A DNA stretch of 64,000 nucleotides. It comes from an uncultured Lachnospiraceae bacterium (GTDB lineage Bacteria > Bacillota > Clostridia > Lachnospirales > Lachnospiraceae). The DNA is taken from assembly GCA_900317585.1 (NCBI GenBank), contig ONHG01000007.1:1-64000 (forward strand). Direction: 5' to 3'. Positions 1-64,000 of the stretch are shown here, piece after piece (the stretch's first letter is position 1; each line of letters begins with the position of its first letter). The notes below the pieces were generated by a model, which saw nothing but the letters and a program-made list of their open reading frames with translations, ran no database searches and was not told the DNA's origin. The translations under genes and the position numbers were made by a program.

Positions 1-77
1 TCATCACTGGTTGCCTTGTCCTGCTCTATCGCACTTAGCGTACGGGACAGGTTTGTCCTTACTTTTCTGTAAATCAT
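1..77 (-). CDS. Unidentified protein, N-terminal part only (cut by window edge)
   Basis: An ATG at 77-75 is preceded by a good ribosome binding site (AAGGAG, six bases before the start). It opens a frame running off the window, beginning MIYRKVRTNLSRTLSAIEQ. Only 25 codons are visible, basic and then acidic, with no hydrophobic prepilin-like segment. The gene lies downstream of pilC on the same strand, but it has its own promoter and is separated from pilC by a terminator, so it is probably not part of the pilus operon. I do not recognise it. Confidence 0.55.
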   Translation of the reverse strand, partial: MIYRKVRTNLSRTLSAIEQDKATSD

Positions 78-349
78 TCACTTCTCCTTCTGATTTTCTC
101 ATAAAAATCTTCGTAACTTCGTAATTATTCAATACTTCTTTGAAAATAGCTGCCCTCAAAGATTCCTTAAATTTAAAAAGCTCTTAAAAGCAGGAAACTA
201 TTAAGAAGCTACTAAAAAAACGAACATATTCAATAATTACTGAATAATCACTCCTTAAAACCCTTAAAATTCCAATTAAACATTTGCCACGTATAGATAC
301 GATCAGACATTTCCTGGCAATACTGAAACGGCTCGAATTGTGTGTTTAA
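78..349 (-). other. Long 5' leader of the partial gene, with a structured segment
   Basis: About 265 bases separate the promoter at 350-378 from the start codon at 77. Between 282 and 320 the RNA can fold as TGCCA...TGGCA enclosing CGTAT-CT-ATACG. A short frame (310-248) opens inside this segment: ATG, 20 codons including two Trp codons (MSDRIYTWQMFNWNFKGFKE), then TGA. Just downstream is the palindrome ATTCAGTAATTATTGAAT. It could be a cis-regulatory leader or leader peptide. I cannot match it to a named family. Confidence 0.35.
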
Positions 350-378
350 ATTATACCATTGGTTGTATACCTTTGCAA
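350..378 (-). promoter_or_regulatory. Sigma-A type promoter of the partial gene
   Basis: Reading the minus strand, TTGCAA (378-373) is followed after 17 bases by a perfect TATAAT (355-350) with an extended -10 (TGG). Transcription would enter the long leader at 78-349. Confidence 0.7.
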
Positions 379-450
379 GACTTTTATTTTTTTGTTCTTC
401 CCACGCCTTACTGTCAGTCCCTGCAGTTGTTATGCCATTTTTTCAACACT

Positions 451-491
451 AAAAAAGCAGCCCCGGGTTCACACTCAAGGTCTGCTTTTTT
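451..491 (-). terminator. Intrinsic terminator after pilC
   Basis: The inverted repeat AAAAAAGCAG...CTGCTTTTTT (451-460 and 482-491) encloses a loop with further partial pairing. On the minus strand the stem ends in a T run just beyond the pilC stop codon, as expected for the end of the pilBTC operon. Confidence 0.7.
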
Positions 492-495
492 CATT

Positions 496-1710
496 TTATA
501 GAGTGTCCATAGCCTGATACATGGTGAGCATTGGTGCCATAACTGCTGCCACAAGCACACCGACAATTGCGGCCAGTACAAGAATAATCATAGGCTCGAT
601 TGCAGCCATAACTGTCTGGGTAGCCATCTCTACTTCCTCATCATAGTAGTCTGCAAGACGCGTGAGCATACCCTCGAGGTCTCCTGTTTCCTCTCCGATT
701 CTGGTCATATGTGATACCATAGGTGGAAACAGTCCACACGCTGTGATTGGCTCTGAGAGAGGAACACCCTTGCTGACCTCCTCTCTTGCCTTGTTCAATG
801 CATTTCTGTAGAGAGCGTTTTTCATGGTATTTGCAGTAATACCAAGTGCCTCTATCATTGGAAGTCCTGAATATACCAGTGTTGAAAGTGTACGAGCATA
901 ATTGCTGGCCGCGGTTTTTATGTTTAGCTTTCCAAAAACCGGAAGCTTTCTGGCCAGTGTACCAAAAAATATCTGTCCACTGTTGGTCTTCTTATACGCC
1001 TTTATCGCAATAACCGCTATCGCGACTACTGCTACAATTATATACCAGTAACCGGTGACAAAATTACTCATTGCCAAAACCGCTTTTGTGATTCCAGGAA
1101 GTTCTGTACCGAGATCATTAAACATATCTGAATAGCTAGGAATTACCTTAACAAGCATGACAATTACAACTGCTATCGCAACTATTACGACAATTATAGG
1201 ATAAACGGCAGCTTTTTTTATCATACCGTTTAGCTTTGCTGATTTCTCAAAATGTGCTGACATTCTTTCAAACGCAACATCTATTTTACCTGATGCCTCT
1301 CCTGCCGCAACCATGCTGACCATGATATCAGGAAAAACGTTGGGATACTTTTTCAGACTGTCTGAGAGTGTCTCACCTTTTTGGATTTCCGCATGCACGC
1401 CCTTTATAGCCTTTGCCATCGTCTTGTTCTCTGTCTGGTCAGAAAGCATATCGAGTGTGTCAAGAATTGTGACACCTGCATTTATCATACTTGTGAACTG
1501 ACGACAGAACACTGACAAGTCTCGCGGTTTCACCTTTCCGCCTATGCTAAAGGATATTTCCTTTGTGAGTGCAGTTGCTTTTGTAAGACTTATGACCATA
1601 TTTCCTTCAAGCTTTAGCTTATTTTTTGCCTCAAGTTCTGTCTCTGCAACTATATTTCCTTTTTTTTCTTTTCCGTTTGGATCTATGACCTGATATGTCC
1701 AATCAGCCAC
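496..1710 (-). CDS. pilC: Type IV pilus inner-membrane platform protein PilC (GspF family)
   Basis: This 404-residue protein has the duplicated GspF/PilC fold: two cytoplasmic helical domains (about residues 65-190 and 270-390) with hydrophobic segments near 170-190, 220-240 and 375-395. The family forms the membrane platform that couples the PilB and PilT motors to pilin polymerisation. The start is GTG, supported by AAGGAGG eight bases upstream. It is the last gene of a pilB-pilT-pilC operon and is followed by a terminator. The usual pilin and prepilin peptidase genes are not visible and may lie outside the window. Family assignment is firm; whether pili are made cannot be read here. Confidence 0.93.
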   Translation of the reverse strand: MADWTYQVIDPNGKEKKGNIVAETELEAKNKLKLEGNMVISLTKATALTKEISFSIGGKVKPRDLSVFCRQFTSMINAGVTILDTLDMLSDQTENKTMAKAIKGVHAEIQKGETLSDSLKKYPNVFPDIMVSMVAAGEASGKIDVAFERMSAHFEKSAKLNGMIKKAAVYPIIVVIVAIAVVIVMLVKVIPSYSDMFNDLGTELPGITKAVLAMSNFVTGYWYIIVAVVAIAVIAIKAYKKTNSGQIFFGTLARKLPVFGKLNIKTAASNYARTLSTLVYSGLPMIEALGITANTMKNALYRNALNKAREEVSKGVPLSEPITACGLFPPMVSHMTRIGEETGDLEGMLTRLADYYDEEVEMATQTVMAAIEPMIILVLAAIVGVLVAAVMAPMLTMYQAMDTL

Positions 1711-1784
1711 TTTCGTATCCTCCTTTACGGTAATTCAACAATTTTATATAAATTACTTCTTAATTTAATGTACATCTGATAATA

Positions 1785-2843
1785 CTAATAGCGAAGATGA
1801 ATGCGGTTAGACATGGCAGCCGGATCGTGGGCATACGATAATGCTGTTTCCGGTGCAATGAGCCCCTGACTGTAATACTGTGTGATGCAGTCATCCATAG
1901 TCTGCATGCCTTCCCTCTTTGATGTCTGTATAATTGACGGAATCTGAAAAGCCTTTGCCTCACGGATCAGGTTTCTGATAGCATTGTTGGCAAGAAGCAC
2001 CTCAAATGCTGCTATTCGTCCACCGTTTACCATTGGAAGCAGATGCTGGGCTATGATGCCCTCGAGTACACCTGAAAGCTGCACTCTTATCTGCTGCTGC
2101 TGATGTGGCGGGAACACATCTATGATACGGTCTATTGCATCAGCCGCACTGTTTGTATGAAGCGTGGAGAAAACAAGATGTCCTGTTTCTGCTGCTGTGA
2201 TAGCTGTAGAAATAGTCTCAAGATCACGCATCTCTCCTACAAGTATTACATCCGGATCCTGTCTGAGTGCAGCACGAAGCGCAGCCGCATATGACAGTGT
2301 ATCTTTTCCAACCTCTCTCTGTGTCACTATAGAACGCTTTCTTGAATGAAGGTACTCTATAGGATCTTCCAGCGTGATTATATTTTTTGAATCTCTTGTT
2401 GCTATTACGTCAATAAGACTGGCAAGTGTGGTTGATTTTCCACTTCCTGTGGCTCCTGTTACCAGAACCAGCCCTCTCATCTTTGTGGTAAGATTCACTA
2501 CCGCCTGCGGTATTCCAAGCTGCTGTGGTGAAGGTACATCATATGAAAGGATTCGAAGAGCTGCCGCATATGAACCTCTCTGTCTGAACACATTCGCCCT
2601 GACTCGTGAAAAGCCCTCTACTGAAAAAGCAAAATCAAGCTCTCCCTTTTCCTTAAGCTCCCCAAGAAGCTCTCTTGGAACTATCGGACTAAGCAGATTA
2701 TCTGTCTCCTTGTCGGTCAATACCATATTTCCCTGTGGCACAAGAGTTCCGTCTATACGAAGCATTACCGGATTTCCCGGCGCGATATGTATATCTGATG
2801 AATTCTGCTGCTGTGCCGCTCTAAGTACGTCTGTTATCTGCAT
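1785..2843 (-). CDS. pilT: Type IV pilus retraction ATPase PilT
   Basis: The 352-residue secretion ATPase has Walker A GATGSGKSTT near residue 130, an Asp box (ITLEDPIEYLH), Walker B (DPDVILVGEMRD) and the His box (GHLVFSTLHTNSAADAIDRI). These features and the length match PilT, the hexameric motor that depolymerises pili for twitching, rather than the longer PilB. It lies 12 bases downstream of pilB and 75 bases upstream of pilC on the same strand. The ribosome binding site GGGGGAG precedes the ATG. The presence of both motors suggests retractable pili. Confidence 0.94.
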   Translation of the reverse strand: MQITDVLRAAQQQNSSDIHIAPGNPVMLRIDGTLVPQGNMVLTDKETDNLLSPIVPRELLGELKEKGELDFAFSVEGFSRVRANVFRQRGSYAAALRILSYDVPSPQQLGIPQAVVNLTTKMRGLVLVTGATGSGKSTTLASLIDVIATRDSKNIITLEDPIEYLHSRKRSIVTQREVGKDTLSYAAALRAALRQDPDVILVGEMRDLETISTAITAAETGHLVFSTLHTNSAADAIDRIIDVFPPHQQQQIRVQLSGVLEGIIAQHLLPMVNGGRIAAFEVLLANNAIRNLIREAKAFQIPSIIQTSKREGMQTMDDCITQYYSQGLIAPETALSYAHDPAAMSNRIHLRY

Positions 2844-2855
2844 TTTTCTCCCCCC

Positions 2856-4559
2856 TTAGTTCTCAAATGTTGTCTTTAACATCTCATGATATGAGGTCAC
2901 TCCCTGAAGAACCAGTCTTATTGCACTCTGTCTTAAGGTATGCATGCCCTCAGTACAGGCTGTCTCATTGATTTCATCAGGCGAAGCGCCTTTTCCTATG
3001 AGCGTTTTAAGCTTTGGTGTAACTGTCATTATCTCATATATTCCTATTCGACCTTTATAGCCGGTATGGTCGCAGCATTCACAGCCACATGGCTCATATA
3101 CTTTCACCGGTTTAAATGCCGGAATACCCATAAATTCCTTTTCCTCTTCTGTGAGCAGATGCTCCTTCTTGCAATCCGGACAAAGTCTTCTGACAAGTCT
3201 CTGCGCAATAATTCCCTTTACAGAATCTGCCAGCAGATAGCTCTCCACTCCCATATCCTCAAGTCGTGAAAGCGTACTCGCAGAACTGTTTGTATGCAGT
3301 GTGCTTACCACAAGGTGTCCTGTGATGGATGCCTGCACCGCAATCTCCGCTGTCTCACGGTCTCGAATCTCACCGATCATGATGATATCAGGGTCCTGTC
3401 GCAGAATAGAACGAAGTGCTGACGCAAATGTCAGATCCGCCTTATTATTTACCTGAACCTGGTTGATTCCGTCTATATTGGCCTCCACAGGATCCTCAAC
3501 CGTGATAATATTTACGTCCTCACTGTTCAGCTCAGAAAGCGCTGTGTAAAGTGTCGTTGACTTACCACTTCCTGTAGGTCCTGTTACCAGTATGATACCA
3601 TTGGTATTCATCAGTATATGATCAAAGGCCTTAAGCTCTTCGTCTGAAAATCCCAGCTCCTTTTTATCTCTTGTAAGTGCCTTTTTCTGCGCAAGTCGCA
3701 TAACACATTTCTCACCGAATACTGTCGGAAGGATTGATACTCGGATATCATACTCTGTCTTGTCTATCTCCATAGTGATACGGCCGTCCTGCGGCTTTCG
3801 CTTCTCTGAAATATCCATGCCTCCGATAATTTTCAGTCGGGTAATGATAGCTGAGAGAAGATGTATGCTGTAGGATGCCTTCTCATAAAGCGCACCATCA
3901 ATTCTGTAGCGCACTCTGACCTTATTTTCAAGTGCTTCTATATGTATATCTGAAGCCCTGAGTCTGGCTGCCTGCTCAATTATAGAGTTGACAAGCAAAA
4001 CAACCGGTGAATTGTTGACGTCCTTGCTGGTAGCTTCCTCTGCCTCGGCATTTTTCTGCTCACGCTCTTTTCGCTCTCTTGCATACTCCTGCGCTGCCTT
4101 CATGGCCTCGGTATCACCATAGTACTTGTCAAGTGTCAGAAGAATATCTCTGGCTGTCGCAACCGCCGGCTCAGCCTGCAGATTTGTGATGATGGAAAAA
4201 TCATCCAGTGCGACCATATCCATCGGATCTGCCATTGCTACATGTACGATATTGGCATTCTTTGGATCAAATGCAATTGGTATCATGACATGCTTTCTGA
4301 GCACTGTCTCATTGACAAGCGCCTGTACCTCTTCCGGAATGTTCATGGCACTGACATTCACAAATGGAAGCTCAAGCTGCTGCGAAAGTGCCTTTGCAAT
4401 CTGAAGCTCATTGGTAAATCCAAGCTCTACAAGAGTCTCACCTATCTTTTTGTGAGTCTCCTTTGATTTTTTCAGAGCCTGCTCAAGCTGCTCCTGAGTT
4501 ATTACATTTTCATTTATAAGCATATCTCCGATACGCTTTTTCTCTCGTCTTAAAGCCAT
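2856..4559 (-). CDS. pilB: Type IV pilus extension ATPase PilB (GspE family)
   Basis: The 567-residue protein starts with a GspE/MshE N-terminal domain (about residues 1-150), followed by the secretion ATPase core with Walker A GPTGSGKSTT near 330, Walker B (DPDIIMIGEIRD) and His box (GHLVVSTLHTNSSAS). A four-Cys zinc motif (CPDC ... CGCECCDHTGYKGR) lies near residue 460, as in extension ATPases and unlike PilT. It powers pilus polymerisation at the inner face of the membrane. It is the first gene of the operon, behind the promoter at 4590-4618. Confidence 0.94.
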   Translation of the reverse strand: MALRREKKRIGDMLINENVITQEQLEQALKKSKETHKKIGETLVELGFTNELQIAKALSQQLELPFVNVSAMNIPEEVQALVNETVLRKHVMIPIAFDPKNANIVHVAMADPMDMVALDDFSIITNLQAEPAVATARDILLTLDKYYGDTEAMKAAQEYARERKEREQKNAEAEEATSKDVNNSPVVLLVNSIIEQAARLRASDIHIEALENKVRVRYRIDGALYEKASYSIHLLSAIITRLKIIGGMDISEKRKPQDGRITMEIDKTEYDIRVSILPTVFGEKCVMRLAQKKALTRDKKELGFSDEELKAFDHILMNTNGIILVTGPTGSGKSTTLYTALSELNSEDVNIITVEDPVEANIDGINQVQVNNKADLTFASALRSILRQDPDIIMIGEIRDRETAEIAVQASITGHLVVSTLHTNSSASTLSRLEDMGVESYLLADSVKGIIAQRLVRRLCPDCKKEHLLTEEEKEFMGIPAFKPVKVYEPCGCECCDHTGYKGRIGIYEIMTVTPKLKTLIGKGASPDEINETACTEGMHTLRQSAIRLVLQGVTSYHEMLKTTFEN

Positions 4560-4589
4560 TTCGGCTCCCCCTTCGTCTCATATAGGAAA

Positions 4590-4618
4590 ATTGTACCATT
4601 ATAATTATCTTATTTCAA
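4590..4618 (-). promoter_or_regulatory. Promoter of the pilBTC operon
   Basis: On the minus strand TTGAAA (4618-4613), a 17-base spacer and TACAAT (4595-4590) with an extended TGG form a good vegetative promoter about 31 bases upstream of the pilB start. Confidence 0.7.
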
Positions 4619-4704
4619 GTGCTTTATCAAGAAAATTTTGACGTATAACCCGACATGGTAATGTAAGGCTATACGTCTTAAAATAACTCTGTATTTAAGT
4701 CCTG

Positions 4705-4738
4705 CCGGAGCATAGACTCTCCCGGAGCATAGACTCTC
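4705..4738. repeat. Perfect 17-bp tandem duplication
   Basis: CCGGAGCATAGACTCTC occurs twice head to tail (4705-4721 and 4722-4738), immediately beyond the stop codon of the symporter gene. It looks like a recent slippage duplication. No function can be assigned. Confidence 0.9.
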
Positions 4739-4742
4739 ATTG

Positions 4743-6140
4743 TTAAAAACTAACGATTCCGAGTGCCTGCAGCAACAGTATAAGCAGGAATGCCGGTGCA
4801 ATAAATTTAACCATGATTATATAAAGTCCTTTTCTGGTGAATTTGCTGCCTCCGCGTGTCACCTCATCTATTATTACCTTTGGACTTACTATCCAGCCGA
4901 TAAGGATACATGTGGCAAGTGCCACGATTGGCATGAGCACATTGTTGCTGACATAGTCCATTATATCAAGTATCTGTCCGACTGTGCCGTTTGGAAGCTT
5001 AACCTCCATATAGAGCTTATTGTAGCCAAGGCAGACTATTATCTCTGCAATCAGACCGTATACCGTGACTAAAATTGCGCTTTTTCTGCGGCTCCAGTGA
5101 AATCTGTCTATAAGACTCGATACAATAGCCTCCATAATTGATACAGACGATGTGACTGCTGCAAATGCAACTATCATGAAGAATATAAGTCCCACAATAT
5201 CTCCTGCTATTCCCATTGCATCAAATACCTTTGGCAGTGATATAAACATAAGACCCGGTCCTGCTGACATGCCGTCTCTGCCCATAAATACATATACTGC
5301 CGGAATAATCATAAGACCTGCAAGAAATGCAACAAGTGTATCAAAAATCTCGATCTGGTTGATTGAGCCCATGAGCTTTGATTCCTTCTTGACATACGAA
5401 CCATATGCAACCATGATTCCCATAGCCACACTGATTGAGTAGAACAGCTGACCGAGCGCATCAACAAATACTGTGACAAGCTTTTGCATTGTAAGCCCCT
5501 TGAAGTCAGGAACCACATATATCTTAAGACCCTCAAGACCACTTCTTACTGCGCCTGATGCCTCCTTATAATTAAGCGTCAGTGAGAAAATACCGATTGC
5601 AAAAATAAGCACAACAAGGATAGGCATGAGCACCTTGCTGAAGCGCTCGATACCTCTATTGACTCCGCCAATGACAACTGCTGCTGTTAAAAGCAGATAC
5701 ACCACTCCAAATATGATTGGTGCCCACTGGCCTGTGATAAAGCCTGTGAAATATCCATCCGCAACTGCATTCTTACCGCTTCCTGTAATAAAAAGTGTAA
5801 AGTATTTTAAAACCCATCCACCTATAGTACAGTAGTAAGGCAGAATAATAGCCGGTACTATACATGCAAGCACACCGATAAACTTACCCTTTGGATTGAT
5901 AAGACCATACGCGGTGAGCGGTCCCTGTCCGGTCTTACGTCCTATTGCAATCTCAGTGGTAAGCAATGTAAAACCAAAGGTCAGAACAAGTATCAGATAC
6001 ACCAGCAGAAAAAGTCCTCCTCCGTCCTTTGCTGCCAGATACGGAAACCTCCATATATTTCCAAGTCCTACCGCACTGCCGGCTGCCGCAAGAACGAACC
6101 CAATGTTGCCGGAAAAAGTGCTTCTTGATTTTTCTTTCAT
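4743..6140 (-). CDS. Neurotransmitter:sodium symporter (NSS/SNF) family transporter
   Basis: The 465-residue polytopic membrane protein has about 11-12 hydrophobic segments. It carries the NSS signature in the first helix (GSAVGLGNIWRFPY, residues 17-30), where sodium and substrate bind in LeuT-type transporters. Bacterial members import amino acids such as leucine, tryptophan, tyrosine or methionine with sodium; the substrate here is not evident. The ATG has an AAGGAG site ten bases upstream. It is a single gene between the pil operon and the palindromic elements. Confidence 0.9.
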   Translation of the reverse strand: MKEKSRSTFSGNIGFVLAAAGSAVGLGNIWRFPYLAAKDGGGLFLLVYLILVLTFGFTLLTTEIAIGRKTGQGPLTAYGLINPKGKFIGVLACIVPAIILPYYCTIGGWVLKYFTLFITGSGKNAVADGYFTGFITGQWAPIIFGVVYLLLTAAVVIGGVNRGIERFSKVLMPILVVLIFAIGIFSLTLNYKEASGAVRSGLEGLKIYVVPDFKGLTMQKLVTVFVDALGQLFYSISVAMGIMVAYGSYVKKESKLMGSINQIEIFDTLVAFLAGLMIIPAVYVFMGRDGMSAGPGLMFISLPKVFDAMGIAGDIVGLIFFMIVAFAAVTSSVSIMEAIVSSLIDRFHWSRRKSAILVTVYGLIAEIIVCLGYNKLYMEVKLPNGTVGQILDIMDYVSNNVLMPIVALATCILIGWIVSPKVIIDEVTRGGSKFTRKGLYIIMVKFIAPAFLLILLLQALGIVSF

Positions 6141-6282
6141 TTTCTACTGTCTCCTTAATATATTATATAGTTTAATTTCGATTTAATATGGACATTGTTT
6201 CCATTTATAAATCTAATATACCTATTATAATCATCTAGAGTACTTTTTGCAATGGTTGATATTATTTATACGCATTTGCAGT
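6141..6282. other. Upstream region of the symporter gene
   Basis: This AT-rich stretch contains the symporter's ribosome binding site and presumably its promoter. No convincing -35/-10 pair or RNA motif was found. It ends at the first palindromic element. Confidence 0.4.
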
Positions 6283-6424
6283 ACGTGTGGTGGCACATGG
6301 CAGGTGTCGTGAGTGCTACGCTATACTGTCAAGATACTGTACGAATTATGCCTCAAAAACTTTCTTAACTTGACGAAACCGTCGCTATTCGCTCTAACGA
6401 CACCTGCCATGTGCCACCACACGT
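6283..6424 (-). repeat. Palindromic element A: perfect 28-bp inverted repeat, shortened relative of elements B and C
   Basis: The arms 6283-6310 (ACGTGTGGTGGCACATGGCA, then GGTGTCGT) and 6397-6424 are exact reverse complements. The 86-base interior, read on the minus strand, contains GACGGTTTCGTC, then GCATAATTCGTACAGTATCTTG, split here as GCATAATTCG and TACAGTATCT, and TAGCGTAGC. These are the 3' core segments of element C (plus strand) and partly of element B. The half carrying the two AYGGAY hairpins is missing. It therefore appears to be a deletion derivative in the opposite orientation to B, 23 bases away. Confidence 0.85.
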
Positions 6425-6447
6425 AACGCAAATTCACCACAACATAA

Positions 6448-6720
6448 GGAACGTAAGCCCCGGGTACCGCTGGCGCACACGTACTCCCGCCGGAGCGCAT
6501 AGCGAAGTGGCTTAGATACTGTAGAAATTATGCCCACAAAACGCAGAAATACCCAGCCATGGACGGCTGGGTAAGGCGTTATGCGCCACGGACGGCGCAT
6601 AAAAGCCGTTTTCGTCAAGCATCGAAACACTCAAAGCATAATTTCGTACAGTATCTTAGCCACGCAGCGTAGCGACAGTGGGAGTACGTGTGCACCCGTG
6701 GTACCCGGGGCTTACGTTCC
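6448..6720 (+). repeat. Palindromic element B with TwoAYGGAY-like core
   Basis: This 273-bp imperfect palindrome has arms of about 86 bases. The outer 21 bases (from GGAACGTAAGCCCCGGGTAC) pair perfectly; further blocks pair, including CACACGTACTCCC and GATACTGTA. The plus-strand core has two perfect hairpins: ACCCAGCC-ATGGAC-GGCTGGGT (6551-6572) and TTATGCGCC-ACGGAC-GGCGCATAA (about 6579-6602). Both loops match AYGGAY, the hallmark of the TwoAYGGAY candidate RNA as I remember it. The element begins 11 bases after the metF stop codon, so metF transcripts run into its antisense strand. Transcription from the plus strand is not shown. Confidence 0.8.
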
Positions 6721-6731
6721 GTACTATTATC

Positions 6732-7598
6732 CTAAATAAGGTTCTTGATTCCCTCTGTTAAACGCTTTGCAACTCTCACATTGTTCATAGTGTAAAGATG
6801 AATCCCCTCCACATCATTAGCTAAAAGCTCAATTATCTGACTCTCGCAGTAAGACATTCCGGCATCAAAAAGTGCAGCCTTGTTGTCTCCGTATCTGTGG
6901 ACAATCTTCTGGAACTTCTCAGGGAACTTTGCTCCGCACATTGTGACCATTCTCTGAATCTGAGCCGCATTGATACAAGGCATGATGCCCGGGATAACAG
7001 GCACATTGATACCTGCAAGCCTGCAGTCCTCAGCAAAATTGAAGAAGGTATCATTGTCAAAGAAGAGCTGTGATAAAAGAAGCTCTGCTCCTGCATCAAC
7101 CTTTTTCTTAAGATTCTTAATATCATCTACCTTATCAGCTGCCTCCGGATGGATGTCCGGGTAGCACGCACCTGCGATACAGAACTGATTGCCTGTGGTA
7201 TCCTTTATGTATTTAATCAAATCGCTTGCATGGAGAAAATCCTCCTTTGCAGGCACGTTCGGATTTCTGTCTCCTCTTAAAGCGAGGATATTCTCAATGC
7301 CCTCATATGAAAGCTGTCTGGTGAACTCATCTATTTCTGCCTTGTTATAGCACAGACATGTAAGGTGTACGACCGGCTCCACATTGTACTGGTTCTTGAT
7401 TTTCTTCGCAATCTCGATAGTCTTGTTATTGTTTGAGCTGCCGCCTGCGCCAAATGTCACGCTGATGTACTCAGGATGACAATCACAGAGTATTTCAAGC
7501 ATCTCATCTATATTTTTGAAGTCTTCCTCCTTCTTTGGTGGAAATATCTCAAAGGAGAGCGACTGTGGTTTGTTTGTATGTATCTGTGTAATCTTCAT
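6732..7598 (-). CDS. metF: 5,10-methylenetetrahydrofolate reductase
   Basis: The 288-residue protein is full length for the bacterial MetF TIM barrel. It shows the FAD and folate-site motifs SFEIFPPK (residues 15-22), VTFGAGG, LALRGD and SQLFFD. It reduces 5,10-methylene-THF to 5-methyl-THF for methionine synthesis; in clostridia the cytosolic enzyme can also serve other C1 routes. A GGAGG site precedes the ATG. No SAM riboswitch is visible in the 196 bases upstream. It is a single gene, divergent from the MATE gene, with the palindromic element directly after its stop. Confidence 0.95.
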   Translation of the reverse strand: MKITQIHTNKPQSLSFEIFPPKKEEDFKNIDEMLEILCDCHPEYISVTFGAGGSSNNNKTIEIAKKIKNQYNVEPVVHLTCLCYNKAEIDEFTRQLSYEGIENILALRGDRNPNVPAKEDFLHASDLIKYIKDTTGNQFCIAGACYPDIHPEAADKVDDIKNLKKKVDAGAELLLSQLFFDNDTFFNFAEDCRLAGINVPVIPGIMPCINAAQIQRMVTMCGAKFPEKFQKIVHRYGDNKAALFDAGMSYCESQIIELLANDVEGIHLYTMNNVRVAKRLTEGIKNLI

Positions 7599-7737
7599 GT
7601 TATCCTCCGGTATATATGGTTATTCAATAATTTGTAATTTTTATAGTCCATATATTACTGTAGTTTTTTGTCATTGTAAAATATATTTTTCTTTTAGTTT
7701 GTCATAAATAAAATCTATATCAAAACTTGCTGAGTCT

Positions 7738-7765
7738 TTGATTTTTTTTAATGTGGTGATATAAT
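7738..7765 (+). promoter_or_regulatory. Promoter of the MATE transporter gene
   Basis: TTGATT, a 16-base spacer and a perfect TATAAT with extended -10 (TGA) lie 30 bases upstream of the MATE start codon. Confidence 0.65.
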
Positions 7766-7794
7766 GAACAAAGCAAATCCAAAAGGGGTAACTT

Positions 7795-9156
7795 ATGAAA
7801 AAAATAGATTTTGATAACGATTCGATAAAGAAAAATATATTGCAGGCTGCTCTGCCCATGCTGGCAGCTCAGATTCTAAGCCTGTTGTACAATATAGTAG
7901 ACCGCATATACATTGCCCGCATACCGGATATGGGAACCACTGCACTCGGTGCTGTGGGACTTTGCTTTCCTATTATAATGCTGACAATCGCTTTCTCCAA
8001 TCTCTTTGGAAGCGGTGGTGCTCCGCTTTTTTCAATAAAAAGAGGCATGAGTGATGACAGAGCCGCCAATACTATAATGAATACGAGCTTTACAATGGTC
8101 TGCACATTCGCAGTCGCTTTTACAGCTTTGTGCATGATTTTTGCAAAGCCCCTTTTAATCGTGTTTGGCGCATCTGAAAATGCTCTCAAATACGCTCTGC
8201 CATACCTGCTCATTTATTTGATAGGAACACTCCCATCCATGATTTCAACCGGCATGAATCCCTTTATCAATGCTCAGGGCTACTCCACTACCGGCATGCT
8301 GTCTGTGGCAATCGGAGCCGTTGCCAATCTGGTTTTAGACCCGCTTTTTATATTTGGATTTAATTTTGGCATCAAAGGAGCAGCTATTGCTACGGTCATC
8401 TCACAAATACTGTCTGCTCTCTATGTGCTTCTCTTTCTTAGGAAAAAGGCTGAGCTTAAGGTGCGCCTTATGACACTCTCTGAATTCAGTGAAAACACGC
8501 GCTATGCAAAGGACATCATAAGCCTTGGAACCTCCGGCTGTGTCATGCAGCTCACAAACAGCCTGGTATCTATATGCTGCAACAACGTGCTTTCAGTGAC
8601 CGGAGGTGATTTGTACGTATCGGTAATGACCATCGTATCAAGCATCAGGCAGATGGTCGAGACTCCAATTTATGCAATTGTTGAGGGTTCATCTCCTGTT
8701 TTAAGCTACAACTATGGCGCCAAAAGGCCGGCCCGGGTGAGAAAATCTATTTTCACTATGGGACTGCTCGTGCTTCTATATACAGCTGTCATGTGGAGTG
8801 TGATCATACTTGCCCCTCATGCCCTGATTGCTATTTTCAGTTCCGATGCCACCCTTATGGATGATGCGGTGAAGGCTTTAAATATCTACTTTGCGGCATT
8901 CATATTTATGGATCTGCAGTACATCGGACAAACTACCTTTAAATCACTTAACAAAAAGAAGCGGGCTATATTTTTCTCCCTGCTTCGCAAGGTGTTCATC
9001 GTTGTACCGCTGACATATATTCTGCCATACTCCTTTGGTATGGGAACCGACGGTGTATTTATGGCAGAGCCTGTATCAAACGTGATTGGCGGAAGCATCT
9101 GCTTTGTAACCATGCTTAGCACTGTGCTGCCGGAGCTTCGCAGGATGGAGCAGTAA
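7795..9156 (+). CDS. MATE family multidrug/sodium antiporter
   Basis: The 453-residue protein has 12 predicted membrane helices in two MatE repeats. It begins with the typical approach helix and first segment (ILQAALPMLAAQILSLLYNI), and the Asn-rich substrate/cation region is repeated in the second half. MATE exporters extrude cationic compounds in exchange for sodium or protons; the substrate is unknown. GGGGTAACTT precedes the ATG. The stop codon abuts that of the convergent spoIVB without a spacer, so no separate terminator exists between the two genes. Confidence 0.92.
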   Translation: MKKIDFDNDSIKKNILQAALPMLAAQILSLLYNIVDRIYIARIPDMGTTALGAVGLCFPIIMLTIAFSNLFGSGGAPLFSIKRGMSDDRAANTIMNTSFTMVCTFAVAFTALCMIFAKPLLIVFGASENALKYALPYLLIYLIGTLPSMISTGMNPFINAQGYSTTGMLSVAIGAVANLVLDPLFIFGFNFGIKGAAIATVISQILSALYVLLFLRKKAELKVRLMTLSEFSENTRYAKDIISLGTSGCVMQLTNSLVSICCNNVLSVTGGDLYVSVMTIVSSIRQMVETPIYAIVEGSSPVLSYNYGAKRPARVRKSIFTMGLLVLLYTAVMWSVIILAPHALIAIFSSDATLMDDAVKALNIYFAAFIFMDLQYIGQTTFKSLNKKKRAIFFSLLRKVFIVVPLTYILPYSFGMGTDGVFMAEPVSNVIGGSICFVTMLSTVLPELRRMEQ

Positions 9157-10563
9157 TTACAGCATCTCATCAATGCAGATGCCGTAGCCTCCGGTCGGAT
9201 CATCGACAAACACATGGGTGACTGCTCCTATTATTTTACCATCCTGTATGATAGGGCTTCCGGATGTGCCCTGCACTATGCCACCGGAGAGCTCTATCAG
9301 CCTGTCATCTGTCACCTTAAGCTCCATTCCCTTGTTTGTATCTGTCGCTTTTTTGTCTATATTTGTTATTTCCAGATTATATTTTTCCAGTTTTCCTGAT
9401 ATTTCCGATATCATCTGTGCACTGCCTGTGTGTATCTCATCCTTGCCGGCAACCGGATAATACGTATCCTCTGCGGCATATTCCGACAATTCATCGCTAT
9501 CAAGCTGTCCGTAAATTCCCAGATTACTATTGCAGTCAAGTGTGCCTATATGGCTTTTTTTGCCAAAATATACCACTCCGCCTATCTCGCCCGGCACGCC
9601 GGCTTTTCCCTTTTTGATTTTGGTAAGCTTCATGCTGTACAAATCACCACTGTTTGCATACAAGAGATTGCCGCTTTGCGTTCCGTCTCCTATTCCATGC
9701 CCCAGCGCTCCAAAACGGCCGTCCTTTGTATAATAAGTGATAGTACCGATTCCTGCCAGATCGTCCTTCACCCATATTCCCATATAGTATCTGCCATCAT
9801 CCATCCTGACAGGTGTGATATCCGCTGACATTTCCTCACCGCCTCGAAGAAATTTTACTTTTACCATTCTTTTATTAATTTCTGATTTAATTTCACCGCT
9901 ATCGCTCTTATTTTCATTTATTATCTCTTTCTGACTTTCTACTGTACCACTTTTATCTTCATTACTTTTATCTTCATGACTTTCATCATACTGCTTCATA
10001 ATATCATTCACAGCTTCAGAAAGCTCCTCCTTGTCTGCCACAGTGCGCCCATTGACAGATAGGATGTAATCACCGCACTGCACCTTTTTATCTGCCGGAT
10101 TGACTTTTTTGCCCTCCTCGTCTGTCACCTCCGTCGTATTCACTACAAGCACTCCCTCTGTCTGCTCATATATACCGGTCAGCCTGCCACAGGCATATAC
10201 GCCCTCAACACTTATTCCATCACTTATTTTATCTGTCTCTTCATAATCTCTGTCAGTAGCTCTGTGAGTTGATGCTGTATCTGCTGTCTGTCCTATGTCT
10301 TGTTCGGTTCCGCCGTTTTCACCGCTTGCGCCGTTTCCGCCATTCTTGCCCGAATCAGCCAATACACTGGCCGCCTGTCCTGGAAGCCCTGTCGCATATC
10401 TTCCATATCCTGCTTTTGATTCATTTAAAAAACTTCCTAATGCACTTTCATCAAATGCCTTATCTACCCTGCTGCACCACTTATCATCACTGCTTAGTGC
10501 AAACATAGCTATCACTGCTGCAGCCAGCGTGACACTCACAAATTTTCCAAAAAACTTCCGCAT
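9157..10563 (-). CDS. spoIVB: SpoIVB peptidase (family S55), sigma-K checkpoint protease
   Basis: The 468-residue protein has an N-terminal membrane anchor (residues 6-24), a low-complexity Gly/Asn stretch, a PDZ domain (about 120-255) and an S55 serine protease domain with the catalytic His in GALGHGIGD (about 289) and Ser in GTSGSPI (about 434). In Bacillus it is secreted by the forespore and triggers sigma-K activation. The PDZ domain carries an acidic/Lys insertion (about 193-230) encoded by a short DNA repeat, making it longer than the Bacillus protein. It follows recN as usual, but spo0A does not follow it. GGAGG precedes the ATG. Confidence 0.93.
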   Translation of the reverse strand: MRKFFGKFVSVTLAAAVIAMFALSSDDKWCSRVDKAFDESALGSFLNESKAGYGRYATGLPGQAASVLADSGKNGGNGASGENGGTEQDIGQTADTASTHRATDRDYEETDKISDGISVEGVYACGRLTGIYEQTEGVLVVNTTEVTDEEGKKVNPADKKVQCGDYILSVNGRTVADKEELSEAVNDIMKQYDESHEDKSNEDKSGTVESQKEIINENKSDSGEIKSEINKRMVKVKFLRGGEEMSADITPVRMDDGRYYMGIWVKDDLAGIGTITYYTKDGRFGALGHGIGDGTQSGNLLYANSGDLYSMKLTKIKKGKAGVPGEIGGVVYFGKKSHIGTLDCNSNLGIYGQLDSDELSEYAAEDTYYPVAGKDEIHTGSAQMISEISGKLEKYNLEITNIDKKATDTNKGMELKVTDDRLIELSGGIVQGTSGSPIIQDGKIIGAVTHVFVDDPTGGYGICIDEML

Positions 10564-10768
10564 ACTATTACCTCCATTTGGATTAGTATGCTCCTGTAAT
10601 TTTTCTTTTATTCTTTTAATATCTTATTATCTCATTCTAACTATTCCAAATTATTTTGAGCAAAAACCGGTAAAGTTTGACAGTTTAGGTGTTTTCCTAT
10701 ATAAACAGAAACGTACGGCTGACCACCGGTGATATACTGGTAATCAACCGCGCCGTAAACTGATAATG

Positions 10769-12445
10769 TCAGATTTTTTTCTCCATGGCAAGCGCTTTCA
10801 TCTCGCGTGCGCTCTCCATCACGGTATCTGTGATTTTTGCACCGCCGAGCATTCTGGCAAGCTCAGCCACGCTGTCATTGTCAGTTAGTCTTCGAATCCT
10901 TGAAACCGTGGATTTGTTCTCGACTGCTTTTTCAATAAGGAAATGTGCATCTGCCATAGCTGCTATCTGTGGCAGATGTGTGATACATATAATCTGATGG
11001 TTGCGGCCAAGCTCATTCATCTTCTCAGAGACCATCTGAGCTGTACGTCCACTGATTCCAGAATCAATCTCATCGAAAATAAGCGACTCAATGTGATCAT
11101 TTTCTGCCATGATTGTCTTGATGCCAAGCATGATACGCGACAGCTCTCCTCCCGATGCTACCTTGCCGAGCGGCTTAAGCGGCTCTCCGGGGTTAGTTGA
11201 TATGAGAAACTCCGGCGCATCGATGCCGTTTGCCGTATAGTCAGACAATCTGTCAAACTGCATATCAAACTGCACATCAAGAAAATTCAAATCATTAAGT
11301 GCTGATTTAATTTCTGACACAAGCTTTACAGCACTCCTTTGTCTGATTTCTGATACCTCATCCGATATCTGTGCCAGCTCCTTTTCCTTTTTCGCAAGCT
11401 GCTGCTCTAATTTCTGTAAATAAGAATCATAATCATTCAGGACACTGATACGCTCCCTCTTTTCATTGAGTGCTATCAGTATATCATCAATTGAGTTGCC
11501 GTATTTGCTCTTTAGATGATTTATCTCATCCAGACGCTTTTGTGTCTCATAGAAGGTCTCCTCGTCAAACTCAGCCTGTGATATATATCCCGATATCTCG
11601 TGATTAAAATCAGAAAGCAGACTGTCTATCTCTGACAGCTGACTCTCCAGAGCTTCCACATCCGTATCATAGCCTGATACCTGTGACAGCTCTCTTACCG
11701 CCCTGCCAATAAGCTCTGAGGCACTCTCCATCTCGCCTCCTGTGGCAGAATATGCAGCATTTACGCCCTCCATGATTTTTTTTCCGTTTGAAAACTTCCT
11801 AAACTGCGCCTCAAGCTCCTCATCCTCACCCGGCACAAGGGAAGCTTCTTCTATCTCCTTCACCTCGTACTCCAGGAATGACAGCTCACGGCTTCTTTCT
11901 TCATTGTCGATATTTGACTTTTCATACTCATCCTTAAGCGCCCTATATGCTTTGTATGTGACTGAAAGCTGCTGCTTTTTATCTCCAAGCGACTGCTTTG
12001 CGTACTCGTCAAGTATATCAAGGTGTTTTTTCTTTGATAAAAGTGACTGGTGCTCATGCTGACCGTGGATATCTATGAGATATGAGGCTATTTCCTTCAT
12101 TCGCGAAACAGACACGGCTTCACCGTTTACCCTGCCGACTGCGCGCGACTGTGTGATTTTACGGCTTAAAATCACGCATCCGTCCTCGACCTCCACATCA
12201 AGCTCCCTTAAAACCTCTATAATCTTTGGGTCCTCAACTGAAAAAATAAGCTCCACAAAAGCAGGCTTTTCATTGTCTCTTAGCATCTCCTTTTGCACTT
12301 TTTCACCAAGCGCCAGATTGATAGAGCCTATGATGATTGATTTTCCGGCTCCGGTCTCTCCCGACAGTATATTTAGTCCGTCCGAAAACTCAACCTCACA
12401 CTCATCTATGAGTGCCAGATTCTTTACATGTAGATTTTGTAACAT
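10769..12445 (-). CDS. recN: DNA repair ATPase RecN
   Basis: The 558-residue SMC-like protein has Walker A (GETGAGKSIIIGSI, residues 31-44), a long coiled coil in the middle, the ABC signature LASGGELSRIML written here as VASGGELSRIML (about residue 425), and Walker B (LIFDEIDSGISG). It acts early in double-strand break repair, bringing ends together for RecA-type recombination. It sits between argR and spoIVB as in Bacillus. GGAGAAAAT precedes the ATG. No LexA box was seen upstream, unlike recA. Confidence 0.95.
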   Translation of the reverse strand: MLQNLHVKNLALIDECEVEFSDGLNILSGETGAGKSIIIGSINLALGEKVQKEMLRDNEKPAFVELIFSVEDPKIIEVLRELDVEVEDGCVILSRKITQSRAVGRVNGEAVSVSRMKEIASYLIDIHGQHEHQSLLSKKKHLDILDEYAKQSLGDKKQQLSVTYKAYRALKDEYEKSNIDNEERSRELSFLEYEVKEIEEASLVPGEDEELEAQFRKFSNGKKIMEGVNAAYSATGGEMESASELIGRAVRELSQVSGYDTDVEALESQLSEIDSLLSDFNHEISGYISQAEFDEETFYETQKRLDEINHLKSKYGNSIDDILIALNEKRERISVLNDYDSYLQKLEQQLAKKEKELAQISDEVSEIRQRSAVKLVSEIKSALNDLNFLDVQFDMQFDRLSDYTANGIDAPEFLISTNPGEPLKPLGKVASGGELSRIMLGIKTIMAENDHIESLIFDEIDSGISGRTAQMVSEKMNELGRNHQIICITHLPQIAAMADAHFLIEKAVENKSTVSRIRRLTDNDSVAELARMLGGAKITDTVMESAREMKALAMEKKI

Positions 12446-12526
12446 ATTTTCTCCTTCCTCTCCCAGGCATGACGATATATGTTATTTTCTGTTACAGTTC
12501 AGCTATAATCTGATATTCATGTAACA

Positions 12527-12976
12527 TCATTCCACAATTCTGCGGATTTTTTTCATCACCGCATACGTATCATCAACAGTCCGGATTGCACACATGATCG
12601 TATCATCTCCGGCAATCGAACCGACGATTTCTCTCATCTTCATGGCATCTATTGCAGCACAGACTGCGCTTGCCATTCCCGATACTGTCTTTATAATGAG
12701 GATATTCTGTGCCATATCCATTGACAAAAAGCCCTCTCTGAGCACTCTTTCGTATTTCTTTGAGAGATTCTCAGGTGCATCCGTTATCACGGCGTACTTC
12801 TGTCTGCCGCCTGCGGTAGGAATCTTTGTGAGCTTAAGCTCCCTGATATCCCTGGATACTGTGGCCTGAGTCACGCGAAAACCATCTTTTTCAAGAAGCG
12901 CAGAGAGCTCATCCTGCGTCTCTACCTCATTCTTTTGGATTATCTCAATTATCTTGGATTGTCTGTTTGTTTTCAT
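12527..12976 (-). CDS. argR: Arginine repressor ArgR/AhrC
   Basis: The 149-residue protein has an N-terminal winged-helix domain (MKTNRQSKIIEIIQKNEVET) with the recognition sequence VTQATVSRDIRELKL and a C-terminal arginine-binding hexamerisation domain with the GTIAGDDT-type motif, here GSIAGDDTIM. It represses arginine synthesis and activates catabolism in response to arginine. I place the start at 12976 because GAGGTTACAGGAC lies in front of that ATG; an upstream in-frame ATG at 12991 has no ribosome binding site. It is in the tlyA-nadK-argR-recN cluster. Confidence 0.94.
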   Translation of the reverse strand: MKTNRQSKIIEIIQKNEVETQDELSALLEKDGFRVTQATVSRDIRELKLTKIPTAGGRQKYAVITDAPENLSKKYERVLREGFLSMDMAQNILIIKTVSGMASAVCAAIDAMKMREIVGSIAGDDTIMCAIRTVDDTYAVMKKIRRIVE

Positions 12977-13034
12977 GTCCTGTAACCTCATAAATATTAT
13001 TTGTAACTATTCATTATAACAATCCTTATCTGTG

Positions 13035-13886
13035 TTATGAATAATTTCCCATCTTTTTGCGGAGTATTTCCAAAAAGCTTCTCTTGTGAAGCTTGCAAAT
13101 CTTTGTATGATTGGCTGCCTTTGAAATAACAAACCGGTCTCCCACAGCCAGCTCTGCCGTGGTGTCGCCATCATAGCTGACACACGCCAGCTCATCGTTT
13201 TGCTCCCTGCGGCTTAGAATCTCTATCTCTATCTCATCATCGCCTGAAAGCACAATGCTCTTTGACGTAAGATTGTGAGCATTGTTCGGTGTGAGCAGTA
13301 TCATATCGCCCTTCGGATCCACAATCGGACCTCCCGCCGACATACTGTAGCCTGTAGAGCCTGTCGGAGTCGCAACAATGATGCCGTCGGCATGGTAATT
13401 GTTTAAAAACTCACCGTTTACATACACATTGAGGCTTAATATCTGCAAATTGCCCTTTCTATGGATGACTATATCATTTAATGCAACTCTCGAGGTCTCA
13501 CTGCCTCTTTTATGCCCTGTGAGCATAATACGGTCCTCTGTCATGTATTTATCAGCCATGAGCGAATCAATAGCGTCAAATACCGTAGCTTCCTCCACCT
13601 CACACAGATAGCCGAGTGTACCGAGATTCACTCCCATAAGCGGAATCTCAAGTGTCTCCACCCTTGTAGCTGCACGAATCAGTGTACCATCTCCGCCTAG
13701 CACAAGAATACACTGCGTATCCTGTGGTATATCCTCCAGCTCAAACTCGTTATCTGATATAGCCTCGACATTGCTCATAAGACCCTTTGCCGTGCCGCCC
13801 TTTTGCTCTATGTATGCCACTATTTTATTTGTAAGTGCAAAATTCCTGTCCTTATAGGCATTTGCTATCACAACAAAATGTTTCAT
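13035..13886 (-). CDS. nadK: NAD kinase
   Basis: The 283-residue enzyme has the ATP-NAD kinase motifs GGDGTLIRAA (about residues 64-73), the NxxTDE-like region near VNLGTLGYLCEV, and the Gly-rich ATPTGSTGYSMSAGGP block near 155. It phosphorylates NAD to NADP in the cytoplasm. It is separated from tlyA by 3 bases and followed by argR after about 60 bases, an arrangement conserved in Bacilli and Clostridia. Confidence 0.95.
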   Translation of the reverse strand: MKHFVVIANAYKDRNFALTNKIVAYIEQKGGTAKGLMSNVEAISDNEFELEDIPQDTQCILVLGGDGTLIRAATRVETLEIPLMGVNLGTLGYLCEVEEATVFDAIDSLMADKYMTEDRIMLTGHKRGSETSRVALNDIVIHRKGNLQILSLNVYVNGEFLNNYHADGIIVATPTGSTGYSMSAGGPIVDPKGDMILLTPNNAHNLTSKSIVLSGDDEIEIEILSRREQNDELACVSYDGDTTAELAVGDRFVISKAANHTKICKLHKRSFLEILRKKMGNYS

Positions 13887-13889
13887 AGT

Positions 13890-14696
13890 CTATTTCCTGT
13901 CCAGCTCTCCATGCGCGGCCTCAACCACACTATGAATATCCACTGATTCCTCCTTTATAGGATCATCTGTCTTTTTGATATGTACGAGGTACTCTATATT
14001 GCCCTCCGGCCCCTTGATTGGCGAATACTCAAGGTCTAACACGCTAAATCCATTTGAAAGTGCAAAGGATATGATATTGTTCACTACCTCCTCATGCACG
14101 CTCTTGTCACGGACCACGCCCTTTTTACCTACCTTTTCCCTGCCTGCCTCAAACTGTGGCTTGATAAGACAAACCATATCGCCACCGTCCTTTAACAGTG
14201 CTCTTGCAGGACCTAACACCTTGGTAAGTGATATGAATGACACATCAACCGATGCAAAATCCAGCTCATCATCTATGTCCTTGGGCGTCACATACCTGAT
14301 ATTGGTCTTTTCCATACACACCACGCGCTCGTCCTGACGCAGCTTCCATGCAAACTGGCCATATCCGACATCCACGGCATACACCTTTTTAGCACCATTT
14401 TGAAGCATACAGTCTGTAAAACCGCCTGTTGAAGCACCTATATCCATGCACACCTTGCCATCCATCGTGATATCAAAGTGCTTCATAGCCTTTTCAAGCT
14501 TTAGCCCTCCACGGCTCACATACTGCAGTGTCTTTCCATGAATCTCAATATTGCAGTCATCAGGAAATGTGCTTCCCGCCTTATCCTCACGGTTGTTATT
14601 TACAAAAACATTGCCCTCCATAATCATGGTCTTTGCTTTTTCCCGTGATGGTGCAAGGCCTCTGTTTACAAGTAATACGTCTAATCTTTCTTTCAT
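13890..14696 (-). CDS. tlyA: TlyA family rRNA 2'-O-methyltransferase / hemolysin-like protein
   Basis: The 268-residue protein combines an N-terminal S4 RNA-binding domain (RLDVLLVNRGLAPSREKAKT, residues 3-22) with an FtsJ-like Rossmann methyltransferase (SAM site DIGASTGGFTDCML near residue 85). Mycobacterial TlyA methylates 16S and 23S rRNA; the Firmicute proteins are assumed to act similarly, and 'hemolysin' is a historical name. It sits between dxs and nadK in the conserved cluster, 18 bases after dxs. Confidence 0.92.
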   Translation of the reverse strand: MKERLDVLLVNRGLAPSREKAKTMIMEGNVFVNNNREDKAGSTFPDDCNIEIHGKTLQYVSRGGLKLEKAMKHFDITMDGKVCMDIGASTGGFTDCMLQNGAKKVYAVDVGYGQFAWKLRQDERVVCMEKTNIRYVTPKDIDDELDFASVDVSFISLTKVLGPARALLKDGGDMVCLIKPQFEAGREKVGKKGVVRDKSVHEEVVNNIISFALSNGFSVLDLEYSPIKGPEGNIEYLVHIKKTDDPIKEESVDIHSVVEAAHGELDRK

Positions 14697-14714
14697 ACTG
14701 TATGTTACCTCTAT

Positions 14715-16571
14715 CTATAATGCTGCTATTATACGCTTAGCCACCGATTCGGCATCCACATGCAGCTCCTTTTTGAGCACCTCGACATTGCCATGCTCCA
14801 CATAACAGTCAGGAAGTGCAACTGTCAACACCTCAAGAGCTATGCCATTAGTCTTGACATACTCCGTCACATGCTCACCAAAACCGCCGCTTTGCACGTT
14901 TTCCTCCATAGTCACAAGCAGGCTGTGTTCAGCCGGCAGTTCCTTAATTACTTCCTTGTCAAAAGGCATTGCAAAACGCGCATTGATAAGTGTAGCAGAG
15001 ATTCCCTCTGCCTCAAGCAGCTTTACTACATCAACGGCAGTCTTTACCATACTGCCGAGTGCCATGATAGCCACCGCGCTTCCTTTTCTGATTAGCTCAC
15101 TCTTTGCAAGCTCTATCGGCTGTCTGATTTCCTTAAGGCCGTCATAGGCTTCACCTCTTGGATATCTGAGTGCAATCGGACCGTCATATGCCACTGCAAA
15201 TTTCATCATATCAGACAGCTCCCACTTATTCTTCGGAGCCATGATTGTCATATTCGGGATGACCGACAGATATGATATGTCAAATATTCCCTGATGTGTC
15301 TCTCCGTCGCTGCCTACAAGCCCTGCCCTGTCGATTGCAAAGATGACATGCAGATTCTGTATGCACACATCGTGAAGTATCTGGTCAAACGCCCTTTGTA
15401 AAAATGACGAGTACACCGCAAATACCGGGATAAGTCCTGACTTTGCAAGACCTGCCGCAAAGGTCGTGGCGTGTGCCTCGGCTATTCCCACATCAAAAAA
15501 CCTATCCGGGAAATTTCGGTGAAATCTGCGAAGCCCTGTTCCATCTGCCATGGCAGCTGTTATCGCAACTACCTTTGGATTTCTCTCGCCCAGCTTCTTC
15601 ATGACTGTTGAGAAAACATCTGTGTAATTGGCCTTCGTGCGCTTATTCTTTGGAAGCCCTGTCTCTATAACAAACGGCTCTGCCCCGTGAAATCTGGAAG
15701 GATAACGCTCAGCCGGGGCATAGCCAGCTCCCTTTTTCGTGAGCACATGCACAAGCACCGGGCCATCCACACGCTTTGCCTCATCAAACACACGGCACAT
15801 TTCCTTTATATCACTGCCATCCACAGGTCCCAAATAGATGATGCCCATCTCCTCAAAGAACATACCCGGAATAAAAAGCTGCTTTATGCTGCTCTTTGTA
15901 TTCCTGATATGCTTTACCATACGCTCTCCGTAGATTGGTATATGGTTTAGGGAATTCATGACATTATTCTTAAAATCCCTGTATGCATCCGCTGTGCGAA
16001 AGCCTGAAAGATACTGACTGATGCCCCCGACGTTCTCTGAAATCGACATATTGTTGTCATTTAGCACTATAATAAAATTGCCCTTCATGCTTGAAGCGTT
16101 GTTGAGCGCCTCATATGCCATGCCTCCGGTCAGCGCACCGTCTCCGATGACTGAAACCACGTGGTAGTCCTCTCCTGTCACCTGTCTGGCTGTCGCAAGC
16201 CCAAGTCCCGCTGAGATAGATGTGGAGCTGTGTCCTGTATTAAAGCAGTCACAGTCGCTCTCATCCGCCTTTGGGAAACCGCTCATACCTCCATACTGTC
16301 TGAGCGATGAAAATCCATCCTTTCTGCCGGTGAGTATCTTGTGTGTGTACGACTGATGCCCTACATCCCACACTATCTTATCCTTCGGCAGATCAAAGCA
16401 CAGATGCAGCGCCATGGTAAGCTCCACAACTCCGAGGTTTGAAGCCAGATGACCTCCTGTCACCGATATGCTCTCTATAAGAAACTGCCTGATTTCATCC
16501 TTTAACAGCTCAAGCTCCTCAGGTGTCAGTTTTTTTATATCATTTTCCTTTTGTATCTTTTCTAAAACCAT
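14715..16571 (-). CDS. dxs: 1-deoxy-D-xylulose-5-phosphate synthase
   Basis: The 618-residue thiamine diphosphate enzyme is full length. The ThDP/Mg site is VIGDGALTGGMAYEALNNAS (about residues 150-169), with the catalytic-region motif DVGIAEAHATTFAAGLA and the transketolase C-terminal domain. It condenses pyruvate and glyceraldehyde-3-phosphate, the first step of the MEP isoprenoid pathway. Its ATG lies one base after the ispA stop, so the two are probably translationally coupled, linking precursor supply with prenyl chain synthesis. Confidence 0.96.
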   Translation of the reverse strand: MVLEKIQKENDIKKLTPEELELLKDEIRQFLIESISVTGGHLASNLGVVELTMALHLCFDLPKDKIVWDVGHQSYTHKILTGRKDGFSSLRQYGGMSGFPKADESDCDCFNTGHSSTSISAGLGLATARQVTGEDYHVVSVIGDGALTGGMAYEALNNASSMKGNFIIVLNDNNMSISENVGGISQYLSGFRTADAYRDFKNNVMNSLNHIPIYGERMVKHIRNTKSSIKQLFIPGMFFEEMGIIYLGPVDGSDIKEMCRVFDEAKRVDGPVLVHVLTKKGAGYAPAERYPSRFHGAEPFVIETGLPKNKRTKANYTDVFSTVMKKLGERNPKVVAITAAMADGTGLRRFHRNFPDRFFDVGIAEAHATTFAAGLAKSGLIPVFAVYSSFLQRAFDQILHDVCIQNLHVIFAIDRAGLVGSDGETHQGIFDISYLSVIPNMTIMAPKNKWELSDMMKFAVAYDGPIALRYPRGEAYDGLKEIRQPIELAKSELIRKGSAVAIMALGSMVKTAVDVVKLLEAEGISATLINARFAMPFDKEVIKELPAEHSLLVTMEENVQSGGFGEHVTEYVKTNGIALEVLTVALPDCYVEHGNVEVLKKELHVDAESVAKRIIAAL

Positions 16572-16572
16572 C

Positions 16573-17496
16573 CTATTTCTCCCGATGGATCAGATATTCA
16601 AATAACTCCTTAAGAAATGCATCGTCGTATCCCAAATCATCAAGCTGCTCCTCTGCCTCCTTGGAGATGCGCTCCACATCAGAAACCGCCTTATCCAATC
16701 CCTCAAATGTGACATATGTCGCTTTATTATTTTTCTCGTCACTGCCTACCGGCTTTCCAAGCACCTCAAGTGTACTTGTGACATCAAGCACATCATCCTG
16801 TATCTGAAACGCCAGCCCCAGCTTTGCCGCTATCTGCTCCACGCGTGATACCTCATCAGACGATGCCCCTGCCAGAATTGCGCCTATCATCATCGAGCTC
16901 TCTATAAGTGCGCCTGTCTTAAGCCTGTAGATAAAGTCAAGCTTTTCCCTTGTGACAGGACAGTCATCGGATTTCTCGCTTTCTACATCAACCACCTGTC
17001 CTCCGACCATGCCATACACGCCTGCCTTTTTTGCAAGCACCGCAAATGCCCTTGCCACACGCGCATCAGCCACTTCCATGCCAAAAGCCTTTGCTGCGGT
17101 CTCATATGCCAGGTTTAAAAGTGCATCCCCAGCAAGAATGCCCATAGCCTCACCGTACACAGCATGTGTGGTCTTCTTTCCACGCCTGTACTCATCATTG
17201 TCCATGGCAGGCAGGTCATCATGCACCAGCGAGTAGGTGTGTATCATCTCGATTGCTGCCATAAATGGCTCAATCACTGCACTGCTTCCGCCAAACATAT
17301 GGTAAGTCTCTTCCATGAGGATAGGGCGAAGCCTCTTTCCACCGGCTCTCACACTATAGTTCATGGCCTCAAAAATAATCCTCTGCTGTCCCTCCTCAGC
17401 GGGAAGAAACTTCTCAAGCAAGTTATTTATATGCTCTACCTTTCGCTGCAGCTCTTCCATGAATTGAGACTTATTTAAATTCCCATTTAAGCTCAT
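16573..17496 (-). CDS. ispA: Geranylgeranyl/farnesyl diphosphate synthase
   Basis: The 307-residue all-helical prenyltransferase has both Asp-rich motifs: DDLPAMDND (first, DDxxxxD) near residue 97 and DDVLD (second, DDxxD) near 240. It elongates DMAPP with IPP, giving farnesyl diphosphate for undecaprenyl and quinone chains. Product length cannot be fixed from sequence alone. Start and xseB stop overlap by one base (TGATG), and GGAGG lies within xseB. Confidence 0.95.
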   Translation of the reverse strand: MSLNGNLNKSQFMEELQRKVEHINNLLEKFLPAEEGQQRIIFEAMNYSVRAGGKRLRPILMEETYHMFGGSSAVIEPFMAAIEMIHTYSLVHDDLPAMDNDEYRRGKKTTHAVYGEAMGILAGDALLNLAYETAAKAFGMEVADARVARAFAVLAKKAGVYGMVGGQVVDVESEKSDDCPVTREKLDFIYRLKTGALIESSMMIGAILAGASSDEVSRVEQIAAKLGLAFQIQDDVLDVTSTLEVLGKPVGSDEKNNKATYVTFEGLDKAVSDVERISKEAEEQLDDLGYDDAFLKELFEYLIHREK

Positions 17497-17714
17497 CAGA
17501 ATTCCTCCAGTTGTCCGTCGCTGTTTAGCACAAGCATGGCCTTTTCCATGCCCTGTACCATATCATTGGCACTTTTTACCTCATCAAGCCCCTTCTTATA
17601 TAGCTCAAAGGCCTCATCCAGGGATACATCCGCATCCTCCATCCTCGCCACTATCTGCTCTAAGTGTGCAAATCGCTCCTCGAGTGTCAGTGTTTTTTCA
17701 TTTTCTTTGCTCAT
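17496..17714 (-). CDS. xseB: Exodeoxyribonuclease VII small subunit
   Basis: The 72-residue protein fits the XseB family: a helical hairpin (LEERFAHLEQIVARMEDADV) followed by SLDEAFELYKKGLDEVKSAN. It binds XseA to form the nuclease that degrades single-stranded DNA to short oligonucleotides. Its start lies 17 bases inside xseA and its stop overlaps the ispA start, so the three genes are read as one tightly coupled unit. Confidence 0.94.
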   Translation of the reverse strand: MSKENEKTLTLEERFAHLEQIVARMEDADVSLDEAFELYKKGLDEVKSANDMVQGMEKAMLVLNSDGQLEEF

Positions 17715-18918
17715 CGTTAATAACCTCCGAAACTACGGCCCTTGCATGACCGTCTATCAGATATATATCTATGTCATCGCCTGCATTGATATCGGATACA
17801 CTGTGCAGTGCACCTTTCTTTTCCACCTCAACATACGCATAGCCCTGCGCCAGCTTTTTGGCCGGTGAATATGCATCCAGTGTACCTGAAAGCAGTGCCA
17901 GACGCTGTCTGCAATCCGAAAGCCTCTGCTTCATAATCCTTTCAAGTGCATCCTCGATATCTGACAGACGCCTTTTATTCTCATTTAGTTTATTCTGTGG
18001 ACTAAGGAAATTAAGTCTTGTTTTAATATGTGACAGCTTTTCCCTGAAAAAATCAATCCGGCCTGTCAGATTTCTGTCCATCCTGCGGCGCAGATTGTCA
18101 AGGCGCTCCAACGTCTGTCTGTAGTCACTGACTGCAAGCTCTGCAGCCGCTGAAGGTGTGGGTGCTCTCCTGTCTGACACAAAATCCGCTATCGTCCAGT
18201 CAGTCTCATGGCCTACTGCCGAGATGATTGGCGTGCGGCAGTCAAATATGGCTCTCGCCACAATCTCCTCATTAAAGGCCCATAAATCCTCTATGGAGCC
18301 TCCGCCTCTGCCGACTATTATCACATCAAGATTCATCGCATCCAATGTCTGTATGCCCTTCACTATGCTATTAGCCGCACCCTCTCCCTGCACAAGTGCC
18401 GGATAAAGTATGACCTGTACATATGGATTCCTGCGCGACGATACATTCCTTATATCCTGCACGGCCGCGCCTGTCGGTGCTGTAACCACACCAATACGGC
18501 CGGCATACTGTGGAATAGGCTGCTTGTATTCTGCCGCAAACATGCCCATCTCCTCAAGCTCACGCTTTAGCTGCTCGAATTTGAGATACAGATTGCCCTC
18601 TCCGTCAAGCTCTATCTTTTTGGCATAAAGCTGATAGGCACCTGTCTTCTCATACACCTCAACGGAACCTGTCACAATAACCTGGTCTCCCTCCTTCATG
18701 TGGAAGGAAAGTCCTGCAGCCCTGCTGCCCGCAAACATGATTGCGTTCATGGCTGCTCCCGCGTCCTTTATTGTGAAATAAATATGACCGCTCGTGTGAT
18801 ACTTACAGTTGCTCACCTCGCCCTTTATGCTCACCTGTCTGAGCATAAAATCCTGAGCGAACATATTTTTAATATAGCTATTTACTTGCGCTACCGAATA
18901 TATATTTCTATTTGCCAT
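17698..18918 (-). CDS. xseA: Exodeoxyribonuclease VII large subunit
   Basis: The 406-residue protein has an N-terminal OB fold (YSVAQVNSYIKNMF ... VSIKGEVSNCKYHTSGHIYF, to about residue 100), the catalytic core with VVTAPTGAAVQDIRNV and the GRGGGSIEDLWAFNEE motif (about 190-210), and a C-terminal coiled coil. The ATG at 18918 is preferred; a TTG six bases upstream is also possible, and neither has a strong ribosome binding site. folD, which lies between nusB and xseA in Bacillus, is absent here. Confidence 0.94.
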   Translation of the reverse strand: MANRNIYSVAQVNSYIKNMFAQDFMLRQVSIKGEVSNCKYHTSGHIYFTIKDAGAAMNAIMFAGSRAAGLSFHMKEGDQVIVTGSVEVYEKTGAYQLYAKKIELDGEGNLYLKFEQLKRELEEMGMFAAEYKQPIPQYAGRIGVVTAPTGAAVQDIRNVSSRRNPYVQVILYPALVQGEGAANSIVKGIQTLDAMNLDVIIVGRGGGSIEDLWAFNEEIVARAIFDCRTPIISAVGHETDWTIADFVSDRRAPTPSAAAELAVSDYRQTLERLDNLRRRMDRNLTGRIDFFREKLSHIKTRLNFLSPQNKLNENKRRLSDIEDALERIMKQRLSDCRQRLALLSGTLDAYSPAKKLAQGYAYVEVEKKGALHSVSDINAGDDIDIYLIDGHARAVVSEVINDEQRK

Positions 18919-18950
18919 GTTCAATGCTCTATATCTCTGTTCCTCTTAAG

Positions 18951-19346
18951 CTATGCAAACTTTGCAAGCACTCCGTTTACAAATGCACCTGACTCATCTG
19001 CACCATACTTCTTTGCAAGCTCAACAGCCTCGTTTATTGAAACCTTTGTAGGAATATCGTCCTCAAACTTTATCTCATAAACTGCCAATCTGATAATTGC
19101 CAGATCAACCTTTGCCATACGATTGGTCTTCCAGCCTGTAGACTTCTCATCGATGAGTGCATCAAGCTCTGCCATATGCTCAATAATCGCACTGCATTTT
19201 TCATCAATATACTGTCTTTCCTCGTCTGTAGGATTTGTAAGCTCATCATTTAAAAGCTCCATCTGCTCTGCAAGCTCAGACTTGTCATGAAACTCAACCC
19301 TAAAAAGCATCTTAAAAACGTTTTCTCTTATCTTGCTTCTTGTCAT
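18951..19346 (-). CDS. nusB: Transcription antitermination factor NusB
   Basis: The 131-residue all-helical protein has the NusB start [18 protein letters not shown] and the C-terminal motif [18 protein letters not shown] followed by [10 protein letters not shown]. With NusE (S10) it binds boxA RNA and supports rRNA antitermination. AGAGGAATTTAA precedes the ATG. It is transcribed toward xseA, with only 32 bases between them. Confidence 0.95.
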
Positions 19347-19380
19347 TTAAATTCCTCTCGTGAATAGTATTTTATATAAA

Positions 19381-19407
19381 TTAAGGATGTCTGTACGACA
19401 TCCTTAA
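19381..19407 (-). terminator. Hairpin between asp23 and nusB
   Basis: The 11-bp stem TTAAGGATGTC...GACATCCTTAA has a 5-base loop and lies between the two genes. On the minus strand it is followed by a mixed T/A stretch (TTTATATAAAAT), so it is a weak terminator or a partial attenuator. Confidence 0.5.
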
Positions 19408-19442
19408 TTATACTACATTTGTGCTCATTTAAAAAGAACTAT

Positions 19443-19817
19443 TTAATTCTCTCCCATATCAACACTTGCTATACGAACATTGATAGTAGCCACAGAAAGC
19501 CCTGTCATTGTCTCAATTGCAGACTTAACCTTCTCCTGTACCTTTGTAGAAACCTCAGGGATGCTATACCCATAAGCAATATTGAGTGCTACATCAACTA
19601 CTACCTCATTGTCTGCTATCTCAATCTGAATTCCCTTTGAGAGATTCTTCATACCGAGCCTGCTGACAATCTCGTTTGTGATATTGCCTGCCATGGAGCT
19701 TACTCCCTCAACCTCAGTGGCAGCAAGACCGGCTATGATAGCTACAACCTCATCTGCTACCTTGATCTCGCCAGACTCATCTGATTTGATGTTTATTGTG
19801 TTTCTATTCTCTGCCAT
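19443..19817 (-). CDS. Asp23/Gls24 family envelope stress protein
   Basis: The 124-residue Asp23 domain protein begins MAENRNTINIKSDESGEI and contains the family core VADEVVAIIAGLAATEVEGV and the later IEIADNEVVVDVALNIAYG. Homologues (YqhY in Bacillus) lie beside nusB, as here, and have been tied to fatty acid synthesis or envelope homeostasis; the mechanism is unclear. AAGGAGG is three bases before an ATG at 19823 and nine before 19817; I take the latter. Frames extending further upstream run into glgD and are not credible. Confidence 0.85.
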   Translation of the reverse strand: MAENRNTINIKSDESGEIKVADEVVAIIAGLAATEVEGVSSMAGNITNEIVSRLGMKNLSKGIQIEIADNEVVVDVALNIAYGYSIPEVSTKVQEKVKSAIETMTGLSVATINVRIASVDMGEN

Positions 19818-19839
19818 GTCCATGTTCCTCCTTAACCGG

Positions 19840-20988
19840 CTATACGGTCTGTCCCTTTGCCACGTAAACCTGGAATGAGTCATTACCCGTAAGTGATCTA
19901 TTGCTTGATACGCGAACATTCTTGTCTGTGATCACGTACTCCAGATTGGCGCCATCCTCAATTACCGTATCCTGTAGCAGGATACAGTTCTTGACCTTTG
20001 CATTCTTTCCTATCTTGACGCCTCTTGATAGGATGCTGTTTTCCACGGTACCCTCGATAACACAGCCATCAGCAACCATTACATTCTTGGCTTTTGAGCC
20101 ATTTATGTATCTTGTAGGGTTATCATCCCTGATCTTTGTATAGATAGAATTGCCACTCTTAAACAATGCTTCCCTGTTATCCTCATCAAGGAGCTTCATA
20201 TTCTCCTCGAAATAGCTCTTCATATCTGTAATCTGTGAAGCATAGCCTGTGTACTCATATGCCTGGATATTGAGCGAATCAGTGTTTGCAGCCATCAGAT
20301 CTCTTGTGAAATAAGAATAGCCATGCACAAAAGCGTCATCCACTATTCTAATGAGCTTCTCCTTCTCCATGATATAGATATTCATGCCAAAGTTTACCTT
20401 GCCCATATTCCTTGCATTGATATATATCTTTTTGATACGTCCATCATCTATATCAAATGTATAGTACAGCTCATCATTGTTGCCGTTTGGTTTAAGGAAT
20501 ACCTTTGGTACCTCCTGCTTGCGGTACATTGCAGTGATATCAGCCCCTGTGCTCTTGTGTGCCTCAATCAGCTCCCTGAAATCAAAATTGAATACATAGT
20601 TTGAATCAGCCATGATAACATACTTCTGAGTACACTTCCTCAGATAGCCCTTAAGGCTTTCAATTGCCCCAACACGGCCCTCATACACCTTAATCTGCTT
20701 CTGTGCATAAGGCGGAACTATATTGATACCACCATTTTTTCTTGCAAGATCAAACTCCTGACCTGAGCCCAGGTGATCCATCAGAGAGTGATAATTTTTC
20801 TTAACTATGAGAGATATATTGTCAATTCCGCTATGTACCATGCTCGAAATCAGGAAATCACAGAGTCTGTAACGACCTGCAAACGGAATGGAAGCCATAA
20901 GTCTCTCGGATACCATCTCAGGAATGAGGGCATCGTAGCTGTTTGCAAAAATAACGGCCAAAGCCTCTTCGTTGTTCATGTTTAGCAT
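19840..20988 (-). CDS. glgD: Glucose-1-phosphate adenylyltransferase-like subunit GlgD
   Basis: The 382-residue protein has a nucleotidyltransferase domain followed by a left-handed beta-helix with hexapeptide repeats (about residues 285-370). The Gly-rich GGQGSRL signature seen in GlgC is absent, replaced by [15 protein letters not shown], as in Firmicute GlgD proteins, which act as a non-catalytic partner that stimulates GlgC. Its start overlaps the end of glgC by seven bases (ATGCTAA), so the subunits are probably made in coupled amounts. Confidence 0.9.
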
Positions 20989-22193
20989 TGTTCCTGGCCC
21001 TCCTCAACATCATTATATACCATTGCCTTTGGTCCTATAACCGCTCTGTCGCCAATTGTAACTCCCGGTGCAATTGTAGCAACATCACCTGTCACGTCCT
21101 CCGCCGGCTTTTCTCCAATAACTGCATCATAGCCTACTGTAACACCCTCTGCAACTATACAGTGTGTGACCTTAGCGCCTCTTTTTATCACAGTATCACC
21201 CATGACAACTGCATCCTCTACCACTGCGCCCTCTTCTACGACGACACCGCCAAAAAGAATTGAATGCTTTACTGTGCCCTTCACTACACAGCCATCAGTA
21301 ATCATAGAGTCTGTAATCTCTGCGTTGTTGCCGATGAAATGTCCTGTATGGCCGCTGTTACGGCTGTATATCTTCCAGTTCTCATCAAACAGGTTGATAC
21401 CGCTGTGCTCAGGATCAAGCACCTCCATGTTTGCCTCCCAGAGTGCAGGTATTGTTCCTACATCCTTCCAGTAGCCGTTAAAGTGATAAGCATACATCCT
21501 GCGGTTATCCCTCAAAAGGTTTGGAATGATATTGTTACCGAAATCATTCTCTGAATCCGGATCATTTTCATCCTCAATAAGATACTTCTTAAGTATATCC
21601 CAATTAAAGATATAAATACCCATGGATGCAAGATTAGACTTAGGATTCTTTGGTTTTTCCTGAAATTCTGTAATCTTGTCATCATCATCTGCTACCATGA
21701 GACCGAAGCGTGATGCATCCTCCCACGGAACCTCCATAACCGCTACAGAAAACTCAGCATTTTTCTCCTTATGGAACTTAAGGAAATCGCTGTAATCCTG
21801 CTTACAAATCTGATCTCCTGAAAGTATGATAACATACTCAGGATCATATCTCTCGATAAATGCAATATTCTGATAAATCGCATTAGCTGTTCCCTTGTAC
21901 CAGTCAGAGCCTGAAGCCTTCTGATACGGTGGCAGTACATGCACTCCTCCATATAATCTATCGAGATCCCATGGCTGTCCATTTCCTATGTACTCATTCA
22001 AAACAAACGGCTGGTACTGTGTCAGTATACCAACTGTATCTATGCCTGAATTAACACAGTTAGAAAGTGGAAAATCAATAATTCTGTATTTGCCTCCAAA
22101 CGGAACTGCCGGCTTTGCAAGTTTCTGTGTCAGTGCATAAAGTCTTGAGCCCTGACCACCGGCAAGAAGCATTGCAACTAGCTCTTTTGCCAT
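20982..22193 (-). CDS. glgC: Glucose-1-phosphate adenylyltransferase GlgC
   Basis: The 403-residue enzyme has the nucleotide-binding signature [20 protein letters not shown] (residues 8-27), the glucose-1-phosphate site around [12 protein letters not shown], and a C-terminal beta-helix domain. It forms ADP-glucose from ATP and glucose-1-phosphate, the committed step of bacterial glycogen synthesis. It is first in a glgC-glgD operon behind the promoter at 22276-22303. Glycogen synthase and branching enzyme genes are not in the window. Confidence 0.95.
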
Positions 22194-22275
22194 ATTAAAA
22201 TCCCCCTTGTTAAATTTTATTAAATTTTGTTAGCTTTTGCAATTATTTTGGTTTTTTATAATGGTTTATAGTTAT

Positions 22276-22303
22276 ATTTTACCACACTTTGGCATTTATG
22301 CAA
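22276..22303 (-). promoter_or_regulatory. Promoter of glgC-glgD
   Basis: On the minus strand TTGCAT, a 16-base spacer and TAAAAT with an extended TGG lie 83 bases upstream of the glgC start codon. Confidence 0.55.
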
Positions 22304-22339
22304 TTCAAAATTAACTAAAAAATACTATAATTTTTGTCA

Positions 22340-23272
22340 TTATTTTCCAATTATCTCGCGGTTGTTTATGAACTCGTACGGCACTTCCTGGTACACATAA
22401 TAATTAAGCCAGTTTGAATAAAGTATATTGCCGTGAGACCTCCACTGTAAAAGCGGCTTTTGTGTGTCATCATTGTCCGGATAGTAATTCACAGGCATAT
22501 CTATATCAAGCCCCTTTTTCTTATCCCTCTCGTACTCATTGTGCAGAGTATATCTGTCATACTCAGGATGTCCCATCACAAAAATCTTTTTACCGTCCTG
22601 ATCCATCAGAAGGAATACTCCTGCCTCATCCGACTCCGCAAGTATGGTAAGCTCAGGATGCTTTAATATATCCTCCTTTAAGACCTCGGTATGTCTTGAG
22701 TGCGGTGCATAAAACACGTCATCGAAGCCTCTGACAAGCGGGATTTTTCTATTCTTTACGCGGTGTGCATATACACCGAACTTCTTCTTTGAAAGTACAC
22801 GCTTTGGTATGCCGTAATGATAATACAATCCGGCCTGTGCACCCCAGCACAGATGAAGTGTGGAGAAAGCATGTGTCTTGCTCCACTCCATTATCTTACA
22901 TATTTCGTCCCAGTAGTCTACCTCCTCATATTCCATTAGCTCAACAGGCGCTCCTGTGATAATCAATCCATCAAAGTATCTGTCCTTTATATCATCAAAT
23001 GTCTCGTAAAACTTGTTCAGATGGCTGAGTGATGTGTGAGTAGCCTCGTGAGTCGAAGTAGCTACAAAAGTCACATTGACCTGTATCGGAGTATTTGACA
23101 ATGAGCGCAGTATCTGAAGCTCAGTATCCTCCTTAAGCGGCATGAGATTTACAATCGCAATCTCCAGCTGTCTGATATTCTGATGTGATGCCCTGTTTTC
23201 GTCCATCACAAATATATTTTCTCTCTCTAGTATTTCCTTTACAGGTAAATCATTTTGTGTCTTTATAGGCAT
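22340..23272 (-). CDS. metA: Homoserine O-acetyltransferase (MetA family)
   Basis: The 310-residue protein has the catalytic Cys in LHLCWGAQAGLYYHYG (about residue 142) and the His/Glu pair in MGHPEYDRYTL (about 235-237). The loop ITGAPVELMEYEEV carries Glu where E. coli MetA has Gly (position 111). From what is known of the Bacillus cereus and E. coli enzymes, this residue favours acetyl-CoA over succinyl-CoA. It acylates homoserine for methionine synthesis, matching metF elsewhere in the window. AGAGG precedes the ATG. No SAM riboswitch or T-box is apparent upstream. Confidence 0.93.
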   Translation of the reverse strand: MPIKTQNDLPVKEILERENIFVMDENRASHQNIRQLEIAIVNLMPLKEDTELQILRSLSNTPIQVNVTFVATSTHEATHTSLSHLNKFYETFDDIKDRYFDGLIITGAPVELMEYEEVDYWDEICKIMEWSKTHAFSTLHLCWGAQAGLYYHYGIPKRVLSKKKFGVYAHRVKNRKIPLVRGFDDVFYAPHSRHTEVLKEDILKHPELTILAESDEAGVFLLMDQDGKKIFVMGHPEYDRYTLHNEYERDKKKGLDIDMPVNYYPDNDDTQKPLLQWRSHGNILYSNWLNYYVYQEVPYEFINNREIIGK

Positions 23273-23287
23273 TTTATAACCTCTTTT

Positions 23288-25258
23288 CTAACGCCCAAAC
23301 ATCTCTATAAATGTATCCTCCGAGATGATAGGTATTCCTAATTCTTTTGCTTTTTTGTTTTTTGATGAAGTAGATTCTGTGTCATTGTTTACCAGATAGT
23401 CTGTCTTTTTTGACACGCTTCCTGTCACCTTGCCGCCCTGTGACTCCACATAGGCCTTAAACTCGCTTCTGTTGGCGAAATCATGCACATCGCCTGTGAT
23501 GACAAAGGTCTTGCCGTTTAAGCTTCCCTCCGACATATCCTTTATATCGACCTTTTCTATGTCAAGTTCCTTAATCAGCGTTTCAAACATCGCACTGTTT
23601 TTTGGATTTGCATACCATTCAAGTATGGAGCCTGACTTTTCCTGGCCTATGCCGTCTATATCCACAAAATCTGTGGCATTTCTCATTCTGTCCGCGAAGC
23701 CATCAAAACCTATTGCGTTGACAATCTTCTTGCCTGCATCGGTACCTATAAGAGGTATGCAGAGTGCAAATATCAAATTTACCGGATGGACATGTCTGCT
23801 TTTTTCGATGGCAGCCTGCATATTCGTGCACGACTTCTCGCCAAAGCCCTCCATGCTGCTTATCTCATCAAAGTGCTCGGGCAGATGGTATATGTCGGGG
23901 AACTGTTTTATGAATCCCTCATTTATAAATTTTAACATTGTCTGTACCGAAAGTCCATCTATATCCATTCCGCTTTTGCTTACAAATCTTGAAAACTTTT
24001 TGACATTCTTGGCTGTGCAGTCAGGGTTTGTGCAGTGCAGTGTCCTTACACCGCTGTTTTTGCTGACAAATATGCGTGTCGGATGATGGCATACCGGGCA
24101 CTCCTTCGGTATCTCAACAGCCCCCACCGCATCCTTTACAGCTATGCATTTTGGAATAATTTTATTGGCTTTTATGACAGAAAGCGTACATTCTTTTCCC
24201 ACTCCAAGTCTTTCTATCTCAGTCAGATTGCAAAGTGAAGCTCTCGAAACCGTCGTGCCCTCTATCTGCACCGGCTCAAAAACAGCCACAGGCGATATTG
24301 TCGAAACCGCACACGACCACTCAATATAGCGAAGCCTCGTATCTACTGCCTCATCCTGCCACTTGAAAGCAAAGCCTGCCCTCGTTGCATGATGTCCCGT
24401 GATGCTTCCGCCTGAAGCGTAAGCTGTATCATCATAGCATATGACAAGTCCGTCCACAGGCACATCCATCTTTCCGCTCTCAACATCCCTTGTCCAGCGT
24501 TTTACAGCCTCCTCAAGGCCTGCCGCATCAGTTGCCTCCCTTTTGACAACATTGAATTTCATATCACTAAGATAGCTCATTCTGTCACCCCATGATATGA
24601 TATCATCATCTATATGCACGAGTGTAAACGCATAAAACACAACATGTCTGCGCTTCACCTCCTCCACATCATCGAGATTTAATGTACCGGAGGCAAGGTT
24701 TCTTGGATTGGCATATTTCTCATCATCGTCCTCGATTGTATCATTTAACAGCTTGAAATCCGTGTAGGAAATTGTCGCTTCTCCTCTTACAACCATATGC
24801 CCCTTGTATGGTATCTCCTTTGGGAAGCCGCTTATGGCATCCTGCAAAAATGTGATGTTACTTCCTACAGTTCCATTTCCTCTCGTCAGTATTTTCACAA
24901 GCCTGCCACCGTCATACGTAAGCACAAGTGTCAGACCGTCAAGCTTCCATGAAAGCCATATTGGCATATCGCCTGCCCATTTCTTAAGCTCCTCAATGCT
25001 CTTTGTCTTTGCAAGTGAAAGTGCCGGATATTCATGCGGCTCACGATTTCCAGCCTCTGCCTCATAGCCTGCATTCTGTGTCGGACTGTCCTGGCGGATA
25101 TATCCTGTCTCTTTTTCAAGCTGTGTAAGCTCATCAAACATTGCATCCCACTCGTAGTTTGGCATGATTTCATCTGCACCGTTGTAGTAAGCCCTGGACG
25201 CGCGGTTAAGACTTTCAACAAGCTCATCTATCTTATCATTTAATTTATTATTCTCCAT
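23288..25258 (-). CDS. ligA: NAD-dependent DNA ligase, divergent LigA type
   Basis: The 656-residue protein has all LigA domains in order: Ia (about residues 10-75), adenylation domain with the nucleophile Lys in WKLDG (about 118), OB fold, Cys4 zinc finger (CPVC ... CTNPDC, about 390-415), helix-hairpin-helix repeats and a C-terminal BRCT domain (about 580-656). Several usually invariant motifs differ: RGNGTVGSNIT in place of RGDGxxGEDVT, and SCAVSTI in place of QVGRTG. It may be a diverged housekeeping ligase or a second ligase. It follows a pseudouridine synthase gene by 23 bases. Confidence 0.88.
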   Translation of the reverse strand: MENNKLNDKIDELVESLNRASRAYYNGADEIMPNYEWDAMFDELTQLEKETGYIRQDSPTQNAGYEAEAGNREPHEYPALSLAKTKSIEELKKWAGDMPIWLSWKLDGLTLVLTYDGGRLVKILTRGNGTVGSNITFLQDAISGFPKEIPYKGHMVVRGEATISYTDFKLLNDTIEDDDEKYANPRNLASGTLNLDDVEEVKRRHVVFYAFTLVHIDDDIISWGDRMSYLSDMKFNVVKREATDAAGLEEAVKRWTRDVESGKMDVPVDGLVICYDDTAYASGGSITGHHATRAGFAFKWQDEAVDTRLRYIEWSCAVSTISPVAVFEPVQIEGTTVSRASLCNLTEIERLGVGKECTLSVIKANKIIPKCIAVKDAVGAVEIPKECPVCHHPTRIFVSKNSGVRTLHCTNPDCTAKNVKKFSRFVSKSGMDIDGLSVQTMLKFINEGFIKQFPDIYHLPEHFDEISSMEGFGEKSCTNMQAAIEKSRHVHPVNLIFALCIPLIGTDAGKKIVNAIGFDGFADRMRNATDFVDIDGIGQEKSGSILEWYANPKNSAMFETLIKELDIEKVDIKDMSEGSLNGKTFVITGDVHDFANRSEFKAYVESQGGKVTGSVSKKTDYLVNNDTESTSSKNKKAKELGIPIISEDTFIEMFGR

Positions 25259-25281
25259 ACCGTAATATTCCCCTGTCTGCT

Positions 25282-26085
25282 TTACTTTGCTTTTCTATCC
25301 GGATATTTCTTATCAGAATGTTTCTTATCAGAATGCTTCTTATTCGTATCAGGCATAACCGGCTGATTTGATGAATCCGCAATCAGTCTTTTAAGTCCCT
25401 TATATTCAAGTGGTGTCACAGCCCTGTACTTTCCTCTTGGCAGGTCGCCGAGCTCAATATTCATAATTCTCACTCTCTCAAGCTTGACCACACGGTAGCC
25501 AAAGTATTCACACATGCGTCTTATCTGCCTGTTGTAGCCCTGTGTCAGGATAATCTTAAACTGCTTTGAGGACAGCTTTTTCACATGGCACTTTCTGGTT
25601 GTCACACCAAGCTCTACAAGCGGTACGCCTCCTGCGAGCCCTCTGATGAAGCTGTCAGATATTGTTTTGTTTACTGTGACAATATACTCTTTTTCATGTC
25701 TGTTGCCGGAGCGCATCATCTTATTTACTATCTCTCCGTTGTTGGTCAGAAGTAAAAGTCCCTCAGAATCCTTATCCAGCCTGCCAATAGGATAAATGCG
25801 TTTTGGGTAATTAAGATAATCTATAACGTTGTTTTTTTCCCTTTTTTCAGCTGTACAGACAATACCGGCCGGCTTATTCAAAGCAATCAGTATCATCTCT
25901 TCTTCCTTTGATACTACCTGTCCATTATATGTGACAGTCTGTCCCTTTAGAACCCTGTCACCTGTCTTTGCTGTCACACCGTCTATTTCTACTTTGCCGG
26001 CCTCTATCTGCCTGTCTGCCTCACGCCTTGAGCACACACCCGCTTCACTGAGAAATTTATTTATTCTTACACCATTTTCTTCCAT
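25282..26085 (-). CDS. rluF: 23S rRNA pseudouridine synthase, RluF/RsuA family
   Basis: The 267-residue protein has an N-terminal S4 domain (RINKFLSEAGVCSRREADRQ) and a pseudouridine synthase domain with the catalytic Asp in GRLDKDSEGLLLLTN (about residue 102) and the late motif GYNRQIRRMCEYFGY. It is closest to RluF, which modifies 23S rRNA near positions 2604/2605; exact specificity is inferred. The C-terminus is a basic tail from a 15-bp tandem DNA repeat (HSDKKHSDKKYPDRK). AGAGGATATGGT precedes the ATG. Confidence 0.88.
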   Translation of the reverse strand: MEENGVRINKFLSEAGVCSRREADRQIEAGKVEIDGVTAKTGDRVLKGQTVTYNGQVVSKEEEMILIALNKPAGIVCTAEKREKNNVIDYLNYPKRIYPIGRLDKDSEGLLLLTNNGEIVNKMMRSGNRHEKEYIVTVNKTISDSFIRGLAGGVPLVELGVTTRKCHVKKLSSKQFKIILTQGYNRQIRRMCEYFGYRVVKLERVRIMNIELGDLPRGKYRAVTPLEYKGLKRLIADSSNQPVMPDTNKKHSDKKHSDKKYPDRKAK

Positions 26086-26180
26086 ACCATATCCTCTTTT
26101 TAGATTTCTTTATCCGATATACATAAACCAGGCAACAGCCTTTTCTACTCTTTGCAACAGCCATATGCTATGTAGATTAA

Positions 26181-26208
26181 AACACGGAGACCTTTAAGCC
26201 TCCGTGTT
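26181..26208 (-). terminator. Terminator after the SH3-domain gene
   Basis: A perfect 9-bp stem AACACGGAG / CTCCGTGTT with a 10-base loop is followed on the minus strand by a short TTTTAATC tail. It lies 44 bases beyond the stop codon. Confidence 0.7.
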
Positions 26209-26251
26209 GCTTTTATGATTGTATATGCAAATCTGTTACTTTGTATTGCCT

Positions 26252-27448
26252 TTACTGTCCTACTGTCTGGAGATTTTCCGTCTTGATATAAGCCCTGCCA
26301 TTTGTTCCGGCACTGTAGGATACTATAGTCCAATCACCCTCTGTACCATATGCTGTAAGTGTTACCTGCTCCTTTAAGAGACCAAGCTCCTTAGCATCTG
26401 TGCTTGCACCGTCACGCACCTTTACAACATCCTTTGTCACTACCTGATACTCAGCCGGTGCCTGTGGCTGCTCTGCCGGCTGCTGATTTTCAGCATTAGC
26501 ATCTGTAGCCTGCTGGTCTGTGGTCTGTCCGGCGTTTGCATCTGTAGTCTGCTGATCAGCGGTCTGTCCGGCGTTTGCATCTGTAGTCTGTCCGGCATTT
26601 GCATCCGTAGCCTGCTGGTCGCTGTTTTGTGCTGCATCATCAGCCTGCTGTGTATCCGCCTCTGTGTTCTGTGTGTCTGCATCATCTTTCTTTAAATTGG
26701 CAATACCTGAAGATGTGTACCACTGCTTTATTGCACCTGTGAGTGTTGTCTCAAGCATAGTCTTTAAGTTTGCATCTGTGCTGAGTGCCTGCTCATATTC
26801 CTTCTGTACCTCCTCATGAAGGTCTGCAAACTCGGATGAAGCAGTATACTTTGATATAAGCTCCATAATATCATCATCAAGTTCATTCTCACAGTATGTT
26901 CTGTTGAAATTGCTGTATACATTGTTTATGAAGAGCTTTCCATCCTTGCCTGTCTCTATATAAAAGAAGTCAAGTGTAGGTGCCTGTGTATCAACTCCTG
27001 TAAACTTTATGCTGTTTTTGACGGACACAAAATATGAGCCTTTCTTCAAACCATTTTTGGTATAAGGTGTGATATCATTGACTGACTCATAGTACTGGCT
27101 GACAACACCGATATAGCTCTTCTCGTTGTCACTCATAGGTGTAGCAAGCTTGCCAAGTGTATCAAGGTCATCCCCCACGTATGCCTTGTAATAATCAGCA
27201 AGTAATGTGCTGATATCGTCCTTTGCGTCATTTGTGTAATCCTTTTCAAACTCAAAATCCTTCACCGAAATCTCTGTCTGTGATCCGGTTTCGGTATTGG
27301 ATTGTCTGCCATTATTGCCTCCTGCGACAACTACTATAAGTATGAGTATGAGTCCTACAAGTACACCTGCTACTCCAACGTATTTTTTATTTTCTGTGCA
27401 AAACTGCTTTATATTATCCAATGTTTCCCTGTTAAAAAAGTCCTTCAT
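26252..27448 (-). CDS. Membrane-anchored protein with Gln/Thr/Asp-rich repeat linker and C-terminal SH3 domain
   Basis: The 398-residue protein has a cytoplasmic N-terminus, one membrane helix (about residues 24-44), an extracellular helical/NTF2-like region (about 65-240), a low-complexity linker of TDANAGQTTDQQ-type repeats (about 255-325), and a bacterial SH3 domain (about 335-398, VVKVRDGASTDAKELGLL). Bacterial SH3 domains usually bind peptidoglycan, so a wall-facing role is likely; the specific function is unknown. The linker is encoded by a tandem DNA repeat. GGAGG precedes the ATG. It stands alone between its terminator and a tRNA gene. Confidence 0.75.
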   Translation of the reverse strand: MKDFFNRETLDNIKQFCTENKKYVGVAGVLVGLILILIVVVAGGNNGRQSNTETGSQTEISVKDFEFEKDYTNDAKDDISTLLADYYKAYVGDDLDTLGKLATPMSDNEKSYIGVVSQYYESVNDITPYTKNGLKKGSYFVSVKNSIKFTGVDTQAPTLDFFYIETGKDGKLFINNVYSNFNRTYCENELDDDIMELISKYTASSEFADLHEEVQKEYEQALSTDANLKTMLETTLTGAIKQWYTSSGIANLKKDDADTQNTEADTQQADDAAQNSDQQATDANAGQTTDANAGQTADQQTTDANAGQTTDQQATDANAENQQPAEQPQAPAEYQVVTKDVVKVRDGASTDAKELGLLKEQVTLTAYGTEGDWTIVSYSAGTNGRAYIKTENLQTVGQ

Positions 27449-27487
27449 GTGATTCCTCCATTAACCCAACATATCAAACTCAAAGTA

Positions 27488-27560
27488 TGTGACCGACGCG
27501 AATCGAACGCGCACTCGCCGGAGTCGGAGTCCGGAATTTTATCCATTAAACTACGGTCAC
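27488..27560 (-). tRNA. tRNA-Arg (anticodon CCG)
   Basis: On the minus strand 73 bases fold into a cloverleaf: acceptor stem GTGACCG/CGGTCAC with discriminator A, anticodon stem CCGGA/TCCGG with loop CTCCGAC (anticodon CCG), and a T arm with TTCGATT. CCA is not encoded. It reads CGG codons, which are rare in this AT-rich genome. Confidence 0.95.
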
Positions 27561-27577
27561 AAAAAAGTTACCAACTA

Positions 27578-27606
27578 TTTATATCACATCTTTTACTTTT
27601 TTTCAA
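27578..27606 (-). promoter_or_regulatory. Promoter of tRNA-Arg
   Basis: On the minus strand TTGAAA, a 17-base spacer and TATAAA with an extended TGA lie about 18 bases upstream of the tRNA 5' end. Confidence 0.65.
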
Positions 27607-27682
27607 TGTTACTTTTTTCTTATTATAATCTTTTAGTGTTTTATTATAACTTATTATGCATACTATTATAATTGATAAAAAT

Positions 27683-27711
27683 TTGACAATATATTTCATT
27701 TATCTTATTAT
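27683..27711 (+). promoter_or_regulatory. Promoter of the DAHP synthase gene
   Basis: A perfect TTGACA, a 17-base spacer and TATTAT lie about 104 bases upstream of the start codon. Confidence 0.7.
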
Positions 27712-27721
27712 TTAACTGTTT

Positions 27722-27758
27722 GGGCATTATTATATATTGGAAATTTTTTCCGATATGC
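27722..27758 (+). promoter_or_regulatory. Leader hairpin of the DAHP synthase mRNA
   Basis: GGCAT...ATGCC (27722-27758) encloses a second stem, TTGGAAA facing TTTCCGA. It lies in the leader of aroF, with no following T run before the ribosome binding site. It may stabilise the mRNA or regulate it. No known riboswitch is recognised. Confidence 0.4.
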
Positions 27759-27814
27759 CATAAAAATATACCATTTTAATTAATACAATTACTATTTATA
27801 TAAGGAGCAGTATT

Positions 27815-28846
27815 ATGAGTTTCACATTTTTAAACCAGCTTCCAACTCCTGCACAGATTAAGGAGGAATATCCTCTGTCAAAGGAGCTTACCGAGCTTAA
27901 AGCGAAGCGCGATGCAATGATTTCAGATGTTATCTGTGGAAATGATGATAGATTTCTTGTCATTATCGGACCTTGTTCAGCTGATAACGAGGATTCAGTC
28001 TGTGACTACGTCAGCCGCCTGACAAAGATTCAGGAGGATGTAAAGGACCGCGTAATTATCATCCCACGTGTATATACAAATAAGCCAAGAACAACCGGTG
28101 AGGGCTACAAGGGCATCGCCTCACAGCCTGACCCTGAGAAGGCTCCTGACATGATTGAGGGACTTATCGCCATGAGAAAAATGCACATCCGTGCCATCGC
28201 AGAGAGCGGACTCACCTGTGCAGATGAGATGCTTTACCCTGAGAACTGGGGCTATGTTGAGGATCTTCTCTCATATGTCGCAATCGGTGCTCGTTCTGTT
28301 GAGGATCAGCAGCATCGTCTCACCGTCAGTGGCTTCGATGTGGCCAGCGGTATGAAAAACCCTACAAGTGGTGATTTTTCTGTCATGCTCAATTCTGTTT
28401 ATGCAGCACAGCACCCACATCATTTTGTTTACAGAGGCTATGAGGTCGAGACTTCAGGAAATCCTCTGACACACGTTGTTTTAAGAGGCGCAGTCAGCAA
28501 ACATGGCAACACTACAACAAACTACCATTACGAGGATTTAATCCGTCTGCACGAGATGTACGACAAAATGGACCTTGTCAATCCGGCTGCTATCATAGAT
28601 ACCAACCATTCCAACTCCGGAAAACAGTTCAAAGAGCAGATCCGTATTGCCAAGGAAGTCATGCACAACAGACAGCTTTCCTCTGATATCAAAACACTTG
28701 TCAAGGGTCTTATGATTGAGAGCTATATTGAGGAGGGCAGCCAGAAGATTGGCGAGCATGTCTACGGAAAATCCATCACCGACCCATGTCTTGGATGGGA
28801 GGATTCAAAGAAGCTTATCTACGATATTGCAGAAATGAATTCTTAA
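27815..28846 (+). CDS. aroF: 3-deoxy-7-phosphoheptulonate synthase, class I (AroF/G/H type)
   Basis: The 343-residue enzyme is the E. coli-like class I DAHP synthase with the motifs IGPCSADNEDSV (residues 52-63), PRTTGEGYKG and DTNHSNSGKQ. It condenses phosphoenolpyruvate and erythrose-4-phosphate, the entry step of the shikimate pathway. The feedback isozyme type (Phe, Tyr or Trp) cannot be assigned safely. AAGGAGCAG precedes the ATG. It is monocistronic: its own promoter is upstream and a bidirectional terminator follows. Confidence 0.95.
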   Translation: MSFTFLNQLPTPAQIKEEYPLSKELTELKAKRDAMISDVICGNDDRFLVIIGPCSADNEDSVCDYVSRLTKIQEDVKDRVIIIPRVYTNKPRTTGEGYKGIASQPDPEKAPDMIEGLIAMRKMHIRAIAESGLTCADEMLYPENWGYVEDLLSYVAIGARSVEDQQHRLTVSGFDVASGMKNPTSGDFSVMLNSVYAAQHPHHFVYRGYEVETSGNPLTHVVLRGAVSKHGNTTTNYHYEDLIRLHEMYDKMDLVNPAAIIDTNHSNSGKQFKEQIRIAKEVMHNRQLSSDIKTLVKGLMIESYIEEGSQKIGEHVYGKSITDPCLGWEDSKKLIYDIAEMNS

Positions 28847-28881
28847 ATCACAAATTATATACATATTATTTTTGCAAAATA

Positions 28882-28912
28882 CAAGCCACAGGAGTTTATA
28901 ACCTGTGGCTTG
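28882..28912. terminator. Bidirectional terminator between aroF and the NUDIX gene
   Basis: The stem CAAGCCACAGG / CCTGTGGCTTG with an 8-base loop is flanked by an A-rich 5' side and a T-rich 3' side, so it can end transcription of both convergent genes. Confidence 0.85.
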
Positions 28913-28927
28913 CATTATTTTGTCTGT

Positions 28928-29467
28928 TTATTTAATCATATTGCTATAGGCAAGAACTGCACTGACTGTTTTGGAATCCTGGATTTTTCCGGCATAAATC
29001 ATGTCGCACAGTTCCTTTAGAGTGTATATTTCTACATCGATTGACTCGGCATCATCGAGATGCTGCTCGCCCTTTTTCAGGTTTTTGGCAAGATAGACAT
29101 CCACTTCTTCGTCACAAAAGGCTACTGTTGTGCGAAGCGAAAGTAAAAACGAGATATCGTCAGAGCTGTAGCCCGTCTCCTCCTTAAGCTCTCTTTCTGC
29201 ACACAGCTTTGTGTCTTCTCCCACAAAGTCCCTGCAGCCGGCCGGAATCTCTATTGTCTCCCTCTCGAGGGCATTTCTATACTGACGCACCATGATTATC
29301 CTGCCGTCATCAAGCACCGGAAGCACTGCCGCAGCGCCTTTTCTGTGTGAGACAAAATCCCATTCCTCAGTCTTACCGTTTGCAAACTGCATTGTATCCT
29401 TGTATATATCGAGTATTGAGCCCTTATATACAAGCTCTCTTTTTTGCCGTTTCATTTCATCAATCAT
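28928..29467 (-). CDS. nudF: NUDIX hydrolase, ADP-ribose pyrophosphatase type
   Basis: The 179-residue protein has the NUDIX box in GEDTKLCAERELKEETGYSS (about residues 84-103), preceded by IPAGCRDFV. One extra residue lies between the Gly of the PAG and the first Glu compared with the usual Gx5E spacing. The length and the PAG motif fit enzymes that split ADP-ribose into AMP and ribose-5-phosphate; other nucleotide sugars are possible. It lies about 50 bases downstream of the alcohol dehydrogenase gene, with which it may be co-transcribed. Confidence 0.85.
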   Translation of the reverse strand: MIDEMKRQKRELVYKGSILDIYKDTMQFANGKTEEWDFVSHRKGAAAVLPVLDDGRIIMVRQYRNALERETIEIPAGCRDFVGEDTKLCAERELKEETGYSSDDISFLLSLRTTVAFCDEEVDVYLAKNLKKGEQHLDDAESIDVEIYTLKELCDMIYAGKIQDSKTVSAVLAYSNMIK

Positions 29468-29516
29468 TTTTCCTGTTTACCCTCTAAATAATTAAAATTG
29501 AAAGTTGCCGTTTTGA

Positions 29517-30734
29517 TTAGAAATCTACCTCTGTGTCATAATAGCAACACTTGAGAAGCTTCTCCATCTCCTCCTGGCTTGGCTGGCGCGGATTTGAGCC
29601 TGTACAAGCATCAAGTATGGCATTTGCCGCAATCTCAGGAAGTCTCTCAAGGAATACCTCCTCCGGTACAAAGCCCTGCTCTGTCGGATAACTGTCTGCT
29701 CCGTAATTCTTGATACAGTGTGGTATATTCAGATCATCATTCATGCCGCGTAAGTATTTGATAAGAAGCTCAACCTTCTCATCAAGTGTCTCTCCACCCA
29801 GCTTCATGAAATCAGCTATTGCTCCGTAGCGCTCCTTTGCTGTCTCATCCTTTGCATTGAAAGCAATAACCTTTGGCAGATACATCGCATTGGCTGCTCC
29901 GTGGATGATATGTGCACCATAATCTGCAAAAGCTGCGCCTGTCTTGTGTGCCATGGAATGAACTATTCCAAGTAGTGCGTTGGAGAATGCCATTCCTGCC
30001 AGACACTGCGCATTGTGCATCGCATCTCTCTTTGCCATATCACCATTGTATGAATCAATCAGGTCATGCTGTATCATCTCTATTGCATGGAGTGCAAGCG
30101 GATCTGTAAAATCGCTGTTGGCTGTGGATACATATGCCTCGATAGCATGTGTCATGGCATCCATTCCGGTGTGTGCAACAAGCTTCTGTGGCATCGTCTC
30201 TGCAAGCTCAGGGTCTACGATTGCAACATCAGGTGTAATCTCAAAGTCTGCAATTGGATATTTGATGCCCTTCTCATAATCTGTGATGATTGAGAACGCA
30301 GTAACCTCTGTTGCTGTGCCCGATGTGGATGAAATAGCACAGAAATGTGCTTTCTTTCTAAGCTTTGGAATACCAAACACCTTGCACATATCCTCAAATG
30401 TGATATCCGGATACTCGTACTTAATCCACATAGCCTTAGCTGCATCTATAGGTGAGCCTCCACCGATAGCCACAATCCAGTCCGGTTCAAACTCTTCCAT
30501 GGCAGCCGCACCTTTCATGACTGTCTCCACTGACGGATCAGGCTCGATTCCCTCAAAAAGCCTAACCTCCATGCCTGCTTCCTTCAAATAAGCCTCGGCC
30601 TTGTCTAAAAAGCCAAATCTCTTCATTGAGCCTCCGCCCACACAGATAATAGCTTTCTTTCCCTCAAAGTTCTTTAACGCCTCAAGTGCTCCCTTTCCGT
30701 GATATAAATCTCTTGGTAATGTAAATCTCTGCAT
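29517..30734 (-). CDS. Iron-containing alcohol dehydrogenase
   Basis: The 405-residue group III dehydrogenase has the nucleotide motif GGGSPIDAAKAMW (about residue 95), the metal-ligand segments HTGMDAMTHAIEAY (about 190) and GIVHSMAHKTGAAF (about 260), and the later helix with HGAANAM. It resembles NAD(P)H-dependent butanol/ethanol dehydrogenases and probably reduces an aldehyde in fermentation; the substrate is uncertain. I start it at 30734 because GGAGG lies eight bases ahead of that ATG; the upstream ATG at 30749 overlaps the ribosome binding site. Confidence 0.92.
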   Translation of the reverse strand: MQRFTLPRDLYHGKGALEALKNFEGKKAIICVGGGSMKRFGFLDKAEAYLKEAGMEVRLFEGIEPDPSVETVMKGAAAMEEFEPDWIVAIGGGSPIDAAKAMWIKYEYPDITFEDMCKVFGIPKLRKKAHFCAISSTSGTATEVTAFSIITDYEKGIKYPIADFEITPDVAIVDPELAETMPQKLVAHTGMDAMTHAIEAYVSTANSDFTDPLALHAIEMIQHDLIDSYNGDMAKRDAMHNAQCLAGMAFSNALLGIVHSMAHKTGAAFADYGAHIIHGAANAMYLPKVIAFNAKDETAKERYGAIADFMKLGGETLDEKVELLIKYLRGMNDDLNIPHCIKNYGADSYPTEQGFVPEEVFLERLPEIAANAILDACTGSNPRQPSQEEMEKLLKCCYYDTEVDF

Positions 30735-31043
30735 TGCAAAACCCTCCATATGATATTGTTATTATATAGTTTCTCCCTTGTAATATTTATAAAAATCGCA
30801 GCCATCAACACTGAATAGTTACTAAATATTACATTTATTATTTTATAACATTTTACTAATTTTGTCACGTGCTATTATCACTTTTTGTGAATATAAAACA
30901 ATTTGTACATATATTTTTATGCAATATATATAATTATCTTTAGTAGTTATGAATAGTTACCGATAGTTTATTTTATATCATAAGCACTGCATTGTAAAAA
31001 TCGGCAGCATTTGTGTTTTTCATATGTTTTCATACATTTTAGC
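30735..31043. other. AT-rich intergenic region without a gene
   Basis: This region holds the ribosome binding site and presumably the promoter of the alcohol dehydrogenase. It contains small palindromes (TCAC-AAAAA-GTGA, about 30881-30893, and CACGTG) and two copies of GAATAGTTAC (near 30819 and 30949). No convincing Rex site, RNA or ORF was found. Confidence 0.4.
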
Positions 31044-31073
31044 AAAAAGAAAAGGCTTCATACGAAGCCTTTT
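31044..31073 (-). terminator. Terminator of the recA-recX-rny unit
   Basis: On the minus strand AAAAGGCTTC-GTAT-GAAGCCTTTT is followed by CTTTTTGC, about 45 bases after the rny stop codon. Confidence 0.85.
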
Positions 31074-31117
31074 CAAATGTACATGTTATTATGTCAAACC
31101 GACAATACACTAATGCT

Positions 31118-32665
31118 TTACTTTGCGTAATCCACTATACGTGACTCACGTATTACATTAACCTTTATCTGACCCGGATACTCTAACTCAGACTCAATCT
31201 GCTTAGATATATCTCTGGCCATGATAACCATGTCGGCGTCACTGACCTGCTCAGGAACTACCATAATACGAATCTCTCTACCTGCCTGAATAGCAAAAGA
31301 TTTCTCTACACCTTTATAACCATTTGTAATGTCCTCTAACTGCTGAAGACGATTTGAATATGTCTCCAAAGTCTCTCTTCTTGCACCAGGACGCGCCGCA
31401 CTGATTGTATCAGCCGCCTGCACGAGACATGCAATAAGTGACTCCGGTTCAACATCACCATGATGTGATTCTACTGCATTAATCACAAGTGGTGACTCTT
31501 TATATTTCTTACATAATTCGGCACCGAGCTGGATGTGTGAACCCTCCATCTCGTGATCTACTGCCTTACCTATATCATGTAATAAGCCTGCACGCTTTGC
31601 CATTCTGACATCCTCGCCGATTTCAGCAGCCAGTAAGCCAGCCAGCTGTGCAACCTCGATAGAATGCTTTAACGCATTCTGACCGTAGCTTGTTCTAAAC
31701 TTCATCTTTCCAAGAAGACGCACAAGCTCCGGATGAATACCGTGTATGCCCACCTCAAGTGTGGCAGCTTCACCCTCTTCACGAATCATATTATCGACTT
31801 CTTTTTGAGCTTTCTCAACCATCTCCTCTATGCGGGCCGGATGGATTCTTCCGTCAACAATAAGCTTCTCAAGAGCTATTCTTGCAACCTCTCTTCTGAT
31901 TGGATCAAAGCTTGACAAAATGACTGCCTCAGGTGTGTCATCTATAATCAGATCTACTCCTGTCATAGTCTCGAGAGTACGGATATTACGTCCCTCTCTT
32001 CCTATGATACGTCCCTTCATCTCATCATTCGGAAGTGATACTACTGAAATAGTAGTCTCAGATACATGATCTGCTGCACATTTCTGAATAGCTGTAACCA
32101 CATATTCCTTAGCCTTACGGTTTGCCTCTTCCTTTGCTTTGTTTTCCATTTCCTTAATCATTTTTGCAGTATCAAGTTTTACATCTTCTTCAATGGTCTT
32201 TAAGAGATATTCTTTAGCTTGCTCGGAGGTTAATCCAGAGATTCTTTCAAGTTCCTGTAAACGCTGCTCGTTAAGTTTTGATATTTCAATCTTCTGCTTC
32301 TTGAGTTCCTCTTCCTTAACTGCAAATCCGGCTTCACGCTTCTCGATAGCTTCGAGCTTCTTGTCGACATTCTCTTCCTTCTGAACGATACGACGCTCAT
32401 TACGGGAAATCTCGTTTCTACGCTCTTTTATTTCCTTATCCAGATCATTCTTAGCCTTAATAGACTCTTCCTTGATCTCAAGCATAGACTCGCGCTTCTT
32501 TTCCTCCGCAGCCTTTACAGCCTCATCAATGATTCCTCTTGCCTTCTCCTCAGCATTTCCAATCTTGGAGTTAGCAGATTTCTTCTGGTATGAAGCGGCT
32601 ACAAACCATACAACCAATGCAGTAATAATAATAGAAACTACAGCAGTAATGATATACGGTAGCAT
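31118..32665 (-). CDS. rny: Ribonuclease Y
   Basis: The 515-residue protein has an N-terminal membrane helix (residues 3-23), a long charged coiled coil (about 30-195), a KH domain with [13 protein letters not shown] (about 220) and an HD domain with [12 protein letters not shown] (about 360). It is the membrane-anchored endoribonuclease that starts mRNA decay in many Firmicutes. AAGGAGGTG precedes the ATG. It lies 82 bases downstream of recX. Confidence 0.96.
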
Positions 32666-32747
32666 TACAGGAGCACCTCCTTTATTAAATTTTCATTGTA
32701 TTTCACAAATTACAACAATTAAATTCTATACTTTTTGGTGCAAATTG

Positions 32748-33356
32748 TCAAGGTAATTGTGACCTCATTGCTGAAAGAATCTGGCTGCTCTTAAAGCCCC
32801 TACGCATTAGAAACTGATATATCCTGCGAAACTCCTTTTCATCACAGTTGTCAGGATCATAATGTTTCTTTTCAAGCAGCTTTGCTATATGTTTCTCTTC
32901 TTCTGCAGTGTATTCGCTCTCTATGGCACAATTTATATCATCTCTGCCTATTCCCTTTGCCATAAGCTTCTGCTCAAGCTGCCTGCGGCTTAAGCTGTCC
33001 TGATGATATCTGACATATGTGACGGCAAATCTGTAATCATCAAGATAATGAAAACTCTTGACATAATCTATCGCTGCATCCACACAGCAATCCGGATATC
33101 CGCCCTGTGTGAGCTTTTCCCTGAGCTTTCTTTCACTCCTGTCCATCTGTTCAAGCAGATGAAGTGCTCTCTTTTTGGCTCTCTTTCCTACCACCTCAGT
33201 TATCAGCTTTTCGTAATCCGCTTCACTGATAAAGGCTCCCTCCATAATAGAGTACCGCACGGCCTCTGTACGGTACAGCACACATGTCGTGCCATTATCA
33301 AAGGTCGTGCGGTATTTGCCTTTACCAATATTCTCATATCCGGTAATCTCTATCAT
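32748..33356 (-). CDS. recX: Regulatory protein RecX
   Basis: The 202-residue helical protein has three RecX-type repeats, recognisable in MDRSERKLREKLTQGGYP (about residues 71-88), VRYHQDSLSRRQLEQKLMAKG (cut here to its core SRRQLEQKLMAKG) and the C-terminal YQFLMRRGFKSSQI. It modulates RecA filaments. It begins 16 bases after the recA stop with only a weak ribosome binding site, suggesting expression by readthrough or coupling at a lower level than RecA. Confidence 0.9.
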   Translation of the reverse strand: MIEITGYENIGKGKYRTTFDNGTTCVLYRTEAVRYSIMEGAFISEADYEKLITEVVGKRAKKRALHLLEQMDRSERKLREKLTQGGYPDCCVDAAIDYVKSFHYLDDYRFAVTYVRYHQDSLSRRQLEQKLMAKGIGRDDINCAIESEYTAEEEKHIAKLLEKKHYDPDNCDEKEFRRIYQFLMRRGFKSSQILSAMRSQLP

Positions 33357-33372
33357 ATATAACCCTGCTCAC

Positions 33373-34428
33373 TTATTGCTCATCTGCCTCTGACTTTTCA
33401 GAGTCTTCCTGTACTGCAGCATCTTCATCCTCAGGCTGTGTAAAGTAAAAATCCCTTACCTTTGCCTCAAGCATATCAAAAAATGCCGGATTCTCATGGA
33501 TATAAGTCTTTGCATTCTCACGACCCTGTCCTATCTTATCTCCCTCGTATGCGTACCATGCACCGGATTTGTTGACAATGCCTGCATTAACTGCAAGATC
33601 AAGCACATCTCCTTCTCTTGAGATACCCTGGCCAAACACGATATCAAACTCTGCCTCTCTAAAAGGAGGAGCTATTTTATTCTTAACAACCTTTACGCGG
33701 ACATGGTTGCCGACTATCTCACCGGCCTGCTTGAGTGACTCAGTTCTTCTGACATCAAGACGCACTGATGAATAGAACTTTAATGCCCTTCCACCTGTGG
33801 TAGTCTCAGGATTTCCAAACATCACACCTACCTTCTCACGAAGCTGATTGATGAATATAACGATACAATTTGACTTGCTGATAACTGCCGTGAGCTTACG
33901 GAGCGCCTGGCTCATAAGTCTCGCCTGAAGACCCACATGGGAATCCCCCATATCTCCGTCAATCTCGGCCTTTGGTACGAGTGCCGCAACTGAATCGACA
34001 ACCACGATATCCACAGCGCCCGAACGCACCATGGTCTCTGTTATCTCAAGTGCCTGCTCACCGCAGTCCGGCTGTGAAATATAGAGATTGTCAATATCAA
34101 CACCTATATTTCTGGCATATACAGGGTCAAGCGCATGCTCTGCATCTATAAAGCCTGCGATGCCGCCTCGCTTCTGTACCTCTGCAACACAGTGGAGTGC
34201 AACCGTTGTCTTACCTGATGACTCCGGTCCGTACACCTCAATAATCCTGCCCTTCGGAAGCCCTCCGAGTCCTAATGCAATATCAAGGCTTAATGAGCCT
34301 GTAGGTACTGTCTCTACATTCATATTGGCTGAGTTGTCGCCAAGCTTCATGACAGAGCCCTTTCCGTATTGTTTCTCAATCTGCGCAATGGCAGCGTCTA
34401 ATGCTTTTAATTTATCTTCCTTTGCCAT
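33373..34428 (-). CDS. recA: Recombinase RecA
   Basis: The 351-residue protein is full length, with Walker [10 protein letters not shown] (about residues 66-74), Walker B region [12 protein letters not shown], loop L1 [19 protein letters not shown] and loop L2 [20 protein letters not shown]. The acidic C-terminus ([15 protein letters not shown]) is typical. It forms filaments on single-stranded DNA for recombination and LexA cleavage. A LexA-type operator (34449-34462) lies 20 bases before the start, and a vegetative promoter lies just upstream. Confidence 0.98.
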
Positions 34429-34448
34429 AATAATCTCCTATTCTCTCG

Positions 34449-34462
34449 CGAACAAACGTTCG
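34449..34462. promoter_or_regulatory. LexA (SOS) operator of recA
   Basis: CGAACAAACGTTCG matches the Gram-positive LexA box CGAACRNRYGTTYG-type palindrome. It lies downstream of the recA -10, where bound LexA would block transcription. Confidence 0.88.
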
Positions 34463-34472
34463 TTCTGTTATT

Positions 34473-34501
34473 ATAATAATACACTTCTATTCAATTGTCA
34501 A
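34473..34501 (-). promoter_or_regulatory. Promoter of recA
   Basis: On the minus strand a perfect TTGACA, a 17-base spacer and TATTAT lie immediately upstream of the LexA box. Confidence 0.8.
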
Positions 34502-34528
34502 CTAATAAATTGGAATAATTACAGAATC

Positions 34529-34571
34529 AAATAGCTGCCCATGTCTCACGCTATACCTAAAAGCAGCTATA
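34529..34571. repeat. Inverted repeat upstream of the recA promoter
   Basis: ATAGCTGC and GCAGCTAT form a perfect 8-bp stem around a 26-base loop. Its role is unknown; it could be a secondary terminator. Confidence 0.4.
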
Positions 34572-34604
34572 AGTAAAATACTCAAAATATACAAATAAAA
34601 CATA

Positions 34605-34636
34605 ATTAAAAAGACAGTTGCTTTCACAACTGTCTT
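34605..34636 (-). terminator. Terminator downstream of prfC
   Basis: On the minus strand AAGACAGTTG-TGAAAG-CAACTGTCTT is followed by TTTAATTATG: a 10-bp stem with a short T run, about 220 bases beyond the prfC stop. Confidence 0.7.
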
Positions 34637-34637
34637 C

Positions 34638-34667
34638 ATTATACACATAATCTCTCAATAGCGTCAA
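34638..34667 (-). promoter_or_regulatory. Promoter-like sequence abutting the hairpin
   Basis: On the minus strand TTGACG, an 18-base spacer and a perfect TATAAT end two bases before the terminator hairpin. The predicted start site falls in the stem, so a transcript from here would lack the full terminator and read toward recA. Confidence 0.5.
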
Positions 34668-34853
34668 GTCCAAATTCAACCTTGGAATCCTCACCTGACT
34701 ACGTCAGATTTTTCTGATTGCACAGATGAAAAATCATGTAAATTATTGATTGAGCTATTTGCAGAATGCTGTACTAGTATAGCGTTTCTTAAATAACTGG
34801 ACCAAATACTTGCCCGTTTTCTCGATAGTACAATCCAAAAAGCCTCAGCGTAG
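34668..34853 (-). other. Possible coding remnant between prfC and recA
   Basis: No intact gene is present. On the minus strand an open stretch (SSYLRNAILVQHSANSSIN) is followed, after a frame change near 34690, by SGEDSKVEFGLDAIERLCV and a stop. Its protein-like composition suggests a decayed gene end, but no parent family is recognised. Treat it as unexplained intergenic DNA. Confidence 0.25.
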
Positions 34854-36446
34854 CTAGTTTCTTCCAAACTCAGTAAGCACAAGTCCGTCATTTCTATCGA
34901 GTGTCATGCCGATGCTCCACTCATTGATGAACAGGAGAAGCGGATTTCCCTTCATGTCGACAACCTTCTTCATATCGCTTGTTCCGTTAATTGTATCTAC
35001 ATTGACCTCATCCTTGTTCTCAATCCATCTGATATGCTCATATGGCAGATTCTCAAGTCTGATCTGGACATTGTACTCATTTTCAAGTCTGAATTTAAGA
35101 ACATCAAACTGAAGCACACCGACCACGCCGACTATAATTTCTTCCATGCCGCCCTTGTACTCCTGGAACATCTGGATAGCACCCTCCTGCGCTATCTGTG
35201 TGACGCCCTTTACAAACTGCTTTCTCTTCATGGAATCAACAAGTGATATCCTCGCAAAATGCTCAGGTGCAAATGTCGGGATGCCCTCAAACTCAAATTT
35301 ATCCTTTGCTGTCGTGAGTGTATCTCCTATAGAGTATACGCCCGGGTCAAACACACCTATGATGTCGCCCGCATATGCCTTGTCCACTATTTTTCTCTCA
35401 TCTGCCATCATCTGCTGCGGCTGTGAAAGCTTTAAGCTCTTGCCTCCCTGCACATGGTATACCTCCATGCCGGCTGTAAACTGTCCGGAGCAGATTCGCA
35501 TAAATGCTATTCTGTCCCTGTGATTTTTATTCATGTTGGCCTGAATTTTGAATACAAATGCAGAAAAATCCTCTGAAAAAGGATCAATCATTCCGATGTC
35601 AGAGCGTCTTGCTGTCGGTGCATATGTCATCTTAAGGAAATGCTGTAAAAATGTCTCAACACCAAAGTTTGTGAGAGCAGAGCCGAAAAATACAGGTGAA
35701 AGCTCTCCCTTTGTGACAAGCTCCATGTCAAAATCTGCACTGGCGCCATCCAACAGCTCAATCTCATCCATGAGCTGACTTTTAAATTCCTCTCCGATCT
35801 CATCGGAAAGAGCCGGATCATCTATATGAATAATCTTCTCCGAGCCCTCCTTTGTGCCCTTTAAGGTGTCTGCAAAGGTCATGACCTCCTTGCTGTTTCT
35901 GTCATACACACCCTTAAACTGCTTTCCTGAGCCTATCGGCCAGTTGATAGGACATGTCGCGATGCCCAGCTCTTTTTCGATGTCATCGAGAAGCTCAAAC
36001 GTATCGTTGGCATCACGGTCCATCTTGTTTATGAATGTAAAAATAGGGATATGTCTCATGACACAGACCTTAAAGAGCTTTCTGGTCTGTGCCTCAACAC
36101 CCTTGCTTGCATCAATTACCATGACGGCCGAATCGGCTGCCATGAGTGTACGGTATGTGTCCTCTGAGAAATCCTGGTGTCCCGGTGTATCAAGGATATT
36201 GATGCAATATCCGTCATAATTAAACTGTAATACAGATGAAGTAACCGAAATACCTCTCTGCTTTTCTATCTCCATCCAGTCCGAAACAGCATGCTTTGCC
36301 GTAGCCTTTCCCTTTACCGAACCGGCCTGGTTTATTGCCCCTCCGTACAAAAGAAACTTCTCTGTCAGAGTAGTCTTTCCTGCATCCGGATGGGAAATTA
36401 TTGCAAATGTTCTTCTTTTTTCTATTTCCTGTCTTAAGTTATCCAC
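34854..36446 (-). CDS. prfC: Peptide chain release factor 3
   Basis: The 530-residue translational GTPase has G1 SHPDAGKTTLTEK (about residues 14-26), the Thr switch region, G3 DTPGHQDFSEDT and G4 NKMDRD, followed by EF-G-like domains II and III, and no EF-G domains IV-V. RF3 recycles RF1/RF2 after peptide release. I use GTG at 36446: GGAGG lies eight bases before it, whereas the upstream TTG at 36461 is part of the ribosome binding site. It is monocistronic. Confidence 0.94.
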   Translation of the reverse strand: MDNLRQEIEKRRTFAIISHPDAGKTTLTEKFLLYGGAINQAGSVKGKATAKHAVSDWMEIEKQRGISVTSSVLQFNYDGYCINILDTPGHQDFSEDTYRTLMAADSAVMVIDASKGVEAQTRKLFKVCVMRHIPIFTFINKMDRDANDTFELLDDIEKELGIATCPINWPIGSGKQFKGVYDRNSKEVMTFADTLKGTKEGSEKIIHIDDPALSDEIGEEFKSQLMDEIELLDGASADFDMELVTKGELSPVFFGSALTNFGVETFLQHFLKMTYAPTARRSDIGMIDPFSEDFSAFVFKIQANMNKNHRDRIAFMRICSGQFTAGMEVYHVQGGKSLKLSQPQQMMADERKIVDKAYAGDIIGVFDPGVYSIGDTLTTAKDKFEFEGIPTFAPEHFARISLVDSMKRKQFVKGVTQIAQEGAIQMFQEYKGGMEEIIVGVVGVLQFDVLKFRLENEYNVQIRLENLPYEHIRWIENKDEVNVDTINGTSDMKKVVDMKGNPLLLFINEWSIGMTLDRNDGLVLTEFGRN

Positions 36447-36524
36447 TGATATTTCCTCCAAACAAAATCAGAGTATAGTATAGCTTAAAACGGTTTCCAT
36501 TTCAAGACACTAAAAATTCATGTA

Positions 36525-37151
36525 TCAGTCCATCATCGATATGACAATATTTGATGCCCCGATATTTGTCTTGCGCTTGATAATGTCCTCTATCTGAGCT
36601 CTCTTTTCATCAGTCACATCTTCCTTTCCAACAATCACATCACAGCATTCATCACTGAGACTTACCACAGCATTCTTAAAGCCCTTTGCCTCCAGCATCA
36701 TCTGGGCATCCTCCTCCATCTGTGCATTTTCTGTCAGCTTCACCATGGCATCGACCGCGCTCTTCTTCTCGGCCTCTGACACTCCTGCATCATCGATAAT
36801 CTTCTGCAGAGCCTCCTTGTTCTTTGAGCGCACCTGCTCGCGTCCCAGCTTCACCTGTGCCACACACTCCTCGCTCTCTGTGGATGCACTTGTCAGTACC
36901 GTTTCGCCGGCATTTAATATTTCCTCTGTCGAGTCTGTCTCAAGCGCAACCTCATCTGATGCCTGTGTATCCTCACATTCCTTAGACTCCTTTGTATCTG
37001 CCTTTCCATTTACAGCCTCGATTTCAGTGGAAAGCACATCCTTTGCATTCATAAAAGTATCCCTGTTATCGTAGCTTATGTAACCGACCACTGCCAAAAG
37101 AAGTGCAAGTGTCGTAATAATTATCTGATTTTTATGGCTGCCTTTCTTCAC
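36525..37151 (-). CDS. spoIIIAH: Stage III sporulation protein AH
   Basis: The 208-residue protein has one N-terminal membrane helix (residues 8-26), an acidic linker and a C-terminal YscJ/FliF-like ring domain (about 105-208). In sporulation the mother-cell SpoIIIAH domain binds forespore SpoIIQ across the septum to form the feeding channel. The GTG start sits two bases after the spoIIIAG stop, with AGGGAGG inside the end of spoIIIAG. It is the last gene of the complete spoIIIAA-AH operon. Confidence 0.92.
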   Translation of the reverse strand: MKKGSHKNQIIITTLALLLAVVGYISYDNRDTFMNAKDVLSTEIEAVNGKADTKESKECEDTQASDEVALETDSTEEILNAGETVLTSASTESEECVAQVKLGREQVRSKNKEALQKIIDDAGVSEAEKKSAVDAMVKLTENAQMEEDAQMMLEAKGFKNAVVSLSDECCDVIVGKEDVTDEKRAQIEDIIKRKTNIGASNIVISMMD

Positions 37152-37153
37152 TT

Positions 37154-37702
37154 TTATTCCTCCCTGGATATCATTTTTGCTATTTTTATTTTATGCATTG
37201 GCACATCAAATAATGCAGAAACCGCATTAGAAATATCGTTGTTTACCTGTGGGCTTCCTCCGCCCTGCGCTACCACAAGCACTCCTGAAACAGTCGGTTT
37301 GTCCGTGCTTGTGACATAAGGTACGCTTGCATTCTCGTCATCGTATATGACCGTAGTCTTTTCAATGCTCTCCGAGGTCTCCTTAGTATCCTTATCCACT
37401 ATCCTTGTGCCATCGTCTGACAGCGTAATCATCACAGATACCTCACCCACACCGTCCATCCTTTCAAGAATACCCTCAAGCTTTTTTTCAAGCAGCTTCT
37501 CATATTCTTCATCATCGCAGGTGCTTTCACTTACTGACTTAGCTTTAGCTTTCTTTTGTGAATTACTACAGGTCTTTCTATCCTCTTTTACCGGAAGCAC
37601 CACAATAAGAAGCAGTACTCCAACAAGTAAAATCACTATGTAGTCAGTTTTCTTCAGCTTCGAAAGCCGTAAACAAATCTGTCGTATCCGCGTCATATTC
37701 AT
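37154..37702 (-). CDS. spoIIIAG: Stage III sporulation protein AG
   Basis: The 182-residue protein has a basic N-terminus, one membrane helix (about residues 21-36), and a soluble domain with the family motifs LEGILERMDGVGEVSVMITL and GVLVVAQGGGSP. In Bacillus it forms the large ring of the SpoIIIA-SpoIIQ channel. The ATG has GAGGGG seven bases upstream and lies 59 bases inside spoIIIAF, so the two genes overlap in different frames. At 182 residues it is shorter than the Bacillus protein. Confidence 0.9.
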   Translation of the reverse strand: MNMTRIRQICLRLSKLKKTDYIVILLVGVLLLIVVLPVKEDRKTCSNSQKKAKAKSVSESTCDDEEYEKLLEKKLEGILERMDGVGEVSVMITLSDDGTRIVDKDTKETSESIEKTTVIYDDENASVPYVTSTDKPTVSGVLVVAQGGGSPQVNNDISNAVSALFDVPMHKIKIAKMISREE

Positions 37703-37895
37703 ACGAAATCCCCTCTATTTTCTTTGTAAGCTCAGCAAATCTCATGTCATATTCATACCCTGCCGCAAGAGGTTTTAGAATAATGACCGCCAAAAACACC
37801 CCAAGCATAAACCTAAAGTACCTCCTATACTGCTCCTTTGGCGTTAAATATGTCATTACCATGAAAAAAAATGCCAGATACAAATAACTCTTCAT
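37644..37895 (-). CDS. spoIIIAF: Stage III sporulation protein AF, short form
   Basis: The 83-residue product has the two N-terminal membrane helices of SpoIIIAF (about residues 3-17 and 27-45, including YRRYFRFMLGVFLAVIILKP) and then ends after a short acidic tail. Bacillus SpoIIIAF is about 206 residues, with a soluble ring-forming domain after the helices; that domain is missing. The position, six bases after spoIIIAE and overlapping spoIIIAG, leaves no room for it. GGGAGG lies ten bases before the ATG. Identity rests on order and the helices. Confidence 0.82.
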   Translation of the reverse strand: MKSYLYLAFFFMVMTYLTPKEQYRRYFRFMLGVFLAVIILKPLAAGYEYDMRFAELTKKIEGISYEYDADTTDLFTAFEAEEN

Positions 37896-37901
37896 GCCCT
37901 A

Positions 37902-39050
37902 TCAACCTCCCATAAAGCTTGTAGATGCACATACTATCGCAATCACTATAAAAAACAATATAGATGCATCTCTTATCACGATATAATACAGATTTCCTGC
38001 CCTGGCAACGGCTTCTATGCCCTCCACAATCCTGTTGTCTGAGACCGGCTGCAACGCAGCGGAAAGCAATCTGTACATCAGCGAAAAGATTAGTGTTTTT
38101 ACAAGCGGGGTCAGCACAATGAAAAAGAGCACGATAATCGCCGCCATACCAACACTGTTTTTTATGAGCATCGCACAGCCAAGCATAATTTCACCTGCAC
38201 CCTGCCCAAGCCTCCCCACACCCGGTATCGCCTGAAAACTTTTTAAGATAAGGCTTTCCGATATTTTGTCCTTTGCGGGAGCAATCATGGCCTGGACTAT
38301 GCCTACGCCTGCCACTATCTTTATGGATGCCTTCATTATTTTTATAACTGCTGATTCAATAAACTCTGCAAGCTTTTCAAGCTTCTTTTCACTAGATACG
38401 TGATTGAGCACCTCAAGCACCAGAAACAGATGAATTCCCGGTATGAGCACCAGCTTTATAAGCCACTCCACTACATAAATGAGCACAAATGCCAGCATGT
38501 AAAAGCCTGATGCCGAAAATCCTTTTCCGGACGCAAGAAGTACTGTCGCATATGCCGGCACAAGCGCTGTAAGATAAGTCAAAAGCACATCAATACAGCC
38601 CTTTGCCACATCAGACAACACAAAAAAAGATGCCATAAGCATTGATATAACCGATGCATACATAAACAGAAAACTTACATTGTATACATAATCCTGCCGC
38701 CAGAAAATAAGCCTTGAAAACACCATAAAAAGTATCGTATAGCACAGCACATTTATAATAACAGGCTTCACCGCCGCTATCTCATAAAAAAACAGCTCAT
38801 AAATATACTCACAGATTTTTTCACCTGCCTTTTGATCTCCTGCCAGAATGGCATCCACTATATCCGAAAACGATAGTCTGTCCGGCAGATAATCCTTTGA
38901 ATATTTTTCAATCTCTGACATATCTATTTTTTCAAGCATCTGCTGCTCAATTCTATCTGTGATTTCGGTGTCCGACGCATACACAAAACACTGCGGCAAA
39001 AACACTACAGCCAATATGATTATTATCAAAATATATTTTCTACAAATCAA
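37902..39050 (-). CDS. spoIIIAE: Stage III sporulation protein AE
   Basis: The polytopic membrane protein has a signal-like N-terminus (ICRKYILIIIILAVVFLPQC) and about 7-8 further hydrophobic segments after residue 90. It belongs to the SpoIIIAE family, proposed as the export-gate-like part of the SpoIIIA complex. I place the start at a TTG at 39050, which overlaps the spoIIIAD stop (TTGA) and follows GGAGAG by five bases; a GTG at 39080 is an alternative. The resulting length of 382 residues is close to the Bacillus protein. Confidence 0.88.
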   Translation of the reverse strand: MICRKYILIIIILAVVFLPQCFVYASDTEITDRIEQQMLEKIDMSEIEKYSKDYLPDRLSFSDIVDAILAGDQKAGEKICEYIYELFFYEIAAVKPVIINVLCYTILFMVFSRLIFWRQDYVYNVSFLFMYASVISMLMASFFVLSDVAKGCIDVLLTYLTALVPAYATVLLASGKGFSASGFYMLAFVLIYVVEWLIKLVLIPGIHLFLVLEVLNHVSSEKKLEKLAEFIESAVIKIMKASIKIVAGVGIVQAMIAPAKDKISESLILKSFQAIPGVGRLGQGAGEIMLGCAMLIKNSVGMAAIIVLFFIVLTPLVKTLIFSLMYRLLSAALQPVSDNRIVEGIEAVARAGNLYYIVIRDASILFFIVIAIVCASTSFMGG

Positions 39051-39424
39051 AACAGCTCTCCAATCAGCTCTATCAGGCACGACATCACCGGAATTGACAT
39101 CACAACAATTGCTCCCTTCGCAAAAAGCTCTATCTGCGATGCAATTGCGCTATGACCGCAGTCCTTACAGATTGAGGATGAAAACTCCGCAATATATGCA
39201 ATCCCAAGTATCTTTACCATAGTGACAAAAAATGCCGGTTCCACAGGAAGCTTTGAAAGAAGTCCTTTAAAAAACTCAATTGTTGTGCCGAGCTGCTCCA
39301 ATGCAAAAGCAAAAATTATAGTGCCACAGGCTACTGAAAGAAGCATTGAAAGCTCAGGCCTGTCACGCTTTAAAAGCACTGCAAAAAATACTGCCGCAAT
39401 TCCTATTATCCCAATCTTCAACAT
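39047..39424 (-). CDS. spoIIIAD: Stage III sporulation protein AD
   Basis: The 125-residue membrane protein starts MLKIGIIGIAAVFFAVLLKR and has about four hydrophobic segments, typical of SpoIIIAC/AD family members resembling SpoIIIAC duplicated in part. The ATG is one base after the spoIIIAC stop; an upstream in-frame ATG within spoIIIAC is disregarded because the family begins MLKIxxIG. It is part of the mother-cell-expressed channel operon. Confidence 0.88.
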   Translation of the reverse strand: MLKIGIIGIAAVFFAVLLKRDRPELSMLLSVACGTIIFAFALEQLGTTIEFFKGLLSKLPVEPAFFVTMVKILGIAYIAEFSSSICKDCGHSAIASQIELFAKGAIVVMSIPVMSCLIELIGELF

Positions 39425-39425
39425 A

Positions 39426-39626
39426 TTACAAAGAAAACATATCCTGCATTGTCTTAAACAGCTCACTTATATATGGCACAATCCAGAACAATACGATCAC
39501 AAGCCCGGCCAGACTAAGCAGGAAAGTCATTTCCTCCCTTCCACTGTGTTTTAAGACCTGTCCGAGCACCGTAATCACTATTCCAAGTGCTGCTATCTTA
39601 AAAATAATCGAAATCTCCATCATCAA
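39426..39626 (-). CDS. spoIIIAC: Stage III sporulation protein AC
   Basis: The 66-residue protein has two membrane helices (about residues 5-20 and 33-52) and the conserved GREEMTFLLSLAGLV segment of SpoIIIAC. It is the smallest member of the SpoIIIA complex. It lies between spoIIIAB (47 bases upstream) and spoIIIAD (one base downstream). Confidence 0.9.
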   Translation of the reverse strand: MMMEISIIFKIAALGIVITVLGQVLKHSGREEMTFLLSLAGLVIVLFWIVPYISELFKTMQDMFSL

Positions 39627-39673
39627 GTCCTTTCATCGCATACAACAATATGTTTAATCGGATTACCACATTT

Positions 39674-40189
39674 TTATATAAGCATTATTGATATCATAAT
39701 CCCTCCCAAAATACCCACCGGACAAATCACCTTCATTTTTTCAACATAATCTTTCCTGTAAAAATCTATCTGTTTATGTATGTCCAAAGCACATTCCTTA
39801 AGCCGCTGCTCCATCGCAGCTGCATTTTTTTCAAAGAATGCACCTCCCATTTCAACTATCATTTTCTTTATTTTTTCATCAGATATCCTGCCACAAAGCA
39901 CAGTCCCCCACACAGCCCTCCAGCCCTCCTCTCCGCTTTTACAGCTCCTGTTTGAAAGTGCCTCTCCCATTCTCCTGCAGCCCTCATTAAACACCTCGCT
40001 CTTTCCTCTTATGCTGTTAAAAAACTGTGGTGCCTTCATTCTTTCTCCTGCCAGATAAAATGCCCCCTTTTCAAGCAAAAGCATGAAATCATACAGCATC
40101 GCTATATCTGCCTTTTTTCTTTTGCTGTAATCGTTTATCAGCCCCAATATCGCAAACAGTACTATACAAAAGCCTGTAAGCTTCATCAT
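39674..40189 (-). CDS. spoIIIAB: Stage III sporulation protein AB
   Basis: The 171-residue protein is the same length as in Bacillus. It has an N-terminal helix (MKLTGFCIVLFAILGL), a charged helical middle and a C-terminal hydrophobic anchor (VGILGGIMISIMLI). It is related to GspF-type platform proteins. The ATG lies 101 bases inside spoIIIAA in another frame; since both reading frames keep normal family lengths, the overlap appears real. Confidence 0.9.
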   Translation of the reverse strand: MMKLTGFCIVLFAILGLINDYSKRKKADIAMLYDFMLLLEKGAFYLAGERMKAPQFFNSIRGKSEVFNEGCRRMGEALSNRSCKSGEEGWRAVWGTVLCGRISDEKIKKMIVEMGGAFFEKNAAAMEQRLKECALDIHKQIDFYRKDYVEKMKVICPVGILGGIMISIMLI

Positions 40190-41039
40190 AAATGCTATAG
40201 CGCCTCACCCCTTTTTCATCATGGTCTATAAACACAAACCGTTCTATGGCATGTGGCAGAATTTTTCTTCGCAGATCATCTGCATTGGTGCCATGTACAC
40301 TGCCAAGTATCCTTATTCCGCAACTCACAAGCTGATTTAATGCCTCGATATCACCTTCTCCTCCCAGCTCATCCACCGCAATCACATCCGGGGACATAGA
40401 GCGCAAAAGCATCCTCATGCCAAGTGACTTCGGACAGTTATCCAGCACATCACTGGAATTGCCTATATCGTTTTGAGCCACTCCCAAGTAGCACGCTGCT
40501 ATCTCCGAGCGCTCATCGACCACCGACACCTTAAGAGCTTTTTTTCCGTCACAGCCATCTGAAAGTATCCTTATGCAGTCTCTTAAAAATGTTGTTTTTC
40601 CTTCTCCCGGCCGTGATATAACCAATGTATTGTAAATGCTGTTTTCATCCCGGATATAAGGCATCAGTGGCATTGCAACGTCCTTTATCTGATGGGCAAT
40701 TCTGATATTTAAGGACGCTATCTCACTGACTGCTGTAACCTTTCCTCCATCGCAGCCCATCTGCCCTGCAATTCCCACACGATGACCTCCCTCCACTGTA
40801 AAATAGCCTGCTGCAAGCTGCGGTGCTATCGCGTGGAATGAATATCCGCTCAGATAATTTATCATCTCCTCAATATCGCTATGTGAGATATACACTCCGG
40901 CTCTACATCCTCCCGCAAACATATACTGCACCTGCTTTCCGGCGCGCACCCTGATTTCCTCCAGACCACACGGCATGTACGCTTCTGCCTCAGCCTTCAT
41001 CTTTTGTGGCAGATAATCAATTATATCCATATTTTTCAC
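40089..41039 (-). CDS. spoIIIAA: Stage III sporulation protein AA, secretion-type ATPase
   Basis: The 316-residue ATPase has Walker A SRPGEGKTTFLRD (about residues 139-151), Walker B SPDVIAVDELGGEGD (about 213) and the later GSVHG motif. It is predicted to energise the SpoIIIA channel in the mother cell. AAGGAG lies eight bases before the ATG. The arm of palindromic element C begins 16 bases upstream of the start codon, so the operon promoter must be inside or beyond that element. Confidence 0.93.
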   Translation of the reverse strand: MKNMDIIDYLPQKMKAEAEAYMPCGLEEIRVRAGKQVQYMFAGGCRAGVYISHSDIEEMINYLSGYSFHAIAPQLAAGYFTVEGGHRVGIAGQMGCDGGKVTAVSEIASLNIRIAHQIKDVAMPLMPYIRDENSIYNTLVISRPGEGKTTFLRDCIRILSDGCDGKKALKVSVVDERSEIAACYLGVAQNDIGNSSDVLDNCPKSLGMRMLLRSMSPDVIAVDELGGEGDIEALNQLVSCGIRILGSVHGTNADDLRRKILPHAIERFVFIDHDEKGVRRYSIYDEAYRLLYSTVCDIGADKRLQQKKKGRYSDAV

Positions 41040-41054
41040 TCCTTATCGCCACTT

Positions 41055-41329
41055 CGGTGGCAGGTCGGGATAGGGCTTATGCGTGTGGCTGCAGTGTCGC
41101 AGAAGCGTATAGCGGAGCTATTTAGAGTCTGTTAAATTATGCTTTGAAGCACAGAAATGCCGAGGCATGGACGCCGAGGCAAGGAGATATCGAGCCCGGA
41201 CGGCGAGTATCGACGGTTTCGTCAGGCATAGAAGTACTTACTGCATAATTTATACAGAGTCTTAATAGCGCAGCGTAGCTTCTGCGACACTGCAGCCACA
41301 CGCGTGAGCCCTATCCCGACCTGCCACCG
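41055..41329 (+). repeat. Palindromic element C with TwoAYGGAY-like core, directly upstream of spoIIIAA
   Basis: This 275-bp palindrome has outer arms pairing perfectly over 23 bases (from CGGTGGCAGGTCGGGATAGG) and again over 26 bases (GCGTGTGGCTGCAGTGTCGC plus AGAAGC). The plus-strand core repeats the plan of element B: AGAAATGCCGAGGC-ATGGAC-GCCGAGGC, AAGGAGATATCGAGCC-CGGAC-GGCGAGTATC, then GACG-GTTT-CGTC and GCATAATT. Both hairpins contain CGAG facing CGAG, which can form tandem G-A pairs. The second loop reads CCGGAC where B has ACGGAC. Arm sequences differ from B, but complementarity is kept. Confidence 0.82.
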
Positions 41330-41344
41330 ACAGTTATTCAAATT

Positions 41345-41385
41345 AAAAAAGGACACAGACGATTCTGATAAATCATCTATGTCCT
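41345..41385 (-). terminator. Terminator of argS
   Basis: On the minus strand AGGACATAGATGATT pairs with AATCGTCTGTGTCCT (a few mismatches), followed by TTTTTTAATT. It lies about 50 bases after the argS stop and 16 bases before element C. Confidence 0.85.
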
Positions 41386-41437
41386 ATTTATATTACATGT
41401 CCAATTGTTTTAGAACATGAAATTACTACTATTAATA

Positions 41438-43231
41438 TTACATCCTGTCAGGAGCTGAGAATCCAAGCATATCGATACAAGCCTCAAGTATCTCCTTTGT
41501 GAGCACAAGCAGCGAAATATATGACTTCTTAAGCTCTTCATTCTCCTCAGAAAGAATCTTTGTGTCATGGTAGAAGCCGTTGAATGCGTTGGCAAGCTCG
41601 TAGATGTATGCACATATCTTGTGTGGTGCAGACTCCTCGTATGCACTCTCAATTGTAGCATTGAACTTTGCCAGAGAGAGCATGAGATTCTTCTGTCCTG
41701 CATTGACTGCCGGCATGATTGCATCCTTCAGTGCGCTGATGTCGCCACCCTTTGCCTCATACTTTGACAGGATTGACTTGATACGCACGATTGTATAAAG
41801 TATATATGGACCTGTGTTACCCTCAAAGGATGTAAATCTGTCGATATCAAAGATGTAATCCTTGCTCGCCTGATTGGACAAATCACCATACTTGACTGCT
41901 GCAAGCGCTACAGTTTTGGCTGTCTGCTCAGCCTCCGCCTCGTCTATATTCAGATTCTCTTTTTCCTTCTGGTTTTCCTTAATCTTATTGAGCATCTCAT
42001 CGTCAATTTCCTTGAGGAGGTACTCAAGACGCATTACTCCACCGTCTCTTGTCTTGAAAGGCTTGCCGTCCTTACCATTCATGGTTCCAAAGCCGATATG
42101 TACAAGCTCTGTAGTATCAGGTACTATGCCTGTCTTTCTTGCGCAGCGGAACACCTGGATAAAGTGCATTGACTGACGTGCGTCTGCCAGATAAATCACA
42201 CGGTCAGGGTTGTTCTCCTTCATACGCATAACAAGTGTTGCAAGGTCTGTAGTGCTGTAAAGTGAAGCTCCGTCAGACTTTAGGATGATACATGGCGGAA
42301 TCTCCTTTGTATCTGTATCCTCCTTCACATCCACAACCAAAGCACCCTCACTCATATGTGCAAAGCCCTTTTCCTTCATCATTTCAACCATCTCAGGTAC
42401 ATATGGCTGCGCATCCGACTCGCCCTTCCACAGCTCAAAATGGACGTTCAGATTCTCATAATTTCTCTTAAGGTCTGTTACAGAGACATTCATGATGTGT
42501 GAAAGCAGTGCCTGATAGCCTCTCCTGCCTCCCTGGAGCTCCTTTGTGGCAAGAAGTGCTGCCTCCTTGAAGCTCTCATCTGATTTTGACTTACCGCTGG
42601 CTGTCGGATAGATGTCCTCAAGCTCTGATATGGTAAACGGTGCCTCCTTCGGGTACTCTCCTGTATAGCTCTCATCAAAATAAACGAGGTCAGGCTTTCT
42701 CTCGCGAAGCTCTGTAATGATAAGTCCCATCTGAAGTCCCCAGTCACCGAGATGCACATCACCAATCACATTGTGTCCCATGAACTTTGCGATACGCTTA
42801 ACGCTCTCTCCGATTACTGCTGAACGAAGATGACCTACATGAAGAGGCTTTGCCACGTTTGGTCCGCCGTAATCCACTACTATAGTGAGTGGCTTTTTGG
42901 CCTTCTCCAAGCCGTATCTGCCCTCATCATCCTTCATATCGTTCATATATTTTGCCAGAAAAGCGGTATCCATTTTGATATTAAGAAATCCCGGCTTTAC
43001 TGATTCTACTGACTCAAACATCTCATCTGACTCAAGTAGCGCCGCTACCTTGTCTGAGATCATAAATGGTGCACACTTATACTCTTTTGCTGCTGCCATT
43101 GCTCCGTTACACTGGAACTCACAAAGGTCCGGTCTGTTTGAAAGTGTAACCTTTCCGTACTTCTCGTCATATCCTGCACTGACGAATGTCTTTGTCACTT
43201 CCTCTGATATCAAATTAATCAGTTTTTTCAT
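41438..43231 (-). CDS. argS: Arginyl-tRNA synthetase
   Basis: The 597-residue class I synthetase has an N-terminal Add-1 domain, the HIGH-type motif in PLHVGHLRSAVIGE (about residues 131-144), the arginine-site region, and the C-terminal anticodon-binding (DALR) domain ending in GFSAPDRM. The KMSKS site is replaced by KTRDGGVMRLEYL, as in many ArgRS. It charges tRNA-Arg, including the CCG tRNA in this window. No T-box leader is seen; a small hairpin (43252-43271) precedes its AGGAGG site. Confidence 0.96.
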   Translation of the reverse strand: MKKLINLISEEVTKTFVSAGYDEKYGKVTLSNRPDLCEFQCNGAMAAAKEYKCAPFMISDKVAALLESDEMFESVESVKPGFLNIKMDTAFLAKYMNDMKDDEGRYGLEKAKKPLTIVVDYGGPNVAKPLHVGHLRSAVIGESVKRIAKFMGHNVIGDVHLGDWGLQMGLIITELRERKPDLVYFDESYTGEYPKEAPFTISELEDIYPTASGKSKSDESFKEAALLATKELQGGRRGYQALLSHIMNVSVTDLKRNYENLNVHFELWKGESDAQPYVPEMVEMMKEKGFAHMSEGALVVDVKEDTDTKEIPPCIILKSDGASLYSTTDLATLVMRMKENNPDRVIYLADARQSMHFIQVFRCARKTGIVPDTTELVHIGFGTMNGKDGKPFKTRDGGVMRLEYLLKEIDDEMLNKIKENQKEKENLNIDEAEAEQTAKTVALAAVKYGDLSNQASKDYIFDIDRFTSFEGNTGPYILYTIVRIKSILSKYEAKGGDISALKDAIMPAVNAGQKNLMLSLAKFNATIESAYEESAPHKICAYIYELANAFNGFYHDTKILSEENEELKKSYISLLVLTKEILEACIDMLGFSAPDRM

Positions 43232-43361
43232 TGTATTCCTCCTGATATATAGCTGTTTTGCGTCAAACAGCGAATATACTTATATTAGCACACAAATGAA
43301 TTGCTTTCAATATCAACCATCATTTTTGCCTTCTGAGTAAATATTAACCGGCAACGTAACC

Positions 43362-43390
43362 TTGCATTTGCACCCCAAAAGGAGTATGAT
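43362..43390 (+). promoter_or_regulatory. Promoter of the 43.4-kb S-component gene
   Basis: TTGCAT, a 17-base spacer and TATGAT lie 33 bases upstream of the start codon. No riboswitch fits in the short leader. Confidence 0.6.
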
Positions 43391-43422
43391 TTCATATGAA
43401 AATTTAAAGGAGGTCTTAATCA

Positions 43423-43965
43423 ATGAAGATAAAAACTAAACAAATAACCGTTACTGCAATTATGCTTGCAATCTGCCTTGTCAGCCAGTTCTTTAAGAAC
43501 TTAAGCGTATACATCACAGGTCCAATCATTAATGCAGCTTTAGTACTTACCGTACTCTATGCCGGAATGGCATGTGGCATTATCCTAAGCATTATCACAC
43601 CTGTCACATCATTTTTCATCACAGGAAGTCCTGTTATGGCGGCTATCCCTGCGATGTTTCCATGTATCATGATAGGAAATATCATTCTCGTGGTATGTGT
43701 GGGACTGCTTCGCAAAAAATGTGGCAAAGCTGCCGGTTTTCCTGTATCAATTGCAATAGGTGCCATACTAAAGGCTCTTTTCATGGGAATAGCCATTGCT
43801 CTTATCATTCTACCGACATTTCTGCCTGCTCCAATGCACAAGATGCTGCCGGTTTTTCAGCTTCAGTTTTCAGTGACACAGCTTATCACCGCTGTTATCG
43901 GAGGTGTGTATGCAATCATAATTGCGGCTGTGCTTAAAAAAACTTCTTTAGCACAGGCAGACTAA
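43423..43965 (+). CDS. Predicted ECF transporter S-component-like membrane protein
   Basis: The 180-residue protein has about five or six hydrophobic helices and a short basic N-terminus (MKIKTKQITVTAIMLAICLV) resembling ECF substrate-binding subunits, which recruit a shared energy-coupling module to import vitamins or similar small molecules. No ligand can be assigned. AAAGGAGGT precedes the ATG. The gene stands alone on the plus strand between argS and sigG, with its own promoter; the shared ATPase and T components are not in the window. Confidence 0.7.
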   Translation: MKIKTKQITVTAIMLAICLVSQFFKNLSVYITGPIINAALVLTVLYAGMACGIILSIITPVTSFFITGSPVMAAIPAMFPCIMIGNIILVVCVGLLRKKCGKAAGFPVSIAIGAILKALFMGIAIALIILPTFLPAPMHKMLPVFQLQFSVTQLITAVIGGVYAIIIAAVLKKTSLAQAD

Positions 43966-43981
43966 ATATTCAATTATCTGC

Positions 43982-44761
43982 TTATGCTTCCAGATATCCG
44001 TGCATATTTTTAAGCGCATTTTTCTCAAGCCTTGATACCTGTGCCTGAGAGATATTTATCTCCTCTGCCACCTCTATCTGTGTCTTGCCCTCGAAAAAAC
44101 GCAGCTTAATAATCTGTCTCGCTCTGTCATCAAGCAGCTTTAAGGCATCGTCGAGAACCAGATTTTTTACCCATGCTTCCTCTTTGTTTTTCTTGTCTGA
44201 TATCTGATCCATCACGTAAAGTGTATCACCACCGTCAGTATATACAGGATCAAAGAGGGACAGCGGTGTCTGGATTGCATCAAGTGCGTATAGTATATCG
44301 TTTTCGGGGATGCCGCAATCCTTTGATATTTCTGCCAGGGACGGTTCGTGCACCAGCTTTCTTGATAGCTTTTCCTTTGATTTAATAGCCTGATATGCTG
44401 TATCCCTGAGAGACCGCGGAATGCGGTACGCACTGTTGTCACGCAGATATCTTCTGACCTCACCGATAATCATCGGAACAGCGTAGGTTGAAAACTTAAC
44501 ACCTATAGTCGGATCAAAATTATCAATTGATTTCATAAGCCCGATGCAGCCTATCTGAAATAAATCATCCATATTTTCATTATGGTTTGAAAACCTTCTG
44601 ATTACCGAAAGCACGAGCCTTAAATTTCCACGAATATACTTTTCTCTTGCAGCCTTATCACCTTTTTTTATTTTCTCAAACAGTTCTTCTTTTTCTTCAT
44701 CCTTAAGTACCGGCAGTTTCGATGTAGTCACACCGCATATATCAACCTTATATACAGACAT
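43982..44761 (-). CDS. sigG: Forespore sigma factor G
   Basis: The 259-residue sigma-70 family protein has the sigma-G N-terminus (KVDICGVTTSKLPVL), region 2 with GCIGLMKSIDNFDPTIGVKF and VRRYLRDNSAYRIPRSLRD, and region 4 with EINISQAQVSRLEKNALK. It directs late forespore transcription. It is not next to sigE-spoIIGA as in Bacillus but 4 kb away, with a beta-CASP nuclease, queT and an HD-GYP gene between them. The leader can fold over its ribosome binding site (44761-44802). Confidence 0.95.
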   Translation of the reverse strand: MSVYKVDICGVTTSKLPVLKDEEKEELFEKIKKGDKAAREKYIRGNLRLVLSVIRRFSNHNENMDDLFQIGCIGLMKSIDNFDPTIGVKFSTYAVPMIIGEVRRYLRDNSAYRIPRSLRDTAYQAIKSKEKLSRKLVHEPSLAEISKDCGIPENDILYALDAIQTPLSLFDPVYTDGGDTLYVMDQISDKKNKEEAWVKNLVLDDALKLLDDRARQIIKLRFFEGKTQIEVAEEINISQAQVSRLEKNALKNMHGYLEA

Positions 44762-44802
44762 GGGAATCCTCCGGATAAATTTCTTTATCTAAAGCATTCC
44801 CA
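44761..44802 (-). promoter_or_regulatory. Leader hairpin enclosing the sigG ribosome binding site
   Basis: In the sigG mRNA, TGGGAAT (44802-44796) pairs with ATTCCCA (44767-44761), the last two bases belonging to the AUG. Inside, GATAAA-GAAA-TTTATC forms a 6-bp stem with a GNRA loop. The ribosome binding site CGGAGG lies in the internal loop between the two stems. The fold would restrict translation. Confidence 0.65.
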
Positions 44803-44841
44803 TTTACAGTAATTTTATTCAATTAATATACGTATATAATT

Positions 44842-45882
44842 CTACAGCACTGCCGCTATTTTTATATCCTTTTCATCCTTAAGTGCCAGCACACTGTTGT
44901 CTTCAAGCAATGTAACTGTAGGTCTTGAATACTTCTCCGTCACAAAAATTATTTTGGCCTTTTTGCCGTTTGTCAAAAGCACCGTGCTTCCGATATATGA
45001 GCTTGCAATCTTCTTCAAAAACATCCCTATATACTTCGGATGATACTTTGATATGCCATCATACTCAAAATCTGCTATCACCTCAAACGGACACATCCCA
45101 TCACGGTAACAGCGCTTTGATGTCATTGCATCGTAGACATCGGCTATCGTAATAATAGCTGACATATCATCGATTTTATCTGATTTATATCCAAACGGAT
45201 ATCCTGAACCGTCAAACTTCTCATGATGTAAAAGTGCCGCACGCTTTGTGCTTTCAAGAATGTTGAAGCTCTTAAGTATCTCATAGCCATATATCGTATG
45301 TTTCTTTATCACCTCAAACTCATCCTTTGTGAGCTTTCCGGGCTTCAATAATATCTCATCGGGTATCTTAAACTTGCCTATGTCGTGCAACAGACCTGCC
45401 ATTGAAATCTCATCCAGCTTTTCTGTATCAAGCCCTGCCCACACACCGATGAGACGTGCAATGATTGATACATTTATGGAATGCGCCATAGTAGATACAT
45501 CTGTCTGCTTTAATACCTGAAGTGCATCAAAAAGCTCATATGAAGTCTCAAACCTGTCAAAAATCTCTACCGAGTCCCTGATGATCGTATTCTTATCCGG
45601 AATGATATTCCTGTATAGTATGTCATTCATATATTCATGCAGGTTATCGATGGAATCACGGTATTTTTCCTTAATGATGGCATATTTTTTATTCCATTCT
45701 TCTTTTTCCTGTGCTGAGCTTCCCTCAACATAAACCGAAGCTATATTGTAGAATCCAAACTTTGCTATATCAAATGCCGATACAGCCTGATGTCTTTTAA
45801 GGATAAGCTGTCCCTTTGGCGAAAACACATCTACTGCCGTTGTCATTCCCTCTTTTAGTTCATTAACCTTTATTTCTCTCAT
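44842..45882 (-). CDS. HD-GYP domain protein, predicted cyclic-di-GMP phosphodiesterase
   Basis: The 346-residue protein has an N-terminal domain of unknown fold (about residues 1-120) and an HD-GYP domain with LLHDIGKFKIPDEILLKPGK (about 164-183), the helper His in KKHTIYGYE, and the GYP motif in HHEKFDGSGYPFGYK (about 218-232). Such proteins linearise cyclic-di-GMP, though activity varies. The C-terminus has a PilZ-like or small beta segment. It is a single gene behind AGAGGG. A link to the pili encoded at the other end of the window is possible but unproven. Confidence 0.87.
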   Translation of the reverse strand: MREIKVNELKEGMTTAVDVFSPKGQLILKRHQAVSAFDIAKFGFYNIASVYVEGSSAQEKEEWNKKYAIIKEKYRDSIDNLHEYMNDILYRNIIPDKNTIIRDSVEIFDRFETSYELFDALQVLKQTDVSTMAHSINVSIIARLIGVWAGLDTEKLDEISMAGLLHDIGKFKIPDEILLKPGKLTKDEFEVIKKHTIYGYEILKSFNILESTKRAALLHHEKFDGSGYPFGYKSDKIDDMSAIITIADVYDAMTSKRCYRDGMCPFEVIADFEYDGISKYHPKYIGMFLKKIASSYIGSTVLLTNGKKAKIIFVTEKYSRPTVTLLEDNSVLALKDEKDIKIAAVL

Positions 45883-45970
45883 AATACTGTTTCCCTCTTG
45901 TCATTTATCTTCTCACTTTCACTCATTATATCACAATATATCCAAATATGGCACTGACTTTATGTATTTC

Positions 45971-45999
45971 TTGACATTCAAAGCATTTTTTGTTAACAT
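45971..45999 (+). promoter_or_regulatory. Promoter of the preQ1 riboswitch-queT transcript
   Basis: A perfect TTGACA, a 17-base spacer and TAACAT with an extended TGT lie about ten bases upstream of the riboswitch. Confidence 0.7.
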
Positions 46000-46016
46000 A
46001 GCAAGGCGAAAATAAT

Positions 46017-46060
46017 ACGTCAGTTCGAAACCTTCCTGACGTAAAACAAAACTAAAGGAG
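46017..46060 (+). ncRNA. PreQ1-I riboswitch
   Basis: The P1 stem ACGTCAG/CTGACGT encloses the loop TTCGAAACCTTC, followed by the A-rich tail AAAACAAAACTAAAGGAG. This layout (short stem, C-containing loop with ACC, A-rich tail ending in the ribosome binding site) is the preQ1-I H-type pseudoknot aptamer. The Shine-Dalgarno sequence AAGGAG is part of the tail, so ligand binding should block translation of queT. Confidence 0.85.
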
Positions 46061-46068
46061 AACTAAAT

Positions 46069-46587
46069 ATGAGAAACAAAAAAGTATTATTTGCAGTACA
46101 GGCAGCTATGATTGCAGCACTCTACGTTGTGCTCACGTATATCACCAATCTGCTTGGTCTCGCATCAGGCACCATTCAGGTACGCTTTTCTGAAGCGCTT
46201 TGCATCCTTCCGGTTTTCACACCGGCAGCCATTCCTGGACTTTTCATCGGATGTCTGATTTCCAATCTCATCACAGGTGGCATCATCTGGGATATCATCT
46301 TTGGAAGCATCGCTACACTGCTCGGTGCACTAGGCACTTACTTCCTTCGAAAGAAGAAGTTTGTGTACACCTTGCCGCCGGTCATCGCCAACATTATTAT
46401 CGTGCCACTCGTGCTCAGATACGGATATGGTTTTACAACTATATACAAGGGTGTTGATATCTCGCTTCTTTTCAATGCAGTTACAGTCGGAATCGGTGAG
46501 ATTATCTCAATCTGTGTACTTGGAAGCTTGTTAAAAGGAATACTTTCGAAATACAGAAATGTAATTTTCAAGCAGGACGAGGCGTAG
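46069..46587 (+). CDS. queT: QueT family ECF transporter S component (queuosine precursor uptake)
   Basis: The 172-residue membrane protein has about five hydrophobic helices and the QueT-type segments IQVRFSEALCILPVFTPAAI and GCLISNLITGGIIWDIIFGS. QueT subunits capture queuosine precursors (preQ0/preQ1 or queuine-related) for an ECF transporter. The preQ1-I riboswitch immediately upstream independently supports the substrate class. It is monocistronic, with its own promoter and a shared terminator downstream. No queuosine synthesis genes are nearby. Confidence 0.93.
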   Translation: MRNKKVLFAVQAAMIAALYVVLTYITNLLGLASGTIQVRFSEALCILPVFTPAAIPGLFIGCLISNLITGGIIWDIIFGSIATLLGALGTYFLRKKKFVYTLPPVIANIIIVPLVLRYGYGFTTIYKGVDISLLFNAVTVGIGEIISICVLGSLLKGILSKYRNVIFKQDEA

Positions 46588-46628
46588 TTACATACATAGC
46601 ACTTTCAATAAGCTGCGCGTCACAAAAT

Positions 46629-46674
46629 AAAAAAGCTCTGTGTCATACACTGATATGTATGCACAGAGCTTTTT
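46629..46674. terminator. Bidirectional terminator between queT and the beta-CASP gene
   Basis: The stem AAAAAGCTCTGTG-CATAC / GTATG-CACAGAGCTTTTT, with a one-base bulge, is flanked by A and T runs on the two sides and serves both converging genes. Confidence 0.92.
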
Positions 46675-46706
46675 ACTTTATTACTTTAATATGCTGTGAT
46701 TACATT

Positions 46707-48314
46707 CTATCTATCCCACTTGTCACACAGCGCATTTATCTGGTCTGCAAACTTGCTCAAGTCCTTATTAGCCATACCCTGGCACTTCTGGATGACAGAT
46801 ACAAGCCTCTGGCCTGCTGCCACAAGACGGTCAAATATAGTCTTCTCTCTGCTTGCCATGCCATATGCAGCCTTTTTCTCCACACGCTTACGTGAACCAT
46901 CTGCCACCTTCTGATTCGTGATAAGGTCATAGGCATCACCACTGTACGGTGCCACTGCATCATAGCCGAAGGTCTCATGCACGTGGTTTGCAAAGGACTC
47001 TGCTGTGGACTCCTCTCCATGGACTATAAATACATGCTCCGGCTTGTTTTTTATTGCGCCAAGCCACTCGGTAAGCTGATTTTTGTCTGCATGTCCACTG
47101 ATACCCGGCAGATTTACTATGCTTGCCCTTACTTCTATTTCCTCACCAAAAAGCTTCACCTTTTTAGCACCGTTTAAAAGTGCATAGCCAAGTGTTCCCG
47201 GAACCTGATATCCTACAAACAAAACTGTTGAATCGCTTCTCCAAAGATTATGCTTTAAGTGATGCCTGATACGTCCGGCCTCACACATACCTGATGCTGA
47301 TATGATGACCTTCGGCTTCTTATCGAAATTAATCATCTTTGACTCATCCGATGATACTGCCACACGAAGTCCGGGGAACTTGATTGGATTGATGCCTGCC
47401 GAAATAAGCTCCATAGCCTCCTCATCAAAGCAGTCCGATATATTCTCATGAAATACATTTGTTGCCTCAACCGCAAGAGGGCTATCGATGTAAACCTCAA
47501 AATTCGGATGCTCCGGCAGCAGATTCTCCGTCTTTATACGCCTAATAAAGTAGAGCATCTCCTGTGTCCTGCCCACTGAAAATGCCGGGATTACCAGATT
47601 TCCGCCTCTTGTAAATGTCGCATTGATGACCTTTGAAAGCTCCACCGCGTAGTCAGGCGGCGTATCGTGCAGACGATTGCCATATGTAGATTCCATAACC
47701 ACATAATCAGCACTGTCCACATACTGCAGATCCTTGATTAGCGGCCTGTTGTGATTTCCGATATCACCTGAAAAGACAATTTTTTTTGTCACATTCTCCT
47801 CAGTCACCCACATCTCAATGGATGAGGAGCCAAGCAGATGACCTGCATCCACAAATTGCACCTTAAGCCCCGGACATATCTCATACACACTGTTGTAATC
47901 ACACGGTGTAAAATGCTGCATAACATTCTGTGCATCCTCCACATTGTACATAGGAGTCACCTCCGGTCTTCCGGCTCGTCTTGCCTTTCGGTTCTTCCAC
48001 TCAGCCTCAAATTCCTGAATATGCGCAGAATCCTTTAGCATAATGTTACATAAATCCATTGTCGCCTTTGTCGCAAAAATAGTGCCCCTGAAACCATGAT
48101 TGTATATAAGTGGCAAAAGACCTGAATGGTCAATGTGTGCGTGTGTGACAAACACATAGTCTATAAGTGAAGGATTGACCGGTATCTCCTGATTCACGTA
48201 CAAATCAGCCCCCTGCTCCATTCCACAGTCAATAAGTATATGTGTGTCCCCAAACGTCAGATAATGACAGCTTCCAGTAACCTCTCTGTCAGCCCCGATA
48301 AATTCCAATACCAT
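46707..48314 (-). CDS. Metallo-beta-lactamase / beta-CASP RNA-processing exonuclease-like protein
   Basis: The 535-residue protein has the zinc motif THAHIDHSGLLP (about residues 56-67), further metal ligands in DAGHLLGSSS and FSGDIGNH, a beta-CASP insertion with the His/Ser motifs (GMCEAGRIRHHLKHNLW), and an RMMBL domain (SGHADKNQLTEWL). A C-terminal extension of about 90 residues follows the RMMBL region. Relatives act on RNA (CPSF73/YSH1, archaeal aCPSF); it is distinct from RNase J. The substrate is unknown. AGGAG precedes the ATG. Confidence 0.88.
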   Translation of the reverse strand: MVLEFIGADREVTGSCHYLTFGDTHILIDCGMEQGADLYVNQEIPVNPSLIDYVFVTHAHIDHSGLLPLIYNHGFRGTIFATKATMDLCNIMLKDSAHIQEFEAEWKNRKARRAGRPEVTPMYNVEDAQNVMQHFTPCDYNSVYEICPGLKVQFVDAGHLLGSSSIEMWVTEENVTKKIVFSGDIGNHNRPLIKDLQYVDSADYVVMESTYGNRLHDTPPDYAVELSKVINATFTRGGNLVIPAFSVGRTQEMLYFIRRIKTENLLPEHPNFEVYIDSPLAVEATNVFHENISDCFDEEAMELISAGINPIKFPGLRVAVSSDESKMINFDKKPKVIISASGMCEAGRIRHHLKHNLWRSDSTVLFVGYQVPGTLGYALLNGAKKVKLFGEEIEVRASIVNLPGISGHADKNQLTEWLGAIKNKPEHVFIVHGEESTAESFANHVHETFGYDAVAPYSGDAYDLITNQKVADGSRKRVEKKAAYGMASREKTIFDRLVAAGQRLVSVIQKCQGMANKDLSKFADQINALCDKWDR

Positions 48315-48397
48315 ACTACCATCTCCTATTCTGTTTTATAATAGAATCTTCTCAGTGGTTCTGAGTAATTACTTATGATAAAAATATTATACCACAC

Positions 48398-49132
48398 TTA
48401 TGCCATTTTCTGTATTTCTTTCTTCAATCTTGCCATTATTTTTTTCTCAAGCCTCGATATGTATGACTGTGAAATTCCCAGGATGTCTGCCACCTCCTTC
48501 TGTGTCAGTTCCTTATTCTCCACGCGGTTTACTCCAAATCGAAGCTCTATTATCTGCCTCTCACGCTCGTTCAATGACAGCATGGCTTTTTTTAGCAGTG
48601 ATATCTCAACCTCAGTCTCGAGATCCTTATATATGACATCATCCTCCGTCCCCAGTATATCTGATAAAAGCAGCTCATTTCCGTCCCAATCCGTGTTAAG
48701 CGGCTCGTCAAAGGATACCTCAAGCTTCACTCTGTTATTGCGACGCAGATACATAAGAATCTCATTTTCTATGCATCTGGATGCGTATGTGGCGAGCTTG
48801 ATTTTTTTCTCGGGATTGAATGTATTTATCCCCTTTATCAGGCCGATTGTACCGATTGAGATAAGGTCCTCCACGCATACTCCCGTGTTTTCAAATTTCT
48901 TTGCCAGATACACAACAAGCCTCAGGTTGTGCTCTATAAGCTGCTTTTTTGCCTGTTCCTTTGACATTGCCACGTTTTTATCCCCCAGTGCTATGAGACA
49001 GCATTTCTCCTCGTCTGTCTCAAGCGGAGGCGGCAGCACCTCCGTCCCTCCTATGTAAAACACTTCATCCGTTTTGTTTTTTCCAAAAAGGAGAATTTTT
49101 AATTTCTTTTGAATCACTAAAAACAGCTTCAT
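48398..49132 (-). CDS. sigE: Mother-cell sigma factor E (pro-protein)
   Basis: The 244-residue protein matches pro-sigma-E: an amphipathic N-terminal pro-sequence ending at the processing region [15 protein letters not shown] (about residues 21-35), region 2 with [20 protein letters not shown] and region 4 with [15 protein letters not shown]. It is activated by SpoIIGA and drives mother-cell genes such as the spoIIIA operon. Its start lies 68 bases inside spoIIGA and has no visible ribosome binding site, which implies translational coupling. Confidence 0.95.
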
Positions 49133-49886
49133 TTAAAATCATATCGTATGCACTGTTTGTCAATATATTTTCCGATGCTTTTCCAATCAGAACATTATGT
49201 AATATCTTTTTCTTTCCTTTATTCTCCACCACCATAGTATCAAAGCAGCATGCCTTAAGACACCCATTTTCATTTCCCAGACTTTTATACGGCACATTTA
49301 TGTACTCTTTATCATCACCCGCTATATCAAAAACCCTCGCCCCCGCTATATGGACCGGAATATTTCCCGGCTGTTTTTTCAACAGATTGCCGGAATCGTA
49401 CAATGCAGTTACATACACCCGCTTTTTATTTTCCATGATAGTTACTCTGTATAATCCCCTGCTCTCGTTGCTACGCTCACACCAGGATTTTAATATCATA
49501 TAAGTTATCACAAAACCTCCTGTGCATATCAAGGAAGCATCCGCTGATAACAGGCTGTCAAGTGCATACACCACACCTCCTGATAAGACTGTGACAAAAA
49601 CAGAAAGCCCCAAGAGCTTAATCATCCCAATTCTTGCGCCAGTTGCAAAATATACTGCTGCCGGAGCTACAAGCAGCAATGACAACCACCTGTAGATACT
49701 GTAGCTTCCAAGCAAAAGCAGCAGGCAAGAAACCATGCCGGATACTGCACCTGCCAGAATAATCCTTCTGATTCTACCATATAAAGGTATTTTCAGCACA
49801 TATGTGATACAAATCATTCCCATAGAGTTTACTATAAATGTTCTCAGGTAAAAGACATCGATATAAAATGCATAGATAATTTTCAC
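49065..49886 (-). CDS. spoIIGA: Sigma-E processing peptidase SpoIIGA
   Basis: The membrane aspartic protease has about five N-terminal helices (residues 1-130) and a cytoplasmic domain with the catalytic Asp in [12 protein letters not shown] (about residue 168). It cleaves pro-sigma-E when activated by SpoIIR. I place the start at GTG 49886, giving a product that begins [13 protein letters not shown] after the initiator like the family; the longer ATG frame (49913) has no ribosome binding site. Upstream, TGTCGAC (49941-49947) resembles a Spo0A box. Confidence 0.9.
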
Positions 49887-49940
49887 CTCTCTTTCATTAA
49901 AAATATATACCAAAGCCCTACTCTGTTAAAATCACATTAT

Positions 49941-49947
49941 GTCGACA
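49941..49947 (-). promoter_or_regulatory. Candidate Spo0A box upstream of spoIIGA-sigE
   Basis: TGTCGAC differs at one position from the 0A box TGTCGAA. It lies about 55 bases before the spoIIGA start, where the Bacillus spoIIG promoter is controlled by phosphorylated Spo0A. It is a single short match. Confidence 0.35.
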
Positions 49948-49971
49948 CACTACCATAAATACACAGCAAAA

Positions 49972-50008
49972 GGGCATACAGTCTGAATTAAAATCAAACT
50001 GTATGCCC
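49972..50008 (-). terminator. Terminator of ftsZ
   Basis: A perfect 11-bp stem GGGCATACAGT / ACTGTATGCCC is followed on the minus strand by TTTTGCTG, 32 bases after the ftsZ stop. It separates ftsZ from spoIIGA-sigE. Confidence 0.88.
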
Positions 50009-50039
50009 TGTATAAATCGTCTGTCAGTTCCGTGAAAAA

Positions 50040-51287
50040 CTATCTTCTGGAATTCTTAAGGAAATCAGGGATATTAATCTCTACCGGCTTAACTGTGCTT
50101 TCCGGCTGACGAGGTCTTTGTATACCTGAATATGTCTGTGGGGCTGATGCCTGCTGGATACCTGTTGTATGAAGTCCGTTAGCTGTTGTATGGAGTCCAT
50201 TTGTAACAGTATTTGGTGTAGTCATACCGGCTCCCGGTCTCTGTCCCATCTGGTTAGGATATGTCATATGTCCCTGTATATTGGCTGCAGTGCCTCCCTG
50301 AGCTACTGACTTTTGAGGAGTAACCATATTTGATGATACATCCTCAAGTCCGGTAGCAATTACTGTGATAGATGCCTGATCTGTCATTGTCTCATCATAC
50401 TTGGCACCGAAAATAATATTTGCATTCTCGCCCGCGAGATCCTGAACATAGCTTGCTGCATCATTTGCATCCATAAGAGAAATATCTCCTGAGATATTGA
50501 TGATGACATGTGTAGCACCATTAATCTTTGTCTCAAGAAGAGGAGATGCAACTGCAAGCTTAACTGCCTCTATTGCCTTGTCATCGCCCTGTGCACTACC
50601 GATACCGATATGAGCCATTCCCTTGTCCTTCATTACTGTCTGGACATCGGCAAAGTCAAGGTTAATAAGTGCCGGAAGGTTGATAAGATCAGTAATTCCC
50701 TGAACTGCCTGCTGTAATACCTCATCTGCCTTCTTAAGTGCATCCGGCATTGTTGTACGACGGTCTACAATCTCAAGAAGCTTGTCATTAGGAATGACAA
50801 TAAGTGTATCGACGCTCTCCTTAAGTCTGTCTATTCCCGAAACAGCGTTAATCATACGCTGCTTTGCCTCAAATTTGAAAGGCTTTGTGACAACTCCTAC
50901 TGTAAGAATGCCCTGGTCTTTTGCTATCTTTGCAACAACCGGAGCTGCACCTGTTCCTGTTCCGCCACCCATACCGCATGTGACGAATACCATATCAGCA
51001 CCCTTAACCGCTGCCTGAAGCTCCTCTGCGCTCTCCTCAGCCGCCTTCTGGCCAATCTCAGGCTGTGCACCGGCACCAAGTCCTTTTGTGAGCTTCTCTC
51101 CAATCTGTATCAGAGTAGGGGCCTTACAAAGCTGTAATGCCTGCTTATCAGTATTGATACCTATAAATTCTACTCCACCTATATTCTCGTCAATCATTCT
51201 GTTGACTGCATTGTTACCGGCTCCACCGACTCCGATGACAATTATCTTTGCACTGTTATCTGCCTCGTTAGTTTTAATCTCAAGCAA
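50040..51287 (-). CDS. ftsZ: Cell division GTPase FtsZ
   Basis: The 415-residue tubulin homologue has the GTP signature [10 protein letters not shown] (about residue 112), T3 and T7 loops, and a C-terminal linker ([15 protein letters not shown] repeat) ending in the conserved peptide [16 protein letters not shown] that binds FtsA/SepF. It polymerises into the division ring. The start is TTG at 51287 ([14 protein letters not shown]), with AGGAGG seven bases upstream; the longer ATG frame reads through the ribosome binding site. It has its own promoter (51365-51393). Confidence 0.97.
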
Positions 51288-51364
51288 GGTTCTTCCTCCT
51301 CTTTCCATCCAAATATTCTAAATTATATATTATAAATTCAAATATTCTGAAATCCATATACTCT

Positions 51365-51393
51365 ATAATATAATTTTTCTATCAAATAATCAA
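51365..51393 (-). promoter_or_regulatory. Promoter of ftsZ
   Basis: On the minus strand TTGATT, a 17-base spacer and TATTAT lie in the AT-rich gap between ftsQ and ftsZ. Two copies of AGAATATTTG follow in the leader. Confidence 0.6.
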
Positions 51394-51417
51394 CCTTTAA
51401 ATGTGATTTTTTTTATT

Positions 51418-52176
51418 TTATTGGGTCTTATCAAACACAATATTTGTGGTTTCCTCAGTCCAGTTCTCTAAATGTAGTGTACCTGAGAGTCCATCAAGAG
51501 ATGGCATGATGGCTTTTAGCCTCTCTATCTTTCTGGTCAGCTTTGTTGTATCCCCGATAAGCACATTTATATTCCCGTAATGTACCTCAGGTGCATTGTC
51601 ACCACCGTAATCAATGGAATCAGGCACCAGCTCTTGTCGCTTGAGAGACTGTGTTACCTCCAGAATTTCTCTTAATGTTGACTTTTTTATAGGCAGCTTT
51701 TCATACAGTACTACCTTATCGCAGCTTATACCGTCAATTCTCGGTACACCAGACACTGTATCTGACGATGTCTCAACTACAAACCCATCCTTGTCAAAAT
51801 ATGCGTTTTCATCTATTCCCGGAATGTATATATACCCAAGCATTCCCTTTTCATATACTGATATATGAAGCGTATGAGGACTGTCTAAGCTGATGCTCAT
51901 TGTATCAATAAACGGAATCTTCCTTGTATCCTTGATTTTGTACTTTATGTATACATACAACGAATTCCATGAATACTTGTCATTTAATACAGCATCCTCA
52001 ATAACCTTCTGCTCGTAAAGCTCATTTCCCTCAACTACGACATTTTTCACAGTAAAGAGCTTTAATGCTATAAGAAACATCACCGCAAGCACACATATCG
52101 TAATAAGGACTCCCATAAGGAAATGCTTCAATCTCTTTTCATGTCTTCTTTTCTTCCTGATCATCATCTTCACCAA
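51418..52176 (-). CDS. ftsQ: Cell division protein FtsQ/DivIB
   Basis: The roughly 250-residue protein has a basic cytoplasmic N-terminus, one membrane helix (about residues 19-41) and a POTRA domain (FTVKNVVVEGNELYEQKVIE). It forms the FtsQLB/DivIB-DivIC-FtsL complex that activates septal wall synthesis. Possible starts are TTG 52176, GTG 52173 and ATG 52167, with only weak ribosome binding sites. It follows ftsW after six bases. Confidence 0.9.
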   Translation of the reverse strand: MVKMMIRKKRRHEKRLKHFLMGVLITICVLAVMFLIALKLFTVKNVVVEGNELYEQKVIEDAVLNDKYSWNSLYVYIKYKIKDTRKIPFIDTMSISLDSPHTLHISVYEKGMLGYIYIPGIDENAYFDKDGFVVETSSDTVSGVPRIDGISCDKVVLYEKLPIKKSTLREILEVTQSLKRQELVPDSIDYGGDNAPEVHYGNINVLIGDTTKLTRKIERLKAIMPSLDGLSGTLHLENWTEETTNIVFDKTQ

Positions 52177-52182
52177 GCCTAA

Positions 52183-53322
52183 CTATTGTACTTTTCCAAG
52201 TCTGATTCCCCTCGACACTGACAGTACTATACCAATCTCCGCCATCAGGAAAATGATGGATGTTCCTCCATAGCTGATAAACGGCAGGATTACACCTGTG
52301 TTCGGAATGGAATTTGTTACAACAGCAATATTCAATATAACCTGAATTGCAATGTGGCTCATGACTCCAATCACTAAAAGCGAACCGTATAAATCCCTGG
52401 CATTATTGGCAACAACCATCATACGCCATATCAGAATTATAAACAGGAGTATAAGACATATGGCTCCAAACAATCCAAGTTCCTCACATATGATTGTAAA
52501 AATCATATCGTTTTGTGACTCCGGGACATTTCCAAGCTTTTGTAAGCTTTCTCCAAGTCCCTTGCCAAATAAACCGCCTGAGCCTATTGCATATAACCCC
52601 ATCATTGTCTGGTAAACCGCATCACTGCTGGCGGTTTCCGGATGCAGCCATGCCTCAATTCGTGTACTTCTGTAGCCTGCCAGCATTACAAATGCCACTG
52701 CAAATACAAGCACACCGATTCCGACCAGAATAAACTGCAGATATTTCGGACTGGCAACAAACATCATACAGACAGATATGCCTATTATGATAATTGCCGT
52801 ACTTAAGTTACTGTACGCAACGATTCCTATAAGCGGTGCAAGTATTATAAACATCTTTATGATACTTGAAAACCGGGTAAACTGCTTAGGAATCTTGTCA
52901 ATTATCATTGCCATAAATAAAATAACGGCTATCTTTGCCACCTCTGACGGCTGGAACTGTATCGGTCCTACACTAATCCATCTCGATGAACCATGTGAAC
53001 TTGAACCTATTTTCGGCACAAATACAAGAATACACAGCAGAAACGACACTACATATGCTGTCACTCCCAGCTTCTTCCACCATCTGTAGTCTATTGCCGT
53101 CATGGCAGCCATGGCAACCATTCCCAACAGAATATTTCGTATCTGAAGCTTCAAATAATGCATACTGTCGTTATATCTGTTAGCTGATGTATATGAGCTT
53201 GAGCTGTACAGCATTACAAGACCAAAACAGAGCAAAAATATAACAATAAACAAAAGATTATAGTCAAAAAAAGGTATTCCTTTTTCCTTTTTTTCTTTTT
53301 GTTTTCTACGCTTTTCTGCCAA
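52183..53322 (-). CDS. ftsW: Peptidoglycan glycosyltransferase FtsW (SEDS family)
   Basis: The 379-residue protein has ten hydrophobic segments and SEDS signatures: RWISVGPIQFQPSEVAKIA (about residues 118-136), the catalytic Asp loop near EELGLFGAI, and the C-terminal NTGVILPFISYGGTS. It polymerises lipid II at the septum with a class B PBP. The start is TTG at 53322, with GAGGAG nine bases upstream. It sits between murD and ftsQ; murG, commonly found here, is absent. Confidence 0.94.
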   Translation of the reverse strand: MAEKRRKQKEKKEKGIPFFDYNLLFIVIFLLCFGLVMLYSSSSYTSANRYNDSMHYLKLQIRNILLGMVAMAAMTAIDYRWWKKLGVTAYVVSFLLCILVFVPKIGSSSHGSSRWISVGPIQFQPSEVAKIAVILFMAMIIDKIPKQFTRFSSIIKMFIILAPLIGIVAYSNLSTAIIIIGISVCMMFVASPKYLQFILVGIGVLVFAVAFVMLAGYRSTRIEAWLHPETASSDAVYQTMMGLYAIGSGGLFGKGLGESLQKLGNVPESQNDMIFTIICEELGLFGAICLILLFIILIWRMMVVANNARDLYGSLLVIGVMSHIAIQVILNIAVVTNSIPNTGVILPFISYGGTSIIFLMAEIGIVLSVSRGIRLGKVQ

Positions 53323-53328
53323 AATGAA

Positions 53329-54690
53329 TTACTCCTCTAATCCTTTTACTAATTCCTTGAAGATACGTCCTCTCTCCTCATAATTAGGGAACATTCCCCA
53401 GCTTGCACATGCAGGTGATAAAAGGACGGCATCGCCTGAAGCAGCATGCTCATAACAATAGCTGACAGCCTCCTCAAAGGTATCCTTCTTTACTGTATTC
53501 ATGAATCCATGTCTGTGTGCACATTCCTCTATTTTGTCCGCTGTCTGACCGATGAGCACAAGCTCCTTGACCTTACCGTCAAAGGCCTCTATCCACTCGT
53601 CATATTCTGACTGTTTATCATATCCTCCTCCGATAAGAAGTGTCGGTCTGTTCATGGCACGTATTCCCTGAATAGCCGCATCGGGATTGGTTCCCTTTGA
53701 ATCATTGTAAAACTTAACACCGCGCTTTTCTGTCACATATTCTATTCTGTGTTCAACCGCCTTAAATACCTTAAGCACCTCGACAATCTTATCCATAGGC
53801 ACACCAAAGCTTAAGGACATGGCACAGGCTGCCATAACATTCTCAAAATTGTGCTTTCCAAGCAGATTCAGGTCATTTACATTGATTATCTCATCGCGTG
53901 CACCATCGTGTGCATACATGATGATGTCTCCATCCAGATAAAAGCCCTCTGAAAGCTCTGACTTACTGCTGAAAAACACAACCTTAGCCGGGCACTCTGC
54001 CGCAAAGCCTCTAAGTACCTTATCCTCATAGTTTAAGATACAAAAATCATCCTTTGTCTGATTCTTTGTGATATCTTCTTTTGCCCTGATATAGTTTTCC
54101 ATTGTGTGATGACGATTAAGATGATCCGGTGTAATATTTAAGATTGCACTGATGTGCGGCTTGAAGGTATCAATTGTCTCAAGCTGGAAGCTGGATATCT
54201 CTGCTACTGTCACGGTCTCATCCGTGCTTCCTGTAACCATTGATGTATATGGTATTCCAATGTTTCCAACAACTCTTACATCCTTAAAGTAATTCTTCAT
54301 TATCTCACCTGTAAGTGCCGTGGTCGTTGTCTTGCCGTTGGTTCCTGTAATAGCAATGATTCTGCCTGCGCCAAATGTGTATGCAAGCTCTATCTCACCC
54401 CAGATTTTAACGCCCTTATCTCTTAATGAATTGACCATAGGAATATCTGTTGGTACACCCGGACTGAGTACAGCCACATCAAACTCATCCATCTGTGCAT
54501 CTGTCATATCTCCGAGTATTAGCGGTACTTCACGGATTGCCGGTACCTTCTCATAAAGTGCCTCTGTATCAAGCTCTTTATTTCCATCAAATAATACTGT
54601 ATCTATATTATTGGCACGTAAAAGCTCTGTAGCTGCGATTCCGCTTTTTCCTGTACCGACAACAAGTACTTTCTTTCCTTGTAAGCTCAT
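53329..54690 (-). CDS. murD: UDP-N-acetylmuramoylalanine--D-glutamate ligase
   Basis: The 453-residue Mur ligase has the ATP motif ITGTNGKTTTTALTGE (about residues 107-122), the middle-domain Lys/His region (LNITPDHLNRHHTMENY) and the C-terminal domain with DSKGTNPDA. It adds D-glutamate to UDP-MurNAc-L-Ala. I use ATG 54690, which has GGAGG seven bases upstream; the ATG at 54711 reads through that site. It has its own promoter. Confidence 0.95.
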   Translation of the reverse strand: MSLQGKKVLVVGTGKSGIAATELLRANNIDTVLFDGNKELDTEALYEKVPAIREVPLILGDMTDAQMDEFDVAVLSPGVPTDIPMVNSLRDKGVKIWGEIELAYTFGAGRIIAITGTNGKTTTTALTGEIMKNYFKDVRVVGNIGIPYTSMVTGSTDETVTVAEISSFQLETIDTFKPHISAILNITPDHLNRHHTMENYIRAKEDITKNQTKDDFCILNYEDKVLRGFAAECPAKVVFFSSKSELSEGFYLDGDIIMYAHDGARDEIINVNDLNLLGKHNFENVMAACAMSLSFGVPMDKIVEVLKVFKAVEHRIEYVTEKRGVKFYNDSKGTNPDAAIQGIRAMNRPTLLIGGGYDKQSEYDEWIEAFDGKVKELVLIGQTADKIEECAHRHGFMNTVKKDTFEEAVSYCYEHAASGDAVLLSPACASWGMFPNYEERGRIFKELVKGLEE

Positions 54691-54742
54691 TTTTATTCCT
54701 CCGTTTTCCATGTATTAAACCCTGATTTATACACTAAATTAT

Positions 54743-54771
54743 AGTATACGTTATTTATCCGTATTTCGCAA
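54743..54771 (-). promoter_or_regulatory. Promoter of murD-ftsW-ftsQ
   Basis: On the minus strand TTGCGA, a 17-base spacer and TATACT occupy the 84-base gap after the second PBP gene, suggesting an internal promoter in the division cluster. Confidence 0.55.
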
Positions 54772-54774
54772 GAG

Positions 54775-56454
54775 CTACTGTTCATCCACATATGGTATTA
54801 TTTCCGTAAACACCTCCGCGGCAACCGGAGCGGCAATGGTACCTCCGTAGTATACTCCACCTTTGGGATTATTTATTTTAACAAGCACCATCAGTCTTGG
54901 GTCATCTGCAGGATAAAATCCCAGAAACGATGCTATATAGACATTATCACTGCGTGGAAGTGTCTGCGATGTAGCTGTCTTTCCACCTATTGCATACCCT
55001 TCTACCTGCGCGTTTTTGCCTGAGCCCTCAGATACCACGCCTTCAAGAAGCATTCTGAGTGTCTCAGAGGTTTTCTCTGTACAAATACCGGTTCTGGTAT
55101 CAAAAGATATCTGTTTCTTTGTGGTGCCATCGGAATTCAATATCTCTTTGCCTATATGCGGTGTCACCCTGTTTCCTCCATTTATCAGGGAGGATACCGT
55201 GGTCATAAGCTCTATAGGTGTAATCTGAAATGACTGTCCAAATGAAATTGTAGCAAGCTCCACCTGTCCTATTTTGTCAGGCTGATGCATTATAGTACCT
55301 GCTTCTCCCGGCAGATCTATTCCTGTTTTTTCCAACAGGCAAAAGCTTTTAAAATTCTCATAATACCTGTCACACCCTATGCGCAGTCCAAGATCTATGA
55401 ATACCGGGTTACACGAATTCTGTATTCCCTGTACAAAGGTTTCGCTGCCGTGACCACTCCTTTTATGACAGTGTATACGTCTATCCTCCACCGTAATATA
55501 TCCGGGACAGTAAAAGCTGTCGTCCAGACTTACCACATTCTCTTCAAGTGCTATAGCGGCTGTTATAATTTTAAATGTTGACCCCGGCTCATAAGTATCG
55601 CTGACGCAGCCGTTTCTCCATGCCTCGTCATGATTTTCACAGGAAAACGGGTCATTGAGATTGTACTCGGGATAGTCAGACATAGCATAGATTTCACCAT
55701 TCTCAGGATTCATGACTATGATGCTCACACTGTCAGCAAGGTTTTCATTATATGCCGCAGCAGCCTTCTGCTCACAGATTCTTTGTATGTTTATATCCAG
55801 CGTTGTGACAAGTGTATCTCCTTTTTTTGGTGCCTGTCGTCTCTCCTTATAGCCCTTCACCTCCACACCTCTACCATCACATACTGTATATATTTTTCCG
55901 GGTTTTCCGGAAAGGACATCATCATAGGTTGCTTCAAGCCCGACAACACCCTGTCCATCAGCCCCGGAGAATCCAATAACTTTTGAAAACAGTTCATTTC
56001 CAGGATAGTATCTTATGCTTGACTCATCTACCTTTACCCCGGCTAAACCGTAGGAGAGTATTCTGTCACCGGTTTCCCTTGAAACATTGTTTTTAATTTT
56101 TTCTATCGAGGTAACCTTTTCCACCTTTTTACGTATCTTCGATTCATCCATCGAAAGCTCTGTGCTCAGTGTCCTGATTACCGCTTCCTCATCAGTTATC
56201 TGATTATGTATCACTGAAATGTTGCAGGCTGTCTCATTTGCCGCTATAACACTTCCGTTTCTGTCTAATATATCTCCGCGTATGCCCGCTATTGTCCTCT
56301 CACGCTCCTGCAGTGCCCGGGCTTTTTTACTGTAATATTCTCCCTTTACAAGAATAAGATAACCCAAACGGACACATAATACCATAAGCATTATTGTTAT
56401 CATCGCACACAGTACACATATTTTCTTTCTATACCCGGTATTATTCAATATCAT
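54775..56454 (-). CDS. Class B penicillin-binding protein (second of a tandem pair), KTA variant
   Basis: The 559-residue transpeptidase has a membrane helix (about residues 10-31), a PBP dimerisation domain and a transpeptidase domain with STFK (in TYEPGSTFKII, about 293) and SCN. The third motif reads GGKTATSQ rather than the usual KTG. It lacks PASTA domains, so it is not a canonical SpoVD. It may serve septal or spore cortex cross-linking. The ribosome binding site (GAGG) lies inside the attenuator-like hairpin that follows the first PBP gene. Confidence 0.88.
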   Translation of the reverse strand: MILNNTGYRKKICVLCAMITIMLMVLCVRLGYLILVKGEYYSKKARALQERERTIAGIRGDILDRNGSVIAANETACNISVIHNQITDEEAVIRTLSTELSMDESKIRKKVEKVTSIEKIKNNVSRETGDRILSYGLAGVKVDESSIRYYPGNELFSKVIGFSGADGQGVVGLEATYDDVLSGKPGKIYTVCDGRGVEVKGYKERRQAPKKGDTLVTTLDINIQRICEQKAAAAYNENLADSVSIIVMNPENGEIYAMSDYPEYNLNDPFSCENHDEAWRNGCVSDTYEPGSTFKIITAAIALEENVVSLDDSFYCPGYITVEDRRIHCHKRSGHGSETFVQGIQNSCNPVFIDLGLRIGCDRYYENFKSFCLLEKTGIDLPGEAGTIMHQPDKIGQVELATISFGQSFQITPIELMTTVSSLINGGNRVTPHIGKEILNSDGTTKKQISFDTRTGICTEKTSETLRMLLEGVVSEGSGKNAQVEGYAIGGKTATSQTLPRSDNVYIASFLGFYPADDPRLMVLVKINNPKGGVYYGGTIAAPVAAEVFTEIIPYVDEQ

Positions 56455-56461
56455 AAAAAAT

Positions 56462-56504
56462 GCCTCAATATTTTTACACTAATATATGCAAAAAATATTG
56501 AGGC
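56462..56504 (-). terminator. Terminator/attenuator-like hairpin between the two PBP genes
   Basis: A perfect 14-bp stem GCCTCAATATTTTT / AAAAATATTGAGGC with a 15-base loop begins 7 bases after the first PBP stop. Its 3' arm contains the GAGG of the next gene, and the following ATTTTTT lies directly before that gene's ATG. It can act as an intrinsic terminator and as a translation block. Confidence 0.7.
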
Positions 56505-56510
56505 TATTCT

Positions 56511-58466
56511 CTATTCACCCTGCTCGCCTTCCTGAGTTACCTTCTCTCCTGTCGGAGGATTTGCTCCCGTTATCGTAAGGTCAGCATTTACACCCGTCTG
56601 TTCCTCATCAGGGTAGATATTCATATACGGAAGTACTTCCTTTAATATCTCTCTTGTAAGATTCTGTGCATAGTTACTGTGAGGCTGATCCTGCACGTTA
56701 GGCTGGTCAATTACAGAGTATATGACAAGCTGTGGATCCTGTGCCGGTACACAGCTGATAAACGATACAAGATAGCAGCCCCTTTTACGCAGATGGGTTG
56801 TCTCATCATACATCTGTGCCGTTCCGGTCTTGCCACCCATGGAATATCCATCAACCTTTGCAACCTTACCGGTTCCTTGTGCAACAACATTTTGCAGATA
56901 ATTTTTCAAGGTCTGGCTGGTTGACTCTGACACAGTCTTTTTGAGCATCGTAGGCTCTATTGTCTTTACGGTATTTCCGTCCTCATCGGCAATTTTCTTT
57001 ATCACATGCGGCTGATAATAATTTCCGTCATTCACAAGTGAAGAGAACGCACCTGCCATCTCTATCATCGTACAGTTATAGTTCTGTCCGAATACATTTG
57101 TAGCTAAATCTACAGGCTTTATGTTGTCAAGTGTATACATAAGTGTCGACGTATTTGCCTCACCCGGTAAATCAATGCCGGTCTTTTGGCCAAATCCAAA
57201 CACACTCTGATAATACAGGAAATTTTCTGCTCCTATCCTATATGACATCTGCATGAGTGCATCATTGCAGGAATCCATGAGTGACTTTTCAAGTGTTTCT
57301 ATACCATGTCCGTTTCGATTGACACATGACACCTTCTCACCGCCGAACATCTCATATCCATCGCACAAAAATGTCATATCCGTAGTGAGTGTTCCCGTAT
57401 CAAGTCCACATGCAACGGTAAACGGCTTCTGTACTGAACCCGGCTCATATGTGTGTGTAACACAGAAGTTCTGCCACAGCTTATTCAGAGTATTTAATGT
57501 ATCATCATCACTCATTGCATCAAGCTGCTCTTGTGTATAGTAATTCTTCATATTCTTCGGATCGTTCAGATCAAAGTTTGGATAATTTGCCATGGCGAGT
57601 ATCTCACCGTTTTTAGGATTTTCTATGATTACACCGATATTTTCTGCTCCCAGCCCTTCTCTTGCATTATTTGCATAGGTATCTGAGAAAAGCTTTATCT
57701 TGTCCTCCACAATTGACTGTATATTTGCATCAATAGTTGTATAGATTGTATCTCCGTTTTCAGCAGGTATAACCGTCTTTTGAAAATCATTATCAGCGTT
57801 TAAGTATCCGTATTCTCTTCCGTTCACACCGTTTAATGTATCATTATAATAATTTTCAAGTCCTGTTGTACCAACGTCACCCGATGATGTAAATCCGATA
57901 ACAGAGCTTGCCAGCGTGCCGAACGGATAGTTTCTCTGGTATTCTGTCTCAAACCAGACACCCTTGATATTTGGATTTTTGAGGTTTCCTTTTTTGTCAA
58001 CCGCATCCTGCATCTGCACAAACGGCTGGATTGTGTCATATGACTGTTTTTTTAAAAGTACAATGTATTTTTTGTCCTTGCTGTTTTTAGCGTAATCCTC
58101 AAGTACAGCGCGGTCCAGCTCCGAAAAACACTGTGTAAGCGCATCAATTGTCGGCTCTATATACTCCTTCTTCCCGGTCATAACCGAACAGTCCAGCACA
58201 ACATTATAAACAGCCACACTCGTTGCAAGCACTGTACCATTTGAATCCACTATATTTCCGCGCTGGAATGGTATCGTTTTGCTGTCGTATGACTGTAGTG
58301 ATAAAACCTTTTTTGTATATGCATCTCCGCTTGTGTATTCAATATACATCAGTCTGCCGATAAGTCCAAGCATACCTGCAACAATAAACATAAACAACAC
58401 AAACAGCTTTTTTTTCATCTGACGGCCTATTTTTCTGACCGGTCTTTTCCTTGCTCTGGCTGCCAA
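56511..58466 (-). CDS. ftsI: Class B penicillin-binding protein (FtsI/PBP2B type)
   Basis: The 651-residue protein has a basic N-terminus, a membrane helix (about residues 21-41), a dimerisation domain (about 55-240) and a transpeptidase domain with active Ser in TYEPGSVQKPF (about 345), SCN (about 403) and KTGTAQ (about 555). The C-terminus is a short acidic tail without PASTA domains. It is placed as the septal transpeptidase because it follows ftsL in the dcw cluster. The start is TTG, with GGAGG seven bases upstream. Confidence 0.9.
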   Translation of the reverse strand: MAARARKRPVRKIGRQMKKKLFVLFMFIVAGMLGLIGRLMYIEYTSGDAYTKKVLSLQSYDSKTIPFQRGNIVDSNGTVLATSVAVYNVVLDCSVMTGKKEYIEPTIDALTQCFSELDRAVLEDYAKNSKDKKYIVLLKKQSYDTIQPFVQMQDAVDKKGNLKNPNIKGVWFETEYQRNYPFGTLASSVIGFTSSGDVGTTGLENYYNDTLNGVNGREYGYLNADNDFQKTVIPAENGDTIYTTIDANIQSIVEDKIKLFSDTYANNAREGLGAENIGVIIENPKNGEILAMANYPNFDLNDPKNMKNYYTQEQLDAMSDDDTLNTLNKLWQNFCVTHTYEPGSVQKPFTVACGLDTGTLTTDMTFLCDGYEMFGGEKVSCVNRNGHGIETLEKSLMDSCNDALMQMSYRIGAENFLYYQSVFGFGQKTGIDLPGEANTSTLMYTLDNIKPVDLATNVFGQNYNCTMIEMAGAFSSLVNDGNYYQPHVIKKIADEDGNTVKTIEPTMLKKTVSESTSQTLKNYLQNVVAQGTGKVAKVDGYSMGGKTGTAQMYDETTHLRKRGCYLVSFISCVPAQDPQLVIYSVIDQPNVQDQPHSNYAQNLTREILKEVLPYMNIYPDEEQTGVNADLTITGANPPTGEKVTQEGEQGE

Positions 58467-58481
58467 TATGCTTCCTCCAAT

Positions 58482-58958
58482 TTATTCCGGAATATCGTTA
58501 TACTGATCCATATAGTTATTATTGTCAACTGAATAGTAAACTATCTGATCCTGTGTGGCACTCTTCATGCCAAGTCTGTTGATTGCCGCATCTTTAATGG
58601 CATTCAAATCTGTTGATGTGGTAATTTTCTTATATCTGACATCATTATCTGCTTTGATGTCTGCTACCCTGCTCTCGAGTGCCGCCACTTCCTTCATCTG
58701 CTGGGTCACATTTGATCTGGTCTGTATCACTGTAACAGAAACGAATGCTGATGCCAGCACACACGCTGTAAGAAATGTGACAAATGCACGATTCATTGAA
58801 AGTGCTCTTTCCTGATTTCTGCGCGCTGCTCTTCTTCTGTTTTTTCTGCGTCTAGCATCCTCAAGTTCTCTTCTTGTACTGTGCTCGTGTCTTTGTGGCT
58901 CTGCCTCCTCAAGTTTTCTTACTGCATTCCCGTTTACATAATAAATTGTTTTATTCAT
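58482..58958 (-). CDS. ftsL: FtsL-like cell division protein
   Basis: The 158-residue bitopic protein has a highly charged cytoplasmic N-terminus (about residues 15-50, Arg/Glu rich), one membrane helix (about 58-78) and a short extracellular coiled coil (QQMKEVAALESRVADIKADN). This layout and its position between rsmH and the PBP gene fit FtsL, the partner of DivIB and DivIC. Sequence conservation of FtsL is low, so position carries much of the call. AAGGAGC precedes the ATG. Confidence 0.8.
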   Translation of the reverse strand: MNKTIYYVNGNAVRKLEEAEPQRHEHSTRRELEDARRRKNRRRAARRNQERALSMNRAFVTFLTACVLASAFVSVTVIQTRSNVTQQMKEVAALESRVADIKADNDVRYKKITTSTDLNAIKDAAINRLGMKSATQDQIVYYSVDNNNYMDQYNDIPE

Positions 58959-58982
58959 TTAGCTGCTCCTTTTGCTGTAATT

Positions 58983-59927
58983 CTATAATTCATTTCTTTC
59001 AAATACCCGAAGCTTTGCGCTTTTGGAGCGTGAGTTTTCTTCAAGCTCCTTTTCGGATGGAAGGATTGGTTTTCTGGTGATAACCGTTCCTTTTGATTTA
59101 TTACCGCATACACATACCGGAAAGCTCGGTGGACATGTACATGGATTTTCGTTTTTTTTGAAATTGGATTTTACTATTCTGTCCTCGAGCGAGTGGAATG
59201 TGATAATACATATCCTGCCGCCCGGATTAAGTAAATCTATCATGTCATCCAGGTTGTCCCTTAGCACATCAAGCTCATGATTCAGCTCTATTCTGATAGC
59301 CTGATATGTTCTCTTTGACGGGTGACCACCGGTAGCTCTGACCTTTTTGGGTATCGCTGCCTTTATTATCTCGTTGAGCTCGCCTGTTGTCGTTATCTCT
59401 TGCTTTTGTCTTGCTGCTGCAATATGCTTTGCAATATTCTTTGCAAACTTGTCCTCACCGTAATCCCTGATGATACGGTACAGATCATTTTCGCTGTAGG
59501 TATTTACTATATCCCTTGCAGTAAGGACATTTCTGTCGTCCATACGCATATCAAGCGGTGCATCCTCACTCCTGTAGGTAAAACCCCTTTTTGGTGTGTC
59601 AAGCTGGAAGGATGAAACTCCAAGATCCAGCATAATACCATCCACCTTTTCAATGCCGAGTGAATGAAGCACATTCTTCATATCAGAATAATTGCTTCTG
59701 ACTATCGTTACCCTGTCTCCAAACTCTGCAAGTCTCTCTCCTGCTGCCTTTATAGCATCCGCATCCTGATCTATGCCAATCAGCCTGCCCTTGTCTGAGA
59801 GCCTCTTAGCTATCTCATATGAGTGCCCGGCTCCTCCGAGAGTACCATCCACATATATCCCGTCAGGACGGATGTTTAAATTTTCAATTGTCTCGTCCCT
59901 TAAGACTGAATAATGCTTAAATTCCAT
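58983..59927 (-). CDS. rsmH: 16S rRNA (cytosine1402-N4)-methyltransferase RsmH
   Basis: The 314-residue methyltransferase has the RsmH start ([15 protein letters not shown]), the SAM motif [14 protein letters not shown] (about residues 27-40), the [11 protein letters not shown] motif and the C-terminal [12 protein letters not shown]. It modifies C1402 in the 16S decoding centre. It follows mraZ by about 20 bases. GGAGAGACC precedes the ATG. Confidence 0.96.
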
Positions 59928-59946
59928 GTGGTCTCTCCATTTAATA

Positions 59947-60378
59947 TCAAATGCCTATGCCAAGCTCTGCCATATGATCTGCTATCTCATCCATATCGTC
60001 AAAATCAGAGTTCTCAAGGTATCTGTCTTTGCTCCAGATTTCTACTCTGCTGTATACTCCGACAGATACTACTTCCTTATCTATACCTGCGTATTCTCTA
60101 AGGTTCGCCGGTAAGAGGATTCTGCCCTGCTTGTCCACCTCACAGGTGGCTGCTCCTGCAAAAAAGAATCTCATAAATTTTCTTGCTTCTCTTGATGTGA
60201 GTGGTTTGTCGCGAAGATTTTCCTCAATGCGATGCCATTCTTCGTTGGAATAGACGAACAGACAGCCATCTAAGCCCTTGGTAACTACAAACTCATTACC
60301 AAGCTGTTCACGGAACTTCGCCGGGACAATCATACGGCCCTTGGCGTCTATTGAATGATTATATTCGCCCATGAACAT
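59947..60378 (-). CDS. mraZ: Transcriptional regulator MraZ
   Basis: The 143-residue protein has two SpoVT/AbrB-like repeats, each with the DxxGR signature: [20 protein letters not shown] and [18 protein letters not shown]. MraZ forms a ring and controls its own dcw operon. I take the ATG at 60378 (MFMGEYNH), nine bases after AGGAGG; ATG at 60387 is four bases after it, and a longer frame overlaps the operator. Four AGTGGNG boxes lie upstream, overlapping the mRNA start. Confidence 0.94.
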
Positions 60379-60411
60379 GGCATCCATCCTCCTTTTCCTC
60401 ATTTTGAAGCT

Positions 60412-60462
60412 TTCCACCACTTCACTCCACTTATATGGTATTTCACTCCACTTTTCACCACT
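60412..60462 (-). promoter_or_regulatory. MraZ operator: four AGTGGNG boxes
   Basis: On the minus strand the boxes AGTGGTG, AGTGGAG, AGTGGAG and AGTGGTG start at 60462, 60452, 60431 and 60421. Within each pair the period is 10 bases, and the two inner boxes start 21 bases apart, so all face one side of the helix. They cover the transcription start, consistent with autorepression by ring-shaped MraZ. Confidence 0.85.
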
Positions 60463-60470
60463 TGGTTACA

Positions 60471-60499
60471 ATATTACACCTTACAGCCCACAAAATCAA
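60471..60499 (-). promoter_or_regulatory. Promoter of the mraZ-dcw operon
   Basis: On the minus strand TTGATT, a 17-base spacer and TAATAT with extended TGT lie directly upstream of the MraZ boxes. Confidence 0.75.
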
Positions 60500-60531
60500 G
60501 GCTTTAAGACAAATTCCCATAAAAAAGCATT

Positions 60532-60553
60532 AAAAAAAGACGCTCCGTCTTTT
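60532..60553 (-). terminator. Terminator of lgt
   Basis: On the minus strand AAAAGACG-GAG-CGTCTTTT runs into a seven-T tract, about 40 bases after the lgt stop. Confidence 0.85.
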
Positions 60554-60592
60554 CATGGACTTTGCGCCTTTTTTATAAAATACATATGAAAT

Positions 60593-61492
60593 TTACTCTT
60601 TAGTGGTGGATTGTGGTGGAGTGTCCACCATTTTGCCCATTTTCATCTGCTTATATCTGACAATACCTATCCATATGGCTGATACTGCCACCAAAGTGGC
60701 GGCGAGTGCCATAGACACCGGATAATTGATATGAGGGATAAGAAGCTGGTCTGTACGCAGGTTTTCTATCCAGAATCTTCCTATACCATAGCCTAATAAA
60801 TATAGAAGAAACACCTCTCCGTCAAACCGTCTGTGCTTAAAATAAAGCATCAACAAAATAAACAGGCATAGATTCCAAAAGGATTCATACAAAAATGTAG
60901 GATGCACCGAGATATACTCCACTCCGTCTATCACCGTTGTATGTGACATAAGCTTTTCAGTCAGATCCGATGTCCTGACAGCTGATACCGGAAGCTGCAT
61001 GGCAAAGAGTCCGTCATAATAATCGCCAAATGCCTCCCTGTTGCAGAAGTTTCCCCATCGGCCAATCGCCTGTCCCAGTATCAGTCCAAGCCCCGCCGTA
61101 TCACACAACAGTGGAAACGACAGCTTTCTGACCTTTGCAAAAACGAATGTGGTGATAATTGCTGCTATCACTCCTCCGTAAATTGCCAGTCCTCCCTGCC
61201 TGATATTGAATATGCTAAGCAGGTCATCCTTGTACAAATCCCACCTGAATACCACATAGTATATTCTTGCGCCTATCACCGAGCATATGATTGCCACAAG
61301 TGCCAGGTCAAAGTATGTATCAGGATTTTGTCCTGATTTTTTTGCCACATAGCAGGCCACGCCCAGCCCCGCAAGCATACCACATGCTATTATTATGCCG
61401 TACATCGCAATATCAAAGCTTCCTATTGATATACTCTTTATCACATGCTGCAGATATATATGAAGATGTGGGAAGTTTATATTATAATCCAT
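60593..61492 (-). CDS. lgt: Phosphatidylglycerol--prolipoprotein diacylglyceryl transferase
   Basis: The roughly 300-residue protein has seven membrane helices and the Lgt signature GQAIGRWGNFCNREAFGD (about residues 140-157), with the later HPTFLYES motif. It attaches diacylglycerol to the lipobox Cys of lipoproteins. I use ATG 61492 (MDYNINFPHLHIYL), preceded by AAAGGA; the upstream ATG at 61528 has no such support. It is separated from mraZ by a terminator and promoter, so it is independent of the division cluster. Confidence 0.94.
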   Translation of the reverse strand: MDYNINFPHLHIYLQHVIKSISIGSFDIAMYGIIIACGMLAGLGVACYVAKKSGQNPDTYFDLALVAIICSVIGARIYYVVFRWDLYKDDLLSIFNIRQGGLAIYGGVIAAIITTFVFAKVRKLSFPLLCDTAGLGLILGQAIGRWGNFCNREAFGDYYDGLFAMQLPVSAVRTSDLTEKLMSHTTVIDGVEYISVHPTFLYESFWNLCLFILLMLYFKHRRFDGEVFLLYLLGYGIGRFWIENLRTDQLLIPHINYPVSMALAATLVAVSAIWIGIVRYKQMKMGKMVDTPPQSTTKE

Positions 61493-61574
61493 ATTTTTCC
61501 TTTCCTGACTGTAATTGCTGTCTGTCACACCATAATATATACGGCAGCAATCACAAATTTCGAAAATATATGTA

Positions 61575-61604
61575 CCCGGAGCACCATAAACCTGATACTC
61601 CGGG
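61575..61604 (-). terminator. Hairpin after the DUF1540 gene
   Basis: CCCGGAG / CTCCGGG pair around a 16-base loop, 26 bases beyond the stop. The trailing minus-strand sequence (TACATATATTTTCG) has only a loose T run, so termination may be partial. Confidence 0.5.
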
Positions 61605-61629
61605 CAACTGTCATTATGCGCTTCTTAGT

Positions 61630-61947
61630 CTACGCCTGACACTCAAAGCTTGCACACTCTGTACTGCACTTATTAGGTGTACAGTTTTTCTTGATGCCAA
61701 TCTGATTGGCCATGCAGCTATTGTGGTCATTGTACTTACACTTTGCTGCATCACAGTGCACATCTGTCTCCTTGTGAATAGCTAGCTCTGCAGATGCCTC
61801 ACAGTCACAGGCCTTATTTGAAAAGCTGCCACACTGTGTATCGCAGGCTTTCTTTGCCTTAGTTCCTTTCACATCGATTTCTCTGAGCTTACAGCAGTTA
61901 TCTGCATTATACGCACATTTTTCAACATTACAATCAAGTCTTGTCAT
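61630..61947 (-). CDS. Cysteine-rich protein with two DUF1540 domains
   Basis: The 105-residue protein contains two copies of the DUF1540 pattern: LDCNVEKCAYNADNCC with CDTQCGSF (residues 4-42), and VHCDAAKCKYNDHNSC with CSTECASF (63-102). Fifteen Cys residues in regular spacing suggest metal binding, probably zinc, or redox function; no function is established. It has a good ribosome binding site and lies between thrS and lgt, separated from thrS by about 70 bases. Confidence 0.85.
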   Translation of the reverse strand: MTRLDCNVEKCAYNADNCCKLREIDVKGTKAKKACDTQCGSFSNKACDCEASAELAIHKETDVHCDAAKCKYNDHNSCMANQIGIKKNCTPNKCSTECASFECQA

Positions 61948-62016
61948 ACTTTTGCCTCCTTTGCTTATGCATAGGCTAGTATGTCCTGATTGATTTTTTT
62001 TATACTTTTTAATTGA

Positions 62017-63990
62017 TTATCTGTGTTTTTCCTCTTCCGGAAGCTCCACTCTGATTTCCTTTGTACGGATTTCCTTGCAAATCTGGTCGATGAAATCTGA
62101 AAGTGGCTTAACACCCTCATTTCCTTCAAAACGGCTTCTTACCGATACTGTGCCGTCTGCCTCCTCGTCTGCTCCAACAACAAGCATATATGGAAGCTTA
62201 TCCATACGAGCCTCTCTGATCTTGTATCCGATCTTCTCAGCTCTGTTGTCAACTGTCACATCAACATCATTGCGCTTAAGCTCATCTGCTACCTTTTTAG
62301 CATAATCAGCATACTTCTCTGAGATAGGAAGCACTCTAACCTGCTCAGGGCAGAGCCATGTAGGGAACTTGCCTGCGTAGTGCTCGATAAGCCATGCAAG
62401 TGTACGCTCATAGCAGCCGAGTGATGTACGGTGGATGATGTATGGACGGATTTTATCGCCGTTTTGATCAATATAGTACAGATCAAAATTCTCAGCAATA
62501 GCACAGTCGAGCTGTATTGTTACCATGGTATCCTCTTTACCGTATACGTTCTTGGCCTGAATATCAATCTTTGGTCCGTAGAATGCAGCCTCGCCGTCGG
62601 CCTCAACAAAAGGAACATTTTCCTCAACAAGGATGTTACGAAGAACCTCCTGTGTTGAGTTCCAGTACTCATCATCTCCTAAATACTTTTCTGTGTTCTT
62701 TGGATCCCATTTTGAAAGACGGTATGTCACATCATTCTCGAGTCCCAGCACCTTAAGGACATATCTGTTAAGACTGAAGCATGCCTTAAGTTCCTCCTCA
62801 CACTGGTCAGGACGGATAACATTGTGACCCTCTGAGATAGTAAACTGTCTGACACGTGTCAATCCATGCATCTCTCCCGAATCCTCGTTTCTAAACAATG
62901 TGGATGTCTCACCCATTCTGTAAGGCAGATCTCTGTATGAGTGCTGCTTTGCCTTGTATACATAATACTGGAACGGACATGTCATCGGACGAAGTGCCAT
63001 AACCTCTTCCTCGCCATCCTTCTCAGGATCTCCGAGAACAAACATGCCGTCAAGATAATGATCCCAGTGTCCTGAAATCTTGTACAGGTCTGATTTTGCC
63101 ATGAGTGGTGTCTTTGTACGCACATAGCCCCACTCCTTATCCTCGAGATCCTCAATCCATCTCTGCAGCTTCATAATCATCTTTGTGCCCTTTGGCATCA
63201 TAAGCGGGAGTCCCTGTCCGATTACATCTACTGTTGTGAAAAGCTCCATCTCACGGCCAAGCTTATTGTGATCACGCTTCTTAGCCTCCTCCATTCTCTC
63301 AAGATGTGCCTTTAAATCCTCTTTTTTATTGTAGGCTGTTCCGTAGATACGATGGAGTCTTGCCTTGTTTGAATCACCTCTCCAGTATGCCATTGATGAT
63401 GATGTGAGCTTGAAAGCCTTTACTCCCTTTGTGCTCATAAGATGTGGTCCTGCACATAAATCTACAAATCCACCCTGGTCATAGAATGAAATCTCCTCAC
63501 CCTCAGGAAGCTCCTCGATAAGCTCTACCTTGTATGGCTCATCCTTTTCCTTCATGAATTTGATTGCTTCCTCTCTAGGGAGTGTAAATCTTGTTATCTC
63601 ATGCCCCTGTTTGATGATTTTCTTCATCTCTGCCTCAAGTGCATCGAGATCCTCTCTTGAGAATGGCTGTGAATCGAAATCATAGTAGAAACCGTCATCA
63701 ATTGCCGGTCCGATTGTGATTTTTGCATCCGGAAACAGATTCTTTACTGCCTGTGCCAGCACGTGTGATGCTGTATGTCTGATGACACGAAGTCCTTCCT
63801 CATCACTTGCTGTGATTATATTGAGTGTGCAGTCCTTGTCAAGAACTGTTCTTAAGTCAACAATTTCTCCGTCAACCTCTCCTGCGCAGGCTGCTCTTGC
63901 AAGTCCCTCGCTTATATCTTTTGCGATTTCATATACGCTTTTTGCTTCGCTGTACTCTTTTGATGAGCCATCCTTCAATGTTATCTTCAT
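62017..63990 (-). CDS. thrS: Threonyl-tRNA synthetase
   Basis: The 657-residue class II enzyme has a TGS domain (residues 1-60), the editing N2 domain with HTASHVLAQA (HxxxH, about 73-82), the catalytic core with motif 2 RMGETSTLFRNEDSGEMHGL and motif 3 GCYERTLAWLIEHY, and an anticodon-binding domain. It charges tRNA-Thr. The ATG is ten bases from the window edge, so any T-box leader would lie outside the window. Confidence 0.97.
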   Translation of the reverse strand: MKITLKDGSSKEYSEAKSVYEIAKDISEGLARAACAGEVDGEIVDLRTVLDKDCTLNIITASDEEGLRVIRHTASHVLAQAVKNLFPDAKITIGPAIDDGFYYDFDSQPFSREDLDALEAEMKKIIKQGHEITRFTLPREEAIKFMKEKDEPYKVELIEELPEGEEISFYDQGGFVDLCAGPHLMSTKGVKAFKLTSSSMAYWRGDSNKARLHRIYGTAYNKKEDLKAHLERMEEAKKRDHNKLGREMELFTTVDVIGQGLPLMMPKGTKMIMKLQRWIEDLEDKEWGYVRTKTPLMAKSDLYKISGHWDHYLDGMFVLGDPEKDGEEEVMALRPMTCPFQYYVYKAKQHSYRDLPYRMGETSTLFRNEDSGEMHGLTRVRQFTISEGHNVIRPDQCEEELKACFSLNRYVLKVLGLENDVTYRLSKWDPKNTEKYLGDDEYWNSTQEVLRNILVEENVPFVEADGEAAFYGPKIDIQAKNVYGKEDTMVTIQLDCAIAENFDLYYIDQNGDKIRPYIIHRTSLGCYERTLAWLIEHYAGKFPTWLCPEQVRVLPISEKYADYAKKVADELKRNDVDVTVDNRAEKIGYKIREARMDKLPYMLVVGADEEADGTVSVRSRFEGNEGVKPLSDFIDQICKEIRTKEIRVELPEEEKHR

Positions 63991-64000
63991 GGTTATCTCT

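What the first reader, a model, noticed from the sequence alone, without database searches (positions are those of the whole stretch)
41055..41329. Second full copy: arms diverge in sequence but remain self-complementary
Elements B and C are nearly the same length (273 and 275 bp) and share the central core (AGAAAT...ATGGAC..., AAGG, CGGACGGCG, TTTCGTCA, GCATAATT). Their outer 50-60 bases are unrelated, yet each pairs with itself over long perfect stretches (23 and 26 bp in C). Independent arm sequences with maintained complementarity suggest that the long stem is selected, or is regenerated by a copying mechanism such as hairpin replication or gene conversion between arms.
Basis: partly seen in the sequence, partly recalled or inferred. 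Interest (0 to 1): 0.8.

Follow-up and report, generated by a model that had tools for sequence, protein, structure and literature searches.

The report
Inverting RNA repeats with self-matching arms
A gut bacterium carries dozens of scattered copies of a known but unexplained RNA, each wrapped in a long self-matching stem whose two halves seem to copy each other and sometimes turn the middle around; the RNA is found mostly in motile species that also have the regulator protein it looks built to bind.

Summary
Window 41054-41330 has 53-nt arms, 96% complementary, around a core that is Rfam RF01731, TwoAYGGAY, a family of unproven function. The genome holds 33 copies. Arms match themselves (median 83% within a copy) far better than other copies (54%; shuffled 48%). 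Against a close genome (3% flank divergence), 6 of 25 shared sites have the core inverted in place; in 22 usable pairs 15 arm positions changed alike in both arms (at most 1.7 expected) beside 79 one-sided changes. This matches the published footprint of template switching, so 'copying between arms' is favoured; RNA-level selection on the arms has weaker support. Both loops form C-ANGGAN-G hairpins, the high-affinity CsrA site, in 88 of 105 copies (C itself keeps one). TwoAYGGAY-bearing genomes have csrA in 62 of 65 (family sample) and 24 of 28 (class sample), against 148 of 332 and 71 of 263 of the others. Flagellin tracks it equally (64 of 65), so CsrA and motility are not separated here. 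CsrA binding is a published hypothesis; the co-occurrence, arm behaviour and inversions did not turn up in my searches.

The parts
41054..41106 (+). left (5') arm of element C
   Evidence: inverted repeat I1, 96% complementary
41278..41330 (+). right (3') arm of element C
   Evidence: inverted repeat I1
41110..41276 (+). core of element C: TwoAYGGAY RNA (RF01731)
   Evidence: cmscan 129 bits, gathering 43
41167..41172 (+). loop 1 of C, AUGGAC on a stem (intact C-ANGGAN-G site)
   Evidence: sequence and Rfam alignment
41197..41201 (+). loop 2 of C, CGGAC: first A missing, predicted weaker CsrA site
   Evidence: sequence; Rfam alignment shows the gap
6445..6488 (+). left arm of element B
   Evidence: inverted repeat I2, 91% complementary
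6680..6723 (+). right arm of element B
   Evidence: inverted repeat I2
6500..6670 (+). core of element B: TwoAYGGAY RNA, loops AUGGAC 6559-6564 and ACGGAC 6588-6593
   Evidence: cmscan 151.3 bits
6274..6433 (-). element A: shortened copy on the other strand, arms kept, AYGGAY hairpins missing, head to head with B
   Evidence: inverted repeat I3; similarity to core C at 6315-6392 minus; no Rfam match at E 0.1
40089..41039 (-). spoIIIAA, left neighbour of C
   Evidence: TIGR02858 257.8 bits, below its cut-off 281.3
41438..43231 (-). argS, right neighbour of C
   Evidence: TIGR00456 431.5 bits, over cut-off 261.65

Best explanation
Element C is one of 33 dispersed copies of the TwoAYGGAY RNA in a genome close to Agathobacter rectalis. 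(1) Shown: each copy is a structured core, nearly always with two conserved ANGGAN hexaloops 28-30 nt apart on one strand only, inside a long stem whose arms differ between copies. (2) Shown between close genomes: the arms change in concert and the core can be inverted in place. (3) Inferred: the cause is DNA polymerase switching templates between the arms (or recombination between them), which re-copies one arm from the other and can turn the spacer round; the arms then drift freely in sequence while staying complementary. (4) Inferred: when transcribed on the core strand the RNA binds CsrA dimers through its two loops, as CsrB/RsmZ do, with the long stem holding and protecting the core. (5) Inferred: copies spread in the past as mobile units by an unidentified agent and are now lost mainly by deletion.
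For: Family. Core folding as RNA: many pairs with several Watson-Crick types; leaving out the invariant G-U pair, the two loop-closing A-C positions and one gapped pair, 78 G-U against 12 A-C cells in 69 copies of G000 and G008, orthologues counted twice (sums by hand). Loops: both C-ANGGAN-G hairpins in 88 of 105 copies, one in 16, none in 1; 0 of 105 on the reverse strand. High-affinity CsrA/RsmE site is an ANGGAX hexaloop directly on a stem (PMC4005645, passages). csrA in 62 of 65 TwoAYGGAY genomes against 148 of 332 without it (Fisher 4e-16); class sample 24 of 28 against 71 of 263 (1e-9); outside the window's family 20 of 24 against 66 of 257 (3e-8) (tests). Arms: 15 concerted against at most 1.7 expected, 79 one-sided, 913 columns, 22 of 25 pairs; 6 of 25 inverted. 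Third strain: 46 perfect arm pairs and the same length change in both arms. Template switching is reported to cause arm homogenisation and spacer inversion (PMC8604942, abstract and passages) and proposed to maintain RNA stems (PMC8794818, passages). Mobility: present in 25 of 62 genus genomes; the site of C has no Rfam match in L178-L181, where argS is followed by a spoIIIAA-like start (the start by eye).
Against: Flagellin co-occurs as tightly as csrA (64 of 65 against 149 of 332), so CsrA is not singled out. csrA is in 58 of 62 genus genomes but TwoAYGGAY in 25; of 14 control genomes 3 have csrA and 0 TwoAYGGAY. 3 of 65 and 4 of 28 bearers show no csrA (G229 and G418 91-93% complete, G379 a complete contig; the 4 are 80-95% complete in 130-400 contigs). 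In the class sample only 20 of 28 bearers pass the gathering score, 17 of these with csrA. C has one intact loop. No transcription or binding data. One-sided arm changes are frequent, G-U bias in G000 is not significant, and a strand-biased mutation process would mimic it. G000 is a draft, 86.6% complete, so single inversions could be assembly errors.
Confidence: 0.6

Rival explanations
1. Arms are kept complementary by compensatory selection on RNA pairing alone, one mutation at a time, with no copying between arms.
For: Arm mismatches lean to G-U on the core strand in G008: 70 against 24, 19 copies up and 4 down. Core pairs covary with clear G-U tolerance. Concerted changes are mostly transitions, 10 of 15 (from, rows L010, L014 and L039 dropped).
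Against: In-place inversion of the core at 6 of 25 sites needs strand exchange between arms. The transition share is about the same for one-sided changes (49 of 79). Concerted changes come in clusters (5 in L038, 4 in L017) and include a one-base length change in both arms. One-sided mismatches are not purged.
Confidence: 0.2
2. A transposon-like DNA hairpin: a non-autonomous element moved by a transposase that rebuilds one arm from the other at each move.
For: A GTAAG-like end at the 5' boundary in 39 of 69 G000/G008 copies, at the 3' boundary in 8; patchy spread; head-to-head pairs in units of 0.8-1 kb at four sites in G005 with shared ends CCAAATGATGGTTTGT.
Against: No clearly clean empty site between G000 and G008 among 18 of 25 entries compared: 8 scars (L026 and L032 the least certain), 2 half-deleted, 2 in one partly deleted pair, 3 shared after all, 3 unreadable. 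Arms of copies that have not moved still change in concert. No target-site duplication or transposase was found; neither was searched for systematically.
Confidence: 0.25
3. A site-specific invertible switch in which a recombinase flips the core.
For: 6 of 25 shared sites inverted.
Against: Arms share no common sequence across most copies; inversions go with arm homogenisation, which a site-specific recombinase would not cause. No recombinase search was made.
Confidence: 0.07
4. The CsrA link is only lineage: TwoAYGGAY lives in motile clades for other reasons and does not bind CsrA.
For: Flagellin co-occurrence 64 of 65; csrA alone is not sufficient.
Against: Both loops keep the CsrA hexaloop while stems vary; the association recurs outside the family.
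Confidence: 0.3

Closest known systems
TwoAYGGAY RNA motif, Rfam RF01731
   Same: Core sequence and structure; 129 and 151.3 bits in the window.
   Different: The Rfam match ends at the inner stem; here some 30-60 further paired bases on each side, different in each copy. [quoted passage not shown]
CsrB / RsmX,Y,Z CsrA-sequestering RNAs
   Same: Repeated ANGGAN hexaloop hairpins; two sites per RNA at a spacing that a dimer could span (spacing rule recalled).
   Different: Dispersed, multicopy, two sites per copy, in Clostridia; homology not tested; no regulation known.
Inverted-repeat template switching (PMC8604942, PMC8794818, passages)
   Same: Arm homogenisation plus spacer inversion.
   Different: In the passages seen, inverted spacers are a few bases and arms 10-16 bp; here arms are about 50 bp and the spacer about 170 bp, at many loci.
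MITEs / REPIN-like palindromic repeats (recalled)
   Same: Small dispersed intergenic palindromes.
   Different: Arms are not shared by most copies; no transposase or duplication identified.

Membership tests
TwoAYGGAY (RF01731) | covariance model score over gathering threshold 43 | tested here: met
   129 bits for C, 151.3 for B
TwoAYGGAY (RF01731) | two AYGGAY hexaloops | tested here: inconclusive
   C has one intact loop and one lacking its first A; 88 of 105 copies in four genomes have both in the form C-ANGGAN-G
CsrA-sequestering RNA (CsrB/RsmZ type) | several ANGGA hairpin loops | tested here: met
   88 of 105 copies with two, 16 with one, 1 with none; C has one intact
CsrA-sequestering RNA (CsrB/RsmZ type) | host encodes CsrA | tested here: met
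   own genome has 2 csrA matches; 62 of 65 and 24 of 28 bearers
CsrA-sequestering RNA (CsrB/RsmZ type) | binds and sequesters CsrA | not testable with these tools
   needs a binding assay
MITE | terminal inverted repeats shared by copies | tested here: not met
   in G000 arms differ between copies, median 54% against 48% shuffled, though about 11% of copy pairs exceed the 99th percentile of shuffles
MITE | target-site duplication at insertions | tested here: inconclusive
   8 sites read as scars; G005 composites show none by eye
Site-specific invertible element | same recombination site in the repeats of different loci | tested here: not met
Template-switched inverted repeat | arm homogenisation and spacer inversion between close relatives | tested here: met
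   15 concerted columns in 22 pairs; 6 of 25 inversions

The most novel reading that the evidence does not exclude
The copies form a dispersed, self-mending, phase-variable CsrA sponge. CsrA loops exist on one strand only (0 of 105 on the other), so each in-place inversion would switch a locus between making and not making a CsrA-binding transcript, and template switching between the arms keeps every copy able to flip.
Probability: 0.1. Interest if true: 0.88.

Novelty: new variant of a known kind. Interest (0 to 1): 0.6.

Why it matters
TwoAYGGAY was described in 2010 and I found no report of a proven function. Two genome samples now tie it to csrA-bearing, flagellated lineages, and its loops match the best CsrA site, so one binding experiment could settle it. 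The arms also give many parallel natural replicates of how long RNA stems stay complementary: by copying between arms, not only by stepwise compensation.

Tried and rejected
Rejected: rolling-hairpin or flip-flop transposition as the present source of fresh arms, since no clear new insertion was seen between G000 and G008 in the 18 of 25 entries compared (L040, L065, L106, L110, L111, L137 and L158 were not compared; L018, L100 and L104 could not be read). Cis-regulation of neighbours: neighbour orientations in 33 copies are 9, 9, 9 and 6 (open frames only), although Rfam tags the family Cis-reg. A genome-wide solo-arm repeat family: BLAST gave 15 matches in two genomes, the strongest beside known elements; G008:2051374-2051423 was not checked. 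Phage carriage of the core of B: no match.

Corrected on the way: loci from the genome search are not re-oriented, so strand counts are superseded. mis-located L014, L022 and L028; one search replaces it. Dropped before the concerted count: L014 (same site, different arms and core subtype), L010 and L039 (arms misaligned); with L039 the count is 17. Positional flank counts for L065 are frame-shifted; one search replaces them. Tables of csrA and flagellin were read by eye and typed into. Genome copy numbers are lower bounds (at most 37 candidates scored per genome); searches scored only 6 and 9 candidates per genome, so presence there may be missed. From G008, G005 and G010 I used 36, 21 and 15 copies out of at least 37, 24 and 22.

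Full report
What is there. C has 53-nt arms at 41054-41106 and 41278-41330, 96% complementary, around 171 nt. The core 41110-41276 is Rfam RF01731, TwoAYGGAY, at 129 bits; B at 6500-6670 scores 151.3. Element A (6274-6433) is a shortened copy on the other strand, head to head with B. C lies between argS and spoIIIAA (spoIIIAA scores below its cut-off). In L178-L181, records whose argS is 77-84% identical in the best segment, argS is followed after a short gap by a spoIIIAA-like start (by eye) and no Rfam family reaches its gathering score, so C is an insertion relative to them.

How many. The own genome has 33 copies. In those two samples only the best 6 or 9 candidates per genome were scored. 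Presence is patchy. Several copies form head-to-head pairs (coordinates, by eye); in G005 four pairs sit in a unit of about 0.8-1 kb with shared ends. Neighbouring open frames show no preferred orientation: 9, 9, 9 and 6 of 33. The core of B gave no match in 50,697 phage records and matched one plasmid-labelled A. rectalis record at 4 places.

Arms. Within a copy the arms are 83% identical (median of 33), between copies 54%, shuffled 48%. Arms of C resemble those of 0 of 32 other copies; those of B resemble 10 of 32. G008 is a close genome (98% over 3.1 kb at this locus; flank divergence 3.0%, core 2.5%, L014 left out). At 6 of 25 shared sites the core is inverted between the arms while the flanks stay put (alignments). 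In 22 of these 25 pairs, 913 arm columns hold 79 one-sided changes and 15 identical changes in both arms; independent mutation gives at most 1.7. Concerted changes number 0, 1, 1, 2, 0, 5 in the flipped copies and occur in 3 of 16 unflipped ones. Transitions are 10 of 15 concerted and 49 of 79 one-sided changes. A third genome, A. rectalis DFI.5.28, has at the site of L065 both arms changed alike, including a one-base length difference, with 46 perfect pairs where G008 has several mismatches; flanks differ at 15 of 676 positions. At the site of L021 its arms equal those of G008.

Losses. I compared 18 of 25 entries that at first looked confined to G000 or G008 (by eye): 8 are deletion scars (L026, L027, L032, L034, L109, L101, L117, L136; L026 and L032 the least certain), 2 are half-deleted (L033, L037), 2 belong to one partly deleted pair (L107), 3 are shared after all (L010, L019, L024) and 3 could not be read. 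None is a clearly clean empty site. Copies thus look individually dispensable. At the L014 site the two genomes carry different arms and core subtypes inside the same flanks.

Selection or copying. Arm mismatches are G-U compatible on the core strand in 70 against 24 in G008 (19 copies up, 4 down), 31 against 21 in unflipped and 8 against 4 in flipped G000 copies. A strand-biased mutation process would give the same sign. The core shows a much stronger G-U preference and compensatory pairs. I conclude that the core is held by RNA selection, while the arms are mainly held by copying. The literature describes the same two signatures for template switching, homogenised arms and inverted spacers (PMC8604942, abstract and passages), and proposes that it maintains RNA stems, while calling the evidence for that role circumstantial (PMC8794818, passages).

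Function. Weinberg 2010 (PMC2864571, one table row) lists the motif as probably RNA and probably not cis-regulatory; Rfam tags it Cis-reg. Gardner and Eldai 2014 (PMC4333381, passages) proposed CsrA binding from the loop motif. I tested this by computation. Both loops form C-ANGGAN-G hairpins in 88 of 105 copies from four genomes (G000 and G008 copies partly orthologous), one in 16, none in 1, and 0 of 105 on the reverse strand; spacing 28-30 nt. The best CsrA/RsmE site is an ANGGAX hexaloop directly on a stem (PMC4005645, passages). csrA is in 62 of 65 bearers against 148 of 332 others in the family sample and in 24 of 28 against 71 of 263 in the class sample (17 of 20 for bearers over the gathering score); outside the family 20 of 24 against 66 of 257. 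The limits: flagellin is in 64 of 65 bearers against 149 of 332, so CsrA and motility are confounded; csrA is in 58 of 62 genus genomes where TwoAYGGAY is in 25; genomes are related and were counted as independent. C itself keeps only loop 1.

Novelty. Searches for TwoAYGGAY (7 papers) and AYGGAY, and for CsrA RNAs and A. rectalis repeats, listed nothing on these arms, inversions or the co-occurrence; this covers only the held open PubMed Central papers, of which I saw listings and the passages named. A 2025 preprint remarks that the two loops differ in stability (PMC11661157, passages).

Noticed in passing
L119, L120, L123, L124 (G005), about 1100-2130: Composite unit of about 0.8-1 kb with two head-to-head TwoAYGGAY copies and shared ends CCAAATGATGGTTTGT at four sites, 82-97% alike; no long open frame inside the one checked, L123.
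   Followed up: partly
L016 and L105, between the head-to-head pair: Tandem units of about 59 bp resembling the 5' arm with its CCACAAC leader; 2 of 3 units folded are more stable than all 200 shuffles, single arms of B and C are not.
   Followed up: partly
L014 / L155: Same site and flanks in two close genomes but different arms and core subtype; perhaps a tandem pair with a different member deleted in each.
   Followed up: partly
G000:C39:18942-19076 and 18222-18629: A second, lower-scoring csrA match lies about 300 bases from a flagellin match; several genus members have such extra csrA matches.
   Followed up: no
NZ_CP143948.1 (L204-L207): Record labelled plasmid carries rpoC, an RNA polymerase beta gene, ribosomal protein genes, proS and ftsH, so it is probably a piece of chromosome or a mis-assembly.
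   Followed up: no
window 6274-6433: Element A lacks the AYGGAY hairpins but keeps 43-nt arms 91% complementary.
   Followed up: partly
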